Shown: positions 1 through 64,000 of the stretch, in pieces
Position numbering within the stretch: the stretch's first letter is position 1
Layout: each line of letters starts with the position of its first letter
From: Prosthecobacter debontii
Lineage (GTDB): Bacteria > Verrucomicrobiota > Verrucomicrobiia > Verrucomicrobiales > Akkermansiaceae
NCBI GenBank assembly: GCA_945870855.1
Contig: CAMBTP010000002.1
Coordinates: forward strand, 1-64,000
Direction of reading: 5' to 3'
DNA: 64,000 bases
Notes under the pieces: generated by a model
Seen by the model: only the letters and a program-made list of their open reading frames with translations
Databases searched by the model: none
What the model was told of the DNA's origin: nothing
Translations under genes and position numbers: made by a program

Positions 1-51
1 CCGCGTTCTCCAGAACGCGCGTGCGAAGGACTCGCGTTCTGGAGAACGCGG
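1..51. repeat. 19 bp perfect inverted repeat with self-palindromic arms
   Basis: Bases 1-19 and 33-51 are exact reverse complements with a 13-base spacer. Each arm is also a palindrome on its own (CGCGTTCT, two central bases, AGAACGCG), so either a long stem or two small stems could form. It lies just past the stop codon of the reverse-strand aminotransferase, so it may end or stabilise that transcript, but no T-run is visible on that side within the window. A REP-like element is the other reading. The window edge may cut off more of it. Confidence 0.7.
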
Positions 52-69
52 CTCCGATAAAAACGGATA

Positions 70-1236
70 TCAATGCTCCCTGCAGAACTGTTCGAAGCGG
101 GTGAGGCCTTCGTTGAGGACGTCCAGCGTGGTGCAGTAGCTGAGGCGGATGCCCTCGTCGTAGCCGAAGGCGATTCCGGGGACGGCGGCGACCTTGTAGC
201 GGGAGAGCAGCTTGTCGCAGAGGTTCATGGACTTGATGCCCATCTGGCCGGTGTAAACGAAGAAGTAGAAGGCACCCTTCGGCTCGACGACGCGGATGTT
301 GTTGATGGCGCTGAGGCGGGCGAACATGAACTGGCGCTTCACGTCATACTCGCCGCGCAGATCCTCGATGAAGGTCTGGTCTCCCTGGAGGGCGGCGAGC
401 GCACCGTATTGGGCGAAGGTGGTGGCGTTGGAGACGGAGTGGTTCTGGACCTTGTCGATGGCGTCGGCGATGGCTTTCGGCGCGGCGGTGTAGCCGAGGC
501 GCCAGCCGGTCATCGAGTAGGCTTTGGAGAAGCCGTTAACGGTGATGGTGAGGTTGTAGAGCTCCTCGCTAAGGGAGGCGATGGAGACGTGCTCGGACTC
601 GCCGTAAACGAGCTTTTCGTAGATCTCGTCGGAAAGGATCACGATGTCCTCCTCGAGCGCGATCTCGCCAAGGGCGAGGAGTTCGGCCTTGGTGTAAACG
701 GCTCCAGTGGGATTGCCCGGGGAGTTGATGATGACCATCTTGGTAGCGGGGGTCATCGCGTCCTCGAACTGCTGTGGAGTCATTTTCCAGCCAGTAGATT
801 CCTTCGTTTCGACGATAACCGGGATGCCGCCGGCCATACGCACCATTTCCGGATAGGAAACCCAGAACGGTGCGGGGATGATAACTTCATCGCCCTCTTC
901 GACGATGGCGAGGATCGCGTTGAAGCAGGCCATTTTTGCACCGGAAGTGACGCAGATCTGGTTCGGCGCGTAATCGACGTTGTTGTCTTTCTTGAACTTT
1001 TCGGAAAGCGCCTGGCGGAGCTCCGGGATGCCGCCGGAAGGGGTGTATTTGGTGCGGCCTTCCATGAGGGCCTTGACGGCGGCTTCCTTGATGAAGGTCG
1101 GAGTGTCAACTTCAGGTTCGCCGCCGGCGAGGGCGTAAACTTCTTCGCCGTTTGCGATCATGGCCTTGGCCTGTGCGGTGACGGCGAGCGTGAGGGAGGG
1201 AGAAACCTTGTCGATACGTGATGAGATGCTGTGCAT
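70..1236 (-). CDS. pyridoxal phosphate-dependent aminotransferase, aspartate aminotransferase family
   Basis: This is a class I/II fold-type I aminotransferase, most like bacterial aspartate aminotransferases (AspB/AatA type), which interconvert aspartate and 2-oxoglutarate with oxaloacetate and glutamate in the cytosol. The 388-residue length is normal. Visible motifs are the substrate-side segment KYTPSGG, the SPGNPTGAV loop, the SDEIYEKL stretch and the PLP-lysine motif FSKAYSMTGWRLGY. The chosen start begins MHSISSRIDK; the frame stays open for 37 more codons upstream, but that extension is Ala/Thr/Pro-rich and unlike the family. Exact substrate cannot be told from motifs alone; a related aromatic or prephenate aminotransferase is possible. 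Confidence 0.88.
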   Translation of the reverse strand: MHSISSRIDKVSPSLTLAVTAQAKAMIANGEEVYALAGGEPEVDTPTFIKEAAVKALMEGRTKYTPSGGIPELRQALSEKFKKDNNVDYAPNQICVTSGAKMACFNAILAIVEEGDEVIIPAPFWVSYPEMVRMAGGIPVIVETKESTGWKMTPQQFEDAMTPATKMVIINSPGNPTGAVYTKAELLALGEIALEEDIVILSDEIYEKLVYGESEHVSIASLSEELYNLTITVNGFSKAYSMTGWRLGYTAAPKAIADAIDKVQNHSVSNATTFAQYGALAALQGDQTFIEDLRGEYDVKRQFMFARLSAINNIRVVEPKGAFYFFVYTGQMGIKSMNLCDKLLSRYKVAAVPGIAFGYDEGIRLSYCTTLDVLNEGLTRFEQFCREH

Positions 1237-1428
1237 GGTTGGCGCTTGGATTGGTGTGATGTGGCGCAGCGGCGGCGGCGCAACAGTCCATTGATGCACC
1301 CCCGAAACGGCGGCGCTTGTTGTGGCGGCGGTATCCGTCGCTGGCAAGAGAAATGGTGGCGAAATGCGGTCAGGGTGTCAGCACTGAGGAGCTGAATGAG
1401 CTTCTGCCCCACGGAATGAAGATATATC

Positions 1429-1518
1429 GAACCGCAAAGCCGCTAAGACGCAAAGTTTCTCGAGTTGTCTTCTCCCGATAAAATGGATTTCCTTCGCGTC
1501 TTTGCGCCTTCGCGGTTC
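1429..1518. repeat. imperfect inverted pair of a GAACCGC..AAGACGC repeat
   Basis: The left arm (1429-1452) and right arm (1495-1518) match as reverse complements at 20 of 24 positions. The sequence type, alternating CGC and AAG/AAAG steps, recurs at 31339-31365. It sits between the aminotransferase and the ABC ATPase in a stretch (1237-1584) with no gene. The same style of intergenic repeat is familiar from planctomycete and verrucomicrobial genomes, but its role is unknown. Confidence 0.6.
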
Positions 1519-1584
1519 AAAAACCGTTTTTTAGCGAAGTTATGTTGTTTGTATCCTCGGAGTGGTGCCATGGAAATCTGGGGT

Positions 1585-2652
1585 TCATTTCCCGAACACC
1601 ACGACATCACCGTGGGCGGCGTGTAGAACGACCTCATCGCCGATCTCGTGGATCAAGTGAGGGTTCATTTCCACCACTTGCTGGCGACCGATGGAGGTCT
1701 CGACGAGATACTCGATGCGCTGCCCGAGATAGCTGCGTGCGGTGATTTTTCCGGAAATCTCGTTCTCTCCATCGGATTTATGGAGCCGCCAAGCCTCGGG
1801 GCGAATGGAAACGGTAGCCGCCTCCCCCGCTTTGGCATGCCAGCCGGTAACGGTGATTTTACCAACAAGCACATCTCCGTTCGTTTTCACGAAACAAAAG
1901 CCGTCGTGCATCTTTATCACCTCGCCCTCGATCAGGTTCGTCTCCCCAATAAAACCGGCAACGTATGCGTTCACCGGAGTCCTGTAAATTTCCTCCGGAG
2001 TGCCTACCTGCGCGATTTTCCCTTCAGAAAGCACGGCCATCCGATCCGCCATCGCCAGCGCCTCCTCTTGGTCGTGGGTAACGTAGATCCCGGTTAGGCC
2101 GTTTTCTTTCACGATGCGGCGGATCTCGCGGCGCATCTCCACGCGGAGTTGAGCGTCTAGGTTCGAAAGCGGCTCGTCGAGAAGAAGGCAGCGCGGTTTT
2201 ACCACCAGCGCCCGTGCGAGGCTGACACGCTGCTGCTGTCCGCCGGACATTTGGTCGATAGAGCGATCGCCATAGCCACCCAGACGCACCATTTCCAAAG
2301 CCTCTTCCACTCGGCGCTTGATCTCCGTCTTGGGGACTTTCCGCTCCTCCAGGCCGAAGGCAATATTCTGCCCGACTGTCAGGTGCGGCCACAGCGCGTA
2401 GCTTTGGAACACCATTGCCGCCTCGCGCTTATGAGGGGCTAGTGCGGTTACGTCCGTTTCTCCGAAGAAAATTTTCCCATCAGTAGGTGTCTCTAATCCT
2501 GCGATGCAGCGAAGCAAAGTTGTTTTTCCGCAGCCCGATCCGCCCAACAAGAAAAACAATTCACCAGCCCCGATCGCCAGATCCAATCCGTCCAAGGCAA
2601 TCACCTTACCTCCGAAAACCTTGCGCACATTTTCAATCCGAATCGCTTCCAT
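1585..2652 (-). CDS. ABC transporter ATP-binding protein, MalK/UgpC/PotA class
   Basis: This is the cytoplasmic ATPase of an ABC importer. The 355 residues show Walker A GGSGCGKT (37-44), a Q-loop (MVFQSYALWPHLT), the signature MSGGQQQRV, Walker B CLLLDEPLSNLD and the H-loop YVTHDQEEALAM. A C-terminal TOBE-like region with SIRPEAWRL follows. That layout matches CUT1 sugar, glycerol-3-phosphate, polyamine or iron importers. The start at MEAIRIENV fits the family; 14 further upstream codons are open but unlike it. No permease or binding protein lies next to it, so the substrate cannot be assigned. It may serve several importers encoded elsewhere. Confidence 0.9.
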   Translation of the reverse strand: MEAIRIENVRKVFGGKVIALDGLDLAIGAGELFFLLGGSGCGKTTLLRCIAGLETPTDGKIFFGETDVTALAPHKREAAMVFQSYALWPHLTVGQNIAFGLEERKVPKTEIKRRVEEALEMVRLGGYGDRSIDQMSGGQQQRVSLARALVVKPRCLLLDEPLSNLDAQLRVEMRREIRRIVKENGLTGIYVTHDQEEALAMADRMAVLSEGKIAQVGTPEEIYRTPVNAYVAGFIGETNLIEGEVIKMHDGFCFVKTNGDVLVGKITVTGWHAKAGEAATVSIRPEAWRLHKSDGENEISGKITARSYLGQRIEYLVETSIGRQQVVEMNPHLIHEIGDEVVLHAAHGDVVVFGK

Positions 2653-2854
2653 AGCTCCGCGGTCACTATCTAACCAAAACTCCGTCCAATGCAAGCTTCA
2701 GTGCGTCCAGGGAAATAACCACGTGAGAATTCACCTTCAGAAAAAACCCCGCCCACTTTTGCCTTGTAGCCTTAGCCGCTACCGTTAGTCTTGCGTGTCC
2801 ACCAGCCTGAATACGGGTTGGTGATCAAAGCAACCAATAAACAAAACTACTGAT

Positions 2855-2962
2855 ATGAACATGATCAAACTCGCCATCGTTGCCACTGTCGCGGCCTTCT
2901 TCGCAGCTTCTTGCTGCCCGAGCGCTCCTGCAGCACCTACTTATCAGGCTCCTGCCAAGTAA
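2855..2962 (+). CDS. tiny lipoprotein (35 aa)
   Basis: The reading frame has 35 residues. It starts MNMIKLAIVATVAAFFAASC, a signal peptide with lipobox AASC, and ends in a short Pro/Ala-rich tail (PSAPAAPTYQ). After cleavage only about 16 residues would remain on the acylated cysteine. A strong terminator starts 10 bases after the stop, which supports a real single-gene transcript. Size and style resemble entericidin-like small lipoproteins, but no homology is claimed. No Shine-Dalgarno sequence is evident. Confidence 0.6.
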   Translation: MNMIKLAIVATVAAFFAASCCPSAPAAPTYQAPAK

Positions 2963-2972
2963 GTCTGGCTCC

Positions 2973-3010
2973 GCCTCACCCGCTTCCACGGAATCGGGTG
3001 AGGCTTTTTT
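2973..3010 (+). terminator. Rho-independent terminator
   Basis: A perfect 10 bp stem (2973-2982 with 2995-3004, GCCTCACCCG/CGGGTGAGGC) with a 12-base loop is followed by six T at 3005-3010. It closes the 35-residue lipoprotein gene. Confidence 0.88.
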
Positions 3011-3070
3011 CTGACCTCAGTAATCAAAAATTCTTTTCAAATAAAACACCTAAGCTACAGAAAGCCCACC

Positions 3071-3250
3071 ATGATCCGTTACTTCCTAGCCATTTCCGCC
3101 AGCGTCATCGCTATCCTTTGCACTTCCTGCGGATGCTGCACCGGCGATTCGTCCGCACCACCACTACGCTCGATGCCTAGCTTCCGGGAGATCCCCACCA
3201 CTACCGCCACCCCCGCTCCTGCTCCCGTGCAGGTGGAATACTCCAAGTAA
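3071..3250 (+). CDS. small lipoprotein (59 aa)
   Basis: A 59-residue frame begins MIRYFLAISASVIAILCTSC, a signal peptide ending in a lipobox-like LCTSC, with two more cysteines just after (GCC). The rest is Ser/Thr/Pro-rich with a TTTATPAPAPV stretch. A terminator 25 bases after the stop makes this an independent transcription unit, like the neighbour at 2855. Function is unknown. Confidence 0.55.
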   Translation: MIRYFLAISASVIAILCTSCGCCTGDSSAPPLRSMPSFREIPTTTATPAPAPVQVEYSK

Positions 3251-3275
3251 GGCGCATCCCTACTCTCTGTAGAAG

Positions 3276-3313
3276 CAGACCTAGGGCTTTCACTAAGTCT
3301 AGGTCTGTTTTTT
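3276..3313 (+). terminator. Rho-independent terminator
   Basis: A 9 bp stem (3276-3284 with 3299-3307, CAGACCTAG/CTAGGTCTG) is followed by TTTTTT at 3308-3313, directly after the 59-residue lipoprotein gene. Confidence 0.85.
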
Positions 3314-3349
3314 GCGCATAAGAAAGCGGCGTCTAAAACGCATAAACCC

Positions 3350-3577
3350 ATGCCATATACATCGCTGAACCGGCGTGGGGAGAACCTAAAAAAGGTATTT
3401 TCGCGCCGTTATCATGATGCAATCGGTACCAAGAGCCCCATCGTTACAAAATCGAGGCACTACATTCCAATCCTGCGACGCAAGGATCGCGCTCGTCTGA
3501 AGAAATTGTGTGCCATTGGCTCCATTCTGCTTTCCTTGATCCTAGCGGTGATGCTCTATCGTTTAAAGCATTCCTAG
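3350..3577 (+). CDS. hypothetical small basic protein with C-terminal membrane segment
   Basis: A 75-residue frame with a strongly basic N-terminal half (many Arg/Lys) and one hydrophobic segment at residues 54-70 (AIGSILLSLILAVMLY), ending RLKHS. This would be a tail-anchored membrane protein with a positively charged cytoplasmic domain. No family is recognised, the start has no visible ribosome binding site, and the gene could be spurious. Confidence 0.4.
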   Translation: MPYTSLNRRGENLKKVFSRRYHDAIGTKSPIVTKSRHYIPILRRKDRARLKKLCAIGSILLSLILAVMLYRLKHS

Positions 3578-3714
3578 GCGCGGGCCACGCATTGAAAAGG
3601 TTCTTCAAGATTCGCAATGAAATCAGTTGCGGACATGCTAGGGTGGGGATAACTGGAAAGTGTGCGCAATTTATCTGAATCAAGACAAGGAACCGAAAGC
3701 ATCTGACCAATCAG

Positions 3715-4740
3715 ATGAATTACAATAACTACACCAAGCTGGCAAACGCCGCTCTTGTCTCCGTTCTGACGCTGATTTTCGTGGGAGCTATTGTAAGAGT
3801 CACGGGTGCCGGAATGGGCTGCCCTGACTGGCCTACATGCTGGGGATTGCTGATCCCTCCGACCAGTGTGGAGGATGTTGATTTTGACAAACTCGACATT
3901 GAAAAATTTCAGCGCAAGGCGGAGCGGATGGGGCGCGATCCTTCCACGATCTCGCGTGAGTCCTTGCGAGCGGAGTTCAATCCACGCCATGTCTGGACTG
4001 AATTCGCGAACCGTTTGTTCAGCCTTCCCGTGGGGTTCTTTTCTCTCGCGACTTTCATCGCTTCATTCCATTTCAGGAAAAGTCGGATCCATCTGTTCTG
4101 GCTCTCATTTTCCGGGCTCTTACTGGTTCTGGCCAATGCATGGATGGGCGCGAGAGTCGTCTACAGCGGAATTGCTCCCGGCGTTCTCAGCACCCACCTA
4201 GCCCTCGCCATGGCGCTGATCTGCGTGCTCACATATTGCGCGTGGGCGGGAGCGGAACGCCCGCTGAAAGTTCATCTTTCCGGCAACGCCCGATTGATTC
4301 GAATGACCTTACTTGCCCTGCTGATCCTGGTGGTGATCGAAGGGATTATGGGAACACAAATCCGTGAAATGACCGATGAACTCGCCAAAGCGCATCGCGA
4401 CGCACCGAGAGAAACATGGATCGGTGAACTGGAGCGAAGCATGATTTACTACATCCACCGCAGTTTTTCATGGCTACTGCTGCTCACGACGATTTTTGCC
4501 TTCACTCTGGCTAAAAAGAACCAAAAAGATGGAGCCACCCTTTCACAGACTGGGGTATTGGTAATCATGTTCGCACAGATGCTGCTCGGTCTGGTAATGG
4601 CGCAGATCCACATCTATTCGTGGGTGCAGGTTCTGCACGTCGGCCTGGCGGCTATCCTGCTCGCCTTGGTTTTCCGCTGGTATCTCATCACACCAGACGG
4701 AAAACGCCCGCTTGAAAAAGTAAGCGGGCACTTGGTTTGA
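3715..4740 (+). CDS. COX15/CtaA family heme A synthase-like membrane protein
   Basis: Members oxidise the heme O methyl group to make heme A for cytochrome oxidases, in the inner membrane. The 341 residues contain about eight hydrophobic helices and the diagnostic N-terminal motif VRVTGAGMGCPDWPTCWG (cysteines 36 and 42). Candidate heme-ligand histidines are in STHLALAMA, YYIHRSFSW and VLHVGLAA. In the segment RHVWTEFANRLFS the usual EYxHR-type histidine is an asparagine, with a histidine seven residues before it. The insert of about 65 residues between the first two helices is charged. No cytochrome oxidase or ctaB gene is nearby. An 8 bp GCCCGCTT/AAGCGGGC hairpin lies within the last codons. 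Confidence 0.82.
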   Translation: MNYNNYTKLANAALVSVLTLIFVGAIVRVTGAGMGCPDWPTCWGLLIPPTSVEDVDFDKLDIEKFQRKAERMGRDPSTISRESLRAEFNPRHVWTEFANRLFSLPVGFFSLATFIASFHFRKSRIHLFWLSFSGLLLVLANAWMGARVVYSGIAPGVLSTHLALAMALICVLTYCAWAGAERPLKVHLSGNARLIRMTLLALLILVVIEGIMGTQIREMTDELAKAHRDAPRETWIGELERSMIYYIHRSFSWLLLLTTIFAFTLAKKNQKDGATLSQTGVLVIMFAQMLLGLVMAQIHIYSWVQVLHVGLAAILLALVFRWYLITPDGKRPLEKVSGHLV

Positions 4741-4750
4741 AACGGCTGTT

Positions 4751-5635
4751 TCAGCCTTCACCTAACGAGCGGATAACATCATTTCCACTACCCGGCGATT
4801 CACCGCCTGCGCCAGGTATTTCGCTTTGACGCCCAGCACCGCCCTCATCGCTACCCGGCGAAAACTCGCGCTGTGCGGGCGCTGCCGGACTCTCCATAAT
4901 CGGCGGCGGAAGTGCGGGAGTGCCTTCAGATCCATTTTGGTGTTCCACTCCGCGGTTTATCGGAAAGGTAGGCTGCGCTTCCGCTTCCCTTGGATTTTCC
5001 CTACCGAATCCACCCCTATCTGAATCCTCGCGAGCAGTGGAAACCCTACCCAAGGCATCGCTACCCCGCGAAGGAAAACTACCCTGGCTCTGCGAAAAAC
5101 CCGAACCGTGGGATTGGTAGAAACCACGATCCCGGGATTCACGACCGACATAGCCCGGGTGCGGTTGATGAGTAGAGGCGGTGACGCTCACATTCCTCGA
5201 CCAATCTCTACCAAGCGAGCGATAGCATTGGGCACGGTCGGCGTAATTATCGATCGTGTAGTTACGGATTCTACTGGGCGGCGGGCAGTAATTGCTGCCG
5301 CGCGACCATCCATAGGGATGGGGAGCTCCAACCACATAACACGGACGGTATCCGACCGGATAGTAGCCGTAGATATGGGGATCGTAATACGCCCGGCGCG
5401 TGTGGTCATAGTAGCATGCGGCACTCGGATCGTATGCCCAGCGGGGATTCCCAGTACTCACGAAAAAGGAAGTCGAGAAATTCGAGCCGCCGTAGCCATA
5501 ACCGCTCCCGTAGCCGCTGCCATAACCGCCCGAGTAGGATGTTCCTGAATAATACGGATCATAAGTGCAGGATGAAACCGCAAGCGCGGACAAACCTGCG
5601 AAAAGGCCGAGGAGTGCGAGTCGATGTTTTTTCAT
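4751..5635 (-). CDS. Gly/Tyr/Ser-rich lipoprotein of unknown function
   Basis: A 294-residue protein. MKKHRLALLGLFAGLSALAVSSC is a lipoprotein signal with the acylated cysteine at 23. A glycine/tyrosine/serine repeat follows (GYGSGYGSGYGYGGS), then a Tyr/Pro-rich middle with YDHTRRAYYDPH and GYYPVGYRP, and a low-complexity Ser/Gly/Glu tail. Such proteins usually sit on the outer membrane; no enzyme motif is visible. It ends 10 bases from the convergent heme synthase-family gene. Confidence 0.65.
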   Translation of the reverse strand: MKKHRLALLGLFAGLSALAVSSCTYDPYYSGTSYSGGYGSGYGSGYGYGGSNFSTSFFVSTGNPRWAYDPSAACYYDHTRRAYYDPHIYGYYPVGYRPCYVVGAPHPYGWSRGSNYCPPPSRIRNYTIDNYADRAQCYRSLGRDWSRNVSVTASTHQPHPGYVGRESRDRGFYQSHGSGFSQSQGSFPSRGSDALGRVSTAREDSDRGGFGRENPREAEAQPTFPINRGVEHQNGSEGTPALPPPIMESPAAPAQREFSPGSDEGGAGRQSEIPGAGGESPGSGNDVIRSLGEG

Positions 5636-5766
5636 AACGAAACTTTAGACCACGCGACAGCTCCGTCCATTCAAGATATTTTCCCGGGGTATTGCAGAAA
5701 GCACCGAACTTCTATCGCTGCAGTCTTGCACCGTGGTCCAATGCGGGGTTTCCTCTCTGCGAGCAA

Positions 5767-6771
5767 ATGTCAGACCAACCCATTCTCATCACCGGCGGAG
5801 CCGGATATATCGGTTCCCACACCGTCCGCCACCTCGTCGCCCAAGGCATCAAGGTCGTCGTCCTCGACAACCTCGCATACGGCCATCCCACAGCGATTGT
5901 GGACGAGGGTGTAGAGCTGGTGATCGGCGACACTGGCAACCGCGATCTTGTCCGCTCGCTTTTTGAAAAACACCGTTTCGGTGCCGTGATCCACTTCGCC
6001 GCCTTCGCCTACGTAGGCGAGTCGGTGACTGATCCGCTGAAATATTATTGGAACAACACCGCAGAACCCATCGCACTGCTACAGGTGATGCAGGAATTTG
6101 GCTGCAAGGCCTTCGTTTTCTCCTCCACCTGCGCCACTTATGGCACTCCGGCGAAAATACCCATCGACGAATCAAATCCGCAAAATCCGATCAATCCCTA
6201 CGGCCACAGCAAACTCATGGTCGAGCGCATCTTGAAAGACTGCGACCACGCATGGGGACTTCGCTCCGCCTGCCTGCGCTACTTCAATGCCAGCGGCTGC
6301 TCCGCCGACGGCCAGATCGGAGAGGATCATAATCCTGAGACTCATCTTATCCCCCGCGTCCTTATGGCCATCACCGGCGAAATCGATGTCCTTGATGTTT
6401 ACGGCACGGATTATCCGACGCCGGACGGAACCTGCATCCGCGATTACATTCACGTCGAGGATCTCGCAGAAGCTCACGCGCTTGCACTGAACCATCTCCT
6501 TTCTGGCAAGGAATCACTACGCTGTAACCTCGGCACCGGGCAGGGTATTTCCGTGAAGGAAATCATCTCCGCCGCCGAGAAAGTCACTGGAAAAACCGTC
6601 CCCGTCCGCTACGCACCCCGCCGTGAAGGCGATCCGCCAGAACTTGTCGCCGATCCCACACTTGCCAAAGAGACCCTCGGATGGACGGCGAAACACCGCA
6701 ACGTATTGGAAATCGTCGGCTCGGCCTGGGCGTGGATGGATGGCAGCCGGAAAGGACGCTATCCCGAATAG
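5767..6771 (+). CDS. galE: UDP-glucose 4-epimerase
   Basis: This enzyme interconverts UDP-glucose and UDP-galactose, feeding LPS and exopolysaccharide synthesis. The 334-residue extended SDR protein has the NAD motif TGGAGYIGSH (10-16), the catalytic serine/threonine segment FSSTCATYG, the YxxxK pair in NPYGHSKLMVE, and the family segments YFNASG and GTDYPTPDGTCIRDYIHV. The start MSDQPILITGG places the Rossmann strand at the N-terminus as usual; 25 more codons upstream are open but unlike the family. The gene stands alone. Confidence 0.95.
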   Translation: MSDQPILITGGAGYIGSHTVRHLVAQGIKVVVLDNLAYGHPTAIVDEGVELVIGDTGNRDLVRSLFEKHRFGAVIHFAAFAYVGESVTDPLKYYWNNTAEPIALLQVMQEFGCKAFVFSSTCATYGTPAKIPIDESNPQNPINPYGHSKLMVERILKDCDHAWGLRSACLRYFNASGCSADGQIGEDHNPETHLIPRVLMAITGEIDVLDVYGTDYPTPDGTCIRDYIHVEDLAEAHALALNHLLSGKESLRCNLGTGQGISVKEIISAAEKVTGKTVPVRYAPRREGDPPELVADPTLAKETLGWTAKHRNVLEIVGSAWAWMDGSRKGRYPE

Positions 6772-6893
6772 CGCCATTCATTTTCGAGACTAAGCCTCAA
6801 ATCAGTACCTGCGATGTATTGACAAAAAATCTTGCGGTTCGGCGCGAAAAGTCCAATTTACCCGAAAGGCAATAACCCACTCATTCAGCCTCC

Positions 6894-7601
6894 ATGAACC
6901 AAACCTTTATGAATGCACCTCTCCGTCCCAGCGCGCACAAGCACCGGGGATTCACCCTCGTGGAAGTCCTCACGGTAATCGCCATTATCACCATCCTTTT
7001 GGCAGCAGGTGCGATCGGAGTCGGCAACCTGAATGCCGGCAAAGGCGTCACCAGTGCCGTGGCCACATGTGAATCCCTTTTCGAGGAAGCCCGCACCATC
7101 GCGGTTTCCAAACGCTGCAAAGCGCGCGTGATGGTCGATGTTAATGACAAGACCAGCGAAAACTATCTCCGCAAGGTCTTGATTATTCATGAAAAAATCA
7201 ATTCCGACGGCACTGTTACAGCCGGCACGTGGATTCTTGCCAACCGCGGCTTTGAAATGCCGAAGGGAACCTATTTCAGTAAGCTTTATTCGAAGAAAAA
7301 TAGTGGCAACTTGGATGAGGGAAACATGACCATGCAGACCGATTCCGGCAAAGTCCTCGCTGCCTTCACCGGAAATTACGCTTACTACGAATTTAACGCA
7401 GAGGGAATCTTCGAAAACGCGGGTTCGGGCTTTGTTGTCGGCAGCGGCGTTCGTCCGAAAGGACAGGAACCAAAAACCACCAAGGGGGCCGCGCGGGATT
7501 TCGCGGGTTTTGTCGTCTGGCGCAACGGGCGGACTTCCACTTACAGCAATCCGGAGCAAATCCCAAATCTTCCGGACGCTGCCCAACCCTTTAATTTCTA
7601 A
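6894..7601 (+). CDS. pseudopilin, first of three (GspH/FimT-like)
   Basis: A short basic leader ends KHRG, then FTLVEVLTVIAIITILLA: the prepilin peptidase site with phenylalanine +1 and glutamate +5, followed by the hydrophobic helix. The 235-residue product has a variable, mainly polar body. The gene starts a three-gene operon (8 bases to the next gene) of pseudopilins. Sets like this occur in Verrucomicrobia as the so-called Verru_Chthon cassette. Which cassette member it is cannot be settled from the leader alone. A TTGACA hexamer at 6819 precedes it without a clear -10 box. A second in-frame ATG at 6909 is a possible start. Confidence 0.82.
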   Translation: MNQTFMNAPLRPSAHKHRGFTLVEVLTVIAIITILLAAGAIGVGNLNAGKGVTSAVATCESLFEEARTIAVSKRCKARVMVDVNDKTSENYLRKVLIIHEKINSDGTVTAGTWILANRGFEMPKGTYFSKLYSKKNSGNLDEGNMTMQTDSGKVLAAFTGNYAYYEFNAEGIFENAGSGFVVGSGVRPKGQEPKTTKGAARDFAGFVVWRNGRTSTYSNPEQIPNLPDAAQPFNF

Positions 7602-7608
7602 CGCCTCT

Positions 7609-8376
7609 ATGAAAACCCCTTCACATCCATACGATCTTCCCAAGCTCCGCTCAGTCGGTGCTTTCACCCTGATGGAAACCGTGATTGCGATCGGCGTTCT
7701 CGCCGTGCTGTTGACAGGTTTCATGGCCGTCTTCACACCCGCCGCGCAAGGCATCCGCCGCTCGATCAGCTCCGAACAAGCCGCCCGGCTTACAACTACA
7801 CTAGAGAATGAACTCGCGACCCTGAGGGAATCACAGAAAGCTACTCTGCTTCCAGCCGGGACAAACGGCTTCGACAAATCTTTTGGATGGATTAGATCTG
7901 GGAATGTCGCTGCAAATGCGATTTTCGTTTACCAATATCGCGGAAACCCGGCCGTTATCCGCGGCGACGGCACGCTCGAACCCATGGTAGGCATTTCCGG
8001 AGAGCCAGGCAAAGACTACATCGTGCAATCGATGGTGCGCAGAGTTGGGGAAAAAGAAAATGGGAAAGATTTGTTGGAAGAAGACCTCAATGCCATCGAG
8101 GGGTCTGTTTTCTTTGTGAAGCCCACCCAGCTTGTATTTTTTGCTGGCGAATTAATACCTAATAAACCCGGAATGATCCACAACAGCTCAAACGGCCAGC
8201 CCGCAGACGATGCCGCCGCTTACAAAGAAGCGGTGATCGCATTCTCCGCCGAATTTCACAGTATGCCGACAAAATCATTGAGTTATCTGAATTCAGATGA
8301 GTTCAAACATCCGACAAAAGGTAAATTTTACACTTCTAAACCCATCTTCACCCGCAATCTCGCAGTGCGCCGCTAA
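7609..8376 (+). CDS. pseudopilin, second of three (GspI-like)
   Basis: 255 residues starting MKTPSHPYDLPKL, with leader end SVGA, then FTLMETVIAIGVLAVLLTG (cleavage before Phe, Glu at +5). After the helix it reads QGIRRSISSEQAARLTTTLENELA, an amphipathic stretch usual for minor pseudopilins. The frame is open further upstream inside the previous gene, but the ATG 8 bases after that gene's stop is the natural start. Likely a minor pseudopilin of an inner-membrane secretion apparatus. Confidence 0.8.
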   Translation: MKTPSHPYDLPKLRSVGAFTLMETVIAIGVLAVLLTGFMAVFTPAAQGIRRSISSEQAARLTTTLENELATLRESQKATLLPAGTNGFDKSFGWIRSGNVAANAIFVYQYRGNPAVIRGDGTLEPMVGISGEPGKDYIVQSMVRRVGEKENGKDLLEEDLNAIEGSVFFVKPTQLVFFAGELIPNKPGMIHNSSNGQPADDAAAYKEAVIAFSAEFHSMPTKSLSYLNSDEFKHPTKGKFYTSKPIFTRNLAVRR

Positions 8377-8394
8377 TCCGGAGGAACCATCATC

Positions 8395-9318
8395 ATGAAA
8401 ACCCCATCCAATCATTCCAAGCGCGGCTTCTCCCTCATCGAACTGCTGGTGGCGATGGCGATAACTACGATCATCGTTACCGTCCTCGTGTCCGTAACGG
8501 CAATGGCACTGGACACATGGAACCGCAGCCGCGCGGAAATCCGGGCCGCCCGCCAAGCCAAGTCGATGATCGACTCAATGGCGCGCGACTTCGAATCCTT
8601 CGTGTCCCGCAAAGGCAACACCTTCGAATGGCTTTCCGCCAAATCCACCCCTCCGAGCGAGGGGCCGAATGGCAGCCTTAGCCCCAACGCAATCGATCTC
8701 GTCTTTTTCTCGGCGGCCACTGACCGCTACAATGGTAAAATTGGCACAGCCACCGACTTGGGTGGTGATGTCTCCACCGTTGGATACAAACTAACTTACA
8801 AGGACCCCATTGCTGGTGAGGACAAGGACGAATATAAAACTTTTGTTCTTTATCGCAAGCTAGTGGATCCGAAAGAGACGTTTGAAAAAATTCTGGGACA
8901 AGCAATCATCAAAACCCCATTTGACGCGGCAAGTGGAACTGCCATCGACAAGAAGGAGAACTTCATCTGCGAGAACGTCTATCAGTTCACTCTTACTTTC
9001 CATGTGGGTACCACTATTACCACCGGTTTAAAATCCGTCACCGTCCCCGTAGGAAAGGGTGCAAATTCCACGGAGGAATTCCGGATCACGGGAAGCGGCA
9101 TCCAAACTACCTACGACCCAGACGGCGCGAAAGAACCGGACAATGCACAGCTAAAAGCCGGACGCCTCTCCGCTGCGGAAATATCCATCACCGTACTCAG
9201 CGATTTCGGCATGCAGCAAATGCGCAGGCGCAGCGATCTCACCGGAGCCAAACTCGCTGAATTCATCGCGAAGCACTCCTACCAGTATTCAAAGGTCGTG
9301 CAGCTGCCGGGTTCGTAG
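8395..9318 (+). CDS. pseudopilin, third of three (GspJ-like)
   Basis: 307 residues; the leader ends SKRG, then FSLIELLVAMAITTIIVTVLV with glutamate +5. The segment after the helix (RAEIRAARQAKSMIDSMARDFESFVSR) resembles GspJ-type minor pseudopilins or a verrucomicrobial cassette protein C. A good GGAGG ribosome binding site lies at 8380-8384, unlike most genes here. It ends the operon; a palindromic repeat follows and the next gene is convergent. No large fourth member follows in this window. Confidence 0.8.
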   Translation: MKTPSNHSKRGFSLIELLVAMAITTIIVTVLVSVTAMALDTWNRSRAEIRAARQAKSMIDSMARDFESFVSRKGNTFEWLSAKSTPPSEGPNGSLSPNAIDLVFFSAATDRYNGKIGTATDLGGDVSTVGYKLTYKDPIAGEDKDEYKTFVLYRKLVDPKETFEKILGQAIIKTPFDAASGTAIDKKENFICENVYQFTLTFHVGTTITTGLKSVTVPVGKGANSTEEFRITGSGIQTTYDPDGAKEPDNAQLKAGRLSAAEISITVLSDFGMQQMRRRSDLTGAKLAEFIAKHSYQYSKVVQLPGS

Positions 9319-9372
9319 GAGTCTGCGCATTTTCTACTGAGCATGCCGGAGCGTGCCGCAGATTTCGAAACT

Positions 9373-9519
9373 TGGACTGCTACAGCCTGCTGTAGCTTTC
9401 GGCCATGCAGCCTGCTGCGAACCGGACGGCATTGGCAACTTGCGGCGCGATCACTTCCAATCCTCCGCCGCTGACAGCAGGCTGTCTCACGGAAAGCTAC
9501 AGCAGGCTGTAGCAGTCCA
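9373..9519. repeat. palindromic dispersed repeat, copy 1 (147 bp)
   Basis: The ends are a perfect 28 bp inverted repeat (9373-9400 with 9492-9519), starting TGGACTGC and ending GCAGTCCA. Inside are four small palindromes: CTACAGC-GCTGTAG near each end, plus GCAGCCTGCTGC and GACAGCAGGCTGTC in the interior. It lies between two convergent genes. Other copies are at 18846, 19002, 19158 and 33704. It has no coding capacity and looks like a MITE or BIME-type element. Confidence 0.9.
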
Positions 9520-9549
9520 TAGCCTGTCGGCAAAGTCCGCCACGCTTGA

Positions 9550-10146
9550 TCATCTCCCCAGAATACTCTTGGACTGATCCAGATTCAGCGAGCGCTGCTC
9601 CTTCCAATCGATCACAGAGGGAGCTTTATAAGTCTTACGCTGGCTTTCGATCAGCGCGTTCGTCGGCCTATCGATCGCAGGGTTCCTGCTCTCAAGTGCT
9701 GATTCACGCGGCAGAGTGTTGGTCTTGAAAGGATCTGAGATTCTCGCAGCCTTGCCATTGTAGCGAGCCACTTGACCGTCCTGCTGAGCCTGCTTCTGGA
9801 ACCTAGAGCCGTCGGTATTGCCTTCGTAGGATTTCTTCCCGTATTCCTTACTGCCCCACCAGGATTTCTTCGCATAGTCGCCAGTCTTGTAGCGCTCCAT
9901 GGGTTCGAGCTTGTCCTTGAAATACGGCGTATCGCGCTGGCTGTCGTAGCTGCTGCGCTTATCGATCTTGGGCACCCATTCGCCCTTCTCGTTCTGCTTG
10001 TAGCCTGCGTTTTCGGAAAGCCTTTCCTGCAAGCCCGGTCTCTCCGCCTGAGTGGGCTTCGAGTTATCGACCTTTTCCCCAGCGCAAGAAACCATCAAGG
10101 CGCACGCAGCCGTCAGCGGAAAAAACGCTATCCAACCTTTGCTCAT
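9550..10146 (-). CDS. hypothetical lipoprotein, charged and disordered
   Basis: 198 residues with the signal MSKGWIAFFPLTAACALMVSC (lipobox MVSC, Cys 21). The mature part is highly charged with many Lys, Gln, Arg and Asp, aromatic YFKDKLEPMERY and SWWGSKEYGKK patches, and no recognised domain. Its ATG overlaps the stop of the upstream TPR gene (ATGA), so the two are translationally coupled and probably act together in the envelope. Confidence 0.65.
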   Translation of the reverse strand: MSKGWIAFFPLTAACALMVSCAGEKVDNSKPTQAERPGLQERLSENAGYKQNEKGEWVPKIDKRSSYDSQRDTPYFKDKLEPMERYKTGDYAKKSWWGSKEYGKKSYEGNTDGSRFQKQAQQDGQVARYNGKAARISDPFKTNTLPRESALESRNPAIDRPTNALIESQRKTYKAPSVIDWKEQRSLNLDQSKSILGR

Positions 10147-12581
10147 CGCTTGTCCTCCAATTTAATTTCCAGTGCCTGGTCGGGTAGCGCTCCCCGTTCC
10201 AAGGCTTTCTGATAAAACTCGCGCGCCTCCTCAAGGCGCCCGCTCTTCGCGTAGATGAGTGCGAGGTTGAAGTATGGCTCACTTGGAACCGGATCTGCCG
10301 TAATGGCCGATTTAAAATTCGCCTCGGCATCGCCCATTTTGCTCAGACGGTAAGCGATGGTTCCAAGCAATAGATAGGCCTTGGCGTCGTCGGGTGCGAG
10401 TTCGACACAGCGCTTCACATGAAGTTCCGCAGCCGCGATATCACCTACCTTGAGGTGTGCGTAACCCAGCATACGATGCGCATAAGGGTTGTTGGCATCC
10501 AACTCCACCGCGCTAGTGAAACTCTCTGTGGCGGATAGCGGATCATCCAATTTCAGTTGCACAACACCGAGCTTGCAGAGCGCGGGCACGTGACCCGGAT
10601 TTTGCTCGACCATGAGTTCGAAAAGTTCACGGGTTGGAAGCAACCGGCCGGCTAGATAGGCTTTCGTGGCCGCCCGGTCATAGCTTTCCATTTCGCGGTT
10701 CAAGTCGGAGGTGGCGCGTCCAACCGTATTGCGATCCCTTGCGAACGGGGAAACGAACTCACCGTCAACCTGTTGGTCGGCAACGAGTTTTTGTTCCTCC
10801 GGGGTCAGTGCCATCTCCGCACCGACAAAAAGCTCGATCGCTTCGTTGAGGCTTTCATCCTCTTTGCCAAGCTGCTTCGCCGCCTCGACGATCACCTCTT
10901 TTGCCTGCCTCCGATGCTCCTGCACGCGGAGTTGGCGGCGGATCACTTCCCGCAGCATCTCCACTTCCGCAGGGTCGGCGTTCACTTCGCCTTTTGCCAA
11001 GGCGGCCTCTTCACTGTTGAGTCTGGCCGTGAGATCCGAAAGACGCTTGGTTTGCTCACTGTTCTCATGCTGGAGGCGATTGATTTGACTCTTCGCAACC
11101 GCAAGGTCACGCAGGGCATCTAAGGTATCATCCTTGGCCGCATTATTATCCTTGTTGAGGCGATCCACCTTTTCGTTCGCCTCGCGCAGGTTTTTCGCAA
11201 GACCCATGTTCTGCTCGATGAGTTCCTGCGTGCGATCCGCCTCGCTCAATTTCAGCAACGCCGCCATCTGGTCGCGCTCGAGCAACAGGCCGTCGCGTTC
11301 CTCACGCAGCTCGGCAAAGGCATCGCGGCTTTCCTCCAGCTCGTTCTTCAAGGCAGTGATCTCACCTTGCGCGTCGTCAAGTTCCTTGGATTTTTTCACA
11401 AGTGCTTTTTCAAGCATCTCCATCTGTTTACGTTGTCCCTTTACGACATCGTTTGCCACCTCGCGTTCCTTCACCAGATTGCGGTTCAGATTTGCCTCGG
11501 CCTGGCGTAGTTCCTCCGCCTGTTTCTTTATGATATCCATGTCCGCAGCAAGGATCTCGATCTTGGAAAGAGCTTCCGTCTGTTGTCCGCGGCTGGTTCT
11601 CAGCGCCATACCCATCGCATCTCGCTCCTGCTCCAATTCCTCGATCTTCTTGTTGAGCGCATCCATCTCGCTCTTGACTGGCGCGGTGGCCATCTGCGCC
11701 CGCAGCGACTGGACACTGGCCTCAGCTGCCTGAAGCTGACGGGATAGAGTATCGTTCTGCTTGCGCATGTCCTCGACACGCGCCGCGTTACGCATGGCCT
11801 CATTGCTACCAGCAACGGCCTGCGCAATCATCTTTTTCAAGCGCGCCACTTCGGCTTGGGCTTCTTTTGCGCCGGTATTCGCCTGCGCTTTTACCTCGGC
11901 CTCCTTAAGCTTCTGCGCCAAGGCCTCATTCTGTCGCTGAACGTCCTGTAAACGCGTCGCGTTGCGCATCGCCTCATTGCCACGCGCATCCGCTTCGGAA
12001 ATCATTTTCCTGAGTCTCGCAAGTTCTGCCTCCGCATCCTTCAGCCGACGCGCCGCCAACGGATCCACCTCTAAGATACCTCGACTAGGAATTTTCGGAA
12101 TGACCGGCTCCGTCTGAGGCGACGGTTTCGGTGTGACACCTGGGTCAGCAGGTTTCGGTATCATAACCGTCTCCTTATCTGGCGTAGCGCCCACTTTCAC
12201 ACCGCCCTCCAGTTCAGCAATCACTCCCTTTTCCCTATTGAACTGCTCCCCCGCTTTCCCGCGCACCACCTCGATTGCCTTCGTGGTGAGATCGCGGCGG
12301 TTTCCCACCATACCCGATTTCCAGTCAGGATAATATTTTCCCACTGAATCGAACAGCTTCCCCGCCTGTTCGTATTTTTTAAGAGAACCTAGAAAATCGC
12401 CGTCCTTCTCAAGCTGTTCGGCTGCTCGGATTTCCAGATACGCTTGAAAATAGACATCCGAGGGATCGAAATTTGAATCCACCGGAGCCTGGGCCATGAC
12501 GCGGCAAAGCGTGAAGACCGCGAAGCCCGTCATCATCACCCAGCTGAAACGCGCTTGAGTTCGGGTAAAAGCTTCATGCAT
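10143..12581 (-). CDS. exported coiled-coil protein with C-terminal TPR domain
   Basis: 812 residues. An N-terminal signal-like segment (WVMMTGFAVFTLCRVMAQA) is followed by a short helical domain. A Pro-rich linker then leads into a long heptad-rich coiled coil at roughly residues 170-560, with repeated EAMRNA motifs. About four tetratricopeptide repeats fill residues 650-812 (PYAHRMLGYAHLKVGD, AKAYLLLGTIAYRLS, PYFNLALIYAKSGR). It is probably a periplasmic or outer-membrane scaffold that assembles partners. It is translationally coupled to the lipoprotein downstream. No enzymatic motif is visible. Confidence 0.75.
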   Translation of the reverse strand: MHEAFTRTQARFSWVMMTGFAVFTLCRVMAQAPVDSNFDPSDVYFQAYLEIRAAEQLEKDGDFLGSLKKYEQAGKLFDSVGKYYPDWKSGMVGNRRDLTTKAIEVVRGKAGEQFNREKGVIAELEGGVKVGATPDKETVMIPKPADPGVTPKPSPQTEPVIPKIPSRGILEVDPLAARRLKDAEAELARLRKMISEADARGNEAMRNATRLQDVQRQNEALAQKLKEAEVKAQANTGAKEAQAEVARLKKMIAQAVAGSNEAMRNAARVEDMRKQNDTLSRQLQAAEASVQSLRAQMATAPVKSEMDALNKKIEELEQERDAMGMALRTSRGQQTEALSKIEILAADMDIIKKQAEELRQAEANLNRNLVKEREVANDVVKGQRKQMEMLEKALVKKSKELDDAQGEITALKNELEESRDAFAELREERDGLLLERDQMAALLKLSEADRTQELIEQNMGLAKNLREANEKVDRLNKDNNAAKDDTLDALRDLAVAKSQINRLQHENSEQTKRLSDLTARLNSEEAALAKGEVNADPAEVEMLREVIRRQLRVQEHRRQAKEVIVEAAKQLGKEDESLNEAIELFVGAEMALTPEEQKLVADQQVDGEFVSPFARDRNTVGRATSDLNREMESYDRAATKAYLAGRLLPTRELFELMVEQNPGHVPALCKLGVVQLKLDDPLSATESFTSAVELDANNPYAHRMLGYAHLKVGDIAAAELHVKRCVELAPDDAKAYLLLGTIAYRLSKMGDAEANFKSAITADPVPSEPYFNLALIYAKSGRLEEAREFYQKALERGALPDQALEIKLEDKR

Positions 12582-12831
12582 CAGGCCTTCTGTCTATCAC
12601 CGAACCCTTATCCCGCAAGCTCATATTGACCGAAAGGAAATCACCAATGACAAAATACTTAGGTTTTCCAAAATACACATAAGCACAATATGTAGTATGC
12701 ATATTGATAATTTAACACCATATATCGTGCTCCGCGCGACTCTCGGCTTGCCTCACCAAAAACATTCTCTAGGGTCTTTTCAATACCCAATCCGATCAGG
12801 GCACCCCTTTCCAATCCAACTCACCCACCCC

Positions 12832-15800
12832 ATGTATCTCAAGACCCTCGAAATCCAAGGCTTCAAATCCTTCGCTGACAAGACCGTGTTCGAATTCGCA
12901 GAAGGCGTCACCGGCATCGTCGGCCCGAACGGCTGTGGCAAATCGAACGTCGTCGATGCAATCCGTTGGGTTCTCGGCGAGACCTCCGCGAAAGCCCTGC
13001 GCGGTGGCGAGATGGCCGATGTCATTTTTAACGGCACGGAAAAACGCAAGCCGCTCGGCATGGCGGAGGTCACGCTGACGATGGCGAATTGCGAGGAGTC
13101 GCTTAAAGTTGATTTCAATGAGGTCGCCATCACGCGCCGGGTGTTCCGCGATGGCCGCTCCGAATACCGCCTCAACGGCACTCTCTGCCGCCTCCGCGAT
13201 TTCCACGATCTCTTCATGGACACCGGCATCGGCCGCACCGCCTACTCGATCATGGCGCAGGGTCAGATCGACCAGATTCTTTCCTCCAAACCCGAGGAAC
13301 GCCGCGCGGTGTTCGAGGAAGCCGCTGGAATCACGAAATTCAAACGTGAGAAAAAAGACGCGCTCCGCAAACTCGAATATACCGAAGCAAACCTGCTTCG
13401 CGTTTCCGATGTCCTCGCTGAGCAGGAGCGCCGCATGAATTCTCTAAAGCGCCAGGTCGCGAAAGCCCGCCGTTTCCAAGGACTCTCCAACGATTACCGC
13501 ATCCTCGACACCAACCTCGCTCACAAGCGCTATACCGAGATCACCGCCGAGCGCGCGGAACTTACCACTTCGATCCGCTCGCTCGACGCGCAGGATTCCC
13601 ATCTCTCCAGGCAGCTCCCTGAAAAGGAAGAACTCGTTTCCGAAGCCCGCTCCGCCGCCCGCTTGTTCGAATCCGAACTCGCCGAACTCCGCCAGCAACT
13701 CAACGAGCACCGCAACGCTCTCGCATCCGCCGAGGCGCGCATTGCTTTCAACAACGAGCGCAAATCCGAACTCGACAGCCGTATTGCGCAGAACCATTCC
13801 GACATCTCCTCCACCCGCGAAAAACTCGCCCAGCAGGAATTCGATTTCACTGCCGCCAACGAAGCGCTTGATCAGATCAACCGCCGCATTGCCGAGCAAG
13901 AGCTGGATCTCCAGAAACTCGAGGAACGCACCGTCACCGCCCGCGAATCCCGTGCGAACCTCGAAACCGCCCTCCGCGCCTCCCGCGCCGAGGCAAACAC
14001 TTGCCAGAACCTCATCGCCTCTATGCAGGCGAAAATCGAGTCCGCCCTCGCCCAGCTCGAAGGCAACCGTGAGCGCGCCCGCCAGCTAGCCGAGGAAGAG
14101 CAGCGCCTCAACATCAGCGTCGAGGAGTACATCGCTCAGCAGACCAACATCGCCGCCCTAGTTTCCGAAACCGGCGCACAACTTACCGAACTGGAAGAGG
14201 CTTTCCAACATGCCGAGCGCAGCTATCAGCACACCCGAGGCGATCTCGATGCCGCCCGTACCGCCGCCACGGAATCCAATAAAATCCTAGCCCAGCGCTC
14301 CGCTCGCCTCGATGCGGTGAAGCAGCTCGTTGCATCCGGCGAAGGCTTCGCGAAGGGCACGCAGAACCTCCTAAAAGGTCTCGACGCCCCCGACGAATTC
14401 AAGCCCTCCATCGATGGCGTGCTTGCCACGTTCATCCAAGCTGATGACTTCGCCGCCCGCGCGATCGAAGCCGCACTCGGCGCGAAGCTTCAGACTGTCC
14501 TAGTCTCCGATTCTGCCATCGCGGAAACTCTCATCCAACGCCTCACCGAGAAGAAACTCGGCCAAGCCGCCATCCTTCCAAAAAATCTTATCCCGAAAGC
14601 CGCTGGCACCCAAGTCGAGACCCTCCCTCCCGGTGCCACCGCATGGGCGCTCGACAAAGTGAAGTCCGAGCCACAGGTCGCTGCGATCATCGAGCAGCTC
14701 CTTGAAAAAACCCTCATCGTCCCGGATCTCGCCACCGCGCTGAAACTCCGCACCGACTACAGCACTCTAACTTTCGTCACCCTCACCGGTGAAACGCTTT
14801 CGCCCGAAGGCACGATCCAAGGTGGTGCCTCTTCCGGCCCCTCCACTTCCCTTCTTGAAAGACAGAATGAAGTCCGCTCGCTCGAAACGGAAGTCACAGC
14901 CCTCCGCCAATCTGACGAGGAAGCCCGCACCCGCGTCACCACGCTTGAGTCCCAGCTCGAAGCGCAGCGCGAAGCAGTCGAGGTCTCCCGCGAGCGCCTC
15001 CAGCGCCAGAAAGTGGAACTCTCCACTCTCCAAGGCCAGCTCTCACTCGCCACCCGCGAGGTCGAGAATTTCAACACTCGCATCGAGAACGTCCGCTGGG
15101 AACGCTCCGAACTCGACAAGCGCGAGAACGCCGCGGCCGATTCCCGCGAGTCCCTCGAATCCGAACTTGCCTCCTCGCGCGATCGTCTCGCCGCCATCGA
15201 GGATCAGACCCGATCACTCCAGTCGCAGTCGGATTCCGCGATCTCATCAGAACAGGAACTCAGCGCCGCACTCAACGAACTCCGCACCATCCTCGCCGTC
15301 GAAAAACGCGCCAAACAAGCCGCCGAGGAACAGCAGCGCCCGATGGAAGCCCGCCTTTCCGAACTCCGCGAACTCGCCATCCGGCGGGAAGCAGAGATCG
15401 CGAATTTCACCAATCGCATCCAGGCCGCCGCCGAGGAAAACGTCTCACTGAAAAACCAGGCTGAGGATCACCGCATCGAGGCCGAGGATCTCCAGATGGT
15501 TCTTTCCGAAAAAGCCGAAGGCCGCAGCGAACTCATCAAGGCGATCGAGGAAGCAGAAACGCAGCTCTCCGCGATCCGCAAACAACTCGCCGCTACCAAC
15601 GAGCAGAAAGGCCGCGAGGAAATCGCCGCCACTAAGCTCGATCTCCGTTTGGAAAACCTCATGGATGCCACCGAGGATCGCCACCAAATCACCCTCGCCA
15701 CCTTCGAGCCGGACGCGCATTTGTTGCTGGCTACGCTGGCAAGTCGCAAGGCGCGCAACGCTTCCGGAGCGGATGAAACCGATCCAGAGGTAGCCGAGGA

Positions 15801-16605
15801 ATCCACGGCCAACGCAGATCAAAAATCCCCAATCAACAATCCTCAATCATCAATCGACCCTCTTCAGGACATACCCGGCGAGCCGAATTGGTCTCAGGTC
15901 GAGTCCCTTGTCCACGACCTCAAGCGCAAGATCGAGTCCATGGGCCCCGTCAACGTCGATGCCATCGAGGAATACGACGAACTCGAAGAGCGCCACAATT
16001 TCCTCCGCAACCAGCACGACGACCTCGTCAACTCCAAGACCGAGCTTCTCGCTGTAATCGAGCGCATCAACGAAGAAACCCAGCGCCGCTTCTCCGAAAC
16101 CTTCGCGCAAGTCCGCATTAATTTCCGCGAAATGTTCAAGGAACTCTTCGGTGAAAAAGGCGAAGCCGACCTCACCCTCATCGACGAAAACGACCCGCTC
16201 GAATCCGGCATTGAGGTCATCGCGAAACCTCCGGGCAAAAAACTCCAGTCCATCACCCTCCTCTCCGGCGGCGAGCGATCGATGACCGCCGTCGCGCTGC
16301 TATTCTCGATCTACATGATCAAGCCCTCGCCCTTCTGCGTCCTCGACGAGCTCGACGCCCCGCTTGACGAATCGAACATCAGCCGCTTCGTGAAAGTCCT
16401 CGACCGCTTCATCGACCGCTCCCAGTTCATCATCGTCACTCACTCCAAACGCACCATGGCCCGCGCCGACGTGATGTATGGCGTCACCATGGAGGAATTC
16501 GGCGTTTCAAAACCCGTCGGCATGCGCCTAACCGCTTCCAGCGACGTCACAAAAACTGAAGCCAAATCCGCCGCACAGAAAGCCGCGCTGAGACTGGATG
16601 CGTGA
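12832..16605 (+). CDS. smc: chromosome segregation protein SMC
   Basis: This is the SMC ATPase of the bacterial condensin, which loops and segregates the chromosome. The 1257 residues follow the SMC plan: an N-terminal head with Walker A GPNGCGKS (K37), a coiled coil, a hinge at about 500-660, a returning coiled coil, then the C-terminal signature LLSGGERSM (about 1143) and Walker B FCVLDELDAPLDESN (about 1170). The start MYLKTLEIQGFKSF is the family N-terminus; 45 open codons upstream do not match it. An odd low-complexity stretch near residues 997-1008 is encoded by a simple CAATC-type repeat at 15821-15855. No scpA/scpB is adjacent. Confidence 0.96.
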   Translation: MYLKTLEIQGFKSFADKTVFEFAEGVTGIVGPNGCGKSNVVDAIRWVLGETSAKALRGGEMADVIFNGTEKRKPLGMAEVTLTMANCEESLKVDFNEVAITRRVFRDGRSEYRLNGTLCRLRDFHDLFMDTGIGRTAYSIMAQGQIDQILSSKPEERRAVFEEAAGITKFKREKKDALRKLEYTEANLLRVSDVLAEQERRMNSLKRQVAKARRFQGLSNDYRILDTNLAHKRYTEITAERAELTTSIRSLDAQDSHLSRQLPEKEELVSEARSAARLFESELAELRQQLNEHRNALASAEARIAFNNERKSELDSRIAQNHSDISSTREKLAQQEFDFTAANEALDQINRRIAEQELDLQKLEERTVTARESRANLETALRASRAEANTCQNLIASMQAKIESALAQLEGNRERARQLAEEEQRLNISVEEYIAQQTNIAALVSETGAQLTELEEAFQHAERSYQHTRGDLDAARTAATESNKILAQRSARLDAVKQLVASGEGFAKGTQNLLKGLDAPDEFKPSIDGVLATFIQADDFAARAIEAALGAKLQTVLVSDSAIAETLIQRLTEKKLGQAAILPKNLIPKAAGTQVETLPPGATAWALDKVKSEPQVAAIIEQLLEKTLIVPDLATALKLRTDYSTLTFVTLTGETLSPEGTIQGGASSGPSTSLLERQNEVRSLETEVTALRQSDEEARTRVTTLESQLEAQREAVEVSRERLQRQKVELSTLQGQLSLATREVENFNTRIENVRWERSELDKRENAAADSRESLESELASSRDRLAAIEDQTRSLQSQSDSAISSEQELSAALNELRTILAVEKRAKQAAEEQQRPMEARLSELRELAIRREAEIANFTNRIQAAAEENVSLKNQAEDHRIEAEDLQMVLSEKAEGRSELIKAIEEAETQLSAIRKQLAATNEQKGREEIAATKLDLRLENLMDATEDRHQITLATFEPDAHLLLATLASRKARNASGADETDPEVAEESTANADQKSPINNPQSSIDPLQDIPGEPNWSQVESLVHDLKRKIESMGPVNVDAIEEYDELEERHNFLRNQHDDLVNSKTELLAVIERINEETQRRFSETFAQVRINFREMFKELFGEKGEADLTLIDENDPLESGIEVIAKPPGKKLQSITLLSGGERSMTAVALLFSIYMIKPSPFCVLDELDAPLDESNISRFVKVLDRFIDRSQFIIVTHSKRTMARADVMYGVTMEEFGVSKPVGMRLTASSDVTKTEAKSAAQKAALRLDA

Positions 16606-16613
16606 TGCCCTCC

Positions 16614-17696
16614 TCACACCGCCACGGGAGAGCCGATGGTGGCGGACTCGTAGAGGGCGTCTATGATCAGCATCAACTTGTGCGCTTGCTCAGGGGTGTT
16701 GAACGGAGCGGCCTTGCCATTGATTGTATCGATGAAGTTTGCAGCGGAATTAATCCGACCCATATCTTCACAGGCTTCGGTGATGATAGTGCGGTTCACG
16801 CTGTTGCCGCTTTCCTGAACGTAGAGTTCGCAGGTGTCGATCGCGGTGTCATCGAGTCCGTCGCGACCGAAGAGCCGCTCGACCTTGCCGCCCGCCTTGG
16901 TGCCTTGGAACACGACAGAGACTTCCTCGCGCTTCACCATCTCGGCCCATGAGACCTGGAGAGAGAGAACTTGGCCGGTCTTGAAAGTCACGAAACCGTG
17001 GACAGCATTCTCCACATCCGTGGTGCCACCGACGCGGTCGGGGATGCCCCACGGACCTTTGAAACCGGGATCGGTGATGTGGTCGTTGAAAGTATTTGCC
17101 AACACGTGAGCCGGCTCTGGGTAACCCATAAAATAGAGGGCGAGATCGATCATGTGCAGAAGATCGATGGTAGCTCCGCCACCGGCCATGGCCTTGGTGG
17201 TGAACCATCCGCCGAAGCCTGGGATGCCAGTGCGGCGGATCCACTTCGCCTGCGCGGAGTTGATTTTTCCGCAGGTGCCGTCTTCCACATACTTCTTCAT
17301 CGCCTGTGATTCGGGGCGGGCGCGGTTGTTGAAATTGAACATCAGAGTTTTACCGACCTCCTTGGAAACGGAGACCATCTCCGCGACCTCACCGGCGTTG
17401 AGGCCGGGAGGTTTTTCGCAAAAGACATGTTTCCCAGCGCGCAGGCATTGCAGCGCGAGTGGGGCGTGGAATTTATTCGGCACGATGATGCTTACGGCAT
17501 CCAGATCTGGCGTTCCGGCGAGCATTTCCTCCACGGATGTGAAAACACCTGCGATGCCCCATTCCTTCGCTGCCTTCTCTGCCGCACCCGGTGCTGGATC
17601 CGCCACCGCGACGATCTCCGCCCCGGCTTTGCGGAATCCCTCCGCGTGATATTTCACCATCCAACCCGCTCCGATGACTCCTACTTTCAGTGACAT
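16614..17696 (-). CDS. Gfo/Idh/MocA family oxidoreductase
   Basis: 360 residues. An N-terminal NAD(P)-binding Rossmann fold has VIGAGWMVKYH. The family EKP motif is in HVFCEKPPGLNAGEVAEM, and the substrate domain includes the segment GGATIDLLHMIDLALYFMG with the usual catalytic-region D and H. These enzymes oxidise or epimerise sugars and inositols in the cytosol. It follows the sugar isomerase-like gene at 17709 by 12 bases, so the two form an operon acting on one carbohydrate. It converges on smc with an 8-base gap. The substrate is not predictable. Confidence 0.9.
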   Translation of the reverse strand: MSLKVGVIGAGWMVKYHAEGFRKAGAEIVAVADPAPGAAEKAAKEWGIAGVFTSVEEMLAGTPDLDAVSIIVPNKFHAPLALQCLRAGKHVFCEKPPGLNAGEVAEMVSVSKEVGKTLMFNFNNRARPESQAMKKYVEDGTCGKINSAQAKWIRRTGIPGFGGWFTTKAMAGGGATIDLLHMIDLALYFMGYPEPAHVLANTFNDHITDPGFKGPWGIPDRVGGTTDVENAVHGFVTFKTGQVLSLQVSWAEMVKREEVSVVFQGTKAGGKVERLFGRDGLDDTAIDTCELYVQESGNSVNRTIITEACEDMGRINSAANFIDTINGKAAPFNTPEQAHKLMLIIDALYESATIGSPVAV

Positions 17697-17708
17697 GATC
17701 GTGATCGA

Positions 17709-18752
17709 TTATTGGTTCTTTTTGTCGAAGGCCGCGTCGAACGCGAGGTTGGAGCCGGGGAAATCGACGTTTCTCACAAACGCTGCCGCCTCGGTCGCGC
17801 CATGAACGCGATCCATGCGGATATCCTCCCACTCCACGGAGAGCGGCCCTGCGTATTTAAGGTCGTTGAGCGCGACTATGATGTCCTCGAACTCGATGTC
17901 GCCATGGCCCAACGAACGGAAGTCCCAAAAGCGGCGGGCGTCGCCGAAATCCGTGCTGCCGCCGAAGACACCGACCGAGCCATCGCCGTGACCCCACCAC
18001 GCGTCCTTCATGTGGACGTGATAGATGCGGCTGCCGAGGTCGCGGATAAATTTAATGTAGTCCACGCCCTGATAGCCGAGGTGGGAGGGGTCGTAGTTGA
18101 AACCGAAACGCTTGTGATTCTTCACCGCCTTGAGCGCACGCTGCGCGGTGGCGATGTCGAACGCGATTTCCGTAGGATGCACCTCTAGGGCGAAGTTCAC
18201 GTTCTCCTTTTCAAAGGCATCGAGGATGGGAGTGAAGCGCTTTGCAAAATCCTCAAAGCCCTTGTCGTAAAATGCCTGGCTCGTCGGAGGGAACGCATAG
18301 AGGCCGTGCCAGATCGAGGAACCGGTGAAGCCGTTCACCACGCCGGGAAACTCATCCTTGTTCTTGCGACCGGGTTTCGCGTTGAGGAAAAGGCGTGCGG
18401 CCTTGCCAGTCTTGATCATTTTAAGCGCCGCGCGTTTCCGCACACCCTCGGGATCGCCGTTGCCCCACACATCGGGCGGCAGGATCGCCTTGTGGCGCTC
18501 GTCAATGTTGTCGCAGATCGCTTGGCCAACGAGATGGCTGGAAATCGCATAGGAAGTCAGGCCGTGGTCGGAAAGAAGCTCCCACTTCTCTTTCACGTAA
18601 GATTTTTTCGAAACAGCCGCATCGACATCGAAGTGATCGCCCCAGCAGGCGAGCTCTAGGCCATCGTAGCCCATTTCCGCCGCAAGCGGCACGAGTTTCT
18701 CAAGCGGAAGATCGGCCCACTGGCCGGTGAAGAGTGTGACAGGTCTGGACAT
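17709..18752 (-). CDS. sugar phosphate isomerase/epimerase family TIM-barrel protein
   Basis: 347 residues of the xylose isomerase-like TIM-barrel family (IolE/IolI/hydroxypyruvate isomerase relatives). Markers are the opening strand [35 protein letters not shown], split by the loop, [13 protein letters not shown] with a metal-binding Glu, [12 protein letters not shown] with Asp/His, and [12 protein letters not shown] with His/Lys. It is first in a two-gene operon with the Gfo/Idh/MocA oxidoreductase, a pairing common in sugar and inositol catabolism in this phylum. Substrate unknown. Confidence 0.88.
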
Positions 18753-18845
18753 GATATTTTTGTGGTTAGGTTACGCCCACATGTTGGCAGCGGCAGTGAG
18801 CGTGGGGGAAGGAAAAAGAATCGGGAAGGAAGCGGACGTGCGCCC

Positions 18846-18982
18846 TGGACTGCTACAGCCCGCTGTAGCTTTTCGGCCATGCAGCCCGCTGCGAGCCGGG
18901 CGGCATTGGCACGGAGAGGCTTGTTCACTCCCAGTCCTCCGCCGTTGACAGCAGGCTGTCTCACGGAAAGCTACAGCAGGCT
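18846..18982. repeat. palindromic dispersed repeat, copy 2 (right end truncated)
   Basis: It matches copy 1 and copy 3 from the left end TGGACTGC onward but stops at AGCAGGCT in the right arm, then 19 unrelated bases lead into copy 3. It is the first of three head-to-tail copies filling the 642-base gap (18753-19394) between two divergent genes. No gene is seen in that gap. Confidence 0.88.
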
Positions 18983-19001
18983 CGGAATGATTCACCTGCC
19001 T

Positions 19002-19149
19002 TGGACTGCTACAGCCCGCTGTAGCTTTTCGGCCATGCAGCCCGCTGCGAGCCGGGCGGCATTGGCACGGAGAGGCTTGTTCACCCCCAGACCTCCGCCG
19101 TTGACAGCAGGCTGTCTCACGGAAAGCTACAGCAGGCTGTAGCAGTCCA
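19002..19149. repeat. palindromic dispersed repeat, copy 3 (full length, 148 bp)
   Basis: A complete element with both ends (TGGACTGC..GCAGTCCA) and all four internal palindromes. It differs from copy 1 mainly in the centre (GGCATTGGCACGGAGAGG). It lies head-to-tail with copies 2 and 4, and GGGCTCCA follows it as it also follows copy 4. Confidence 0.9.
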
Positions 19150-19157
19150 GGGCTCCA

Positions 19158-19282
19158 CTTTTCGGCTATGCAGCCCGCTACGAGCCGGACGGCATTGGCA
19201 CGGAGAGGCTTGTTCACTCCCAGTCCTCCGCCGTTGACAGCAGGCTGTCTCACGGAAAGCTACAGCAGGCTGTAGCAGTCCA
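19158..19282. repeat. palindromic dispersed repeat, copy 4 (left end truncated)
   Basis: It lacks the first roughly 23 bases of the element and begins at CTTTTCGGC, then matches copy 3 to the right end GCAGTCCA. The identical GGGCTCCA after copies 3 and 4 suggests unequal recombination or slippage made the array. Confidence 0.88.
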
Positions 19283-19394
19283 GGGCTCCACGACGGCACT
19301 GAGCAGATAGCCCCCATTTCGTTACTCGCGCACCGCCAAACAAACATAGCTGTTTATTCCTTGGAGTTTGCGCCCGGATTTTTATCGTCCCCCT

Positions 19395-20492
19395 ATGAAA
19401 ATTACCCACGGAGCTCCTTCATTCACTCTGAACCACGATCTTGTATCCCTCCATGTCACCTGCGAGGGCGGCATGCTCGCCCCTGTCGCGTTCCGGCTCG
19501 GAGATCGTATCGTATCGCCCTATTCGCTCTCGCCGTGGAAGCCGAATGAGATAGATGCCGATCTCCCCGTGCTTCTTAAAAACCTGCGCGGTGATTTTTT
19601 CTGCCTGCCCTTCGGCCCTCAGGAAAACGGCCTGCCGCACGGCGAGACGGCGAACTGCGCATGGCATCTTGTTTCTGAAACGGCAAACTCCCTCACCCTC
19701 GGGATCGACGCCACGGACGTCGCGGCGAACGTCACGAAAACCATCTCTCTGCGCCCCGGGCAGACGGCTATCTACTATGAACACCGTATCTCAGGTCTTG
19801 AGGGCGATTTCAGCTACGGCAACCATCCGATCCTAGATCTCTCCGCGATGCCTGATGGCGCGGCGCGGGTCTCCGTCTCGCCGTTCCGTTGGGGTTCCGT
19901 CTATCCCGAGGTATTCTCAAATCCCGCCGACGGCGCGAAGCAATCTCTGAAAATCGCCGCGCTTTTCAGCGACCTCCGCGAAGTCCCGCTGGCCGATGGC
20001 GGCACGACCGATCTCACCTGCTACCCCGCCCGCGCGGGTAACGATGATCTGGTGATGATGGTTTCCGAGGACGCGACGCCGGAGCAGCCCTTTGCTTGGA
20101 CGGCGGTGGTGCTCGACGGTTATGTGTGGTTCTCACTGAAGAAAACGGCCGATTTTCCCGCCACGCTGTTCTGGCTTTCCAACGGCGGCCGCTCCGCCGC
20201 GCCATGGGAATCCCGCCACCTCGGTCGCCTAGGGATCGAGGACGTTTGCTCCCATTTCTGCGACAGCGTGGATCTCTCCCGCAAGGATCTGCTGCGCAAC
20301 CTCAGCATCCCCACCACCCGCTCTTTCAACAGGGACGAGCCCGTCACCCTCCGCAACATCCAGGCGGTCGCCGCCGTGCCGGAAAATTTCGGCCTCGTGA
20401 AATCGATCAAGCCTGATGGTGCAGGCAGGGTGATGATTACGGATGGAGATGGCTTGTCTGCCGTCTCGCTCGTGGATTGGAATCTGGTTTGA
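19395..20492 (+). CDS. protein of unknown function, possible mutarotase-like beta-sandwich
   Basis: 365 residues with no signal peptide. The segments RLGDRIVSPYSLSPW, TISLRPGQTAIYYEHRISGLEGDFSYGNHP and FRWGSVYPEVF suggest a beta-rich galactose mutarotase-like carbohydrate-binding fold, with several His, Glu and Trp that could bind sugar. This is a resemblance in style only. The start at MKITHGAPSF follows a short open stretch. The gene lies beside a sugar isomerase/oxidoreductase operon (divergent) and a sulfatase, so a role in carbohydrate handling is plausible but unproven. Confidence 0.6.
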   Translation: MKITHGAPSFTLNHDLVSLHVTCEGGMLAPVAFRLGDRIVSPYSLSPWKPNEIDADLPVLLKNLRGDFFCLPFGPQENGLPHGETANCAWHLVSETANSLTLGIDATDVAANVTKTISLRPGQTAIYYEHRISGLEGDFSYGNHPILDLSAMPDGAARVSVSPFRWGSVYPEVFSNPADGAKQSLKIAALFSDLREVPLADGGTTDLTCYPARAGNDDLVMMVSEDATPEQPFAWTAVVLDGYVWFSLKKTADFPATLFWLSNGGRSAAPWESRHLGRLGIEDVCSHFCDSVDLSRKDLLRNLSIPTTRSFNRDEPVTLRNIQAVAAVPENFGLVKSIKPDGAGRVMITDGDGLSAVSLVDWNLV

Positions 20493-20640
20493 GAAAAATC
20501 GACACGTTCAAGACACACCCACTCCGCCACCGCTTCCCCAATCCACTGGATCAGCCCCAGTGTTTCCGGCTAACGCAGACTTCTTGATCCGTTAAAATAT
20601 CCCTTCGACCTGCCGCCGTTTTCGGTTCAGCGTCGCTGCA

Positions 20641-22134
20641 ATGAAAAAAATTCTCCTCTCGCTCATAGCCGTTTACATAGCCGCAACCGCCCTCGCGGCA
20701 AAGCCGAACATCGTCATCCTCTACGCCGACGATCTGGGACTTGGCGACCTGCGATGCTTCAACCCGGATTCCAAAATCCCCACTCCGAACCTCGACAAGC
20801 TCGCCGCTGAGGGAACCCGTTTCACCGACGCCCACAGCTCCTCCGGCATCTGCACGCCCTCGCGCTACGCGATGCTCACAGGTCGTCACCATTGGCGTGA
20901 TTTCCACGGTATCGACACTGGCTTCGACAAGCCTTTCTTTAAGAATGGTCAACTCACGCTTCAGGAAATGTTCCGCAAATCCGGATACACCACCGCCTGC
21001 ATCGGCAAATGGCACCTCGGCTGGGACTGGGACTCGATCCGCAAGCCGGGAACTCCTCCGAAGTCGAAAAGCCATGCGGACTTCGACTGGACGAAACCTT
21101 TCCGCGGCGGCCCGCTCGACCATGGATTCGACCATTACTTCGGGGACAACGTGATCAATTTTCCTCCCTACGCCTGGATCGAGGACGACAAGTTCCCGGT
21201 GGCACCTGACATCGACTTCACCAAGACCCCGAAGGCGACGAAGGAGGGAAGCTGGGAGTGCCGACCCGGCCCCGGGCGATCCGACTGGGATTTCTACAAG
21301 ATTCTGCCGACCCTCACGGAAAAAGGAGTGGAATACATCCGCTCGCGCAAGGGGAACGAGCAGCCTTTCTTCCTCTACTTTCCCCTACCCTCGCCCCACG
21401 CGCCCATCATCCCCAACGATAAGTTCGATGGCACTTCCAAGGCCGGAGCCTACGGCGACTTCGTGGTTCAAACCGACGACAGTTGCGGGCAGCTCCTGAA
21501 CGCGCTGCGCGAGGCGGGAGTTTACGAAAATACGATCATCATCTTCTCCGCCGACAACGGTGCGGAGAGATATGCCTACCCCCGCGACGAGAAGTTCGAC
21601 CATTGGTCAACCCATCCACTGCGCGGTCTGAAGCGCGATATCTACGAGGGTGGTCACCGCGTGCCGACCATCATCAAGTGGCCCGGTCTCACCAAGCCCG
21701 GCACAGAATCCGCCGCCCTGATCTCGCAAATCGACTTCATCGCCACATTCGCATCCGCGCTGAATTTTGAGCTGCCTGAGAACGCCGCCGAGGACTCGCA
21801 CGATCTCCTACCGCTCCTCAAGGGCGAGAAAGAATCCGTCCGCACCACCCATGTCCACAACACCAACCCGAACAGCTACGCGATCCGCCACGGCAAGTGG
21901 ACGCTCATCGATGCAAAGACCGGCTACGTCTCCGGCGTCGATAAGGAATGGGAAAAACGCCACGGCTATAAACCCGACGACAAATCGCCAGTGGAGCTCT
22001 ATGACATGGAGAAAGATATCGGGCAGAAAAACAATCTCGCCGAAGAGCATCCGGAGATCGTCAAGGAACTCCAAAACCTCCTCAAAAAAATACGCGAACA
22101 GGGACACTCCGCGCCCCGTTTAAAGAAAGAGTAA
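20641..22134 (+). CDS. secreted arylsulfatase-family sulfatase
   Basis: 497 residues with a cleavable signal (MKKILLSLIAVYIAATALAA). Metal-binding aspartates are in IVILYADDLGLGD. The sulfatase signature CTPSRYAMLTGR starts at Cys 71, which would be matured to formylglycine, and further conserved parts are IGKWHLGWDWD and IFSADNGAE. It would remove sulfate esters from sugars, probably sulfated polysaccharide, in the periplasm or outside. The formylglycine-generating enzyme is not in this window. It lies 52 bases upstream of the LamG/cytochrome gene, with which it may be co-expressed. Confidence 0.93.
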   Translation: MKKILLSLIAVYIAATALAAKPNIVILYADDLGLGDLRCFNPDSKIPTPNLDKLAAEGTRFTDAHSSSGICTPSRYAMLTGRHHWRDFHGIDTGFDKPFFKNGQLTLQEMFRKSGYTTACIGKWHLGWDWDSIRKPGTPPKSKSHADFDWTKPFRGGPLDHGFDHYFGDNVINFPPYAWIEDDKFPVAPDIDFTKTPKATKEGSWECRPGPGRSDWDFYKILPTLTEKGVEYIRSRKGNEQPFFLYFPLPSPHAPIIPNDKFDGTSKAGAYGDFVVQTDDSCGQLLNALREAGVYENTIIIFSADNGAERYAYPRDEKFDHWSTHPLRGLKRDIYEGGHRVPTIIKWPGLTKPGTESAALISQIDFIATFASALNFELPENAAEDSHDLLPLLKGEKESVRTTHVHNTNPNSYAIRHGKWTLIDAKTGYVSGVDKEWEKRHGYKPDDKSPVELYDMEKDIGQKNNLAEEHPEIVKELQNLLKKIREQGHSAPRLKKE

Positions 22135-22186
22135 GCACCGAAAACTCGCCCTTGGCAGTGGTGCAAAACACATTTAGCGTAAAGAT

Positions 22187-25100
22187 ATGTTTCGATTCGC
22201 CCTGCTCCTTCTGTGCACAACATTCTCTACTCCGCTCATCCTCGCGGCAAAGAAGCCACTCTCCTCTCCTTTATGGCAATCCAACGCAAATGATGGCTAC
22301 GATCTCGGCGGCGATTTCACCATCGCCACGAAATTCCGCAGTGAAGGCAATGGTACGCTCGTAGCAAAATGCGCACCCGAAGGAAAGTGGAAACCAAACC
22401 ACAAGGCGCTGTTAATAAAGGGAGGAAAGCTCGTTTATAACATCGGCTCTGTAGGTGCGATGGGATCCAAGCAACCGGTCACCGATGGCAACTGGCATCA
22501 CGCTGTCCTGACGAACGGCAACGGAAAGGCGCAGCTTTTCATGGATGGTAAACTCATTGCGGAGAAGGAGGATTTCTCCACAAAGGACACAGCTGACTCC
22601 TTGCTTCGCATCGGCGCGGCAGCTGAGGATTTCGGGGGCGCTTTCGGGGGAGAGATCGGCTATGTGCGATACTGGAACCGCGAACTACCGATGGAAGAGA
22701 TCGCTGCGCTCGGCAAGGGCAACGAAGCAAAAACCAACACCCCGCAGCTCAACTGGAAACCCGCCGACAAAAAGGCCACCGCCGAAAATGCAGAGATCGA
22801 TCACGCGCGGCTGATCCGTTCGTGGGATCAAAATTCCATGGAACGCGGCGCTCGCATCTACAACGGCATGTGCATCACCTGCCACGGCAACCAAAAGACC
22901 GAAGGCAGCCTGCCCACCGCCCTACGTTTCCACTCCGGTGATTTCAAGAACGGCAACGATCCCCACTCGATGTACAAAACCCTCACCCTCGGCTACAACC
23001 AGATGACCGCCCAGCCGTGGATGACGCCAACTCAGAAATACGATGTCATCCACTACATCCGCGAGACCTTGCTGAAAAAGGACAATCCGAAATATTACAC
23101 AAAGGTGGACGACGCGTATCTCGCGGGACTGCCCAAAGGCACCGGCATCGGCCCTACGAAAGCGACGATGTTCGGCGAGAACCAAGTTCCCAAGCACAAG
23201 AAAATGGACTTCGGCCCAGCGCTGTTCTGGACGATGCAGGCCGAGCCGGAAAACATCGCCTACAAGGGCATCGCGGTGCGCCTCGACGAGGGGCCGGGCG
23301 GGGTTTCCAAAGGCAATAAATGGCTGCTCTACGACCATGACACGATGCGCGTCGCAGCGGCATGGACAGGTGACAAATTCGTGGACTGGAAAGGGATCGC
23401 CTTCGACCAAAGCCACGGCACCCACACCTCCATCGTCGGCGACATCGCCTACACGAATCCCGTCGGCGCCGGCTGGGGAAGGCCGGGCGATGGCAGTTTC
23501 GAGGAAGTGCGGCTGCGCGGACGTGATGACAAACCTTACGGCCCGCTACCCCGCGATTGGGCACATTACAAAGGGCTTTTCCTCCATGGCAATCGCGCGG
23601 TGATCAACTACACCGTCGGCGATGCGGAAATCCACGAACTGCCCGGATATGAAATGAACGGCACAGAAACTGTCTTCACCCGCACCTTGGAAGTTGGGAA
23701 ATCTTCCAAGGATCTGAAGCTGCGCATCGCTCCTTCAAAGGCCGCTGTAGCCGCCATCGGGGGCGGGAAACTCTCGCAGGATGCTGGTGGTTTCCATGTG
23801 CTCGATATCCCTGCGGCATCGACACCCCTTTCCGTGAAAATCCTCACCGCCGCCTCCACCGACAGCGATGCTTTCGCGAAGTTTGCAGAGACTTCCGGCA
23901 AGCCTATCGCTCTGGCCACACTCAAAGGCGGCGGTGAAAAAAGATGGCCAGAAATTATCGAAACAGCGGGAAAGATGGGAGCCGAGGGCAAAGCCTTCGA
24001 AGTCGATGAGATCGAGCTACCGGGAGGCGAGCGTAGCCCGTGGAACAGTTGGATGCGCCTCGGTGGATTCGACTTTTTCAAGGATGGCAAGCGCGCCGCC
24101 GTGGCGACATGGCTCGGCGATGTATGGATCGTCGATGGGCTCGGCGGGGACTTCGGAAAGCACCGCTGGCAGCGCATCGCCACAGGCCTTTTTCAACCGC
24201 TCGGTGTGAAAATTGTCAACGGCACGATCTACGTAAGTTGCCGCGACCAGATCGCAGAACTGCATGATCTGAATGACGATGGCGAAATCGACCACATTCG
24301 CAGCTTCAACAGCGACCACCAGGTGACCGAGCATTTCCATGAGTTTGCGATGGGCTTGCAGACCGACGCGGAAGGAAATTTCTACTACGCGAAAAGCGCC
24401 CGCCACGCCAAGGTCGCCGTAGTCCCCCACCACGGCACCCTTCTAAAAGTCACGGCCGATGGGACGAAGACGGAGATCATCGCCAACGGTTTTCGCGCAG
24501 CGAACGGAGTCTGCCTAAACCCCGACGGCACCTTCATCGTCACCGACCAGGAAGGTAACTGGAATCCAAAAAACCGCATCAACTGGGTGAAAAAAGGTGG
24601 CTTCTACGGCAACATGTTCGGCTACCACAATGTCACCGACGAATCGGATGCTGCGATGGAACAACCGCTTTGCTGGATCACGAACAAGTTCGACCGCAGC
24701 CCAGGCGAGCTGATGTGGGTGCCGAAGGAAGCGAAGTGGGGCGCACTCAACGGATCGCTGCTCAACCTCAGCTACGGCATGGGCCGTATTTACGTGGTGC
24801 CGCATGAGCAACTCTCGGACGGACGCGTCCAAGGCGGGATGGCCTCGATCGGCCTCGATTTCCCCACCGGTATCATGCGCGGGCGTTTCCACCCCGGCGA
24901 TGGCCAGCTCTACTCCATCGGCATGTTCGCATGGGCCGGCAACAAGAACCAGGACGGCGGCTTCTACCGCATCCGCCACACCGGAAAATCGACACCTCTC
25001 CCCACCGGCCTGAACGCCACCAAGGATGGGATGACCTTACGTTTCACTGATCCGATCGACGCCATAAGCGCTGCTGACGTTGCCAACTACCAAGTGAAAG

Positions 25101-25324
25101 TCTGGGGACTCAAACGTACGGAAAACTATGGCTCGCCACACATTGATGAGCACCCTCTCAAGGTCACATCCGCGAAGTTGCTCAAAGACGGCAAAAGCGT
25201 GGCCATCACCATTCCGGACATCGCCCCGACATGGTGTATGGAAATTGAATACGAACTAAAAAATGCAGAGGGATCTTCTTTCACCGGATGCATAAACAAC
25301 ACGATTCACGAGACCGTGAAGTAA
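22187..25324 (+). CDS. large exported LamG / cytochrome c / beta-propeller protein
   Basis: 1045 residues with an N-terminal signal. Domains in order: a LamG-like concanavalin fold (about 35-175, with GNWHHAVLTNGNGKAQLFMDGK), and a cytochrome c domain with heme motif CITCH near residue 229 and a methionine-rich segment NQMTAQPWM. A middle region of DUF6797 type follows (about 300-500), then a propeller resembling PQQ-dependent sugar dehydrogenases (about 600-930, NGVCLNPDGTFIVTDQEGNW). The C-terminal segment is Ig-like. This architecture is typical of Planctomycetes and Verrucomicrobia and suggests oxidation of a sugar at the cell surface with electrons passed to heme. Its stop is 2 bases from the convergent GH3 gene. 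Confidence 0.85.
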   Translation: MFRFALLLLCTTFSTPLILAAKKPLSSPLWQSNANDGYDLGGDFTIATKFRSEGNGTLVAKCAPEGKWKPNHKALLIKGGKLVYNIGSVGAMGSKQPVTDGNWHHAVLTNGNGKAQLFMDGKLIAEKEDFSTKDTADSLLRIGAAAEDFGGAFGGEIGYVRYWNRELPMEEIAALGKGNEAKTNTPQLNWKPADKKATAENAEIDHARLIRSWDQNSMERGARIYNGMCITCHGNQKTEGSLPTALRFHSGDFKNGNDPHSMYKTLTLGYNQMTAQPWMTPTQKYDVIHYIRETLLKKDNPKYYTKVDDAYLAGLPKGTGIGPTKATMFGENQVPKHKKMDFGPALFWTMQAEPENIAYKGIAVRLDEGPGGVSKGNKWLLYDHDTMRVAAAWTGDKFVDWKGIAFDQSHGTHTSIVGDIAYTNPVGAGWGRPGDGSFEEVRLRGRDDKPYGPLPRDWAHYKGLFLHGNRAVINYTVGDAEIHELPGYEMNGTETVFTRTLEVGKSSKDLKLRIAPSKAAVAAIGGGKLSQDAGGFHVLDIPAASTPLSVKILTAASTDSDAFAKFAETSGKPIALATLKGGGEKRWPEIIETAGKMGAEGKAFEVDEIELPGGERSPWNSWMRLGGFDFFKDGKRAAVATWLGDVWIVDGLGGDFGKHRWQRIATGLFQPLGVKIVNGTIYVSCRDQIAELHDLNDDGEIDHIRSFNSDHQVTEHFHEFAMGLQTDAEGNFYYAKSARHAKVAVVPHHGTLLKVTADGTKTEIIANGFRAANGVCLNPDGTFIVTDQEGNWNPKNRINWVKKGGFYGNMFGYHNVTDESDAAMEQPLCWITNKFDRSPGELMWVPKEAKWGALNGSLLNLSYGMGRIYVVPHEQLSDGRVQGGMASIGLDFPTGIMRGRFHPGDGQLYSIGMFAWAGNKNQDGGFYRIRHTGKSTPLPTGLNATKDGMTLRFTDPIDAISAADVANYQVKVWGLKRTENYGSPHIDEHPLKVTSAKLLKDGKSVAITIPDIAPTWCMEIEYELKNAEGSSFTGCINNTIHETVK

Positions 25325-25326
25325 CC

Positions 25327-26394
25327 TCAATACCGCGTCACGGCGCTGCGCTCATCCCCAGCCTCGGGCTCTGGAATGGTGTCGCGTATCGCTTGAATCT
25401 TCGCGCAGACCGCATCCCATTTCCCCTGTGTGAACTGGGTGGGAGGCGAGAGTTTTTTCCGAAAAGATTCCACCCTCGCCCGCGCATCGTCGCGGACACC
25501 TAAGGGTAATTCTGCGATGGCTTTCGCGGCCGTTTCCGCCGTCTCCGTCTGGTGGCAAATCATCGCGAGATCGTTGCCAGCGGAGATTGCCAGCTTCACG
25601 TCCTCGCCGCGACCGTAGCGCTTCATAATCGCGCCCATATCGAGGTCGTCGGTCATCACCAAGTGCTTGTCGAAGCCGAGTTGATCACGCAGCCATCCGG
25701 TGACTATACGTTTCGAAAGAGAGGCGGGAAACTCCGGGTCGATCTCCGGAAACATCACGTGAGCCAGCATCACCGCGTCGAGCTCCGGCATCAGCGCGGT
25801 GTATGGTATCACATCCTCGCGCATCAGTTCCTCCTTGGTCGCGTGGCAAAAAGGTAGGTCTTCGTGAGGATCGCTCATCGCCCGCCCGCAGGCCGGGAAA
25901 TGCTTTCCGCAGCCGAGCATCCCGCGTTTCCGCGTCCAACGATTCCACATCCCCGCTCGATTGATCACATCTTGGGAATCCCGCCCCCAGCACCTCTGCC
26001 GCAGCGCGTTCTGCATCCCGGGAAAATGATCGAGATCAAGCACCGGCGCGAAGTTCAAGTTCAGCCCCAGCATCCGCAGCAACTCGGCTGTCGCCTCCCC
26101 CGCCCTGGCAATCTGCTCCGTCTCGGACTTCGCTGCAAATGCTGCCGCTGAAGGACATGCGGGCGCGATCCCCGCCGTCCGCGTCACCCGCCCACCTTCT
26201 TGGTCGATGCCGAGGATGGGATCATCGTTGGAAAGCCCGCGGAGATCGTCCGTCAATTTCCGCACCTGCTCAGGGCTGGCGATATTTCGCGTGAAAAGGA
26301 TAAACCCCGCCGGCCTCAGTTTTTTGAACAACGCCGCTTCCTCAAGGGAAAGCTCCGCCCCCTTCACACCGAGCAACATAAGCGATCCGTCCAT
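25327..26394 (-). CDS. glycoside hydrolase family 3, NagZ-like beta-N-acetylhexosaminidase
   Basis: 355 residues matching the one-domain bacterial NagZ type. LGIDQEGGRVTR and LNLNFAPVLDLD are typical, as is VMTDDLDMGAI carrying the aspartate nucleophile. These enzymes release N-acetylglucosamine from peptidoglycan muropeptides or other glycans. The general-acid loop, usually KHFPGHG..DSH, here reads KHFPACGRAMSDPH, so the histidine of HG is replaced and DSH is DPH. No signal peptide is seen with the start MDGSLMLLG; 12 further codons upstream are open. Confidence 0.85.
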   Translation of the reverse strand: MDGSLMLLGVKGAELSLEEAALFKKLRPAGFILFTRNIASPEQVRKLTDDLRGLSNDDPILGIDQEGGRVTRTAGIAPACPSAAAFAAKSETEQIARAGEATAELLRMLGLNLNFAPVLDLDHFPGMQNALRQRCWGRDSQDVINRAGMWNRWTRKRGMLGCGKHFPACGRAMSDPHEDLPFCHATKEELMREDVIPYTALMPELDAVMLAHVMFPEIDPEFPASLSKRIVTGWLRDQLGFDKHLVMTDDLDMGAIMKRYGRGEDVKLAISAGNDLAMICHQTETAETAAKAIAELPLGVRDDARARVESFRKKLSPPTQFTQGKWDAVCAKIQAIRDTIPEPEAGDERSAVTRY

Positions 26395-26435
26395 GCACGT
26401 TAGCGAAATGGAGAGTGAGTGAGTTTGCAAGCATG

Positions 26436-26543
26436 GAGGGGCGGATCAGAATCCGCCCTTGCCCATGAAGTGACGATGGAATGAGCGGACGCACCCCACA
26501 TCGTCCCCCCATGGTCTTCGGCGGATTCTGATCCGCCGCTCCT
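26436..26543. repeat. inverted pair of a GGCGGATCAGAATCCGCC repeat
   Basis: The 18-base unit at 26440-26457 and its exact reverse complement at 26520-26537 lie between the divergent GH3 and rnr genes. Similarity extends a few bases outward (GGAG before one arm, CTCC after the other). Each unit is itself an imperfect palindrome (GGCGGAT/ATCCGCC). REP-like; the two could fold into a cruciform. Confidence 0.75.
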
Positions 26544-26660
26544 TGAAAAGCCGACCTTGTCACGCGCGCTTCCGCAGGATAGCGTCCACGCAGGTTTCCC
26601 GGAAGCCCCTCGCATTTAGGCGCAGGAGGACGGGATGCAGCCACCTTCATTGCTTCCCAA

Positions 26661-29048
26661 ATGCGCGAACGAATCCTCGACCTTCTCCAACAGAATCCGG
26701 AGAAAACTTTTTCCAAAATCCAGATCGCGAAAGCGCTCGAAATCCCCGCCGACCGCAACGGCGAGTTCGGCGGTATCTTGGAAGATCTCACTGCCGCCAA
26801 GCTGATCGCCTGCGGTTCGAAAAAACTGTATTCCCTTCCAAAACCGCCAGAGGAGAAAAAGAAGCCCGAAGCCAAGCCTAGTGCAAAGCCCGCCACAAAA
26901 GGTTCACTCACCGGATCGATCAAGTTCCTGCCCAACGGCCACGCGTTTTTCTACCCGATCATCGGCGATACAGAAAACGCGGCGGCGGGCATCGATTTCA
27001 CTATCCACTCCCGCATTTTCATCCCCCGCGACAAGACAGCCACCGCGCTGGATGGGGATTCCGTCCGCATCGCCCCCTCAGGCCCGACATCGAAACCCCG
27101 CCAACGCGGCCCCGCTCCGGACGATCAGGAAATGCGCGGAGCTGTGATCGAAATCCTTTCCCGCCGATCCGGGCGCATCGTCGGCGTTTTCCGCAGGAAG
27201 AACAAATTCGCGTGGGCGGAGACCGATGACAAGGCGCTTGAAGGCCGCATCAACATCACCGGCGACACCACCGCGGAGCCGGGGCAGCTCGTTGTTATCG
27301 AGCTGGAGAGCTGGGCGAACTCGAATACCGATCCCATCGGGCGCGTCATCGAAGTTCTCGGCTGGCCCGGCGACGCGGGAGTCGATATCCTCTCGACCAT
27401 CGCCCGCTACGGCCTGCGCACCTCCTTTCCCGAAGAAGTCCTGCGCGAGGCACGCGCCGTGCCGGAGCAACCCGATGAAGTGGAGATCGCCCGCCGCCGC
27501 GACCACCGCAACAAGCTCGTCATCACCATCGACCCCGCAGACGCGAAGGATCACGATGATGCAATCTACATCGCGAAAACCAAGGCCGGCGGCTGGCTGT
27601 TAGAGGTCCACATCGCGGACGTTTCCCACTACATCAAGCCCGGCTCGCCGATGGACAAGGAAGCTGTCGAGCGTGGCAACTCCACCTACCTCGTGGATCG
27701 TGTGCTGCCCATGCTGCCGGTTGAACTTTCTAACGGAATTTGCTCGCTCAAGCCAGACGTGGATCGTCTGACAAAATGCGCGATCATCGAGATTTCCGCA
27801 GATGGCCACATCCTCAACACGAAATTCGTCGATGCCGTGATCCACTCCCGCGCGAAACTTTCCTACGAGCAGGCGCAGGCTATCCTCGATGGCAAAGGCG
27901 CACCGGAAGGCTCCGATCCATTGCTGATCGGCTCCGTGAAAGAGGCTTGGAAAATGGCGTCCCTGCTGCGGAAAAACCGCTTCGCAAACGGTGCGCTCGA
28001 TCTTGAGATGACCGAGATCAAGATCAAGCTCGATGAGAACGGCCGCGCCTGCGAGGCGCACACGGTTGTCCACACGGAGTCCCACCAACTCGTCGAGGAA
28101 TGCATGCTTATTGCCAACCAATCCGTGGCTAAAATCCTGCGCGAGCGCTCGAAGCCTTCCATTTTCCGCATCCACGAAGATCCCGATCCATCCCGCCTCC
28201 TCGACTACACGGAGACTGCGAAGCAATACGGCTACACGCCCGGCGACCTCACGAACCGCTCCCACATCCAAGCCTTATTAGATGCCTCCAAAGGCACCGC
28301 AGAGGAGCACCAAATCAAGCTCGGCCTGCTAAAATCCCTCAAGCGCGCCGCTTACGCCGCCGAGCCGCTCGGCCACTACGGCCTCGCGAAAACGGACTAC
28401 ACCCATTTCACCTCCCCGATCCGTCGCTACGCCGATCTTATCGTCCACCGCTCGCTGCAGCCGTTTTTGGAAAACCCGCCGAAGCATCCCGACCGCACCC
28501 CGTCTCAAGCGGACTTGCGCGACATCGCCCGCCACATTTCCGAGACCGAGCGCACCTCCTCCGAGGCCGAGTCCGAGACGAAACAGATCAAGCTTCTTGA
28601 ATACTTGGAGCTCATCGCCTCGACTGACCTCGCCAAAAATCAAGGGGAGGAAACCACATTTAACGGAGTCATCACCGACGTCCGCCCGATGGGCTTGATG
28701 GTCGAAATTCCCGACATGGGCGTCCGCGGTGTGGTCAAGCGCGAGGATCTTCCCCGCTCCAGTAACTGGCGCTTCGAACAACACAACATGGCATGGACCT
28801 CCTTCGACGGCCGCCGCCTCGCGCTCGGCATGAAGCTGCCGCTACGCATCATCGCCATCGACAAGGTGAAACGCTTCGTCGATTTCGCTGTCGCCGGTGC
28901 GCCCACCACCGAGGGAGTGAAAATGTCCGGAAAATCTCCCGCTCCTCGCGGTGTTGCTAAGCACCATGGCAAGAAACCCACCCCGAAGCCCGCCGCTAAA
29001 ACAGGTCCACAGAAAAAACGGAGCGGTTCTTCGAAAAAGCGGAGGTAA
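26661..29048 (+). CDS. rnr: ribonuclease R
   Basis: A processive 3'-5' exoribonuclease that degrades structured RNA and takes part in rRNA and trans-translation quality control. The 795 residues show an N-terminal winged-helix region (1-60), a Lys/Pro-rich linker, two cold-shock/OB domains, the RNB catalytic domain with ITIDPADAKDHDDAIYI near residue 289 (metal aspartates), the segment YTHFTSPIRRYADLIVHR, an S1 domain (about 655-740), and a very basic tail rich in Lys/Pro. Length and order match the family. Confidence 0.95.
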   Translation: MRERILDLLQQNPEKTFSKIQIAKALEIPADRNGEFGGILEDLTAAKLIACGSKKLYSLPKPPEEKKKPEAKPSAKPATKGSLTGSIKFLPNGHAFFYPIIGDTENAAAGIDFTIHSRIFIPRDKTATALDGDSVRIAPSGPTSKPRQRGPAPDDQEMRGAVIEILSRRSGRIVGVFRRKNKFAWAETDDKALEGRINITGDTTAEPGQLVVIELESWANSNTDPIGRVIEVLGWPGDAGVDILSTIARYGLRTSFPEEVLREARAVPEQPDEVEIARRRDHRNKLVITIDPADAKDHDDAIYIAKTKAGGWLLEVHIADVSHYIKPGSPMDKEAVERGNSTYLVDRVLPMLPVELSNGICSLKPDVDRLTKCAIIEISADGHILNTKFVDAVIHSRAKLSYEQAQAILDGKGAPEGSDPLLIGSVKEAWKMASLLRKNRFANGALDLEMTEIKIKLDENGRACEAHTVVHTESHQLVEECMLIANQSVAKILRERSKPSIFRIHEDPDPSRLLDYTETAKQYGYTPGDLTNRSHIQALLDASKGTAEEHQIKLGLLKSLKRAAYAAEPLGHYGLAKTDYTHFTSPIRRYADLIVHRSLQPFLENPPKHPDRTPSQADLRDIARHISETERTSSEAESETKQIKLLEYLELIASTDLAKNQGEETTFNGVITDVRPMGLMVEIPDMGVRGVVKREDLPRSSNWRFEQHNMAWTSFDGRRLALGMKLPLRIIAIDKVKRFVDFAVAGAPTTEGVKMSGKSPAPRGVAKHHGKKPTPKPAAKTGPQKKRSGSSKKRR

Positions 29049-29212
29049 CTTTTCACTGCGACAACGTCTCGCCGCTTTCTTCCCTTGAAACGAGTTCGTG
29101 GAGTTGCAGGCACTAATCAGCGCGGCAGACAGGCGTCAGCCACTCCTGACCGCTTCTCCCCCACCCGTCCATCGTCCTTGAAGTTTCCTCCGACAGGGAT
29201 GATGTTTCGCCT

Positions 29213-29779
29213 GTGGCCTACGATTCCGCGATATCCGAACAATCCTTCTCGCTCCGCGGGCAGTTGCTGATCGCATCACCGAGCCTTGCCGACGGCACCT
29301 TCGACCACTCCGTGATCATCCTTTCCAAGCACACTGCCACCGACGGCGCGGTGGGAGCTATCATCAACCACCGCACGGATTCCACTGTCGGCGAGTTGCT
29401 CTGCGGGCCGCAGTTCAAAGCCTTGCGGAAACTCCCCATCCATCACGGCGGCCCGCTTGCTAAAGACGAACTCACTTTTTGCTCCTTCTCCTGGAGCGAG
29501 ACCGACGGACTCCGCTACCGAACGGGTATCTCTGCCGAGGCCGCCGCGAAACTCGTTGGTATGCCCGGGCAAGTGGTGCGCGCCTGCATCGGTCACTCTG
29601 CGTGGTCGCCGGGACAGCTTGAGAACGAGCTGACCCAGAATACCTGGATCACTCTCAAACCCTCATCTAACTTGCTCTACCAAGCCCACGATATCACCCT
29701 CTGGGCCACCCTACTCAAAGAAATTTCCCCCTACCATCACCTCCTCTCCCAAGCCCCGCAGAATCCCTTTCTCAACTAA
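29213..29779 (+). CDS. YqgE/AlgH family protein (UPF0301)
   Basis: 188 residues containing the family hallmarks GQLLIASPSLADGTFDHSVI and GAIINHRT, a GGPL segment (HHGGPLAKDEL) and GHSAWSPGQLENEL. The family is widespread and small, with an unclear, possibly transcription-related role. The start is GTG at 29213; nearby ATG codons are out of frame. An A/T-rich CAAAT-type tract begins right at its stop codon. Confidence 0.88.
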   Translation: MAYDSAISEQSFSLRGQLLIASPSLADGTFDHSVIILSKHTATDGAVGAIINHRTDSTVGELLCGPQFKALRKLPIHHGGPLAKDELTFCSFSWSETDGLRYRTGISAEAAAKLVGMPGQVVRACIGHSAWSPGQLENELTQNTWITLKPSSNLLYQAHDITLWATLLKEISPYHHLLSQAPQNPFLN

Positions 29780-29810
29780 ATTTCAAATTTCAAATCTCAA
29801 ATCTCAAAAA
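29778..29810. repeat. A/T-rich CAAATTT/CAAATCT tract
   Basis: A short run of near-repeats (AAATTTCAAATTTCAAATCT and on) immediately after the YqgE-family stop. Tracts of the same style occur at 31101, 31401, 41090, 41171, 54525 and 60236, always at gene boundaries. Confidence 0.75.
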
Positions 29811-29840
29811 CCTAGGGACTTCCGATTCACGCCTCTTCCA

Positions 29841-29880
29841 CTTCTAACTTCTAACTTCTAACTTCTAACTTCTAACTTCT
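29841..29880. repeat. heptanucleotide microsatellite (CTTCTAA)5
   Basis: Five exact tandem copies of CTTCTAA plus a partial sixth end 21 bases before the ribBA start codon, inside its pyrimidine-rich leader. Copy number change by slippage would alter the leader length, not the coding frame. Confidence 0.92.
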
Positions 29881-29901
29881 TCCACTTCTCACTTCTTCCC
29901 C

Positions 29902-31101
29902 ATGTCTTCTCTCATCTTCCACCCCATCAGCGAGGTTATCGCCGCAATCGCCGCCGGAAAACTCGTGATTGTCGCCGATGATCCGAACCGCGAAAACGAG
30001 GCCGACCTGATCGGAGCCGCCTCGCTCTGCAGCGCTGAGATGGTGAATTTTATGGCCATCCACGGACGCGGCCTGATCTGCGCTCCCCTCACCGCCGAGC
30101 GCGCCGAGAAACTTGATCTCCCGCAGATGACTCGCCGCAACCTGGAAGGCATGAAAACCGCCTTCACCATCTCGGTGGACGCTGCGAAAGGTATCTCAAC
30201 GGGGATCTCCGCCGCCGACCGCGCCCTCACCATCCGCCTTCTTGCCGATCCCAAAGCGGACGCTGATGACTTCGTGAAACCCGGCCACATCTTTCCGCTC
30301 CAAGCCATGCCCGGCGGCACTCTCCGCCGCGCAGGCCATACCGAGGCCGCCATCGACCTCGCCAACCTCGCAGGCCTCCCACCCATCGGCGTGATCTGTG
30401 AAATCATGGGCGAGGACGGCACCATGGCGCGCGTCGGCGAGCTCGGCGAGTATCAGGAAAAACACGGCCTCAAGGCATGCACTATCGCCCAGCTCATCGA
30501 GTATCGCCGCCGCTCCGAGAAATTCGTAAAACGCGACCAGACCATCCTCATGCCCACGGAGTTTGGCGATTTTGACTGCCACCTCTACACCGTTTCCCTT
30601 GACGATTCCCACCACCTCGCCCTCACGAAAGGCGAGATCGCCCCAGAGAAACCGACCCTCGTCCGCGTCCATTCCGAATGCCTCACCGGCGATGTTTTCC
30701 ACTCCCAACGCTGCGATTGCGGCCCGCAGCTCGCCGCTGCGATGAAACGCATTTCCGAGGAAGGCGGTGTCCTGCTCTACCTCCGTCAGGAGGGTCGCGG
30801 CATCGGCCTGCCCGCAAAAATCCACGCCTACAAACTCCAGGAACAGGGTTTCGATACCATCGAGGCGAACGAAAAACTAGGCTTCGCCTCCGACCTCCGC
30901 GACTACGGCATGGGCGCCCAGATTCTCCACGACCTCGGCGTCCGCCGGATCAAGCTCCTCACTAACAACCCCAAGAAAGTTGTCGGCCTCGAAGGCTACG
31001 GCCTGGAAATCACCGAGCAACTCCCCCTCTCCCTCCCCCCCAACATTCACAACCAGAAGTATTTAGATACGAAGCGGATCAGGATGGGGCACACGTTGTG
31101 A
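29902..31101 (+). CDS. ribBA: bifunctional 3,4-dihydroxy-2-butanone 4-phosphate synthase / GTP cyclohydrolase II
   Basis: It supplies both starting compounds of riboflavin synthesis. The N-terminal half (about 1-200) is RibB-like: DDPNRENEADLIGAA and the segment RAGHTEAAIDLANLAG. The C-terminal half (about 205-399) is RibA-like, with zinc cysteines in HSECLTGDVFHSQRCDCG and the GTP-site motif RQEGRGIGL. 399 residues is the usual fused length. No FMN riboswitch-like leader was recognised; instead a CTTCTAA microsatellite lies just upstream. Other rib genes are not in the window. Confidence 0.96.
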   Translation: MSSLIFHPISEVIAAIAAGKLVIVADDPNRENEADLIGAASLCSAEMVNFMAIHGRGLICAPLTAERAEKLDLPQMTRRNLEGMKTAFTISVDAAKGISTGISAADRALTIRLLADPKADADDFVKPGHIFPLQAMPGGTLRRAGHTEAAIDLANLAGLPPIGVICEIMGEDGTMARVGELGEYQEKHGLKACTIAQLIEYRRRSEKFVKRDQTILMPTEFGDFDCHLYTVSLDDSHHLALTKGEIAPEKPTLVRVHSECLTGDVFHSQRCDCGPQLAAAMKRISEEGGVLLYLRQEGRGIGLPAKIHAYKLQEQGFDTIEANEKLGFASDLRDYGMGAQILHDLGVRRIKLLTNNPKKVVGLEGYGLEITEQLPLSLPPNIHNQKYLDTKRIRMGHTL

Positions 31102-31130
31102 AACTTTAAGTTTTAAACTTTAAACCCTAA
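31101..31130. repeat. TTTAAACTT-type A/T-rich tract
   Basis: AAACTTTAAGTTTTAAACTT and on, directly after the ribBA stop. Same family as the other boundary tracts. Confidence 0.65.
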
Positions 31131-31157
31131 GGTTCGGAATCGAAGCCGGGAGTAACG

Positions 31158-31208
31158 ATGTTCAAGTTTCTCATCATTTTTCCGATCCTAGTTTACTTAT
31201 ACCATTAG
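31158..31208 (+). CDS. candidate 16-residue membrane peptide
   Basis: ATG at 31158 is preceded by a good GGGAG ribosome binding site (spacer of about 6). It encodes MFKFLIIFPILVYLYH, almost entirely hydrophobic, then TAG. A hairpin with a T-run follows 45 bases later. A strong ribosome binding site is unusual in this window, which argues for translation. Alternatively this is chance in the 378-base gap (31102-31479) between ribBA and efp, which holds no larger gene. Confidence 0.35.
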   Translation: MFKFLIIFPILVYLYH

Positions 31209-31252
31209 CCAAAAATCCTTACGCATATCCATACCGCCGGAGGCTTTTAACT

Positions 31253-31277
31253 GCTGCGGTTCTCATCCGCAGCTTTT
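31253..31277 (+). terminator. possible Rho-independent terminator
   Basis: A 7 bp stem GCTGCGG/CCGCAGC (31253-31259 with 31267-31273) with a 7-base loop, then TTTT. It lies after the 16-residue candidate gene and ribBA. Confidence 0.5.
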
Positions 31278-31338
31278 AGGGTTAGCGATGGAAATACGAA
31301 GTAAGCTGGTTGCAGCCTGTGCGATTGGGAAGATTTTT

Positions 31339-31365
31339 GAACCGCCAAGACGCAAAGACGCTAAG
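31339..31365. repeat. single GAACCGCCAAGACGCAAAG-type repeat
   Basis: A 27-base copy of the element seen as an inverted pair at 1429-1518, here alone in the gap before efp. Confidence 0.55.
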
Positions 31366-31400
31366 CTGGGGTTGTGATGGTTAAGTTTTCCCGCCTCTTC

Positions 31401-31431
31401 CTTGAAATTTGAGATTTGAATTTTGAATTTT
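31401..31431. repeat. TTGAAATTTGAG-type A/T-rich tract upstream of efp
   Basis: Near-repeats of TTGAATTT/TTGAAATTTGAG end about 50 bases before the efp start. Opposite orientation to the 29778 tract. Confidence 0.65.
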
Positions 31432-31479
31432 CAGCCCTTGCCAAGCCCCGCCGACTCCCCTACCCATCCAGACACCATT

Positions 31480-32049
31480 ATGCCTAGCGTCAACGTAATC
31501 AACCTCCGCAAGGGACATGCAGTCCGCCACAACAACGAAGTCTGCCTCGTCATCGAGCACGAGCTCAAGACACCTCCCCGCATGGCGTCCTATGTGCAGA
31601 TGTCGATCCGCAGTGTGGCCAGCAAGAAAGTCTCCAACCTGCGCCTCACTTCCAACGACTCGGTCGAGGGCGTCCACCTTGAAAAGATCGCGCACGAGTA
31701 TTCCTACAAGGACACCGAGGGCTATCATTTCCTCCATCCGGAGACCTACGACGACATGGTCGTTTACGCGGATCTCATCGAGGGCGTGAAAAATTACCTG
31801 ATCGAAGGTCAAGCCTACACCCTTATGATTGCGGACGGCCTCGTCGTCAGTATCGAGCTGCCGCTCACCATGGTCATGACAGTTGCCGAGTCCTCTGAAG
31901 GTGTTAAAGGCGACTCCGCGAACAACGTTTACAAGCCTGCCATCATGCAAACCGGCCTCAGCGTCAACGTCCCGCTTTTCATCAATCAAGGTGAGCGTAT
32001 TTCGGTGAAAACGGAAGACGGCACCTATCAAGGTCGCTCGAACGACTGA
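31480..32049 (+). CDS. efp: elongation factor P
   Basis: It relieves ribosome stalling at polyproline. The 189 residues have the three-domain EF-P plan, with a C-terminal KPAIMQTGLSVNVPLFINQGERI signature region (here broken at the loop) and TYQGR. The tip loop reads ELKTPPRMAS with arginine 34 at the position of the modified lysine 34 of E. coli EF-P, so it is the arginine type, as in EarP-dependent EF-P or the EfpL/YeiP paralogue. No earP, epmA or epmB is nearby. The start is the ATG before PSVNVINLRKG; the open stretch upstream is derived from the repeat tract. Confidence 0.93.
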   Translation: MPSVNVINLRKGHAVRHNNEVCLVIEHELKTPPRMASYVQMSIRSVASKKVSNLRLTSNDSVEGVHLEKIAHEYSYKDTEGYHFLHPETYDDMVVYADLIEGVKNYLIEGQAYTLMIADGLVVSIELPLTMVMTVAESSEGVKGDSANNVYKPAIMQTGLSVNVPLFINQGERISVKTEDGTYQGRSND

Positions 32050-32131
32050 AATTCCTGATTTTAGGCGAGGATTCGACTTGACGGCTTGAAATCCCGAGCC
32101 ATTCTCCGCCCCCCACTAACCAATTTTCATT

Positions 32132-32398
32132 ATGGCACGTATTTGTAGTATCAGAGGAACCCGCGTCCGCTCAGGCGGCAGAATTCACCGCTCAGGCTTG
32201 GCCAAGAAAAAAGGCGGTATCGGTCGTCACGTCACCAAGGTGACCAAGCGCACCGTTTCGCCGAACCTTCAGACCAAGCGCATCTGGGTTCCTGAGCTGA
32301 ACAAGTTCATGCGCATCAAGCTGAGCTGCCGCGCATTGAAGACCATCAACAAGAACGGCGCTTTCGTGACTCTCAAGAAGGCGGGTCTCGTTAAGTAA
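32132..32398 (+). CDS. rpmB: 50S ribosomal protein bL28
   Basis: 88 residues, basic, with the bL28 pattern: an N-terminal MARICSIRGTRVRSG segment, KVTKRTVSPNLQTKRIW and SCRALKTINKNG near the C-terminus. It is a structural protein of the large ribosomal subunit. It is followed after 7 bases by lysA, an unusual partner. A TTGACG hexamer at 32078 could be a -35 box, without a convincing -10 box. No Shine-Dalgarno sequence is seen. Confidence 0.93.
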   Translation: MARICSIRGTRVRSGGRIHRSGLAKKKGGIGRHVTKVTKRTVSPNLQTKRIWVPELNKFMRIKLSCRALKTINKNGAFVTLKKAGLVK

Positions 32399-32405
32399 GG
32401 CGGCG

Positions 32406-33695
32406 ATGCACGGCTTTTCCTACAGGAACGGCGAGCTGTTCTGCGAACACGTTTCCCTGAAATCCCTCGCCGCCGAGCATGGCACTCCCCTCTACGTCTA
32501 TTCGGCGGGGACTATCACCGACCATTTCACCCGCCTAGATAAGGCGATGGCGGGGGTCGATCACGAGATCGCATTCGCGGTCAAGGCGAACTCCAACCTC
32601 TCCGTCCTCCGCCTGCTCGCCACCAAAGGCGCGGGCTTCGACATCGTCTCAGGCGGTGAACTTTTCCGAGTAATCAAGGCTGGTGGCGATCCCGCCCACT
32701 GCACCTTTGCCGGCGTCGGCAAGACCCGCGAGGAAATCATCTACGCCCTCGAACAGGGCATCTACTCTTTCAACGTCGAGAGCGAAGAGGAACTCCGCTA
32801 CCTCAACGAAGTCGCCGGGGAACTTGGAAAAATCGCTCCCGCCGCCGTCCGCGTGAATCCCAATGTGGATGCGAAGACTCACAAATACATCTCCACTGGC
32901 AAGAGCGAGAACAAGTTCGGCGTCGATTTCGGAGCCATCCCTGATCTCTACGCCCGCGCCGCCGCAGAGCTTCCGAACATCCGCCTCCGTGGCTTGCAGA
33001 TGCACATTGGCTCGCAACTCACCTCCATCGATCCGTTTATCGAGGCGGTGGAAAAGGTCATTCCGATGGTGACAGCCCTCAAGGCGAAGCACGGAATCGA
33101 GTTTTGGTCTATCGGTGGCGGCATCGGCATTGTCTATCATGATTCCCTCCAGTCCGGCACGCCCGATTGGTGGTCTTCCAAGGACGAGAGCGAGCGCCCG
33201 CTCACCATCGAAAAATACGGCCAGGAACTGGTTCCCCGCATCAAGGATCTCGGCCTGAAAATCCTCCTCGAGCCCGGCCGCTACATCGTCGGTAACGCCG
33301 GCGTCCTCCTTACCCGCTGCCTCTACGAGAAAAAGGGCTCCGCGAAAACCTTCAAGATCGTCGATGCAGGCATGAACGATCTGATCCGCCCCGCCCTTTA
33401 CGAAGGCCACCACGAGATCGTCCCACTCACCGAACCGGCCTCCTCCGAACTCACCAAGGTCGATGTGGTCGGCCCGATCTGCGAGAGCGGAGATTTCTTT
33501 TGCCAAGACAGGCTGCTCCCCGATTTCCAACCAGGCGACACGGTCGCGCTGATGTCCGCCGGAGCCTACGGCTTCGTGATGGCCTCCAACTACAACTCCC
33601 GCCCCCTCCCCGCCGAGATCCTCGTCGAGGGCGAGGACGCGACCCTGATCCGCAAGCGCCAGACGCTGGAAGATCTGATCGAGGGCGAGCTGTAA
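32406..33695 (+). CDS. lysA: diaminopimelate decarboxylase
   Basis: It converts meso-diaminopimelate to lysine, the last step of lysine synthesis. The 429-residue fold-type III PLP enzyme has the PLP lysine in FAVKANSN (K60), the SGGELFRVIKAG segment, the phosphate-binding GGGIGI and the C-terminal active-site CESGDFF. It starts 7 bases after rpmB, so it may be co-transcribed. Copy 5 of the palindromic repeat follows 8 bases after the stop. Confidence 0.95.
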   Translation: MHGFSYRNGELFCEHVSLKSLAAEHGTPLYVYSAGTITDHFTRLDKAMAGVDHEIAFAVKANSNLSVLRLLATKGAGFDIVSGGELFRVIKAGGDPAHCTFAGVGKTREEIIYALEQGIYSFNVESEEELRYLNEVAGELGKIAPAAVRVNPNVDAKTHKYISTGKSENKFGVDFGAIPDLYARAAAELPNIRLRGLQMHIGSQLTSIDPFIEAVEKVIPMVTALKAKHGIEFWSIGGGIGIVYHDSLQSGTPDWWSSKDESERPLTIEKYGQELVPRIKDLGLKILLEPGRYIVGNAGVLLTRCLYEKKGSAKTFKIVDAGMNDLIRPALYEGHHEIVPLTEPASSELTKVDVVGPICESGDFFCQDRLLPDFQPGDTVALMSAGAYGFVMASNYNSRPLPAEILVEGEDATLIRKRQTLEDLIEGEL

Positions 33696-33703
33696 GCGAG
33701 CCT

Positions 33704-33851
33704 TGGACTGCGGCAGCCTGCTGCCGCTTTCCGCAAAGCGGCCTGCTGCGAGAGGGTCGGCATTGGCACGCAGGAGCCGGACAAAACCTCAGTCCTCCGC
33801 CGTGGACAGCAGGCTGTCTCACGAAAAGCTACAGCAGGCTGTAGCAGTCCA
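33704..33851. repeat. palindromic dispersed repeat, copy 5 (148 bp, altered left hairpin)
   Basis: The right half matches copies 1 and 3. In the left arm the small palindrome is CGGCAGC-GCTGCCG instead of CTACAGC-GCTGTAG: three bases changed on each side so that the local stem still pairs, while pairing with the distant right arm is lost. Outer ends pair four bases further (GCCT/AGGC). It sits between lysA and the topoisomerase gene. Confidence 0.9.
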
Positions 33852-33937
33852 AGGCCTTCGGCGGGCCGTCCCGCACAAAAATCAATTTCCTCCACGCTTG
33901 CGCCGCCTCTGCGATTCTTTTAGAAACGCGTAACAAT

Positions 33938-35785
33938 ATGGCAGCAGGATACACGGAAGACGACATCAAGAGCTTGGATTGGCGGGAACACATTCGGATG
34001 AGGCCGGGGATGTATATCGGCAAACTGGGCGACGGGTCAGCGGCGGATGACGGGATTTACATCCTTCTCAAGGAAGCGGTGGATAACTCGATCGACGAGC
34101 ACATCATGGGCCACGGCAAAGAGGTGCGCATTGAGATCGATGAGGAAGGGCGCGTGGAGGTTCGCGATTTCGGGCGCGGGATCCCGCTCGGGAAACTTTT
34201 CGACTGCGCGGCGCAAATCAACACCGGCGCGAAATACGACAGCGAGGCTTTCAAGAAATCCGTTGGTCTAAACGGCGTCGGAATCAAGGCAGTGAATGCC
34301 CTTTCCAATTTTTTCGAGATCCAAGCGTGGCGCGAGGGGGAGACAAAAGCTCTGGAGTTCTCAAAGGGACAGTTGACGGTCGATATGAAGAAGCCGCGCA
34401 AGGACGACGGGCTCAACGGCACGCGCCTCGCCTTCGACATCGACCGCACGATCTTCCCCGCGAAGACGAAATTCCGCGATCCTTTCGTGGAAAAAATGTG
34501 TCGCTACTACTCCTACCTGAACCCAGCGCTGACGATCCATTTCAACGGCAAGAAATTCCGATCGAAGGACGGGCTGTTAGATTTGCTGCGCGAGGAGATG
34601 GAAACAGAGGCACTGTATCCGCCCATCCACCTGATCGGGAATGATATTGAAATCGCGTTCACGCATTGCGCGGAAAGCAGCGAGGAATATCACACGTTCG
34701 TAAACGGCCAGAACACCTCGCAGGGCGGCACGCACCTCGCCGCATTCCGCGAGGCGCTGGTTCAAGTGATCCGCGGTTTTTACAAAAAGCAGTATGACCC
34801 CGCCGATATCCGTGCGGGCATCGAGGCGGCGATCTGCGTGCGCATCATCGAGCCGGTATTCGAATCGCAGACGAAGACGAAACTCGGCTCCTCGGTGATC
34901 GCGCCGGGCGGCGAGTCGTTGCGCGGGTTCATCGGGAATTTCCTCAAAGCCTCCCTCGACAACTACCTCCACAAGCACACCCAGGTGGCGGAGGCGATCC
35001 AGAAACGGATCATGGCGGCGGAGCGCGAGCGCAAGGATCTTAAAGGCATTCAAAAGATCGCCCGCGAACGCGCGCGTCAGGCGAAGGTGCACAATAAAAA
35101 GCTGCGCGACTGCCGCGTTAGATTCGATTCGAAGCACAAGCGCCGCGAGGAAAGCACCCTGTTCATCACTGAGGGCGACTCGGCCTCTGGCTCGATCACG
35201 AAGAGCCGCGACGTGGAGACGCAGGCGGTGTTTTCCCTGCGTGGCAAGCCGCTCAACACCTACGCGCTTCCAAGAAAGATCGTGTATGAGAACGAGGAAT
35301 TCGCTCTGCTGCAAGCGGCGCTGAACATCGAAGACGGGATCGAATCCCTGCGTTACAACAAAGTCGTGATCGCGACCGATGCCGATGTGGACGGCATGCA
35401 CATTCGTTTGCTGCTACTGACATTTTTTCTACAGTTTTTCCCGGAAATGATCCGCGACGGTCATCTCTTCATTTTGCAGACACCCCTGTTCCGCGTGCGC
35501 AACAAGAAGGAAACGTTCTACTGCTACACCGATGAGGAACGAGTGAAGGCGATCGAGAAATGTGGCAAGGCCGCCGAGATCACCCGCTTCAAGGGGCTTG
35601 GCGAAATCTCTCCGGACGAGTTCAAGTTCATGATCGGCGCCGACATGCGACTCGATCCCGTGGAATACGAGGAGGGCAAGGGCGTAAAGGAACTCCTCGC
35701 TTTCTACATGGGGAAAAACACTCCGAGCCGCCAGGAATACATCATCGAACACCTTCGCGAGGACGTGGACCGGCAGGTCGCCTAA
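33938..35785 (+). CDS. parE: type IIA DNA topoisomerase subunit B (ParE/GyrB family)
   Basis: This is the ATPase and TOPRIM subunit of a type II topoisomerase. 615 residues: GHKL ATPase domain with [23 protein letters not shown] and the lid [14 protein letters not shown]; transducer domain; TOPRIM with EGDSASGSI and DADVDGMHI; and a C-terminal tail ending near [12 protein letters not shown]. It is shorter than a typical GyrB (about 800), which favours a ParE-like or second topoisomerase. The A subunit is not next to it; phoH is convergent 6 bases on. Confidence 0.88.
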
Positions 35786-35791
35786 GCTGGC

Positions 35792-36748
35792 CTATTGCCG
35801 ATATTTTTCGTAAGCATTCACGATATGCTCAACGATAGGATGGCGGACGATATCGGCTGATGTAAATCGCGTGAACGCAATCCCCTCGATGCCGCCGAGC
35901 GCATGCTCTGCCTCGTGGAGGCCGGAGCGCACGCCGGGCTTGAGATCGATCTGCGAGGAGTCCCCAGTTACGACAAGCTTCGATTCCTCGCCGAGCCGGG
36001 TGAGCGCCATAAACATCTGTTCGCGGGTGGTGTTCTGCGCCTCATCAAGGATCACGAACGAACGCGACAAGGTCCGCCCACGCATGAAAGCCAGCGGCGC
36101 GATCTCAATAATCTCCTCGTCGAGGTAGCGCTGCGCCTCCTCGGGATCGAGCATGTCGTGGATCGCGTCGTAAAGCGGGCGGAGGTATGGGGCTATCTTT
36201 TCCTTTAGATCCCCGGGAAGAAAACCAAGAGCCTCCCCCGCCTCCACAGCCGGACGCGTGAGGATGATGCGGTGGATTGCGCGCTTTTTCAGCATGTGAA
36301 GGCCGACAGCCATCGCGAGGTAGGTTTTGCCGGTGCCGGCTGGGCCGAGGCCGAAGGTTACATCGTTTTCCTGGATCGCTTTCACATAGCCGAACTGGTT
36401 CGGGGTGCGCGGAGAAACGGTTTTGCGGTTCCGCGAGCCGACGAGGCGGACCGTGGAGAGTGAGTTCAGCGGGATCTCGCCGGACTGCCGGGCAACATCC
36501 ACCGCCAGCCGGAAATCCCGCGCGGAGATGTGCAGACCGTTGCGTTGGGTAGCTTCAAGATCGTGAAAAACCTTTGCGGCAATCAGAGTGGAATCCTCCG
36601 CGCCGGTGAAACTGATCCATCCATCGCGGGTAACGGTTTTTAGTTCCAACTCCTGCTCCATATAGGAAAGGTTCCGCCGGTCGTTCGCGAACAGCCCTTG
36701 CAGGAACTGCGGGGTATCGAACTCAAGTTTGAGGGAGGTCGTTTTCAT
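35792..36748 (-). CDS. PhoH-like family ATPase
   Basis: 318 residues. The C-terminal PhoH domain has Walker A GLGPAGTGKTYLAMA, the RPAVEAGEALGFLPGD segment and Walker B FVILDEAQNTT. The N-terminal extension is of the KH-like YlxR/PhoH-associated kind. PhoH proteins bind ATP and RNA and in many bacteria accompany ybeY and RNA-processing genes, though neither is here. Its start is only 18 bases from the divergent KH-protein gene, so they may share a promoter region, which fits a joint RNA-related role. Confidence 0.9.
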   Translation of the reverse strand: MKTTSLKLEFDTPQFLQGLFANDRRNLSYMEQELELKTVTRDGWISFTGAEDSTLIAAKVFHDLEATQRNGLHISARDFRLAVDVARQSGEIPLNSLSTVRLVGSRNRKTVSPRTPNQFGYVKAIQENDVTFGLGPAGTGKTYLAMAVGLHMLKKRAIHRIILTRPAVEAGEALGFLPGDLKEKIAPYLRPLYDAIHDMLDPEEAQRYLDEEIIEIAPLAFMRGRTLSRSFVILDEAQNTTREQMFMALTRLGEESKLVVTGDSSQIDLKPGVRSGLHEAEHALGGIEGIAFTRFTSADIVRHPIVEHIVNAYEKYRQ

Positions 36749-36766
36749 CTGTCTACGGGAGAATCA

Positions 36767-37168
36767 ATGATCGACGTTTCGCCTGAGAATGCAATCCCTT
36801 CGGAAAAAGATAGGGTTTTGAGAAAACAGGCGCGATGGGTACTTGCGGATTTTTGCGGGATGGGGAAAACTGCCGCCATGCAAGCGGTGACGGATAAGTT
36901 GAGAAATTTTCTACAGTTTGTGGCGGTGAAACTTATTGATGAGCCAGCCAAGGCACAACTGAAGGTCGCGTTATTGGGGCCGAAAAAGCTGCGCTTCAAA
37001 CTGATCCTAGCCAAGGAGGACGTGGCCATGCTGATTGGACGAAACGGCTTCACCGCCTCCGCGATCCGCAGTGTCCTGAAAGCGGCGGCGGACAAGGAGG
37101 GGGTGCAGGTCACCCTCCAGATCCACTCGCATGAGGAAGAGGCGGAGTTTCTCGCAAGAGAGGTCTGA
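36767..37168 (+). CDS. small KH-domain RNA-binding protein (YlqC/KhpA-like)
   Basis: A 133-residue frame whose last 96 residues resemble the YlqC/KhpA family: TDKLRNFLQFVAVKLIDEPA, then the KH loop IGRNG (GxxG at 91-94) and SAIRSVLKAAA. It would bind RNA in the cytosol. The start at 36767 has a GGGAG site; an internal ATG at 36878 would give a 96-residue protein closer to the family length. The extra N-terminal residues are unlike the family. Divergent from phoH. Confidence 0.75.
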   Translation: MIDVSPENAIPSEKDRVLRKQARWVLADFCGMGKTAAMQAVTDKLRNFLQFVAVKLIDEPAKAQLKVALLGPKKLRFKLILAKEDVAMLIGRNGFTASAIRSVLKAAADKEGVQVTLQIHSHEEEAEFLAREV

Positions 37169-37337
37169 CTACGGCTTCCGCATTGTTGACATACTAGTGG
37201 AGCTGAACTCCGCCGCTCAGAAGGCTGTGAGATACAAGATTCGCCTAGAGCCTAGCGCGCAGACACCCGAGGAGACTTTGAAAAAAGCCTCTGATATCCG
37301 CTATCCAAATCTTGCGGCGAAGGGTGTAATAAAATAG
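37131..37337 (+). CDS. possible small protein or gene remnant
   Basis: A 68-residue frame starts inside the end of the KH gene and runs through most of the following gap (37169-37398). Its later part (DILVELNSAAQKAVRYKIRL, then a Glu/Thr/Lys-rich end) looks protein-like, but there is no ribosome binding site, no known family and an out-of-frame overlap of 38 bases. It could be a decayed gene. Confidence 0.25.
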   Translation: MRKRRSFSQERSDYGFRIVDILVELNSAAQKAVRYKIRLEPSAQTPEETLKKASDIRYPNLAAKGVIK

Positions 37338-37398
37338 CCCTGAAAAATTCAATTTTGCCGTTGCCAAGCCCCGTCAGTATTCCATAGCCTTTCCCTGC

Positions 37399-37830
37399 AT
37401 GAAAAAACTACTCGTTGCAGCCACCACACTTTGCATCCTCAGCGGATTCACTGCGGCAGATATCCATACACCTCCCGGCTCCCACTACACATCCGGCCGC
37501 AAGCTTGGACGTGCCTTTAGCAACATTCTCTACGGATTCATCGAAATCCCAGAGCAAATCGTGCGTAAGTCCGAGACCCACGGTGCTAAGGCAGGCTGGT
37601 CTTACGGTGTCGTTGATGGCACCAGCCGCGGTTTGCAGCGCCTCGGCTACGGTTTCTACGAGCTAATCACCTTCAACTGCCCCACCTATCGCGGCACCTT
37701 CAAGCCTCCTTACGAAAAATGTGGCCAAGACAACCGAGTTGAAATGAACGTCCTACAAGGACTCTCCGAATTTCCTCCTGAACTCGGTTCTGAGTCTTAC
37801 TACCGTCACTCCCGCACTCAGAGTTTCTGA
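37399..37830 (+). CDS. small exported protein of the TIGR04073 type
   Basis: 143 residues with a signal peptide (MKKLLVAATTLCILSGFTAA). The body has GRKLGRAFSNILYGFIEIPEQ and a later GLQRLGYGFYELITF, which I recall as the pattern of the TIGR04073 family, noted as exosortase-associated in Planctomycetes and Verrucomicrobia. The actual role is unknown. A terminator follows 22 bases after the stop, so it is its own transcription unit. No exosortase gene is in the window. Confidence 0.72.
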   Translation: MKKLLVAATTLCILSGFTAADIHTPPGSHYTSGRKLGRAFSNILYGFIEIPEQIVRKSETHGAKAGWSYGVVDGTSRGLQRLGYGFYELITFNCPTYRGTFKPPYEKCGQDNRVEMNVLQGLSEFPPELGSESYYRHSRTQSF

Positions 37831-37852
37831 TCTCAGAGCCAGTGATTTTTTA

Positions 37853-37884
37853 AACCCGGCCGGATTCGTCCCGCCGGGTTTTTT
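37853..37884 (+). terminator. Rho-independent terminator
   Basis: An 8 bp stem AACCCGGC/GCCGGGTT (37853-37860 with 37873-37880) and a T-run ends the TIGR04073-type gene. Confidence 0.88.
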
Positions 37885-38007
37885 CATGTTTGCATAGCAG
37901 AATTACAGTTTCCGCAAAACTCGCCAAAATTTCGCTTGTCGGCACCAATGATTTGAAGCAACTTTCGCGCCCGCCCTTCTCTGGGCAACACCGTAACAAG
38001 CCACACC

Positions 38008-38259
38008 ATGTCAGTTTCTCTCCGTCTCAACCGCAAGGGCACCAAGGATCGCCCCTACTATAAAATCGTCGCCGTGGACAGCCGCAAGCGCCGCGATGGA
38101 CGTTATATCGAACAAATCGGCACCTACGATCCAATGCTCGAAGGCACCAACTACGAGATCGATCTCGAGAAGGCCGATAAATGGCTCTCCGTCGGGGCGA
38201 ACCCTTCCGAAACAGTGAACAGCTTCATCCGCAAGGCTCGCACCGCCTCTGCAAAGTAA
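38008..38259 (+). CDS. rpsP: 30S ribosomal protein bS16
   Basis: 83 residues, with the bS16 start [20 protein letters not shown] and [21 protein letters not shown]. It is a structural protein of the small subunit. The usual rimM-trmD-rplS partners do not follow; a terminator and a methyltransferase gene do. Confidence 0.95.
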
Positions 38260-38282
38260 TTTTCAAGAATACGAATTTTTCC

Positions 38283-38316
38283 ACAACCGCGCGCCCCGCA
38301 AGGCCGCGGTTGTTTT
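38283..38316 (+). terminator. Rho-independent terminator after rpsP
   Basis: A 9 bp stem ACAACCGCG/CGCGGTTGT (38283-38291 with 38305-38313) followed by TTT, just before the next start codon. Confidence 0.7.
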
Positions 38317-38320
38317 CGTT

Positions 38321-39265
38321 ATGGCTACCGGGAATTTTGAGACCGTTGAGCAATTCATGGCGCGGGCGCTCCATGATCCCGTGCGCGGCTACTACGCCCG
38401 CAATATCCGCAGCATCGGAGCGCGCGGCGATTTCACCACCGCACCGCAGCGATCCGAAGCTCCCGCAAAAGCCATTGCGACTTGGCTCGTGCGCTCCCTC
38501 CACGAAACGAAAACACGCCATGTGATCGAGATCGGCCCCGGGCTAGGAACACTCACCGCCCAAGTGATCCGCAGCTTACCTTTCGCAGTCCGTCTCCGTA
38601 GTCGTTTTCACCTTGTCGAGTCTTCGCCAAGGCTAGCCGAACACCAGAAAGCCCTTTTTGGAAAAAGGGTCTCGCATCACTCATCCATACTCGAGGCAAT
38701 GCAAAGTTGCTCAGGCGAAGCTGTCATTTTCTCCAATGAACTGGTGGACGCTTTTCCCGCACGTATTTTCAAGAAAACCCCCGAAGCATGGCAGGAAGTT
38801 GCGCTCGACAACTCCATGAAAGAGATCTTGTTGCCACCTGCAGAATTACCGCCCTCGTCCATATTTTCCATCGATTTCAAACAAGGCCAAACAGTGGAGG
38901 TTCATGATGCCTACCGGATATGGCTGGAATCATGGCTTCCATACTGGAAGCGCGGCCAGATACTCACCATCGACTACGGGGATACAGCGGAGCAGCTTTA
39001 CCACCAGCGTCCTCAAGGCACATTACGCGCTTACCTCCTGCATCAACGCCTTCATGGCTCCGCCGTCTTCGAAAACGCCGGGCTTCAGGACATCACCGCC
39101 GATGTGAATTTCACCGACCTAGCGACTTGGGCTTCCCCATGGCTTGCGTCCTCTCCAACCACCTCCTTCGCGGATTTTATCCGCGACTTCGCCGATCCAT
39201 CCGAAGCTCCGTTCATCGAAGCGGCCGCACATTTCCGGGTTCTATTTCAGAAACCTCGACGCTAA
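38321..39265 (+). CDS. SAM-dependent methyltransferase, COG1565/NDUFAF7 (MidA) type
   Basis: 314 residues. The SAM-binding glycine motif is VIEIGPGLGTLTAQV. The acidic segment is HLVESSPRLAEHQKA. Other family signs are FSNELVDAFPARIF and LTIDYGDTAEQLYHQRPQGTLRAY. Members methylate an arginine on a complex I subunit in mitochondria; bacterial roles are unclear. It starts 5 bases after the rpsP terminator and is followed by the secretion ATPase gene. Confidence 0.85.
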   Translation: MATGNFETVEQFMARALHDPVRGYYARNIRSIGARGDFTTAPQRSEAPAKAIATWLVRSLHETKTRHVIEIGPGLGTLTAQVIRSLPFAVRLRSRFHLVESSPRLAEHQKALFGKRVSHHSSILEAMQSCSGEAVIFSNELVDAFPARIFKKTPEAWQEVALDNSMKEILLPPAELPPSSIFSIDFKQGQTVEVHDAYRIWLESWLPYWKRGQILTIDYGDTAEQLYHQRPQGTLRAYLLHQRLHGSAVFENAGLQDITADVNFTDLATWASPWLASSPTTSFADFIRDFADPSEAPFIEAAAHFRVLFQKPRR

Positions 39266-39300
39266 ATTCGACATTTCAGTAAACTTGCAGGCATTTCCCA

Positions 39301-41088
39301 ATGTGGTCGGTTGACACCTCCGCCCGACTTGACCATCGTATGCACCTGCCCATAAGTCTGGAGGCTTTGCCGCCAAACCCACAAACCCATACCCAGCCAA
39401 GTATTCCTGTGTTTACTAACGAAGACTATCTTGCCGAATTGCTTGTAGAAAGCGGCATCATCGATGCCGAACAACTCCAAAGCGCGCGATCCACACTAAG
39501 CGGCGGCCAGACGATCGTTCAGCACCTCATCAACCGTTCGGATGTAACTGAAACGCAAATCGCCGAAACTCTCGCAACCAATGCAGGCATTCCTTTTGTG
39601 GATCTCGCCAGCTTCCACTTCGATCCTTCTGTCATACTCACCGTCTCCGAGGACATCGCACGCCGTTATCGCGTCATTCCCGTAAGCGACGACGGCCTTT
39701 ACCTCACTGTCGCCGTAGCAGATCCCCTCGATTTCGAGACACTGGACAGCCTTCCTCACGTCATCGGCAGGGAGCTGAATCTCGCCTGCGCCACGCATAC
39801 TGACATCAGTCATCAACTGATGCAGTTTTACAATGTGTCGGAAAAAAGTCAGGACGACAAGGCAGACGGTTTCTTCGTCTCAACCGGTGACTCCGAAGCA
39901 GGCATGGAGACCAACGACGCGCCCATCATCCGCCTCGTTCAACAGACACTGACTGAAGCGTTTCGCCTGAGGGCCTCAGACATTCACATCGAGCCATTGG
40001 AAACATCCGTCCGAATCCGCTATCGCCTCGACGGCAAACTCGTCCATGTAGACACGCATCCTAAAAAACTCCTCCCTGCCGTCATCGCCCGCCTCAAGGT
40101 CATGAGCGGCAGCATGTCCATTGCCGAAAAAAGACTCCCGCAGGACGGTCGCATCCAACTCAAGATGGGCGACAAAGAGGTTGATCTCCGTGTCTCTTCC
40201 GTTCCTTCGAACCACGGCGAGTCCATCGTCATGCGGATACTCGACAAGACCGCCCTCCTCCTCGGACTACCCGAACTCGGCTTCTTTTCCGATGACCAAG
40301 CCGAGTTCGAGACCCTGCTCAAGCTGCCGGATGGCATCATCCTTGTAACCGGCCCTACGGGTTCAGGTAAAACCACTACTCTTTACGCCTGCTTGAACGT
40401 CATCAACAAGCCGGACAAAAAAATCATCACCGTAGAGGATCCCGTCGAATACGAACTCCCCGGAATCAACCAGGTGATGGTGAAATCGGAGATCGGCATG
40501 ACTTTCGCCGCCGCACTCCGCGCCATGCTCCGCCAAGCTCCCAACATCATTATGATCGGGGAAATCCGCGATGCGGAAACCGCCAACATCGCCATCAACG
40601 CCTCACTCACCGGACACCTCGTTTTCTCCACCCTACACACAAACGATGCGCCCTCCGCGATCGCCCGTCTCGCCGATATCGGGGTAAAACCATTCCTGAT
40701 CGCCTCCGCTGTCCGCTCCGTCCTCGCACAGCGCCTCGTCCGCAAGCTCTGCCCTGTATGTAAAGCTCCAGCCGAACTAAATGAAAAGGAAATGCGCGCC
40801 CTCAACCTCGATGCCGCTCGCGTCGCGCAGGCTTCCATCTTCGGCCCGGTCGGCTGCCCAAAATGCCGCGGCAACGGCTACCGCGGACGGATGGGCATCT
40901 TCGAACTCTTCAATATCGATGATGAGGTCCGCGGCATGGTCAACGGCGGCCTGACGACGAGCCAACTCCGCCGACGCGCCCGCGAACTCGGTATGCGCAC
41001 CCTGCGCGAGGACGGCATCCGCAAAGTCCTATCCGGCCTCACCTCCGGCGCCGAGGTCGTCCACGCCACCATGGGCGATTTCGACTAA
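39301..41088 (+). CDS. type II secretion / type IV pilus assembly ATPase, first copy (GspE/PilB)
   Basis: 595 residues. This hexameric cytoplasmic ATPase powers pseudopilus or pilus assembly. The N-terminal MshEN-like domain has DLASFHFDP. The catalytic domain has Walker A GPTGSGKT (351-358), the Asp box ITVEDPVEYELPG, Walker B IIMIGEIRDAETA and the His box TGHLVFSTLHTNDA. Four zinc cysteines are in LCPVC and GCPKCRGNGYRGR. A start at 39340 is also possible. Followed by a second ATPase, GspF and GspG. Confidence 0.93.
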   Translation: MWSVDTSARLDHRMHLPISLEALPPNPQTHTQPSIPVFTNEDYLAELLVESGIIDAEQLQSARSTLSGGQTIVQHLINRSDVTETQIAETLATNAGIPFVDLASFHFDPSVILTVSEDIARRYRVIPVSDDGLYLTVAVADPLDFETLDSLPHVIGRELNLACATHTDISHQLMQFYNVSEKSQDDKADGFFVSTGDSEAGMETNDAPIIRLVQQTLTEAFRLRASDIHIEPLETSVRIRYRLDGKLVHVDTHPKKLLPAVIARLKVMSGSMSIAEKRLPQDGRIQLKMGDKEVDLRVSSVPSNHGESIVMRILDKTALLLGLPELGFFSDDQAEFETLLKLPDGIILVTGPTGSGKTTTLYACLNVINKPDKKIITVEDPVEYELPGINQVMVKSEIGMTFAAALRAMLRQAPNIIMIGEIRDAETANIAINASLTGHLVFSTLHTNDAPSAIARLADIGVKPFLIASAVRSVLAQRLVRKLCPVCKAPAELNEKEMRALNLDAARVAQASIFGPVGCPKCRGNGYRGRMGIFELFNIDDEVRGMVNGGLTTSQLRRRARELGMRTLREDGIRKVLSGLTSGAEVVHATMGDFD

Positions 41089-41089
41089 A

Positions 41090-41200
41090 ACTTTAAACTC
41101 CAAACTTTAAATCCCAATTTTAAGCAAGGCGTATCGACCTTCCCTATCGCACCGCACCATTCCTCTTCATTGAGTTTTAAAGTTTAAAATTTAGAATTTC
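41090..41200. repeat. two TTTAAACT/TTTAAAGT A/T-rich tracts
   Basis: Tracts at 41090-41124 and 41171-41200 fill most of the gap between the two secretion ATPase genes; the second ends about 10 bases before the next start codon. Confidence 0.65.
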
Positions 41201-41210
41201 ACCACCTCTC

Positions 41211-42881
41211 ATGGACAATCGCCAACTCCTCGACCTTTTCCAAGCCCGTAACCTTATCGACGCGTCCCTGTCCGAGGAAATCCTCGCAGAAGTCGATAAT
41301 AGCGGGAAAAGTGTGCCCGAACTACTGGCTGATTTCCAAGTCATCCAATCCAAGGACGACGTTTGGCCTATTCTCGCATCCGAACTCGGGGCCGCCCTCG
41401 TTGATCTGCGTAACTGGACTCCACCTGACGCGCTGCTTGATCTGGTTCCCGCTGGCACTGCCCGCCTGCACGGCGCTTTCCCGGTGAACTTCGATGACCA
41501 AGGCCTACACCTCGCGCTGGTCGATCCACTCAATCCGCAAACCGTCGAGGATCTACGCTTCGCCCTCGGACGAGAAATAATCGTCGTCATCGCGCCTGAT
41601 TACCTTGTTGAAGCAAAGATCAACGAATGTTACGGCGGCGAGGGAAAAGCGATGGGAGACCTCCTCGCCCAACTCGACACCAATGGCGAGAATTTTGACG
41701 AAGCCAGCGCCGAGGCCGAGGCGAACTCGGCTCCCATCATCCGCTACGTCGATCTCGTCCTCTACCAGGCTATCAAGGAAAAGGCATCTGACATCCACTT
41801 CGAACCCTTCGAGAAAGAGTTCAAGATCCGCTATCGCGTCGATGGTGCGCTTTACGAAATGGCTCCCCCACCCGTCCACCTCGCCCTGCCCATCCTTTCC
41901 CGCATCAAGGTCATGGCGAACCTGAACATCGCCGAGCGTCGGATACCGCAGGATGGCCGTATCGTGAAACAAGTCGGCGAGAAACAAGTGGACATGCGGG
42001 TCTCCACTCTTCCCACCCACCATGGCGAATCTATCGTGCTACGTGTCCTTGACCGCTCATCGGTTAACCTATCCTTAGAGAACCTCGGCCTTCCGGCTGC
42101 CATCTACGAATACATCGGCGAGACCATCGAGAAGCCGAACGGAATTTTCATCGTAACCGGTCCAACTGGTGCGGGTAAGACCACTACTCTCTACGCAGGT
42201 CTCCGCCGCATCAACACTATCGATGCGAAACTCCTCACCGCCGAGGATCCCGTAGAATACGATATCGACGGCATTATCCAGATCCCGATCAACGAGGCCA
42301 TCGGCTTGGATTTTCCGCGCATTCTCCGCGCATTCCTCCGGCAAGATCCTGACCGCATCATGATCGGGGAGATGCGCGATAAGGAAACCGCCACCATAGC
42401 CATCCAGGCCGCGCTGACCGGGCACCTTGTGCTATCCACGCTGCACACCAACGATGCGCCGGGCGCCGTCACCCGTCTCATTGACATGGGTTGTGAGCCT
42501 TTCCTTGTCGCCGCTTCGCTTGAAGGTGTTCTAGGCCAGCGCCTTGTCCGGACGATCTGCGTGGAGTGCAAAACTCCATACGAGCCGAACGAAGCCCTAC
42601 TCTCCCAACTCGGAATTTCACCCCACGAACTTGGCGACAAACAGTTCTATACCGGTGCTGGATGCGAGGTCTGCGGCCAGTCTGGATACCGAGGTCGCGC
42701 GGGCCTCTACGAATTACTAAACATTACCGAGCCCATACGCGAACTCATCACAAACCGCGCACCAAGCGTAGTGATCAAACAAAAAGCCATCGAGCTGGGT
42801 ATGAACACCCTGCGCGAGGACGGTCTCCGCAATATTTATCTCGGCAAAACCACCATTGAGGAGGTGCTGAAATACACTTAA
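41211..42881 (+). CDS. type II secretion / type IV pilus assembly ATPase, second copy (GspE/PilB)
   Basis: 556 residues with the same plan as its neighbour: MshEN-like N-terminus, Walker A GPTGAGKT (317-324), LTAEDPVEYDIDG, Walker B RIMIGEMRDKETA, TGHLVLSTLHTNDAPGA, and zinc cysteines in ICVEC and GCEVCGQSGYRGRAG. The two sequences are clearly diverged, so this is an old paralogue and not a recent duplicate. Each may drive a different pseudopilus, or the two may work together with the single GspF downstream. Confidence 0.93.
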   Translation: MDNRQLLDLFQARNLIDASLSEEILAEVDNSGKSVPELLADFQVIQSKDDVWPILASELGAALVDLRNWTPPDALLDLVPAGTARLHGAFPVNFDDQGLHLALVDPLNPQTVEDLRFALGREIIVVIAPDYLVEAKINECYGGEGKAMGDLLAQLDTNGENFDEASAEAEANSAPIIRYVDLVLYQAIKEKASDIHFEPFEKEFKIRYRVDGALYEMAPPPVHLALPILSRIKVMANLNIAERRIPQDGRIVKQVGEKQVDMRVSTLPTHHGESIVLRVLDRSSVNLSLENLGLPAAIYEYIGETIEKPNGIFIVTGPTGAGKTTTLYAGLRRINTIDAKLLTAEDPVEYDIDGIIQIPINEAIGLDFPRILRAFLRQDPDRIMIGEMRDKETATIAIQAALTGHLVLSTLHTNDAPGAVTRLIDMGCEPFLVAASLEGVLGQRLVRTICVECKTPYEPNEALLSQLGISPHELGDKQFYTGAGCEVCGQSGYRGRAGLYELLNITEPIRELITNRAPSVVIKQKAIELGMNTLREDGLRNIYLGKTTIEEVLKYT

Positions 42882-42951
42882 TTTCGCCAATTTTTCCGTA
42901 GCCAAAGCCCATCCAATATTCTTCAATTAGCTTAGTTCAACAAAAAACATC

Positions 42952-44235
42952 ATGCCCAACTTCCACTACACAGCCCTTGACGCTAAAGGCGAACAAGCCA
43001 ACGGCGAAATAGATGCCGCCACCGAAGCCGAAGCCGTTCAGAAACTCCGCGCTCAAGGTCTTTACCCAACCCACATCGCCGAGGATGGCAAGGGTAAGCC
43101 CGGTATCTCCTCGAAAGCCTCAGGGAAAAAGAAGGCCAAGCCAGTCAACATTTCTTTCGGAAAAGCCAAGTCCACCGTGAAACCCAAGTTGCTGATGGTC
43201 TTCACCCGTCAGCTTGCCACCCTTATCGACGCCGGACTACCGCTGCTCCGCTCCCTCACCGTTCTTGGTAAGCAAGAGCCAAACCCCGTGCTAAAAGCCA
43301 CAATCAGCTCCCTCGCGGACTCGGTTCAGGGTGGCTCTACCTTCTCAGAATCCCTCGCCCAGCATCCAAAAATGTTCAACAAGCTGTTTGTGAACATGGT
43401 CAAAGCCGGTGAACTCGGAGGTGTTCTAGAAGTTGTCCTCAACCGTCTCGCAGAATATCAGGAAAAGGCTCAGAAACTGAAGAACAAGATCGTTTCCGCC
43501 ATGGTCTATCCGGCCATTGTCATGTTCATCGCCGTCGCCATCCTTGTTTTCCTAATGATTTTCATCGTCCCGAAATTCAAGGAGATGTTCTCCGAAACCG
43601 ATTCCGATCTCCCGCTGATCTCCCAAATCGTGTTCGGCTTCTCTGAGTTCTGTCTCGGCAGACCCATCGCTGGCATTCCAAACGTTGTCTGGGTCTTCGT
43701 CGCCCTCGGCGGTCTCATCACCGCACTGAATGCCTTCGGTAAAACTAAGGGAGGACGCCTGTTCATCGATAAACTCAAACTCCACCTCCCTATCTTGGGC
43801 GATGTCACACGCAAATCCGCCGTATCGCGCTTTGCCCGCACACTCGGAACTCTCGTAACATCCGGTGTCCCGATCCTTCAAGCACTCAACATCACCCGGG
43901 ACACCGCCGGCAATGTAATCATTTCCGAAGCGATTTCTAAAGTCCACGAAGCAGTCAAGGAAGGCGAATCCATCGTCACACCCCTCTCCTCCAGCGGGGT
44001 TTTCCCCAGCATGGTCATCTCCATGGTCGATGTGGGTGAGGAAACCGGTCAGCTTCCTGAAATGCTCCTGAAAATCGCAGATGTTTACGACGATGAGGTG
44101 GACAACGCCGTCACGGCTCTGACATCCATTCTTGAGCCTATGATGATCGTGTTGCTCGCCCTCGTCGTCGGAGCCATCGTTTTCGCCCTCTTCCTACCGC
44201 TGATCAAGATGATCTCGGAAATGAGCGACCAGTGA
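42952..44235 (+). CDS. type II secretion / type IV pilus inner-membrane platform protein (GspF/PilC)
   Basis: 427 residues. An N-terminal YTALDAKGEQANGEIDA signature, two repeated T2SSF domains (TRQLATLIDAGLPLLRSL and SRFARTLGTLVTSGVPILQAL) and three membrane segments, including one near residue 190 (YPAIVMFIAVAILVFLMIFIV, here divided) and one at the C-terminus. It couples the ATPase to pseudopilin assembly. Located between the ATPases and gspG. Confidence 0.94.
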   Translation: MPNFHYTALDAKGEQANGEIDAATEAEAVQKLRAQGLYPTHIAEDGKGKPGISSKASGKKKAKPVNISFGKAKSTVKPKLLMVFTRQLATLIDAGLPLLRSLTVLGKQEPNPVLKATISSLADSVQGGSTFSESLAQHPKMFNKLFVNMVKAGELGGVLEVVLNRLAEYQEKAQKLKNKIVSAMVYPAIVMFIAVAILVFLMIFIVPKFKEMFSETDSDLPLISQIVFGFSEFCLGRPIAGIPNVVWVFVALGGLITALNAFGKTKGGRLFIDKLKLHLPILGDVTRKSAVSRFARTLGTLVTSGVPILQALNITRDTAGNVIISEAISKVHEAVKEGESIVTPLSSSGVFPSMVISMVDVGEETGQLPEMLLKIADVYDDEVDNAVTALTSILEPMMIVLLALVVGAIVFALFLPLIKMISEMSDQ

Positions 44236-44297
44236 TCCCTCGGTTTTCCCGTGAAATATTCCGGAAACGGCGTATCTTCCCAGTAACAAAATAAACC

Positions 44298-44798
44298 ATG
44301 AAAACCCATCCTTCATCGCTACTTCGCCGAGGCTTCACCCTCATAGAGCTCCTCGTCGTAATCACCATCATCATGATCTTAGCGGGTCTCTCAATGGGCG
44401 GCTACGGATACGTCACCAGAAAACAAGCGGACTCACAAGCCGCCATCCAGATCAGCCTGCTTTCCAAGGCGCTGGAGGAATATAAACTGGATAACGGGGT
44501 TTATCCGGCATCGAACAACCTTGAACTTTTTAATAAACTTTATGGCGATGGCGCTGCAACCACTCCTCCCGGCAAGATCTACCTAGCTGCACTCGACCCG
44601 AAAGACAGGAGCCAAGGATGGGTCGAACCATCGGGAGGCCCCTTCTCGAAGCTCGTTGATCCTTGGGGCAACGAATACATATATAGGAGGGGCGATCACG
44701 CTGAAGCCAAGAACCCCGATTTCGACCTTTTATCGAAGGGTAAGGATGGCTTGACCGGAACCACTGCCTCATCCGCTGACGACATCGACAACTACTAG
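44298..44798 (+). CDS. major pseudopilin GspG-like
   Basis: 166 residues. The leader ends LRRG, then FTLIELLVVITIIMILAGLS (Phe +1, Glu +5). The body has ALEEYKLDNGVYPASNN and WGNEYIYR, typical for GspG, with a late SKGKDGLTGT segment resembling the calcium-binding end. It should form the pseudopilus shaft. It ends the ATPase-ATPase-GspF-GspG series. No secretin (GspD), GspC, GspK/L/M or prepilin peptidase is in this window. Confidence 0.92.
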   Translation: MKTHPSSLLRRGFTLIELLVVITIIMILAGLSMGGYGYVTRKQADSQAAIQISLLSKALEEYKLDNGVYPASNNLELFNKLYGDGAATTPPGKIYLAALDPKDRSQGWVEPSGGPFSKLVDPWGNEYIYRRGDHAEAKNPDFDLLSKGKDGLTGTTASSADDIDNY

Positions 44799-44822
44799 CG
44801 GCTCCGCTTACCCACCATTCCC

Positions 44823-45338
44823 ATGCCCACTGAAACAGACGCCGCCTCCAAAAAAGCGGCCAGCGAACCCAAGGTTCGCCGGATTTCCAGCAAGCCTCCA
44901 CGTAAAACCGCAGAGCCTGAAGCTGCCACCACGGTTGAGCCCAAAGCAGACACTCTTCCTAAAACGGATCAGAAACGCAGCCGCCGCCGCCGCGGAAAGG
45001 GCAAGTCCGCTCCGAAGGAATCTGAAACAGCTATCTCGCCGGAACTGATCGTTGTCGAGGAAACCATTCCCCTTGCGCCGGAAGCACCACAGCCTCGTCC
45101 CGAAAAAAGGGAACAACCAGAGCCGCGTGATAAGCCACCGGAAAACCGCCCGCAGCCACAAAAGCCCCGGCGTAAGCTCGACCCTGGAAAGGTTGCCAAG
45201 AATGCCTGGAAAATTTTCCTCGCCGAAGTCAGCGAGGAAGGCGTCGCCCTCATCGGCGACAACGATGCTCGCGAGCTCGCCCGCCGCTGTTTCCGTCTCT
45301 CGGAAATTTTCCTAGAGGAGGAAGACAAGCGCGGCTGA
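44823..45338 (+). CDS. unknown protein with disordered basic N-terminus
   Basis: 171 residues. The first roughly 115 are Lys/Pro/Glu/Arg-rich and probably disordered (SRRRRGKGKSAPKE). The last roughly 50 look folded (KNAWKIFLAEVSEEGVALIG, then ARELARRCFRLSEIFLEEED). No family is recognised. It begins 24 bases after the pseudopilin gene and is followed by the tandem array. A nucleic-acid-binding adaptor is possible by composition only. Confidence 0.6.
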   Translation: MPTETDAASKKAASEPKVRRISSKPPRKTAEPEAATTVEPKADTLPKTDQKRSRRRRGKGKSAPKESETAISPELIVVEETIPLAPEAPQPRPEKREQPEPRDKPPENRPQPQKPRRKLDPGKVAKNAWKIFLAEVSEEGVALIGDNDARELARRCFRLSEIFLEEEDKRG

Positions 45339-45345
45339 TTGGATG

Positions 45346-45911
45346 CCATCTTCAGCACCGCGAAAAGATGGGGGGAGCGCACGCGCCACCGCGTGCTTTT
45401 TCCGGCGCCCTCGCCGGAAACTCGGCTGGCGATAGTGCGAACGTTGATTTATCTTAGCGACGCACAGGATCTTTCCAGCCAGCAGACCGCGAGGGCGCGC
45501 TCCGCAACACGCGAGGGCGCGTGTGCTCCCCGCAGATTTCCCCATCTTTTCGCACCGCGAAAAGATGGGGGAGCGCACGCGCCACCGCGTGCTGTTTCCG
45601 GCGCCCTCGCCGGAAACTCGGCTGGCGATAGTGCGAACGTTGATTTATCTGAGCGACGCACAGGATCTTTCCAGCCAGCAGACCGCGTGGGCGCGCTCCG
45701 CAACACGCGAGGGCGCGTGTGCTCCCCGCAGATTTCCCCATCTTTCCGCACCGCGAAAAGATGGGGGAGCGCACGCGCCCCCGCGTGCTGTTTCAGGCGC
45801 CCTCGCCGGAAACTCGGCTGGCGATAGTGCGAACGTTGATTTATCTGAGCGACGCACAGGATCTTTCCAGCCAGCAGACCGCGAGGGCGCGTGTGCTCCC
45901 CGTAGATTTCT
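45346..45911. repeat. tandem array of about three 197 bp units
   Basis: The motif CGAAAAGATGGGG recurs at 45361, 45558 and 45754, giving periods of 197 and 196 bases. Units are nearly identical; the third lacks about 25 bases near its end (CGCTCCGCAACACGCGAG lost). At the unit joints CCCCATCTTTT and AAAAGATGGGG form an 11 bp inverted repeat (45540-45550 with 45560-45570). Several frames are open through the array, but none has a start or composition supporting a gene. It fills most of the 612-base gap before malQ. Confidence 0.92.
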
Positions 45912-45950
45912 GCCTTTCCTCATCACCCTTTCACGCATAAGCAATGCCCC

Positions 45951-47648
45951 GTGAAAACAACCGGTCTTCTCATCCCTGCCTTCTCGACCCGCCGCAGCGG
46001 CGATCTTGGAATCGGCGATACCTTGGCCGTGCGGGAGTGGATCGATTGGGCGGCTGAGCATCATGTCGGATTCCTCCAGTTGCTGCCGATCAATGAGAAC
46101 GGTGCTGACGAAAGCCCCTATTCCGGCATCTCATCCATCGCGCTCGACCCGATCTACATCGCCTTCGAACCGGAGCTAATCCCCTGCCTGACACGCTCGG
46201 AAATCGATGCTGCTCGCTCCTCACTTGGCTCACGCTTGAGCAGTGATGTAATCGACTATCCCGCCGTGCGTGCGATAAAGAACCATCTACTGGAGATCTC
46301 TTTCGCACGTTTCCACGGAAAGCCCGATCCCGCCCTTTATGCAGATTTCCAAGCATTTCGCGACCGTAACACGGCGTGGCTGCCGGACTACTGCCTGTTC
46401 AAACTCCTCATGGAAATCCACGGTTCGCACCTCGCATGGGATGAGTGGCCTGTGGAATCGCAATGCGCGGATGGTGCCCGCGAACTCGTCGCATCTCTGC
46501 GAAAAGAGAATCCTGGTCATATCGATTCCCGTCTGGAAGCCTTCGCATACGCGCAATGGCTGTGCTTTCGCCAATGGTTGGATCTCCGTGCCCACGCTGA
46601 CCGCCGCGGGGTGAAGCTCATGGGTGATCTTCCCATCGGCGTCTCCTTCCATTCCGCAGACGTGTTTTTCCAACGCTATAACTTCCACACGAACTGGTTC
46701 GGCGGGACTCCTCCCGAAGGTTACTCTGCGGAAAATCCCTTCATCCACGAGTGGGGACAGAATTGGGGCGTTCCGCTCTACAATTGGGATGCCATGGCGC
46801 AGACAGGCTTTGCATGGTGGCGGGAGCGCATCACTCGGCTTACGGAAATCTTCAACATGTTCCGTATCGACCACATTCTCGGCTTCTACCGGATCTATGG
46901 TTTCCCATGGCACCCAAGGGATAACCGCCAATACCTCGGCCTCGACCGTTGTGGCGCCGAAAAACTCACCAATGGCAGGGCTCCACAGTGGTTCAGCCAT
47001 CCCGACGACACCTACGAACACAAGGCCATCAACCGCGCCAACGGCGACTTCCGCCTCCGCGCGATCCTCGATGCGGCGTGCGGTGCCGAGGTCATCGCCG
47101 AAGATCTCGGCTGGGTGCCCGAATACGTCCGCCCCCACCTTGATGAGCTCAACATCTCCGGATACCGCATCCCTCACTGGGATTCCTACTCGGACGGCTC
47201 CCCTGTCCTCGGCAATGTTTTTCCTGAAAATTCTTTCGCCGCCTACTCCACCCACGACCACGATTCCCTATGCGTGATATGGGAAAACTGCTACAAGACC
47301 ATCCTTCTCCAGAGAGAACAGCCAACCGAGCACGGCCACTTGGCCGCAGAGGGCGCCGCCCACTCACTTCGCCTACTTGCTGGTTTTTCCGGAATCCCCA
47401 TCCCCTCGGATAACGTATGGCCTGCCTATTCCGATGCGATCCACTGGAGACTTATCAAATCGCTCCTCCAGTCGAACTCTCGTTACGCTGTCCTCATGGT
47501 TACAGATCTTTTTGAGCTGAAAGACCGCATTAACACCCCCGGCACAGCCAGCGAGGGGAACTGGCGGCTCCGTCTCAACCTTTCCGAACACCAGCTTTCT
47601 GAGCGCGGCCGCATCCTCTCAACGCTGATCAATATCTCCGGCCGCTGA
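45951..47648 (+). CDS. malQ: 4-alpha-glucanotransferase (amylomaltase)
   Basis: It transfers glucan segments between maltodextrins in glycogen or maltose metabolism. The 565-residue GH77 protein has the opening GLLIPAFSTRRSGDLGIGD, QLLPINENGADESPYSG, the nucleophile region MFRIDHILGFYRIYG, the acid/base region AEVIAEDLGWVP and the YSTHDHDS stabiliser. The start is GTG at 45951; the nearby ATG is out of frame. No other glycogen gene is adjacent. Confidence 0.94.
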   Translation: MKTTGLLIPAFSTRRSGDLGIGDTLAVREWIDWAAEHHVGFLQLLPINENGADESPYSGISSIALDPIYIAFEPELIPCLTRSEIDAARSSLGSRLSSDVIDYPAVRAIKNHLLEISFARFHGKPDPALYADFQAFRDRNTAWLPDYCLFKLLMEIHGSHLAWDEWPVESQCADGARELVASLRKENPGHIDSRLEAFAYAQWLCFRQWLDLRAHADRRGVKLMGDLPIGVSFHSADVFFQRYNFHTNWFGGTPPEGYSAENPFIHEWGQNWGVPLYNWDAMAQTGFAWWRERITRLTEIFNMFRIDHILGFYRIYGFPWHPRDNRQYLGLDRCGAEKLTNGRAPQWFSHPDDTYEHKAINRANGDFRLRAILDAACGAEVIAEDLGWVPEYVRPHLDELNISGYRIPHWDSYSDGSPVLGNVFPENSFAAYSTHDHDSLCVIWENCYKTILLQREQPTEHGHLAAEGAAHSLRLLAGFSGIPIPSDNVWPAYSDAIHWRLIKSLLQSNSRYAVLMVTDLFELKDRINTPGTASEGNWRLRLNLSEHQLSERGRILSTLINISGR

Positions 47649-47744
47649 CCATTTTGTGGAAAGCCTTCCAGAAAATGAGTTTCAGGTTTGAAAAAAATGT
47701 AATTACTGCGAGGTATAAATTACAGAAGTTGAGCCGTCGCAATC

Positions 47745-50699
47745 ATGATTATCACCAACAAAACTATACATGGACTATTTACGGTCATCCCGCTGCTAAG
47801 TCTCGCGCACTTGTCTGCGGCTCAGTCAGAGTTGACCAACAGCGGTTTCGAGGCGGATGTGCCAGCTGCAATTGGTTACTCTGAGTTGGTTCCTGCTTCT
47901 TGGGCGGGCTCGGGAGAGGGGTCGAAATTTGTAGCCAATACCACATTGCTGGGTGCGGGTAAAATAGCTCCCAGCGGCGAACGATACTTCCTCGCGCACG
48001 CCACCGCCGGTCTTCAATCGAAAATTTCCCAAGAAGTTCCCAACCTAAACTGGTCTTCCCTCTCTGTCGGCGACACCCTAACCATTTCAGCCTCAACAAC
48101 CTACCGCACTGATGTCTCAGGCGCCGCCCTCACCCACTTCTGGCTCAACGCATCCGATTCCTCGGGTCTTAACTCATCACCCATCGATGTCACCCTGGAC
48201 ACCGCCCCGGGTGAGTGGAAACGCAGAACATGGAGATATGTCATAACCCAAGCTACCCTAAGCCAAGCTATCGCAAAAAAATGGGGCAGCGTGGAAGTAG
48301 GAGTCGGAATCGTTTGGAAAAATGGAAAAGACTCCAATCAACAGGTCGCATTCGATGACGTAAGCGTCACGCATACCCCCGCTCCCAAGCTCGCCTCGAC
48401 GTCCGCTGGCGGCCCCAACTTCAACCGCGACATCCGCCCCATCCTCTCGGAAAACTGTTTCCTCTGCCACAGCCAAGATCCCGATCACCGTGGTGGGGAC
48501 TTACGCCTCGACATCCGCGAAGATGCCATCGCCGCAAGAGATGAGGGGCCCGCGATCATTCCCGGAGATACTAAGAACAGCGCCATCATCAAGCGCATTA
48601 TATCCAAAGATCCCGATATGGTGATGCCTCCGCCGAAAGCACACATGGCGAAACTCAAACCGGAACAACTCGCCATGCTGGAGAAATGGATCGCTGACGG
48701 CGCGAAGTATGAGGCGCACTGGGCATTCGTTCCTCCGCAGAAAACGGAAACATCCGCCGCAAATCCCGTAGATCACTTCATCGCAAAACGCCTCAAAACG
48801 GATGGTATTAAAGCCGCACCGCTCGCCAATGATCACACCCTCGTCCGCCGGCTTTATCTCGATCTAACAGGTCTCCCCCCCACACCGCAGGACATCGATA
48901 CCTACCTCGCCGACTCCGCACCGGATCGCTGGGAAAAACTCATCAACCGCCTGATGGATTCGCCCCATTTCGCGGAGCGCTTGGCTCTGCCCTGGCTCGA
49001 TGGCGCACGCTACTCCGACACTCATGGCTACTCCATCGACGACCACCGCGACATGTGGGCGTGGCGCGATTGGGTGATCAACGCGTTCCAGAAAAACCAA
49101 CCTTACGACCAGTTCGTGCGCGAGCAGATCGCCGGCGACCTCATCCCCGGAGCGACACCGGATCAGATCGCAGCCACCGGTTTCCTCCGCAACAGCATGA
49201 ACACCCACGAGGGCGGCACCATCGCCGAGGAATACCGCGTCAACTACACGGTCGATAAGGTCGATGCCGTCTCCACCTCGATCCTCGGCCTGACGATGAA
49301 GTGCGCCCAGTGCCACGACCACAAATACGATCCGATTTCGCAGAGGGAATATTTCCAGATGTTTGCCTTTTTCAACACCTCATCGGAAGCTGGCCTTGGT
49401 GCCACAAACGCAAGTTCCCCGCCGGTGATGGATTACAAATCGCCTCTCGGTGATGGCGGAATGGCGCAGCTCAAGGCGCGCATCGCGGAAATCGAGTATT
49501 TCAAGGCAAACCCGCCGGCTGATTTGGCGGAATTTGTGAAGCAACAAGGCAAATCCCTCGAAAACGAAGTCAACAAGACCGCCAACGAGGAGATCAAAGT
49601 GCTCAAACGCGATCTGGATCGAGGCCACACCTCGGTGATGGTGATGGATCACAAGCCGGACCTGCGCAAAACCCACATCCTCATCCGCGGCGCTTACGAC
49701 CAACCCGGTGAGGAAGTGACCCCCGGAGTCCTTGCCATACTGCCGCCGATGGAAGCCAGCGCGAGCCCCTCGCGCCTCGAACTCGCAAACTGGATCACTC
49801 GTCCAGATCATCCGCTCACCGCACGCGTCGCCGTGAACCGCATGTGGCAGATGGTCTTCGGACGCGGTATCGTGGAGACCGCCGGGGATTTCGGAAACCA
49901 GGGCTCATGGCCCACTCATCCGGAACTACTCGATTGGCTGGCCGTTGATTTCACAGAAAACAGCTGGGACATGCGACACCTACTGCGCACGATCCTCACC
50001 TCGGAAACCTACCGTCGCTCCGCCGCCTCCACGCGAGAGCATCTGGAGAAAGACCCACGCAACGAACTCCTCGCCCGCTCACCCCGCGTCCGCCTCCCCG
50101 CGGAAATCATCCGTGACCAGGCACTCGCCGTGAGCGGCCTGCTCAACCCCGCTATTGGCGGCCCCGGCGGCCACCCGCCGCAACCGGATCTCTGGCGTGA
50201 GATCAGCCACTTCGGATACGAGGGGCATCCTTTCACCGCGCAAATGTTCATTCCGGGATTCGGGGAATCGATCTACCGCCGCAGCCTCTACTCGTTCTGG
50301 AAACGCACTTCGCCGCCGCCTGTGATGGCGCTCTTCGATGCCCCTACCCGCGAAACCTGCTCCGTCGTGCGCGGCGCAACCAACACGCCCTTGCAGGCAC
50401 TGGTCGTGATGAACGAACCGCAATTCGTCGCGGCGGGAGTGGCCCTCGGAAACCGCATGATCCAAGAGGGCGGCCCCTCGGCAAGCTCCCGCCTCAACTA
50501 CGGTTTCCGCCTCGCCACCGGGCGCGCACCGGAATCACGTGAGATGGCAGTGCTGGAAAAGTCCCTCTCCCGCCATCTTGAGCGCTACGCGAAAAACGAA
50601 GCCGATGCGAACGCCCTCTCCGGCACCCCCGAGCAAGCCGCCTACGCCGTCCTCGGCTCCACCCTCATAAACCTCGACGAATTCATCAACCGCCCATGA
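47745..50699 (+). CDS. PSCyt1-DUF1549-DUF1553 protein with N-terminal beta-sandwich
   Basis: 984 residues with a signal peptide. Residues about 30-215 resemble a carbohydrate-binding-type jelly roll ([12 protein letters not shown] at the start, VAFDDVSV at the end). Then PSCyt1 with heme-type motif CFLCH (238-242), DUF1549 with [16 protein letters not shown] and a second CxxCH (CAQCH, 520-524), and DUF1553 at the C-terminus with GVLAILPP and [12 protein letters not shown]-like segments. Such proteins are abundant in Planctomycetes and Verrucomicrobia and probably act at the surface in polymer degradation; the reaction is unproven. The stop overlaps the DUF1501 gene's start (ATGA). Confidence 0.92.
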
Positions 50700-52138
50700 A
50701 CCCCATCGAACAATACAGCAACGCCCTCTCCCGCCGCAGTTTCCTCGGCCTCACAGGTCTCGGCATCGGCGCGATGGCCGCCCGCTCCCTGCTCGCAGCT
50801 GATGCGAAATCACTGGTCGGCGTCGGCGGCATTTCAACGCCCTCTCATTTCGCCCCGAAGGCGAAGCGCGTCATCTACCTTTTCCAATCCGGCGGCCCAT
50901 CCCACATCGATCTCTTCGACTACAAGCCGCACTTGGAAAAAGTCCACGGCCAGGATCTCCCCGATTCCGTCCGACAGGGCCAGCGCCTCACAGGCATGAC
51001 CTCCGGCCAGAAAAATTTTCCCGTCTGCAAGAGCCTAGCCAAGTTCAAGCTGCGCGGCGCCAGCGGCCAGTGGATCAGCGACCTCCTGCCCTACACTTCG
51101 GGCGTCGCCGATGATATTGCAGTAATCCGCTCCATGCATACCGAGGCCATCAACCATGACCCCGGCATCACCTTCATCAACACCGGCTCGCAGTTCCCCG
51201 GCTCCCCCAGCATGGGCTCGTGGGTTTCCTACGGCCTTGGCAGCATGAACGAGAACCTGCCCGCCTACGTCGTCCTTGTTTCTCAGGGCACCGGCAAGAA
51301 CCCGGACCAGCCGATTTTCTCCCGCCTCTGGGGCAGCGGTTTCCTGCCCTCGAACCACCAAGGCGTCCAGTTCCGCAGCAGTGCCGATCCCGTCCTTTAC
51401 CTGAACGACCCCGCCGGCATGGAGCGCACCGACCGCCGCGCCATGCTCGATGGCCTTGCCGATCTCAACCAGATCAACCACGAGAACATGGCCGATCCGG
51501 AAATCCTCACCCGCATCAGCCAATACGAAATGGCTTTCCGCATGCAAACCTCCGCGCCAGAGCTTTCGGATCTTTCCGATGAGCCGGACTGGGTCTTCGA
51601 CCTCTACGGCCCGGAATCCCGTACGCCCGGCAGCTTTGCCTACAACTGCATCCTCGCCCGCCGCATGGCTGAGCGCGGCGTGCGTTTCACCCAGCTCTTC
51701 CACCGCGGCTGGGATCAGCACAACACCCTCCAAACCCACCTCGCCAACCAGTGCCGCGACACCGACCAACCCACCGCCGCCCTCATCACCGATCTCAAAC
51801 AGCGCGGCCTGTTGGAAGACACCCTCATCATCTGGGGCGGCGAGTTCGGCCGCACCGTTTACAGCCAGGGGGAACTAGGCTCCGGCCGCGATCACCACGG
51901 GCGCTGTTTCAGCACATGGGTCGCTGGCGGCGGCGTGAAAGGCGGTGTCAGCTACGGCGCGACCGATGATTACTCCTACAACATCGTCGAAAACCCCGTC
52001 CACATCCGCGATCTTAACGCCACTATCCTCCATTGCCTCGGCATGGATCACAACCGCTTCACCTTCCGCTTCCAAGGCCTCAACCACAAGCCCACCGGCG
52101 TGGAACCCGCGAAGGTCGTGAAGGGGATATTGGCTTAG
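50696..52138 (+). CDS. DUF1501 family protein with Tat signal
   Basis: 480 residues. An N-terminal twin-arginine-like signal [18 protein letters not shown] directs it out folded. The body is of the DUF1501, alkaline-phosphatase/sulfatase-like superfamily: [24 protein letters not shown] and [10 protein letters not shown]. It is translationally coupled to the upstream DUF1553 gene, the standard pairing of these families. Metal-dependent hydrolase activity is likely from the fold, but the substrate is unknown. Confidence 0.93.
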
Positions 52139-52204
52139 GTTTTACGATCCGAAAATTACGGGTTGCCGCTGGTTTGGCGGGAGCATAAGAATCCCCGCTC
52201 ATTA

Positions 52205-54517
52205 ATGTCCAACCTTTCCACCCAACTCACCGACCGCTCCCACCCGCTCCACATCCATCTAATCGGCGTGGCGGGCTCCGGCATGAGCGGACTCGCCCTC
52301 CTACTGCTAGGCATGGGGCATAAAGTTTCCGGCTGCGACCGCGTCACCACTTCGGAAACAGATCGCATGCAAGGCCTCGGCCTGCTTTTTTCCTGCCCGC
52401 AAACAAAAGACTCCGGCGCGGGCGCGGATCTCGTCGTCTACTCCTCCGCGATCCGCCCTGGCAACCCCGCCTACGACGCAGCGGTGAAAGCCGGTGTCAC
52501 CATGATCCGTCGCGCGGAATGCCTCGCCGCCATCCTCCACACCAAGGCGGGCATCGTCATTTCCGGCACTCACGGGAAAACCACCACATCCTCGATGACC
52601 GCCCATATCCTCCGCGAGTGCGGGCAGAAACCCTCGTATTACGTCGGTGCGGAAATCCCCATCCTCGGCGCGAACGCCCGCTGGGAGGAGGAGGGTCGTT
52701 CCATGGTCGCCGAGGGCGATGAATCCGACGGCACCCTCGCCCTCTACCGCCCCGAGCATTCCGTGATCCTAAATATCGAGGCCGAGCACCTCGATTTCTA
52801 CCGCGACCTCGATCACATCAAGGAGGTTTTCACGAAACTCGCCGACCAAACTACGGGAAGCATAGTATATTGCGCCGAGGATCCCGTCGCTCGTGAAATC
52901 TGCTCCCCGCGACAAAACGCGCTTTCCTACGGATGGGAAAGCTCCTCGGAGAAAACCAACTACACCGCCTCCGACATCCGAGATCTGAAAGGCTCGTCCG
53001 CTTTCACCGTGAAAAAAGATGGCAAGGTTCTTGGCGATATCGAACTCGCCATTCCCGGCGAGCACAACATCCTCAACTCACTCGCCGCCATCGCCATCGC
53101 GGATCAATGCGGCGCGGAGTTCTCCCTCATCGCCCGCGCCCTCTCCTCCTTCGCCGGTGCCAAGCGCCGTTTCGAAACGAAATATCTCTCCACCACTTGC
53201 CGCCTCGTCGATGACTACGGCCACCACCCCACCGAGCTCGCCGCTACTCTCCAGACAGCGCGCTCGCTAAAGCCCTCCCGCCTCGTCGTCCTCTTCCAAC
53301 CACACCGCTACACCCGCACCCAGGCGCTCGCCGATGATTTCGGGAAAGTCCTGCAGGCCGCTGATGTCGTCTTCATCACCGATGTCTATCCCGCCTCCGA
53401 GCCGCCCATCCCCGGCATCACCGGCCAGACTTTGGTGGATGCCATGAAAGCCCATGGCGACATCCCCGCGAAATTCCTCCCAGACCTCGCCACCGCCCAC
53501 CACGCCGTCGGCAACTCCCTCGAACCCGGCGACCTCCTCATCACTCTCGGCGCGGGCAACGTCCACGAAGTCGGCACCCGCATCGCCGCCGACCTGAAAA
53601 TCCTCGACGAAATGCGCGCCCTGATGCCTCCCGGGGAAATCGACGGGAAACTCTACGAGCCGATGCGCAAACATACTACGCTTCTAGTAGGAGGCTCCGC
53701 GCAATACTGGATCGAGCCGCACTCTTTCTTCGCCTTTTCCTTCCTCGTTGATTACTGCCGCGGGCGCGGAATCCCCATCCGCGTCGTCGGCCGCGGATCG
53801 AATCTCCTCGTCCGCGATGGCGGCATCCGTGGCGCAGTCATCCACCCCACCGGCGGCGCGTTTTCCGAGCTAACCATCGACGCGAAAGGCCACGTCACCG
53901 CCGGAGTTGGAGTGCGTTTGAAAAAACTCGCCTCCTACGCCGGAGCGCACGGAATCGGCGGCTTCGAGTGGATGGAAGGCATCCCCGGCAACGTCGGCGG
54001 CTCGCTGCGCATGAACGCCGGAGCCATGGGTATCGACACCTTCGATCAAATCGTCCGCGTCACCTTCCTCGATGAGGACGGTGTCATCCGCACCCGCGAA
54101 CGCGATGAAATCATCGCCACCTACCGCAACGTCCAGGAACTTCGCCGGAACTTCGCCCTTCAAGCCGTCTTCAAAGGAAGAAACGACACCCACGAGAACA
54201 TCAAACAGCGCTGGCAGGAGTCCCGCGACAAGCGCAAGGACTCCCAACCCATCGCCGCCTCCGCCGGTTGCACCTTCAAGAACCCCGAGGAAATTCCCGC
54301 CGGTCGCCTCATCGACTCCCTTGGCCTCAAGGGCAAATCCATCGGTCAAGCCGCCGTCTCCGAAGCCCACGCCAACTTCATCGTCAACAACGGCAAAGCA
54401 ACTGCGAAGGACATCCTTGCCCTCATTGAATCCATCCAAAAAACCGCGAAAACCAAACATGGCATCGACCTCGAAACCGAAGTAAAAATCATCGGCGATG
54501 ACGAAACACAGTTTTAG
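52205..54517 (+). CDS. murC-murB: fused UDP-N-acetylmuramate-L-alanine ligase / UDP-N-acetylenolpyruvoylglucosamine reductase
   Basis: 770 residues carrying two steps of peptidoglycan precursor synthesis in one chain. Residues 1 to about 475 are MurC: HLIGVAGSGMSGLA, the ATP loop GTHGKTTTSSM near 121, and DDYGHHPTEL. From about 490 on it is MurB: VVGRGSNLLVRDGG for FAD, GIPGNVGGSLRMNAG, and GCTFKNP, where the usual proton-donor serine is cysteine 689, then SEAHANFIVN. MurB acts before MurC, so the fused order is reversed relative to the pathway. ddl follows 83 bases on. Confidence 0.94.
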   Translation: MSNLSTQLTDRSHPLHIHLIGVAGSGMSGLALLLLGMGHKVSGCDRVTTSETDRMQGLGLLFSCPQTKDSGAGADLVVYSSAIRPGNPAYDAAVKAGVTMIRRAECLAAILHTKAGIVISGTHGKTTTSSMTAHILRECGQKPSYYVGAEIPILGANARWEEEGRSMVAEGDESDGTLALYRPEHSVILNIEAEHLDFYRDLDHIKEVFTKLADQTTGSIVYCAEDPVAREICSPRQNALSYGWESSSEKTNYTASDIRDLKGSSAFTVKKDGKVLGDIELAIPGEHNILNSLAAIAIADQCGAEFSLIARALSSFAGAKRRFETKYLSTTCRLVDDYGHHPTELAATLQTARSLKPSRLVVLFQPHRYTRTQALADDFGKVLQAADVVFITDVYPASEPPIPGITGQTLVDAMKAHGDIPAKFLPDLATAHHAVGNSLEPGDLLITLGAGNVHEVGTRIAADLKILDEMRALMPPGEIDGKLYEPMRKHTTLLVGGSAQYWIEPHSFFAFSFLVDYCRGRGIPIRVVGRGSNLLVRDGGIRGAVIHPTGGAFSELTIDAKGHVTAGVGVRLKKLASYAGAHGIGGFEWMEGIPGNVGGSLRMNAGAMGIDTFDQIVRVTFLDEDGVIRTRERDEIIATYRNVQELRRNFALQAVFKGRNDTHENIKQRWQESRDKRKDSQPIAASAGCTFKNPEEIPAGRLIDSLGLKGKSIGQAAVSEAHANFIVNNGKATAKDILALIESIQKTAKTKHGIDLETEVKIIGDDETQF

Positions 54518-54524
54518 GAAACCT

Positions 54525-54545
54525 CAAACTTTAAACTCTAAAGCT
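54525..54545. repeat. CAAACTTTAAACTCTAAAGC tract
   Basis: A short A/T-rich tract of the TTTAAACT type between murC-murB and ddl, about 55 bases before the ddl start. Confidence 0.55.
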
Positions 54546-54600
54546 TAATTCCATAAACAACTCCAGCTCCGCGACCTCTGCGGTGAACTCTTCCACTACC

Positions 54601-55512
54601 ATGTTATCCGAAATCAAAATCGCCGTCTTAATGGGTGGCCCCGGCTCCGAGCGGCAGGTCTCTCTCGCCTCAGGCAAAGCCGTCCTCAACGCCCTCCTCT
54701 CCCTGGGCCTCGATGCCGTCCCGGTTGATGTCACCGGCACCGATATTCATCTCCCCGCAGGCACCGGCCTCTGCTTTAACGTCATCCACGGCACCTTCGG
54801 CGAGGACGGGCAGCTCCAGGAAATCTTGGATGCGAAAGGCATTCCCTACACCGGCGCCCGCGCCGCCTCCTCCCGCCGCGCCTTCGATAAAAGCTTTGCA
54901 AAACAAGCCTTCCTCGCCGCTGAAGTCCCCACGCCTAAGTCCGAGGTCATCGACTGCACCCACGGCCCCGCCCTACCCTCCTTACCCGCCCCCTTCGTCG
55001 TGAAACCCCCGCGCGAAGGCTCCTCTGTCGGCATCGAGATCGTGAAAACCCAGGCCGAGGCCGCCGCCGCCATCGCCAAAGCCGCCACCCATTCTGCTGA
55101 TCTTCTCATCGAGGAATACATCTCCGGCCCCGAACTCACCGTCCCCGTCATCGACGGTAAAGCCTACCCCATCGTCCACATCATCCCGCCCGAGGGCGTC
55201 TATGACATGGCCGCGAAATACCCGTGGCTCTCCGGCACCAAAGGCTCCCAATACATCTGCCCCGCCGATCTCGACCTCGAGACCACCATGGCCGTCCAAG
55301 CCGCTGCTGTCGCCGCCCACAAAGCCCTCGGCATCGAGGTCTATTCCCGCGTCGATGTCATGCTCGGAGCAGACAACCGCCCCTACGTCCTCGAAGCCAA
55401 TACCATCCCCGGCATGACCGAAACCTCCCTCCTTCCCAAATCCGCCGCCGCCGCCGGCCTCCCCTTCCCCGAACTCTGCAAGCTCATCGCCGAGCTTTCG
55501 TTAAAGAGTTGA
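54601..55512 (+). CDS. ddl: D-alanine-D-alanine ligase
   Basis: 303 residues, ATP-grasp fold, making D-Ala-D-Ala for peptidoglycan. Signs are VLMGGPGSERQVSLASG, FNVIHGTFGEDGQLQ, VKPPREGSSVGIEIVK, LIEEYISGPELTVPV and the metal/product end LEANTIPGMTETSLLPK. The start ATG at 54601 is preferred over a GTG six codons upstream. It follows murC-murB in the same direction. Confidence 0.94.
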   Translation: MLSEIKIAVLMGGPGSERQVSLASGKAVLNALLSLGLDAVPVDVTGTDIHLPAGTGLCFNVIHGTFGEDGQLQEILDAKGIPYTGARAASSRRAFDKSFAKQAFLAAEVPTPKSEVIDCTHGPALPSLPAPFVVKPPREGSSVGIEIVKTQAEAAAAIAKAATHSADLLIEEYISGPELTVPVIDGKAYPIVHIIPPEGVYDMAAKYPWLSGTKGSQYICPADLDLETTMAVQAAAVAAHKALGIEVYSRVDVMLGADNRPYVLEANTIPGMTETSLLPKSAAAAGLPFPELCKLIAELSLKS

Positions 55513-55637
55513 TCTCCCGCCGCGTGATATCAGTCAGGCGGGAGCTTTGGACTGCGGATTTCTCGCCATTTCCAGAAACCGAAGTCTTTGCTTCCGGCGG
55601 GGGTTGACGTGATTTCAAAATCGCGTTTCCTTCCCTT

Positions 55638-55811
55638 ATGGACACCTATCCTGTCACCTGCCCCACCTGTTACGAAATATTCGAAATCGCGATCCCGCCG
55701 GAATCCGAGATGCCGACGGAATACGATTACGACTGCGAGGTCTGCTGCCGTCCCATGATCATCATCCTCAACTCATCGGAGGATATCTACGCGCAGTCGT
55801 TGGCGGACTAG
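55638..55811 (+). CDS. 57-residue CPxCG-type Cys-rich protein
   Basis: MDTYPVTCPTCYEIFEI starts a 57-residue acidic protein with two Cys pairs (C8/C11 and C33/C36, plus C37), spaced as in the small CPXCG zinc-ribbon family. It probably binds one zinc ion. A TTGACG hexamer at 55604 lies 34 bases upstream. It lies between ddl and the convergent ptsI. The function of the family is unknown. Confidence 0.75.
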   Translation: MDTYPVTCPTCYEIFEIAIPPESEMPTEYDYDCEVCCRPMIIILNSSEDIYAQSLAD

Positions 55812-55878
55812 CGCTCAAGTAGCGACTAGCTTTGGCTCACCGTTGCAGCCCGGCAGCCGAAGGCAGCCGCTCCTTGTG

Positions 55879-57645
55879 TTAATCTAACAGATCGGGATAG
55901 CGTTCCCGCGCGACGGCGAGGGTGAGCTCCATGATCGCCGCCGAGCCAGACGAGCGCAGGGCTTCCTGAGCCGTGGCCTTGCATTGCGCAAAATCGAGGG
56001 AGCGGATCACTTGGCCGACCTTGGGGACGCTCTTCGGGGAAACGGAAAGCTCTTCCACGCCCAGACCGATGAGTAGCGGGGTGAGGCGAATGTCACCGGC
56101 CATTTCCCCACAAACACCCGTCCAGATACCGTGCTCGGCGCCGGCCTCCACCGTTTTCCCGATCAGGCGGATCACGGCGGGGTGCGTGGGCCTGTAGAGA
56201 TTCGCGACGTGCGGGTTCACGCGATCCACAGCGACGGTGTATTGGATGAGGTCGTTCGTGCCGATGGAGAAAAAGTCCACGTGAGGCGCGAGGAGATCCG
56301 CGCAGATGGCGGCGGAAGGCACTTCGATCATGACTCCAACGGGAAGTTTGGGATCGAAGGGCACACCCTCGGCATCCAGCTCGTCCATGCAGCGTTTTAG
56401 CGCCTCGCGCGCTTGGAGGAGTTCGGAGAGCCCGGAGATAAGCGGAAACATTACCGCGATCCTGCCGTGATGGCTGGCGCGGAGGATGGCGCGGAGCTGT
56501 TCCCGGAACATCGCCGGGCGCGAAAGAGAAACTCGTATGCCGCGCCAGCCAAGGAAAGGGTTCGGCTCCGGCTCGGTGAGCGGCTCGACAGGCAACTTGT
56601 CTCCACCCGCATCCAGCGTTCGGACAATAACAAGATCGGGTGCGACTTCCTTCGCTACTTTTGTGTATGCTGCTGTCTGCTCTACCTCGTCAGGCATGTC
56701 GCTGCCGTTGAGCAGCAGAAACTCCGTGCGGTAAAGACCGACACCCTTCGCTCCGCTTCGCTTCACCTCATGAAGCTCCTCAAGGAACTCGATGTTCGCG
56801 GAAAGCGTGACCTTGTGGCCATCGAGAGTCTCCGTCGCCTCGTCGCGCATCGCGTCGAGCTCTGAGCGTTGCTTTTCCTTCTCAAGAGCGAGGGCAGCGT
56901 ATCCGGCCAGCGTCTCTGGCGTGGGATTGAGCACCAGTTTCCCGGCGTAACCATCAATCACAGCGGGAGTCAGTGTCGTGACCTGAATCACAGAAGCACC
57001 GAGACCGACCACGGCAGGAATTCCAAAGGAGCGCGCAAGAATCGATGTATGGGAGTTTACGCTACCCTGCTCTATAGCAAAACCTAGCAGGTGCCGCCGG
57101 TTCATTGAAGCGGTATCCGAAGGCGAGAGATCGTAGGCCAGCAGGATGTGAGTGTCATCTGGCGTCTCGTGGTCAACATCCTCATCTACCTTGAAATTCC
57201 GCAGGACTCTCTGGCAGACATCCTCAATGTCGGCGGTGCGCTCGCGGAGATAGGAATCAGGGATGCGGCGCATGGCCTCCAGGAAATTCTGCATCACCGC
57301 ATAAAAGGCATACTCCGCGTTTTGCTGGCGGCTGGCGATCGCCTCGGAAACTTTGTGGAGCAGAGTCTTATCTTCCAGCAGCATCACGTGCGCCTCGAAA
57401 ATTTCGCTGTCTGCGTTGCCGGAAAGGGACTCCAACCTTTCCTGAAGATCGATGAGCTGCTTTTTCGTGACCGCCACTGCGTCGTCGAAGCGTCCGCGCT
57501 CGTATTCGATATCGGCCTCGGAAATCTCATAGATCTCCGGCGCGGAAAAGCCGCGCGCGATCACATGGATCGGCCCCACCGCAATACCGGGTGATGCCGG
57601 GATGCCCGTGTAGGTGATTTCCTGAGGTGTCGTGGTTTTTACCAT
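55879..57645 (-). CDS. ptsI: phosphoenolpyruvate-protein phosphotransferase (PTS enzyme I)
   Basis: 588 residues. It passes phosphate from PEP to HPr. The N-terminal domain has the phosphorylated histidine in GSVNSHTSILARS (H199). The C-terminal TIM barrel has LYRTEFLLLNGSDMP, GVMIEVPSAA, FFSIGTNDLIQYT and the catalytic cysteine in GVCGEMAGD. HPr and EII genes are not adjacent; in this phylum EI often serves a regulatory (nitrogen-type) chain. It lies downstream of glnII on the same strand, separated by a terminator. Confidence 0.95.
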   Translation of the reverse strand: MVKTTTPQEITYTGIPASPGIAVGPIHVIARGFSAPEIYEISEADIEYERGRFDDAVAVTKKQLIDLQERLESLSGNADSEIFEAHVMLLEDKTLLHKVSEAIASRQQNAEYAFYAVMQNFLEAMRRIPDSYLRERTADIEDVCQRVLRNFKVDEDVDHETPDDTHILLAYDLSPSDTASMNRRHLLGFAIEQGSVNSHTSILARSFGIPAVVGLGASVIQVTTLTPAVIDGYAGKLVLNPTPETLAGYAALALEKEKQRSELDAMRDEATETLDGHKVTLSANIEFLEELHEVKRSGAKGVGLYRTEFLLLNGSDMPDEVEQTAAYTKVAKEVAPDLVIVRTLDAGGDKLPVEPLTEPEPNPFLGWRGIRVSLSRPAMFREQLRAILRASHHGRIAVMFPLISGLSELLQAREALKRCMDELDAEGVPFDPKLPVGVMIEVPSAAICADLLAPHVDFFSIGTNDLIQYTVAVDRVNPHVANLYRPTHPAVIRLIGKTVEAGAEHGIWTGVCGEMAGDIRLTPLLIGLGVEELSVSPKSVPKVGQVIRSLDFAQCKATAQEALRSSGSAAIMELTLAVARERYPDLLD

Positions 57646-57726
57646 TCGCTGAAACGGAAAGTGGGGGTTTTCGTGATCGGATGCAAGGTTTCTAGGGTGC
57701 GCCCGAGGAGATCCGCTGCCTTCAAG

Positions 57727-57759
57727 AAAAAACCGCCTCCCCCATAGGGAGAGACGGCT
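57727..57759 (-). terminator. Rho-independent terminator after glnII
   Basis: Read on the reverse strand: a 13 bp stem with three G-T pairs (57747-57759 with 57731-57743), a 3-base loop, and six T at the end (57727-57732). It lies between the glnII stop and the ptsI start. Confidence 0.85.
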
Positions 57760-57792
57760 TTCTGTTGGGTGAACTAGATCGATTTCAGGGAA

Positions 57793-58815
57793 TCAAGGAG
57801 TCGGAACTTCCGAGATTGTCTTGAGAATGCGGGAAGCGATCTGGTAAGGGTCGCCTTGGGAATTCGGACGGCGATCTTCGAGATAGCCCTGATACTTGCC
57901 ATCTTTCACGAAGCTGTGCGGAACGCGAACCGAAGCACCGCGGTCTGCCACTCCGTAGGAGAACTTGTCGATCGACTGGGTCTCGTGAAGGCCGGTGAGG
58001 CGCATGTGGTTGTCTGGGCCGTAAACAGCGATGTGCTCTTCGACATTCTCGGCAAATTTTGCCATGAGTGCCTCAAAATACGCCTTGCCGCCTACCTCAC
58101 GAAGATACGTCGTGGAGAAGTTGGCGTGCATGCCGGAACCATTCCAATCGCTGTCGCCGAGCGGCTTGCAGTGATATTCCACGTCGATGCCGTATTTTTC
58201 GCAAACACGCTGGAGAAGATAGCGAGCAACCCACATTTCGTCGGCGGCTCTTTTGGAGCCTTTTCCGAAGATCTGGAATTCCCACTGGCCTTTTGCCACC
58301 TCGGCATTGATTCCTTCGTGGTTGATACCGGCATCGAGGCAGAGGTCAAGGTGCTCCTCGACGATCTGACGGGCGATGTCTCCCATGGTCGAGAAGCCGA
58401 CTCCGCAGTAGTAAGGACCTTGGCCGACCTTGGGGAAGCCATCGACAGGGAAGCCGAGCGGACGACCGTCCTGATAGAGGAAGTATTCCTGCTCGAAGCC
58501 AAACCATGCGCCCGTATCATCGAGGATGGTTGCGCGTCCGTTGGAAGCATGAGGAGTGCCGTCTGGCATCATGACTTCGCACAATACGATGGCACCGTTC
58601 TTGCGCGTGCTATCCGGGAAAATTGCAACGGGCTGGAGCACGCAATCGGAGCTGCCGCCGGGTGCTTGCTGGGTGGACGAGCCATCGAAGCCCCAGAGCG
58701 GGAGTTCTTCAAGGGCAGGAAAGCTGGCGAACTCCTTGATTTGGGTTTTGCCGCGAAGGTTCGGAACGGGGGTGTATCCGTCGAGCCAGATGTATTCCAA
58801 TTTGTATTTGGCCAT
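57793..58815 (-). CDS. glnII: glutamine synthetase, type II (eukaryotic-like)
   Basis: It makes glutamine from glutamate, ammonia and ATP in the cytosol. The 340-residue length and motifs (LEYIWLDGYTPVPNLRGKTQ, LPLWGFDGSSTQQA, FGFEQEYFLY, and MHANFSTTYLRE) are those of GSII rather than the longer GSI. GSII is not regulated by adenylylation. A terminator follows. No Shine-Dalgarno site is visible; the leader is A/T-rich. Confidence 0.94.
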   Translation of the reverse strand: MAKYKLEYIWLDGYTPVPNLRGKTQIKEFASFPALEELPLWGFDGSSTQQAPGGSSDCVLQPVAIFPDSTRKNGAIVLCEVMMPDGTPHASNGRATILDDTGAWFGFEQEYFLYQDGRPLGFPVDGFPKVGQGPYYCGVGFSTMGDIARQIVEEHLDLCLDAGINHEGINAEVAKGQWEFQIFGKGSKRAADEMWVARYLLQRVCEKYGIDVEYHCKPLGDSDWNGSGMHANFSTTYLREVGGKAYFEALMAKFAENVEEHIAVYGPDNHMRLTGLHETQSIDKFSYGVADRGASVRVPHSFVKDGKYQGYLEDRRPNSQGDPYQIASRILKTISEVPTP

Positions 58816-58965
58816 TTTGTTTCTTTTTTATGTTGTGGTTAGCGATGGTTTTTTGTCCGGGAGACAGCGACAGTTATCCAGCCGCCGACTTTACCGACAA
58901 GCAAAATACAGCATTATACATGCCATTTTAGCTACTGGAATTCGAAATAGTCTCCGCATCAGGTC

Positions 58966-59775
58966 TCAATCGATGCGGATGACGACGAGCGTTGTATCGT
59001 CCGTTCCCGAATTGTCGATGGCTCGTTTCAGGAGGTTTCCACAAACTTCGTGAGGCGGAGAATCGGCGGCTAATTCGTCGGAAATGTGGCGTTCCCAGAC
59101 ACCGTCAACGAGGCCGTCGGAACAGATGAGAAAACGGTCGCCCGCTTGATAAGGCAAGGCCGCGAAATAAGGGTAGAGCTGGGCGTGCCCGCCGCCAACC
59201 ACCTCGTATAATACGGCACGGCGCGGATGGCTACGGTATTGGATTTCCTTGATTTCACCTCGCTTCCACTGACTCCATGCCAGCGAGTGATCCTTGCTGA
59301 GTTGCTCCAATTTCCCGTCACGACTCCGGTAAATACGCGAGTCGCCGACGTTTGCCAGATACATGTTTTCCGGCGTGAACCAGGCCAACGCGAGCGTCGC
59401 CGCCATGCCTTTCCTGTCATCCATGCCGGATGCCGCCTCGTTAATGTGCTCGTGTACTTCCTTGAGCGCCTGCTGGAGGTGGGCGATGGAATCGGGGAAA
59501 AAGCCGGCCGCCGCCGCGCGGAACGTTTCCGGAATAATCGCCGCCATGCGTTCCAAAATTAGGGAGGAGGCGAGATCACCTGCGTTTCCGCCGCCCATGC
59601 CATCGGATACGGCGAAAACGAGATCCAGTGTCGAAATGGATGCCTCACCGGTATCGCCTAGTTTCGTTGGGCCATAGATATCGGAGGAAAAAACGATCCA
59701 CGAGTCATCATTGCAGGGCTTGCGGCTACCACTCACGGAGGCACCCGCCCATCGGAACTTTGGTTGCTTTGGCAC
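58966..59775 (-). CDS. PP2C-family serine/threonine phosphatase
   Basis: 269 residues, no membrane segment. Metal-binding motifs of the PPM fold are AVSDGMGGGNAGD, YLANVGDSRIYR, LICSDGLVDGVW and the end GTDDTTLVVIRI. It would remove phosphate from Ser/Thr in cytosolic proteins. Its start is 5 bases from the stop of the kinase-like gene at 59781, so the two form an operon. Confidence 0.93.
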   Translation of the reverse strand: MPKQPKFRWAGASVSGSRKPCNDDSWIVFSSDIYGPTKLGDTGEASISTLDLVFAVSDGMGGGNAGDLASSLILERMAAIIPETFRAAAAGFFPDSIAHLQQALKEVHEHINEAASGMDDRKGMAATLALAWFTPENMYLANVGDSRIYRSRDGKLEQLSKDHSLAWSQWKRGEIKEIQYRSHPRRAVLYEVVGGGHAQLYPYFAALPYQAGDRFLICSDGLVDGVWERHISDELAADSPPHEVCGNLLKRAIDNSGTDDTTLVVIRID

Positions 59776-59780
59776 GATGT

Positions 59781-60188
59781 TTAGAGGTTTCGCGATGGAT
59801 GGGGATCGGGCAGGATTTCCGCCAGTTCGAAATCGATGATGCAGAAGCGCCCGAGCTTGTCAGAGTAAGTAATATTACGCGGTTCGGCATCGAGATGCCG
59901 AACGCCGAAATCCCGCTCAAGTGCCGCGAAGAGTGAATCGGCCTTTTCTTTCGTGATTTGCGGGGCGGGGCGACCGCAATTCGTGGAGACGAAATAATAC
60001 TCCTCCGGATGTTCCTCCAGAACCTTTGGAACGTAGGGGCACCCCCGTTGCTCCAAGACTTTGAGCACCTCCACCTCTTTTGCGTAGCGACTCTCCACGT
60101 CGCTTCCCCGCATCCGCTTGTGAACATTTCCGTAGAAATCGATCCTCACAAGGGATCGCAATCCGTCTTTCATCGGTTCCATCGACAT
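59781..60188 (-). CDS. compact protein-kinase-like protein (135 aa)
   Basis: Only 135 residues, yet kinase landmarks are in order: a possible beta-3 lysine (K24, NVHKRM), an alpha-C glutamate (E38, YAKEVEVL), the catalytic loop HLDAEPRN (H98, D100, N105) and IIDFE (D119) in place of DFG. There is no C-lobe after that. This is far shorter than Hanks-type kinases (about 260), so it is closest in style to RIO/Bud32-like or LPS kinases. The operon with PP2C downstream supports a phosphorylation switch. Catalytic activity is not certain. Confidence 0.6.
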   Translation of the reverse strand: MSMEPMKDGLRSLVRIDFYGNVHKRMRGSDVESRYAKEVEVLKVLEQRGCPYVPKVLEEHPEEYYFVSTNCGRPAPQITKEKADSLFAALERDFGVRHLDAEPRNITYSDKLGRFCIIDFELAEILPDPHPSRNL

Positions 60189-60235
60189 CGGGGATTAGCC
60201 TAATCCACTTCCCCTGCCCCGCACAACCGTTCTTC

Positions 60236-60266
60236 CTTGAAGTTTGAAGCTTGAAATTTGAGATTC
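60236..60266. repeat. TTGAAGTTTGAAG-type A/T-rich tract upstream of rsmD
   Basis: Near-repeats of CTTGAAATTTGAG lie 9 bases before the rsmD start, in the gap between the divergent kinase-like gene and rsmD. Confidence 0.65.
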
Positions 60267-60274
60267 TCCCCCGC

Positions 60275-60829
60275 ATGCGGATCATTTCAGGAAAAGCCGG
60301 GCGAATCGCCATCAAGGTGCCAGCGGCGGTTGCACGGCCGACCACCGACTTCGTCCGTCAGGCGATTTTCTCCATCCTCGGGGAAACGATCGACGGAGCG
60401 CGCGTGCTCGATCTTTTTTGCGGCTCGGGCGCGCTGGGTCTGGAGGCGCTCAGCCGGGGCGCCGCCTCCTGCGTGTTCGTGGACGAGCACCGGCAGGCCA
60501 TCGCGGTTACGGAGGAGAATCTGAAAAAATCCCGACTCGAAGGCGGCCGCTGTGTGAAGGCCGAGGTCTTTTCTTTCCTTAGCCGTGATGCCTCCAGCTA
60601 CGACCTTATCCTCGCTGACCCGCCCTATTGGAAAGGCTACGGCGATACCGACCTCGCTGCGAAACTCCTCGCCTTGGAAAGTTTCCCGCAAAGACTCACC
60701 GGCGGCGGTTATCTCGTGATCGAAATTTCCTCCTCCCACCCCACCCCGCCATCGAGTCATTTCCGCCTTATCGACCGCCGCGAATACGGCTCCAGTGCGA
60801 TCCTGATCCTCGCCCACCCCACGACATGA
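60275..60829 (+). CDS. rsmD: 16S rRNA (guanine(966)-N(2))-methyltransferase
   Basis: 184 residues. SAM-binding VLDLFCGSGALGLEALSRGA and the catalytic LILADPPYW (DPPY) are diagnostic of RsmD, and the N-terminal MRIISGKAGR and RPTTDFVRQAIFSIL match. The start is the ATG at 60275; an upstream open ATG gives an extra stretch made from the repeat tract. Its stop overlaps the waaA start (ATGA). Confidence 0.92.
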   Translation: MRIISGKAGRIAIKVPAAVARPTTDFVRQAIFSILGETIDGARVLDLFCGSGALGLEALSRGAASCVFVDEHRQAIAVTEENLKKSRLEGGRCVKAEVFSFLSRDASSYDLILADPPYWKGYGDTDLAAKLLALESFPQRLTGGGYLVIEISSSHPTPPSSHFRLIDRREYGSSAILILAHPTT

Positions 60830-62115
60830 AAGGTCATCTGTCACTGCTGATATATCGGGCGCTGCTGCCGCTTCTTTTTCTCATCGCGTTTCCCAGATGG
60901 GTTCTGAAAATGCTGCGCCGCGGAGGATTCGGCACGGCGCTCAACGAGAGGATCGGAATCTATTTCCGTGAAGCCGAGTTTGAGCCCTCGGGCGCGATTC
61001 ACTTTCACTCAATCAGCGTCGGTGAAACGGCACTCGCGCTGAAACTAATGAAAGCGTGGGCTGCGCAAAGCCCCGGCACCCGCTTCGTGCTCGCGACCGG
61101 CACCGCCACCGGCCACCACTTCGCCAACTGTGCCGCCATCCCCGGCTTGCGGGTCACTTACTCACCGCTCGATTTCCCGTGGATGATTCGCCAATACATC
61201 AACCGCTTCGAGCCGGAGCGCATCATTCTCATCGAGGGCGATGTCTGGCCGAACCTGCTGCGCATCGCCGAAAAGCGTGGCATCCGTATCGACCTCGCCA
61301 ACGCCCGCAACTCCCCGCGCTCTGCCAGCAGACTCCTGAAATTCGCTCCCGCACTGCGCCCATTTTTCTCAAAACTCTCTACCGTCTGCATCCAGGAGGA
61401 GGAGCACCGTGCGCTGTGGCAGGCCCTTGGAATTGCCCCGGAAAAAATTCATCAAACCGGTAGCATAAAATTCGATGCCGAGTCCTCGCCTGTGCCCTCA
61501 CCGAATCCGTCTTTCGCGGAAATGCTAGCCGCGTTCGGAATAAATCGACCCATCGTGCTCGCCGCCAGCACCTTTCCCGGCGAGGAGGAAATGCTCGCTC
61601 AAGCAATCTTCGAAGCGAATCCCGCCGCGCTGCCCGTAATCGTCCCCCGCCACGCCGAGCGACGCGCGGAGGTCGCCAAAGCGCTTTCCAAATCCGGCTT
61701 CGCCGTGACCTTGCGGAGCGCGTTTTTAAAACCCGTTTCCTCATCCCCTCACGCCTTCGTTATCGACACCACCGGTGAACTCGCAGCCTGGACCGCCCAC
61801 GCGGATGCGGTCATCATCGGGAAATCCTTTCTCTCCACCGGCGGCCAGAATCCCGCCGAAGCCATCCTCGCCCACAAGCCAATCATCCTCGGCCCACACA
61901 TGGATAACTTCCAGCCGCTCGTCCGTCATCTGTTAGAAAAGGGCGGCGCACTCCCAGCACATGACGAAGCCTCGATCGCGCTCGCCGTCCGCGCCGCTCT
62001 CGATCCCCAATGCGCTGCGGATCTCACCGATAAGGCGATGCAGATTTTATCCTTCCACAACGGCGCAACAAGACGCCATCTCTCGGTCTTGCAAGACACG
62101 CGCCCATCTGCCTGA
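60826..62115 (+). CDS. waaA: 3-deoxy-D-manno-octulosonic acid transferase
   Basis: 429 residues with an N-terminal membrane anchor (SLLIYRALLPLLFLIAF). It adds Kdo to lipid A precursor on the inner membrane. Signs are the acceptor-side HFHSISVGETALALKL, the LIEGDVWPNLLRIAEKRG segment, and the CMP-Kdo side FVIDTTGELAAWTAHAD and GGQNPAEAILAHKPIILGPHM (the last parts divided here). Translationally coupled to rsmD. It implies a Gram-negative LPS or lipooligosaccharide envelope. Confidence 0.92.
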   Translation: MKGHLSLLIYRALLPLLFLIAFPRWVLKMLRRGGFGTALNERIGIYFREAEFEPSGAIHFHSISVGETALALKLMKAWAAQSPGTRFVLATGTATGHHFANCAAIPGLRVTYSPLDFPWMIRQYINRFEPERIILIEGDVWPNLLRIAEKRGIRIDLANARNSPRSASRLLKFAPALRPFFSKLSTVCIQEEEHRALWQALGIAPEKIHQTGSIKFDAESSPVPSPNPSFAEMLAAFGINRPIVLAASTFPGEEEMLAQAIFEANPAALPVIVPRHAERRAEVAKALSKSGFAVTLRSAFLKPVSSSPHAFVIDTTGELAAWTAHADAVIIGKSFLSTGGQNPAEAILAHKPIILGPHMDNFQPLVRHLLEKGGALPAHDEASIALAVRAALDPQCAADLTDKAMQILSFHNGATRRHLSVLQDTRPSA

Positions 62116-62170
62116 ATCCTCTGCAAAGCAAGTTTGTCTTTCTGAAAATAAGTCCCTACCCTCCACGCAC

Positions 62171-64000
62171 GTGAGCGATAATCCTCCCAATCCCCTTAAT
62201 AGCCTTTTGACCGAATTCGCACTCGGCCCCTCGTGGGCGCGTGCTAAATCCGAGCCATCAGCGAAGCACACCCACGAATCCCCCGAGCGCGAGCATCCGC
62301 AACGCCGCCGCGATGACCGTGGCGAAAACCGTGGACGCCGCGAGGGCGGAGAACGTCGCGAGGGAGGAGACCGCAGAGGCCAGCGTGATGACCGTGGCCA
62401 GCGCGATGGAGGAAACCGCCGCGATTTCCAGCAAAGCCGTGGTCGTGGCCCAGAAATCATCCGCCGTGAGGAATTTATCGCACCCACTGAAGGTGTTAAC
62501 GTATCCATCGTCCCGGACAAAGCGGCGATCCAGCTTATCTGCAAAGAGATCAACCAAGTCGCACGCGTTTATCCGCTCTTCGATATCGCGGATATCATCC
62601 TCGCAGAGCGCGCCCGCTGCCGCGCCATTTTCGAGATCTCAGAAAAACACGAACCCTTCTACCGTTGTAAAATTGACGATGCGATTTTTCTCACCAAAGA
62701 AGAAGCACTTCGCCACCTACTCGACTCTCCGTGGAAAAACCGCTTCGTCGCGGAAACCACCTCCGAGATCGATCCGCCGAAGGGTAATTTTCAATCCGTT
62801 GCCCGCTGCGGCATTTCCGGCAAGCTCCTCGGCCCGCCGAACTACCACGGCTATCAGACCGAGATCCGCCGCATGCACCGCGAGTTTTTCTCGGAAATGC
62901 CCTTCGAGTCCTACACCGCAAAAATCCGCACTGATCGCTCCGAGGACGCCGTCGGTGCATGGTTGGACTCCATGAAAACCCAAACCCGCTGGCGCATCCT
63001 CTCCGACGAGGAATCCAAAGCCGTAGCGGCAGAAATGGCCAAGCCAGCCGAAGAGCCAAAACCCGAGCCAGCACCCGTTGCGGAAGAAGCCGCTCCCGCC
63101 GAACAACCTGCCAACGAGGAATCCGCGACGGAGGAAACAGCAACCGAAGAACCTGCATCCGAAGAGGCAACCCCCTTCACCGAGGAACCCGCCGCCGAAT
63201 CCTCCGAGCCTGAACCCGCAGAAGAAGCTCCCGCCCCGGATGAACCCGCTGCCCCGGAAGTGAAATGGTTCACCGACCGCGCCGAGTTGGAGCGCGCCCT
63301 CATCGCGGATGTCCTCAGCAAGGTTTTCCAACTCACGCGCAAAGCTAAAATCTCCGCCGCGATCCCGGCGAAGAACCTCTCCCCCGGCCTACTCGTCCGC
63401 CTCAAAGCCAGCGGCTCACATCACCGCAAGCACCCTGCCATTCTCATTCCAGAGGTCTGCAGAATCCTCGAGTCCGAGCACATGCCCGTCTTCAAACGAA
63501 AAGGCAAGCTCTTCACCGGCCCCGCCAGACCACAAGCCCTCGCCTTAGACGCGATCCTCGCTGAGCGCCCCGGACAGATGGTGAAATGGATCCGCGAAAA
63601 CCCGCCCGCCAAACTCGAAGGCCTCTGGCAAGCCATGCTTCCAGAAGGCTCCACCGCCCCACCCCAAGGCTACGCCGCCGATCTTTTCTGGCTCCTCCAG
63701 CAAGGCCACATCCTCCTCTACACCGACGACACCCTCGTCGTTCAGGATCCACCGAAGCCCCAAGAACCCAAAAAGCCCAAGCAGCCAAAGAAAAAGCCCG
63801 TGGCGGCAACCGAGCGCAGCGAGATAGCGGGACAAAATAACTCCCCAACATCTCCCGCAGATTCTATCCGCCCTGCCAAACCCTCCTCAGAAGAAATATC
63901 CTCACAGGAAACAGCTTCGGAATCTCAGGCAGAACCCGAAGCAACCCTAGAAGAACCTTCCTCTAGCGAAGATCCATCCCCAGAAGTTTCCGAATCAATC
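62171..64000 (+). CDS. unknown protein with RGG-rich N-terminus and Pro/Glu-rich linkers (3' end beyond window)
   Basis: It opens with GTG at 62171 (MSDNPPNPLNSLLTEFALGP) and stays open for 610 codons to the window edge. Residues about 40-95 are Arg/Gly/Asp-rich (RREGGERREGGDRRGQRDD), like RNA-binding RGG tracts. A folded domain of about 100-300 follows with CRAIF and VARCGISGKLLGP, then a Glu/Pro/Ala linker (about 300-360). A second folded domain (about 360-535, EVKWFTDRAELERALIADVL) leads into Lys/Pro and Ser/Glu-rich tails. No family is recognised. Arginine-rich RNA binding is an inference from composition. Confidence 0.7.
   Translation, partial: MSDNPPNPLNSLLTEFALGPSWARAKSEPSAKHTHESPEREHPQRRRDDRGENRGRREGGERREGGDRRGQRDDRGQRDGGNRRDFQQSRGRGPEIIRREEFIAPTEGVNVSIVPDKAAIQLICKEINQVARVYPLFDIADIILAERARCRAIFEISEKHEPFYRCKIDDAIFLTKEEALRHLLDSPWKNRFVAETTSEIDPPKGNFQSVARCGISGKLLGPPNYHGYQTEIRRMHREFFSEMPFESYTAKIRTDRSEDAVGAWLDSMKTQTRWRILSDEESKAVAAEMAKPAEEPKPEPAPVAEEAAPAEQPANEESATEETATEEPASEEATPFTEEPAAESSEPEPAEEAPAPDEPAAPEVKWFTDRAELERALIADVLSKVFQLTRKAKISAAIPAKNLSPGLLVRLKASGSHHRKHPAILIPEVCRILESEHMPVFKRKGKLFTGPARPQALALDAILAERPGQMVKWIRENPPAKLEGLWQAMLPEGSTAPPQGYAADLFWLLQQGHILLYTDDTLVVQDPPKPQEPKKPKQPKKKPVAATERSEIAGQNNSPTSPADSIRPAKPSSEEISSQETASESQAEPEATLEEPSSSEDPSPEVSESI

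Follow-up and report, generated by a model that had tools for sequence, protein, structure and literature searches.

A dispersed 148-bp hairpin element of Prosthecobacter debontii as the probable substrate of a divergent RAYT transposase

In the window, the whole 64,000-nucleotide stretch of Prosthecobacter debontii DNA that was analysed, one dispersed element is present in three complete and two truncated copies, five in all, as the original prediction had reported and at the positions it had given. Complete copies start with TGGACTGC and end with GCAGTCCA, and the four small palindromes with a shared, CAGCCTGCTG-type core that had been described in them were found as stated. The complete copy at 33704-33851 (plus strand, as are the other element features of the window unless noted), which combines a left arm of the GG/CC type with a right arm of the TA/TA type, opens with the unpaired left tag TGGACT (33704-33709), part of the longer motif YnTGGASTGC and, by the profile of 350 tagged hairpins given below, a candidate guide 5′ of hairpin 1. 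This is followed by the left hairpin 1, GCGGCAGC-CT-GCTGCCGC (33710-33727), by the conserved TTT of the motif GCTTT (33728-33730), and by the left hairpin 2, GCGGCCTGCTGC (33738-33749), the core of which lies 25 nt after the hairpin 1 core and which in many copies is extended by an outer helix beyond an internal loop. The right end carries hairpin 2, GACAGCAGGCTGTC (33805-33818), hairpin 1, GCTACAGC-AG-GCTGTAGC (33828-33845), and the right tag AGTCCA (33846-33851), which reads TGGACT on the minus strand. The arms of the 148-bp element, about 45 nt each, are 80-89% complementary. Directly outside the right end (33852-33866 in the window, and in the flanks of many copies) the sequence is often AAGGCCTNCGGCGG, or GCGCTTCGCGC in other lineages, and is sometimes mirrored on the left; it is possibly a target hairpin or an outer arm.

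The copy at 9373-9519 is complete and of the TA/TA type at both ends. The copies at 18846, 19002 and 19158 form a local tandem array with periods of 156 and about 132 bp and are not three independent insertions: unit 1 (18846-18982) is truncated at the right, where the right hairpin end is missing, unit 2 (19002-19149) is complete, and unit 3 (19159-19282) lacks the left hairpin 1 and belongs to a tandem duplication that includes part of the right flank. All copies in the window are intergenic and two of the three places lie downstream of genes, with the array at 18846 apparently located between divergent genes. Searches of the whole genome (G000; 2.98 Mb in 91 contigs), on which all genome-wide counts given here rest, located the element, whole or partial, at 26 distinct places with E values down to 4.7e-73, which excludes chance, and relatives of the element are many across Verrucomicrobiota and Planctomycetota.

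The copy at 33704 had been singled out for its left palindrome, CGGCAGC-GCTGCCG in place of CTACAGC-GCTGTAG, which was taken to be unlike that of the other copies and to be changed at three bases on each side. Only two bases per side differ (TA/TA versus GG/CC), and the GG/CC arm also occurs in at least four other copies in the genome and, in the sister genome G008, in the orthologous copy; elsewhere no other form is as common. In G008, the element (L089, the same locus as L275 and L308) occupies exactly the same place, with GG/CC on the left and TA/TA on the right, and the gene upstream of the site is 91% identical. The interior of the 33704 copy is in the opposite sense to that of L089:4684-4828 (forward score 73, inverted 85), compared to forward scores of 167-182 for three other orthologous element pairs; this would be explained by inversion of the interior, by its replacement through conversion, or by an independent insertion at the same site. 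The 33704 copy shows arm shuffling, with a shared arm type moving between copies, and not the fresh compensatory change that had been proposed, while compensation is visible at the level of the family. An altered arm common to a subfamily, the outcome named as contrary to that proposal, is what was found for this copy and not for the family, in which six pair types occur across taxa. In relatives other than G008, other genes lie downstream of the 33704 site, and no exact empty site could be defined from the plus-strand loci that represent its right side. At the 9373 site the element is present here and absent in G008 (L315), where divergence of the intergenic DNA prevents the junction from being placed.

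Pairing was counted for two competing structures, four local hairpins or a pairing of the left arm with the right arm, in an alignment of 23 elements of 145-147 nt and in 500 shuffles of it. The local hairpins were paired in 97.5% of cells, compared to 91.2 in the shuffled alignments, with 34 cells changed on both sides compared to 10.9, and the covariation score of the four stems, a check that the original prediction had suggested, was 0.182 versus 0.077, with none of the 500 shuffles as high. Between the left and right arms of the same 23 elements no covariation was detected (89.8% paired versus 90.2 shuffled; score 0.048 versus 0.054, with 433 of 500 shuffles as high), indicating that the long pairing is a by-product of the same design at both ends. 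The expectation that the small hairpins, and not the long terminal inverted repeat, are what is kept is well supported. Across many genomes, the hairpin-1 sequence differs between the two ends in 29 of 64 unique elements, and most of these 29 keep both hairpins intact locally. Immediately outside the core of hairpin 2, the first position retains its local pair in 114 of 118 halves (G-C 56, A-T 30, C-G 27), with left-right complementarity there in only 9 of 54 elements, and the outer helix across the internal loop reaches at least 4 bp in 50 of 103 contexts, compared to a mean of 26 (maximum 37) after re-pairing. The best predicted fold of the strand at full length is a single long hairpin, so that folding into local hairpins would require short stretches of single strand. 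Within one element, the inner hairpin of one end differs systematically from that of the other (they agree at the first variable position in the 9 of 54 just given), a difference that perhaps marks left and right or avoids a long perfect palindrome.

The pairing also holds across taxa. The pattern TGGACTGCNNCAGCNNGCTGNNGC, in which the outer stem positions were left free, was searched in one genome per species (84,980 species), and the matches were assigned to the taxon groups named in the record titles. Among the matches listed, the free positions were complementary in 147 of 164 sites and comprised six pair types (GG/CC 113, TA/TA 14, TG/CA 12, TC/GA 4, AT/AT 2 and GC/GC 2). Paired sites among these listed matches amounted to 87 of 88 in Verrucomicrobiota and 47 of 51 in Planctomycetota (together 134 of 139), 4 of 4 in Hydrogenedentota and 9 of 11 in unclear MAGs, compared to 0 of 10 in unrelated taxa (Firmicutes, Rhizobiales, Burkholderia, Eggerthella and archaea), the sites of which are chance matches and serve as a control.

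No RAYT (REP-associated tyrosine transposase) gene was found within the 64-kb window. A Y1_Tnp search of the genome returned 21 matches, and the RAYT/TnpA(REP) gene that the original prediction had proposed to look for is present on contig C77 (194 aa, L027:857-1441), with element relatives on both sides. These flanking relatives carry the variant head GGTGACTGTC and not TGGACTGC, and the 148-bp copies may therefore have been spread by a relative that is lost or unassembled. At no fewer than eight loci retrieved with the DNA pattern, as well as at L039, retrieved with the element sequence, a gene 48-71% identical to the C77 RAYT lies beside or between elements, as in L065, where an element (2350-2521), the gene (2535-3113) and a second element (3118-3288) follow one another; the genes at L116 and L152 are broken. 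The clade also has a RAYT at L123, and in Brevifollis gellanilyticus (L137) RAYT and element are neighbours. In whole genomes, RAYTs of the close clade have CAGCNNGCTG hairpins on both sides in nine of nine cases, and most relatives with a RAYT hold few element copies. G008 has 12 tagged sites, and no close-clade RAYT was found in its assembly, which is 79% complete. In an Akkermansiaceae MAG (L140:6037-7000), two complete elements in direct orientation enclose a coding stretch (about 6200-6840) other than a RAYT, as though elements could bracket a passenger gene.

The RAYT protein matches PF01797 above the cut-off and NF047646 (REP_Tyr_transpos) with 72.1 and 79.2 bits, just under the cut-off of 80, which makes it a divergent relative. 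NHYH and Y-V-H-Q-N are invariant in the RAYT alignment. The only sequence match in the PDB was 4ER8, E. coli TnpA-REP (8.7e-9). A fold comparison with the AlphaFold model (pLDDT 79.5) likewise ranked 4ER8 first (E 1.5e-9), ahead of IS200/IS605 transposases. In a profile alignment with 4ER8, W-Q and the following E are kept and the residue at the position of E. coli H101 is T in most members; the H101 region is reported to contact GTAG (PMC6006769), and a T at this position would fit a changed guide. We infer that the element and its relatives form a family of substrates on which a distinct RAYT, an HUH, Y1 transposase, acts. The original prediction of a protein- or RNA-recognised fold is well supported in its first half, as a RAYT flanked by the element exists; a conserved RNA fold is not needed, and single-stranded DNA is the likelier ligand.

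Searching relatives with the RAYT alignment produced two main score groups, one above 300 bits and one of 150-212 bits. Beside members of the latter lie different hairpins set in the same frame, (T)TGGASTGC-[stem-loop]-GCTTT ... AAAGC-[stem-loop]-GCASTCCA(A); one such sister RAYT, at L194, is of the GATC-loop type. For the RAYTs of both clades with complete flanks, a tagged hairpin is present on at least one side in 31 of 35 and on both sides in 25 of 35, compared to 0.2 expected from shuffled flanks, and the other four of the 35 have variant tags that were seen by eye. Beside the other Y1_Tnp genes of the genome, tagged hairpins were found in none of eight cases. In the tree, the 15 RAYTs that are accompanied by CAGC hairpins group in a single clade (support 100/100). 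Of 350 non-redundant tagged hairpins, 345 have a pyrimidine three bases before GGA; a T precedes GGA in 92%, and the three positions after the stem are T in 90, 81 and 92%. Within one element, the -3 pyrimidine of one end varies independently of that of the other, in keeping with a requirement of the target or of cleavage at each end. Within the genome itself the tag pattern occurs at 53 sites, compared to 8 for the reversed control, and 45 of the 53 close as hairpins; nine different outer trinucleotides, all paired, occur there under the same tags, and further tagged families belong to other RAYTs. In 96 unique cases a tagged hairpin and its inverse lie within 220 bp of sequence as a doublet. 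We consider it somewhat more likely than not that (Y)nTGGASTGC-hairpin-GCTTT represents a third tagged REP superfamily in Verrucomicrobiota and Planctomycetota, in which a RAYT family with a characteristic WPHAPxH motif at the N-terminus reads a constant tag together with changing hairpins, specificity is often re-coded by paired stem changes while the tag stays fixed, and one clade has two-hairpin ends with inner hairpins that differ between left and right.

Two further tagged families were observed in the genome. One, TGGAGTGC[TCGGACATGTCCGA]GCTTT (G000:C7:72413-73116 and other contigs), forms doublets of about 83 bp and flanks its own RAYT at C7:72525-73037. The other, TGGACTGC[TGCGGTTCTCATCCGCA]GCTTT and relatives, is found at C5:59722, C6:83719, C21:38230, C22:2784, C30:6789 and C15:8311, and at C4:87430 (L012) a relative of this family abuts a truncated 148-bp element in a mosaic.

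The reading we favour, at a probability of roughly 0.86, treats the 148-bp repeat as a non-autonomous element of the REP type and as the substrate of a dedicated RAYT (HUH/Y1), the gene for which lies between element copies elsewhere in the genome (on C77, with variant tags) and in relatives. The element family is one of many in Verrucomicrobiota and Planctomycetota that have the same end tags but differ in their hairpins, and each of these families corresponds to a particular variant of the enzyme. The element consists of two inverted ends, each made of an unpaired tag, YnTGGASTGC, a hairpin and GCTTT, with a second hairpin 25 nt inward in this lineage. In the mechanism proposed here, by analogy with E. 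coli TnpA-REP and IS608, each end would fold into its local hairpins in single-stranded DNA, such as that of the lagging strand, and the RAYT would bind the hairpin with GGASTGC as the guide, cut near the conserved pyrimidine-n-T (YnT) just outside the tag, and then copy or move the doublet, with each RAYT lineage having its own hairpin and the common tag. Stems would drift only by paired changes because the protein reads the folded strand. No target-site duplication was found at any of seven boundary definitions, as direct repeats of at least 3 nt were no commoner than after re-pairing of the flanks, single cases apart. The lack of target duplication is expected of Y1 enzymes. Such enzymes (IS608, TnpA-REP) are described as binding a folded single strand and as choosing the cut by a guide just 5′ of the hairpin (PMC6006769, PMC8266576). 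Points that speak against the favoured reading are the variant heads beside the C77 gene, the lack of a close-clade RAYT in the G008 assembly, the low copy numbers in most relatives with the RAYT, the departure from the GT[AG]G tag, the NF047646 score just below its cut-off and the long hairpin predicted for the whole strand.

It is also conceivable, and in our view unlikely, that the hairpins are kept for a role in RNA, as terminators, mRNA stabilisers or riboregulators, and not as transposase substrates. The intergenic location of all window copies, with two of three places downstream of genes, would suit such a role, as would the conservation of three other orthologous copies in G008, which are 95-99% identical compared to 76-83% in the alignable flanks, and REPs elsewhere are reported as probably co-opted in this way (PMC3733652). 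Against it stand the apparent position of the array between divergent genes, the tags and hairpins that follow the RAYT lineage, a mosaic, multi-copy distribution of the mobile-element type, and an Rfam search, in which no family reached its gathering score. MicroRNA-like Rfam matches with E values of 0.015-0.09 lay far below gathering scores and were rejected. A secondary RNA role can coexist with that of a transposase substrate.

Less probable again is that the paired differences reflect the swapping of a few ready-made hairpin types by conversion or recombination, without selection on pairing. The GG/CC and TA/TA arms are indeed common to subfamilies and recombine freely between ends, and the sister genome carries the 33704-site interior in the opposite sense. 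However, the six pair types that occupy identical positions in different phyla, paired in 134 of 139 sites among the matches listed, the nine paired outer trinucleotides in this genome alone and the further pair types in hairpin 2 speak against it, and the hairpin types themselves had to arise by paired change. Hardly credible is a MITE that arose by deletion from a DDE insertion sequence and is moved via long terminal inverted repeats, since the complementary arms and the dispersed, non-coding, 148-bp format that would suit it are outweighed by the lack of target-site duplication at the seven boundary definitions, on which a DDE-type MITE with target duplication was rejected, by the lack of covariation between arms, by the systematic difference of hairpin 2 between the two ends and by a Y1/HUH enzyme flanked by whole elements, and the initial opinion that this is not a simple MITE stands.

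To our knowledge, studies of REP dissemination have dealt almost exclusively with the GTAG-tagged REPs of Gammaproteobacteria. The dozens of RAYT/hairpin pairs with a constant tag and differing stems described here are a natural matched enzyme-substrate series, which lets recognition of the guide (the tag) be separated from recognition of the hairpin. They also account for a large class of intergenic repeats that lack annotation in Verrucomicrobiota and Planctomycetota, for which TGGASTGC...GCTTT provides a simple search pattern. The element hairpin sequences and the WPHAPPH/WPHAPTH motif were not found in the papers searched, and tag fragments returned unrelated matches only; the tag may have been mentioned earlier in other publications.

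Among known systems, REPs and REPtrons with their RAYT/TnpA-REP (PMC2817692; PMC8266576; 4ER8) are alike in the NF047646-type Y1/HUH enzyme, in a gene flanked by hairpins that occur genome-wide, in a tag 5′ of the hairpin foot, in stems changed in pairs and in a RAYT and hairpin that co-vary by lineage. They differ in the tag, which is GT[AG]G in REPs and here YnTGGASTGC with GCTTT after the stem, in the flanks, which are single inverted REPs there and here mostly a whole doublet in direct orientation, and in the two hairpins per end of the present clade. Of the tagged REP superfamilies, that with GTAG has GT[AG]G directly 5′ of the hairpin foot, whereas GGASTGC preceded by YnT is found here, and that with CGTC has no RAYT association, whereas the present family has another tag and is associated with RAYTs. 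REPINs (PMC3116915) are likewise built as one dispersed repeat unit in which a short variable spacer separates two tagged hairpins in inverted orientation, and the present element differs from them in its tag, its greater length, the second, interrupted hairpin in each end and the phyla in which it occurs. The TIRtrons (TIRYT), as described in PMC3733652, also combine a RAYT-like gene with long inverted repeats unrelated to GTAG REPs, some of them double palindromic and some in moderately abundant families; the motif GGGGWSAS described there as common to some of these TIRs is not the tag found here. Atypical, non-GTAG hairpins are reported for TnpA-Y1 subclasses 2.6 and 3 (PMC6006769). By description, NHxH, WQ and YIH[QN]NP of subclass 2.6 are close to NHYH, WQN and YVHQNA/P here; its median HUH-Tyr distance is 82 residues compared to about 65 here, it is mainly found in Bacteroidetes, and the class 3 tag is CnGA. 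The present family may overlap with the TIRtrons or with TnpA-Y1 subclasses 2.6/3. The element is of the REP/REPIN type, most of whose defining features it has, with a tag other than GTAG or CGTC and with two hairpins per end.
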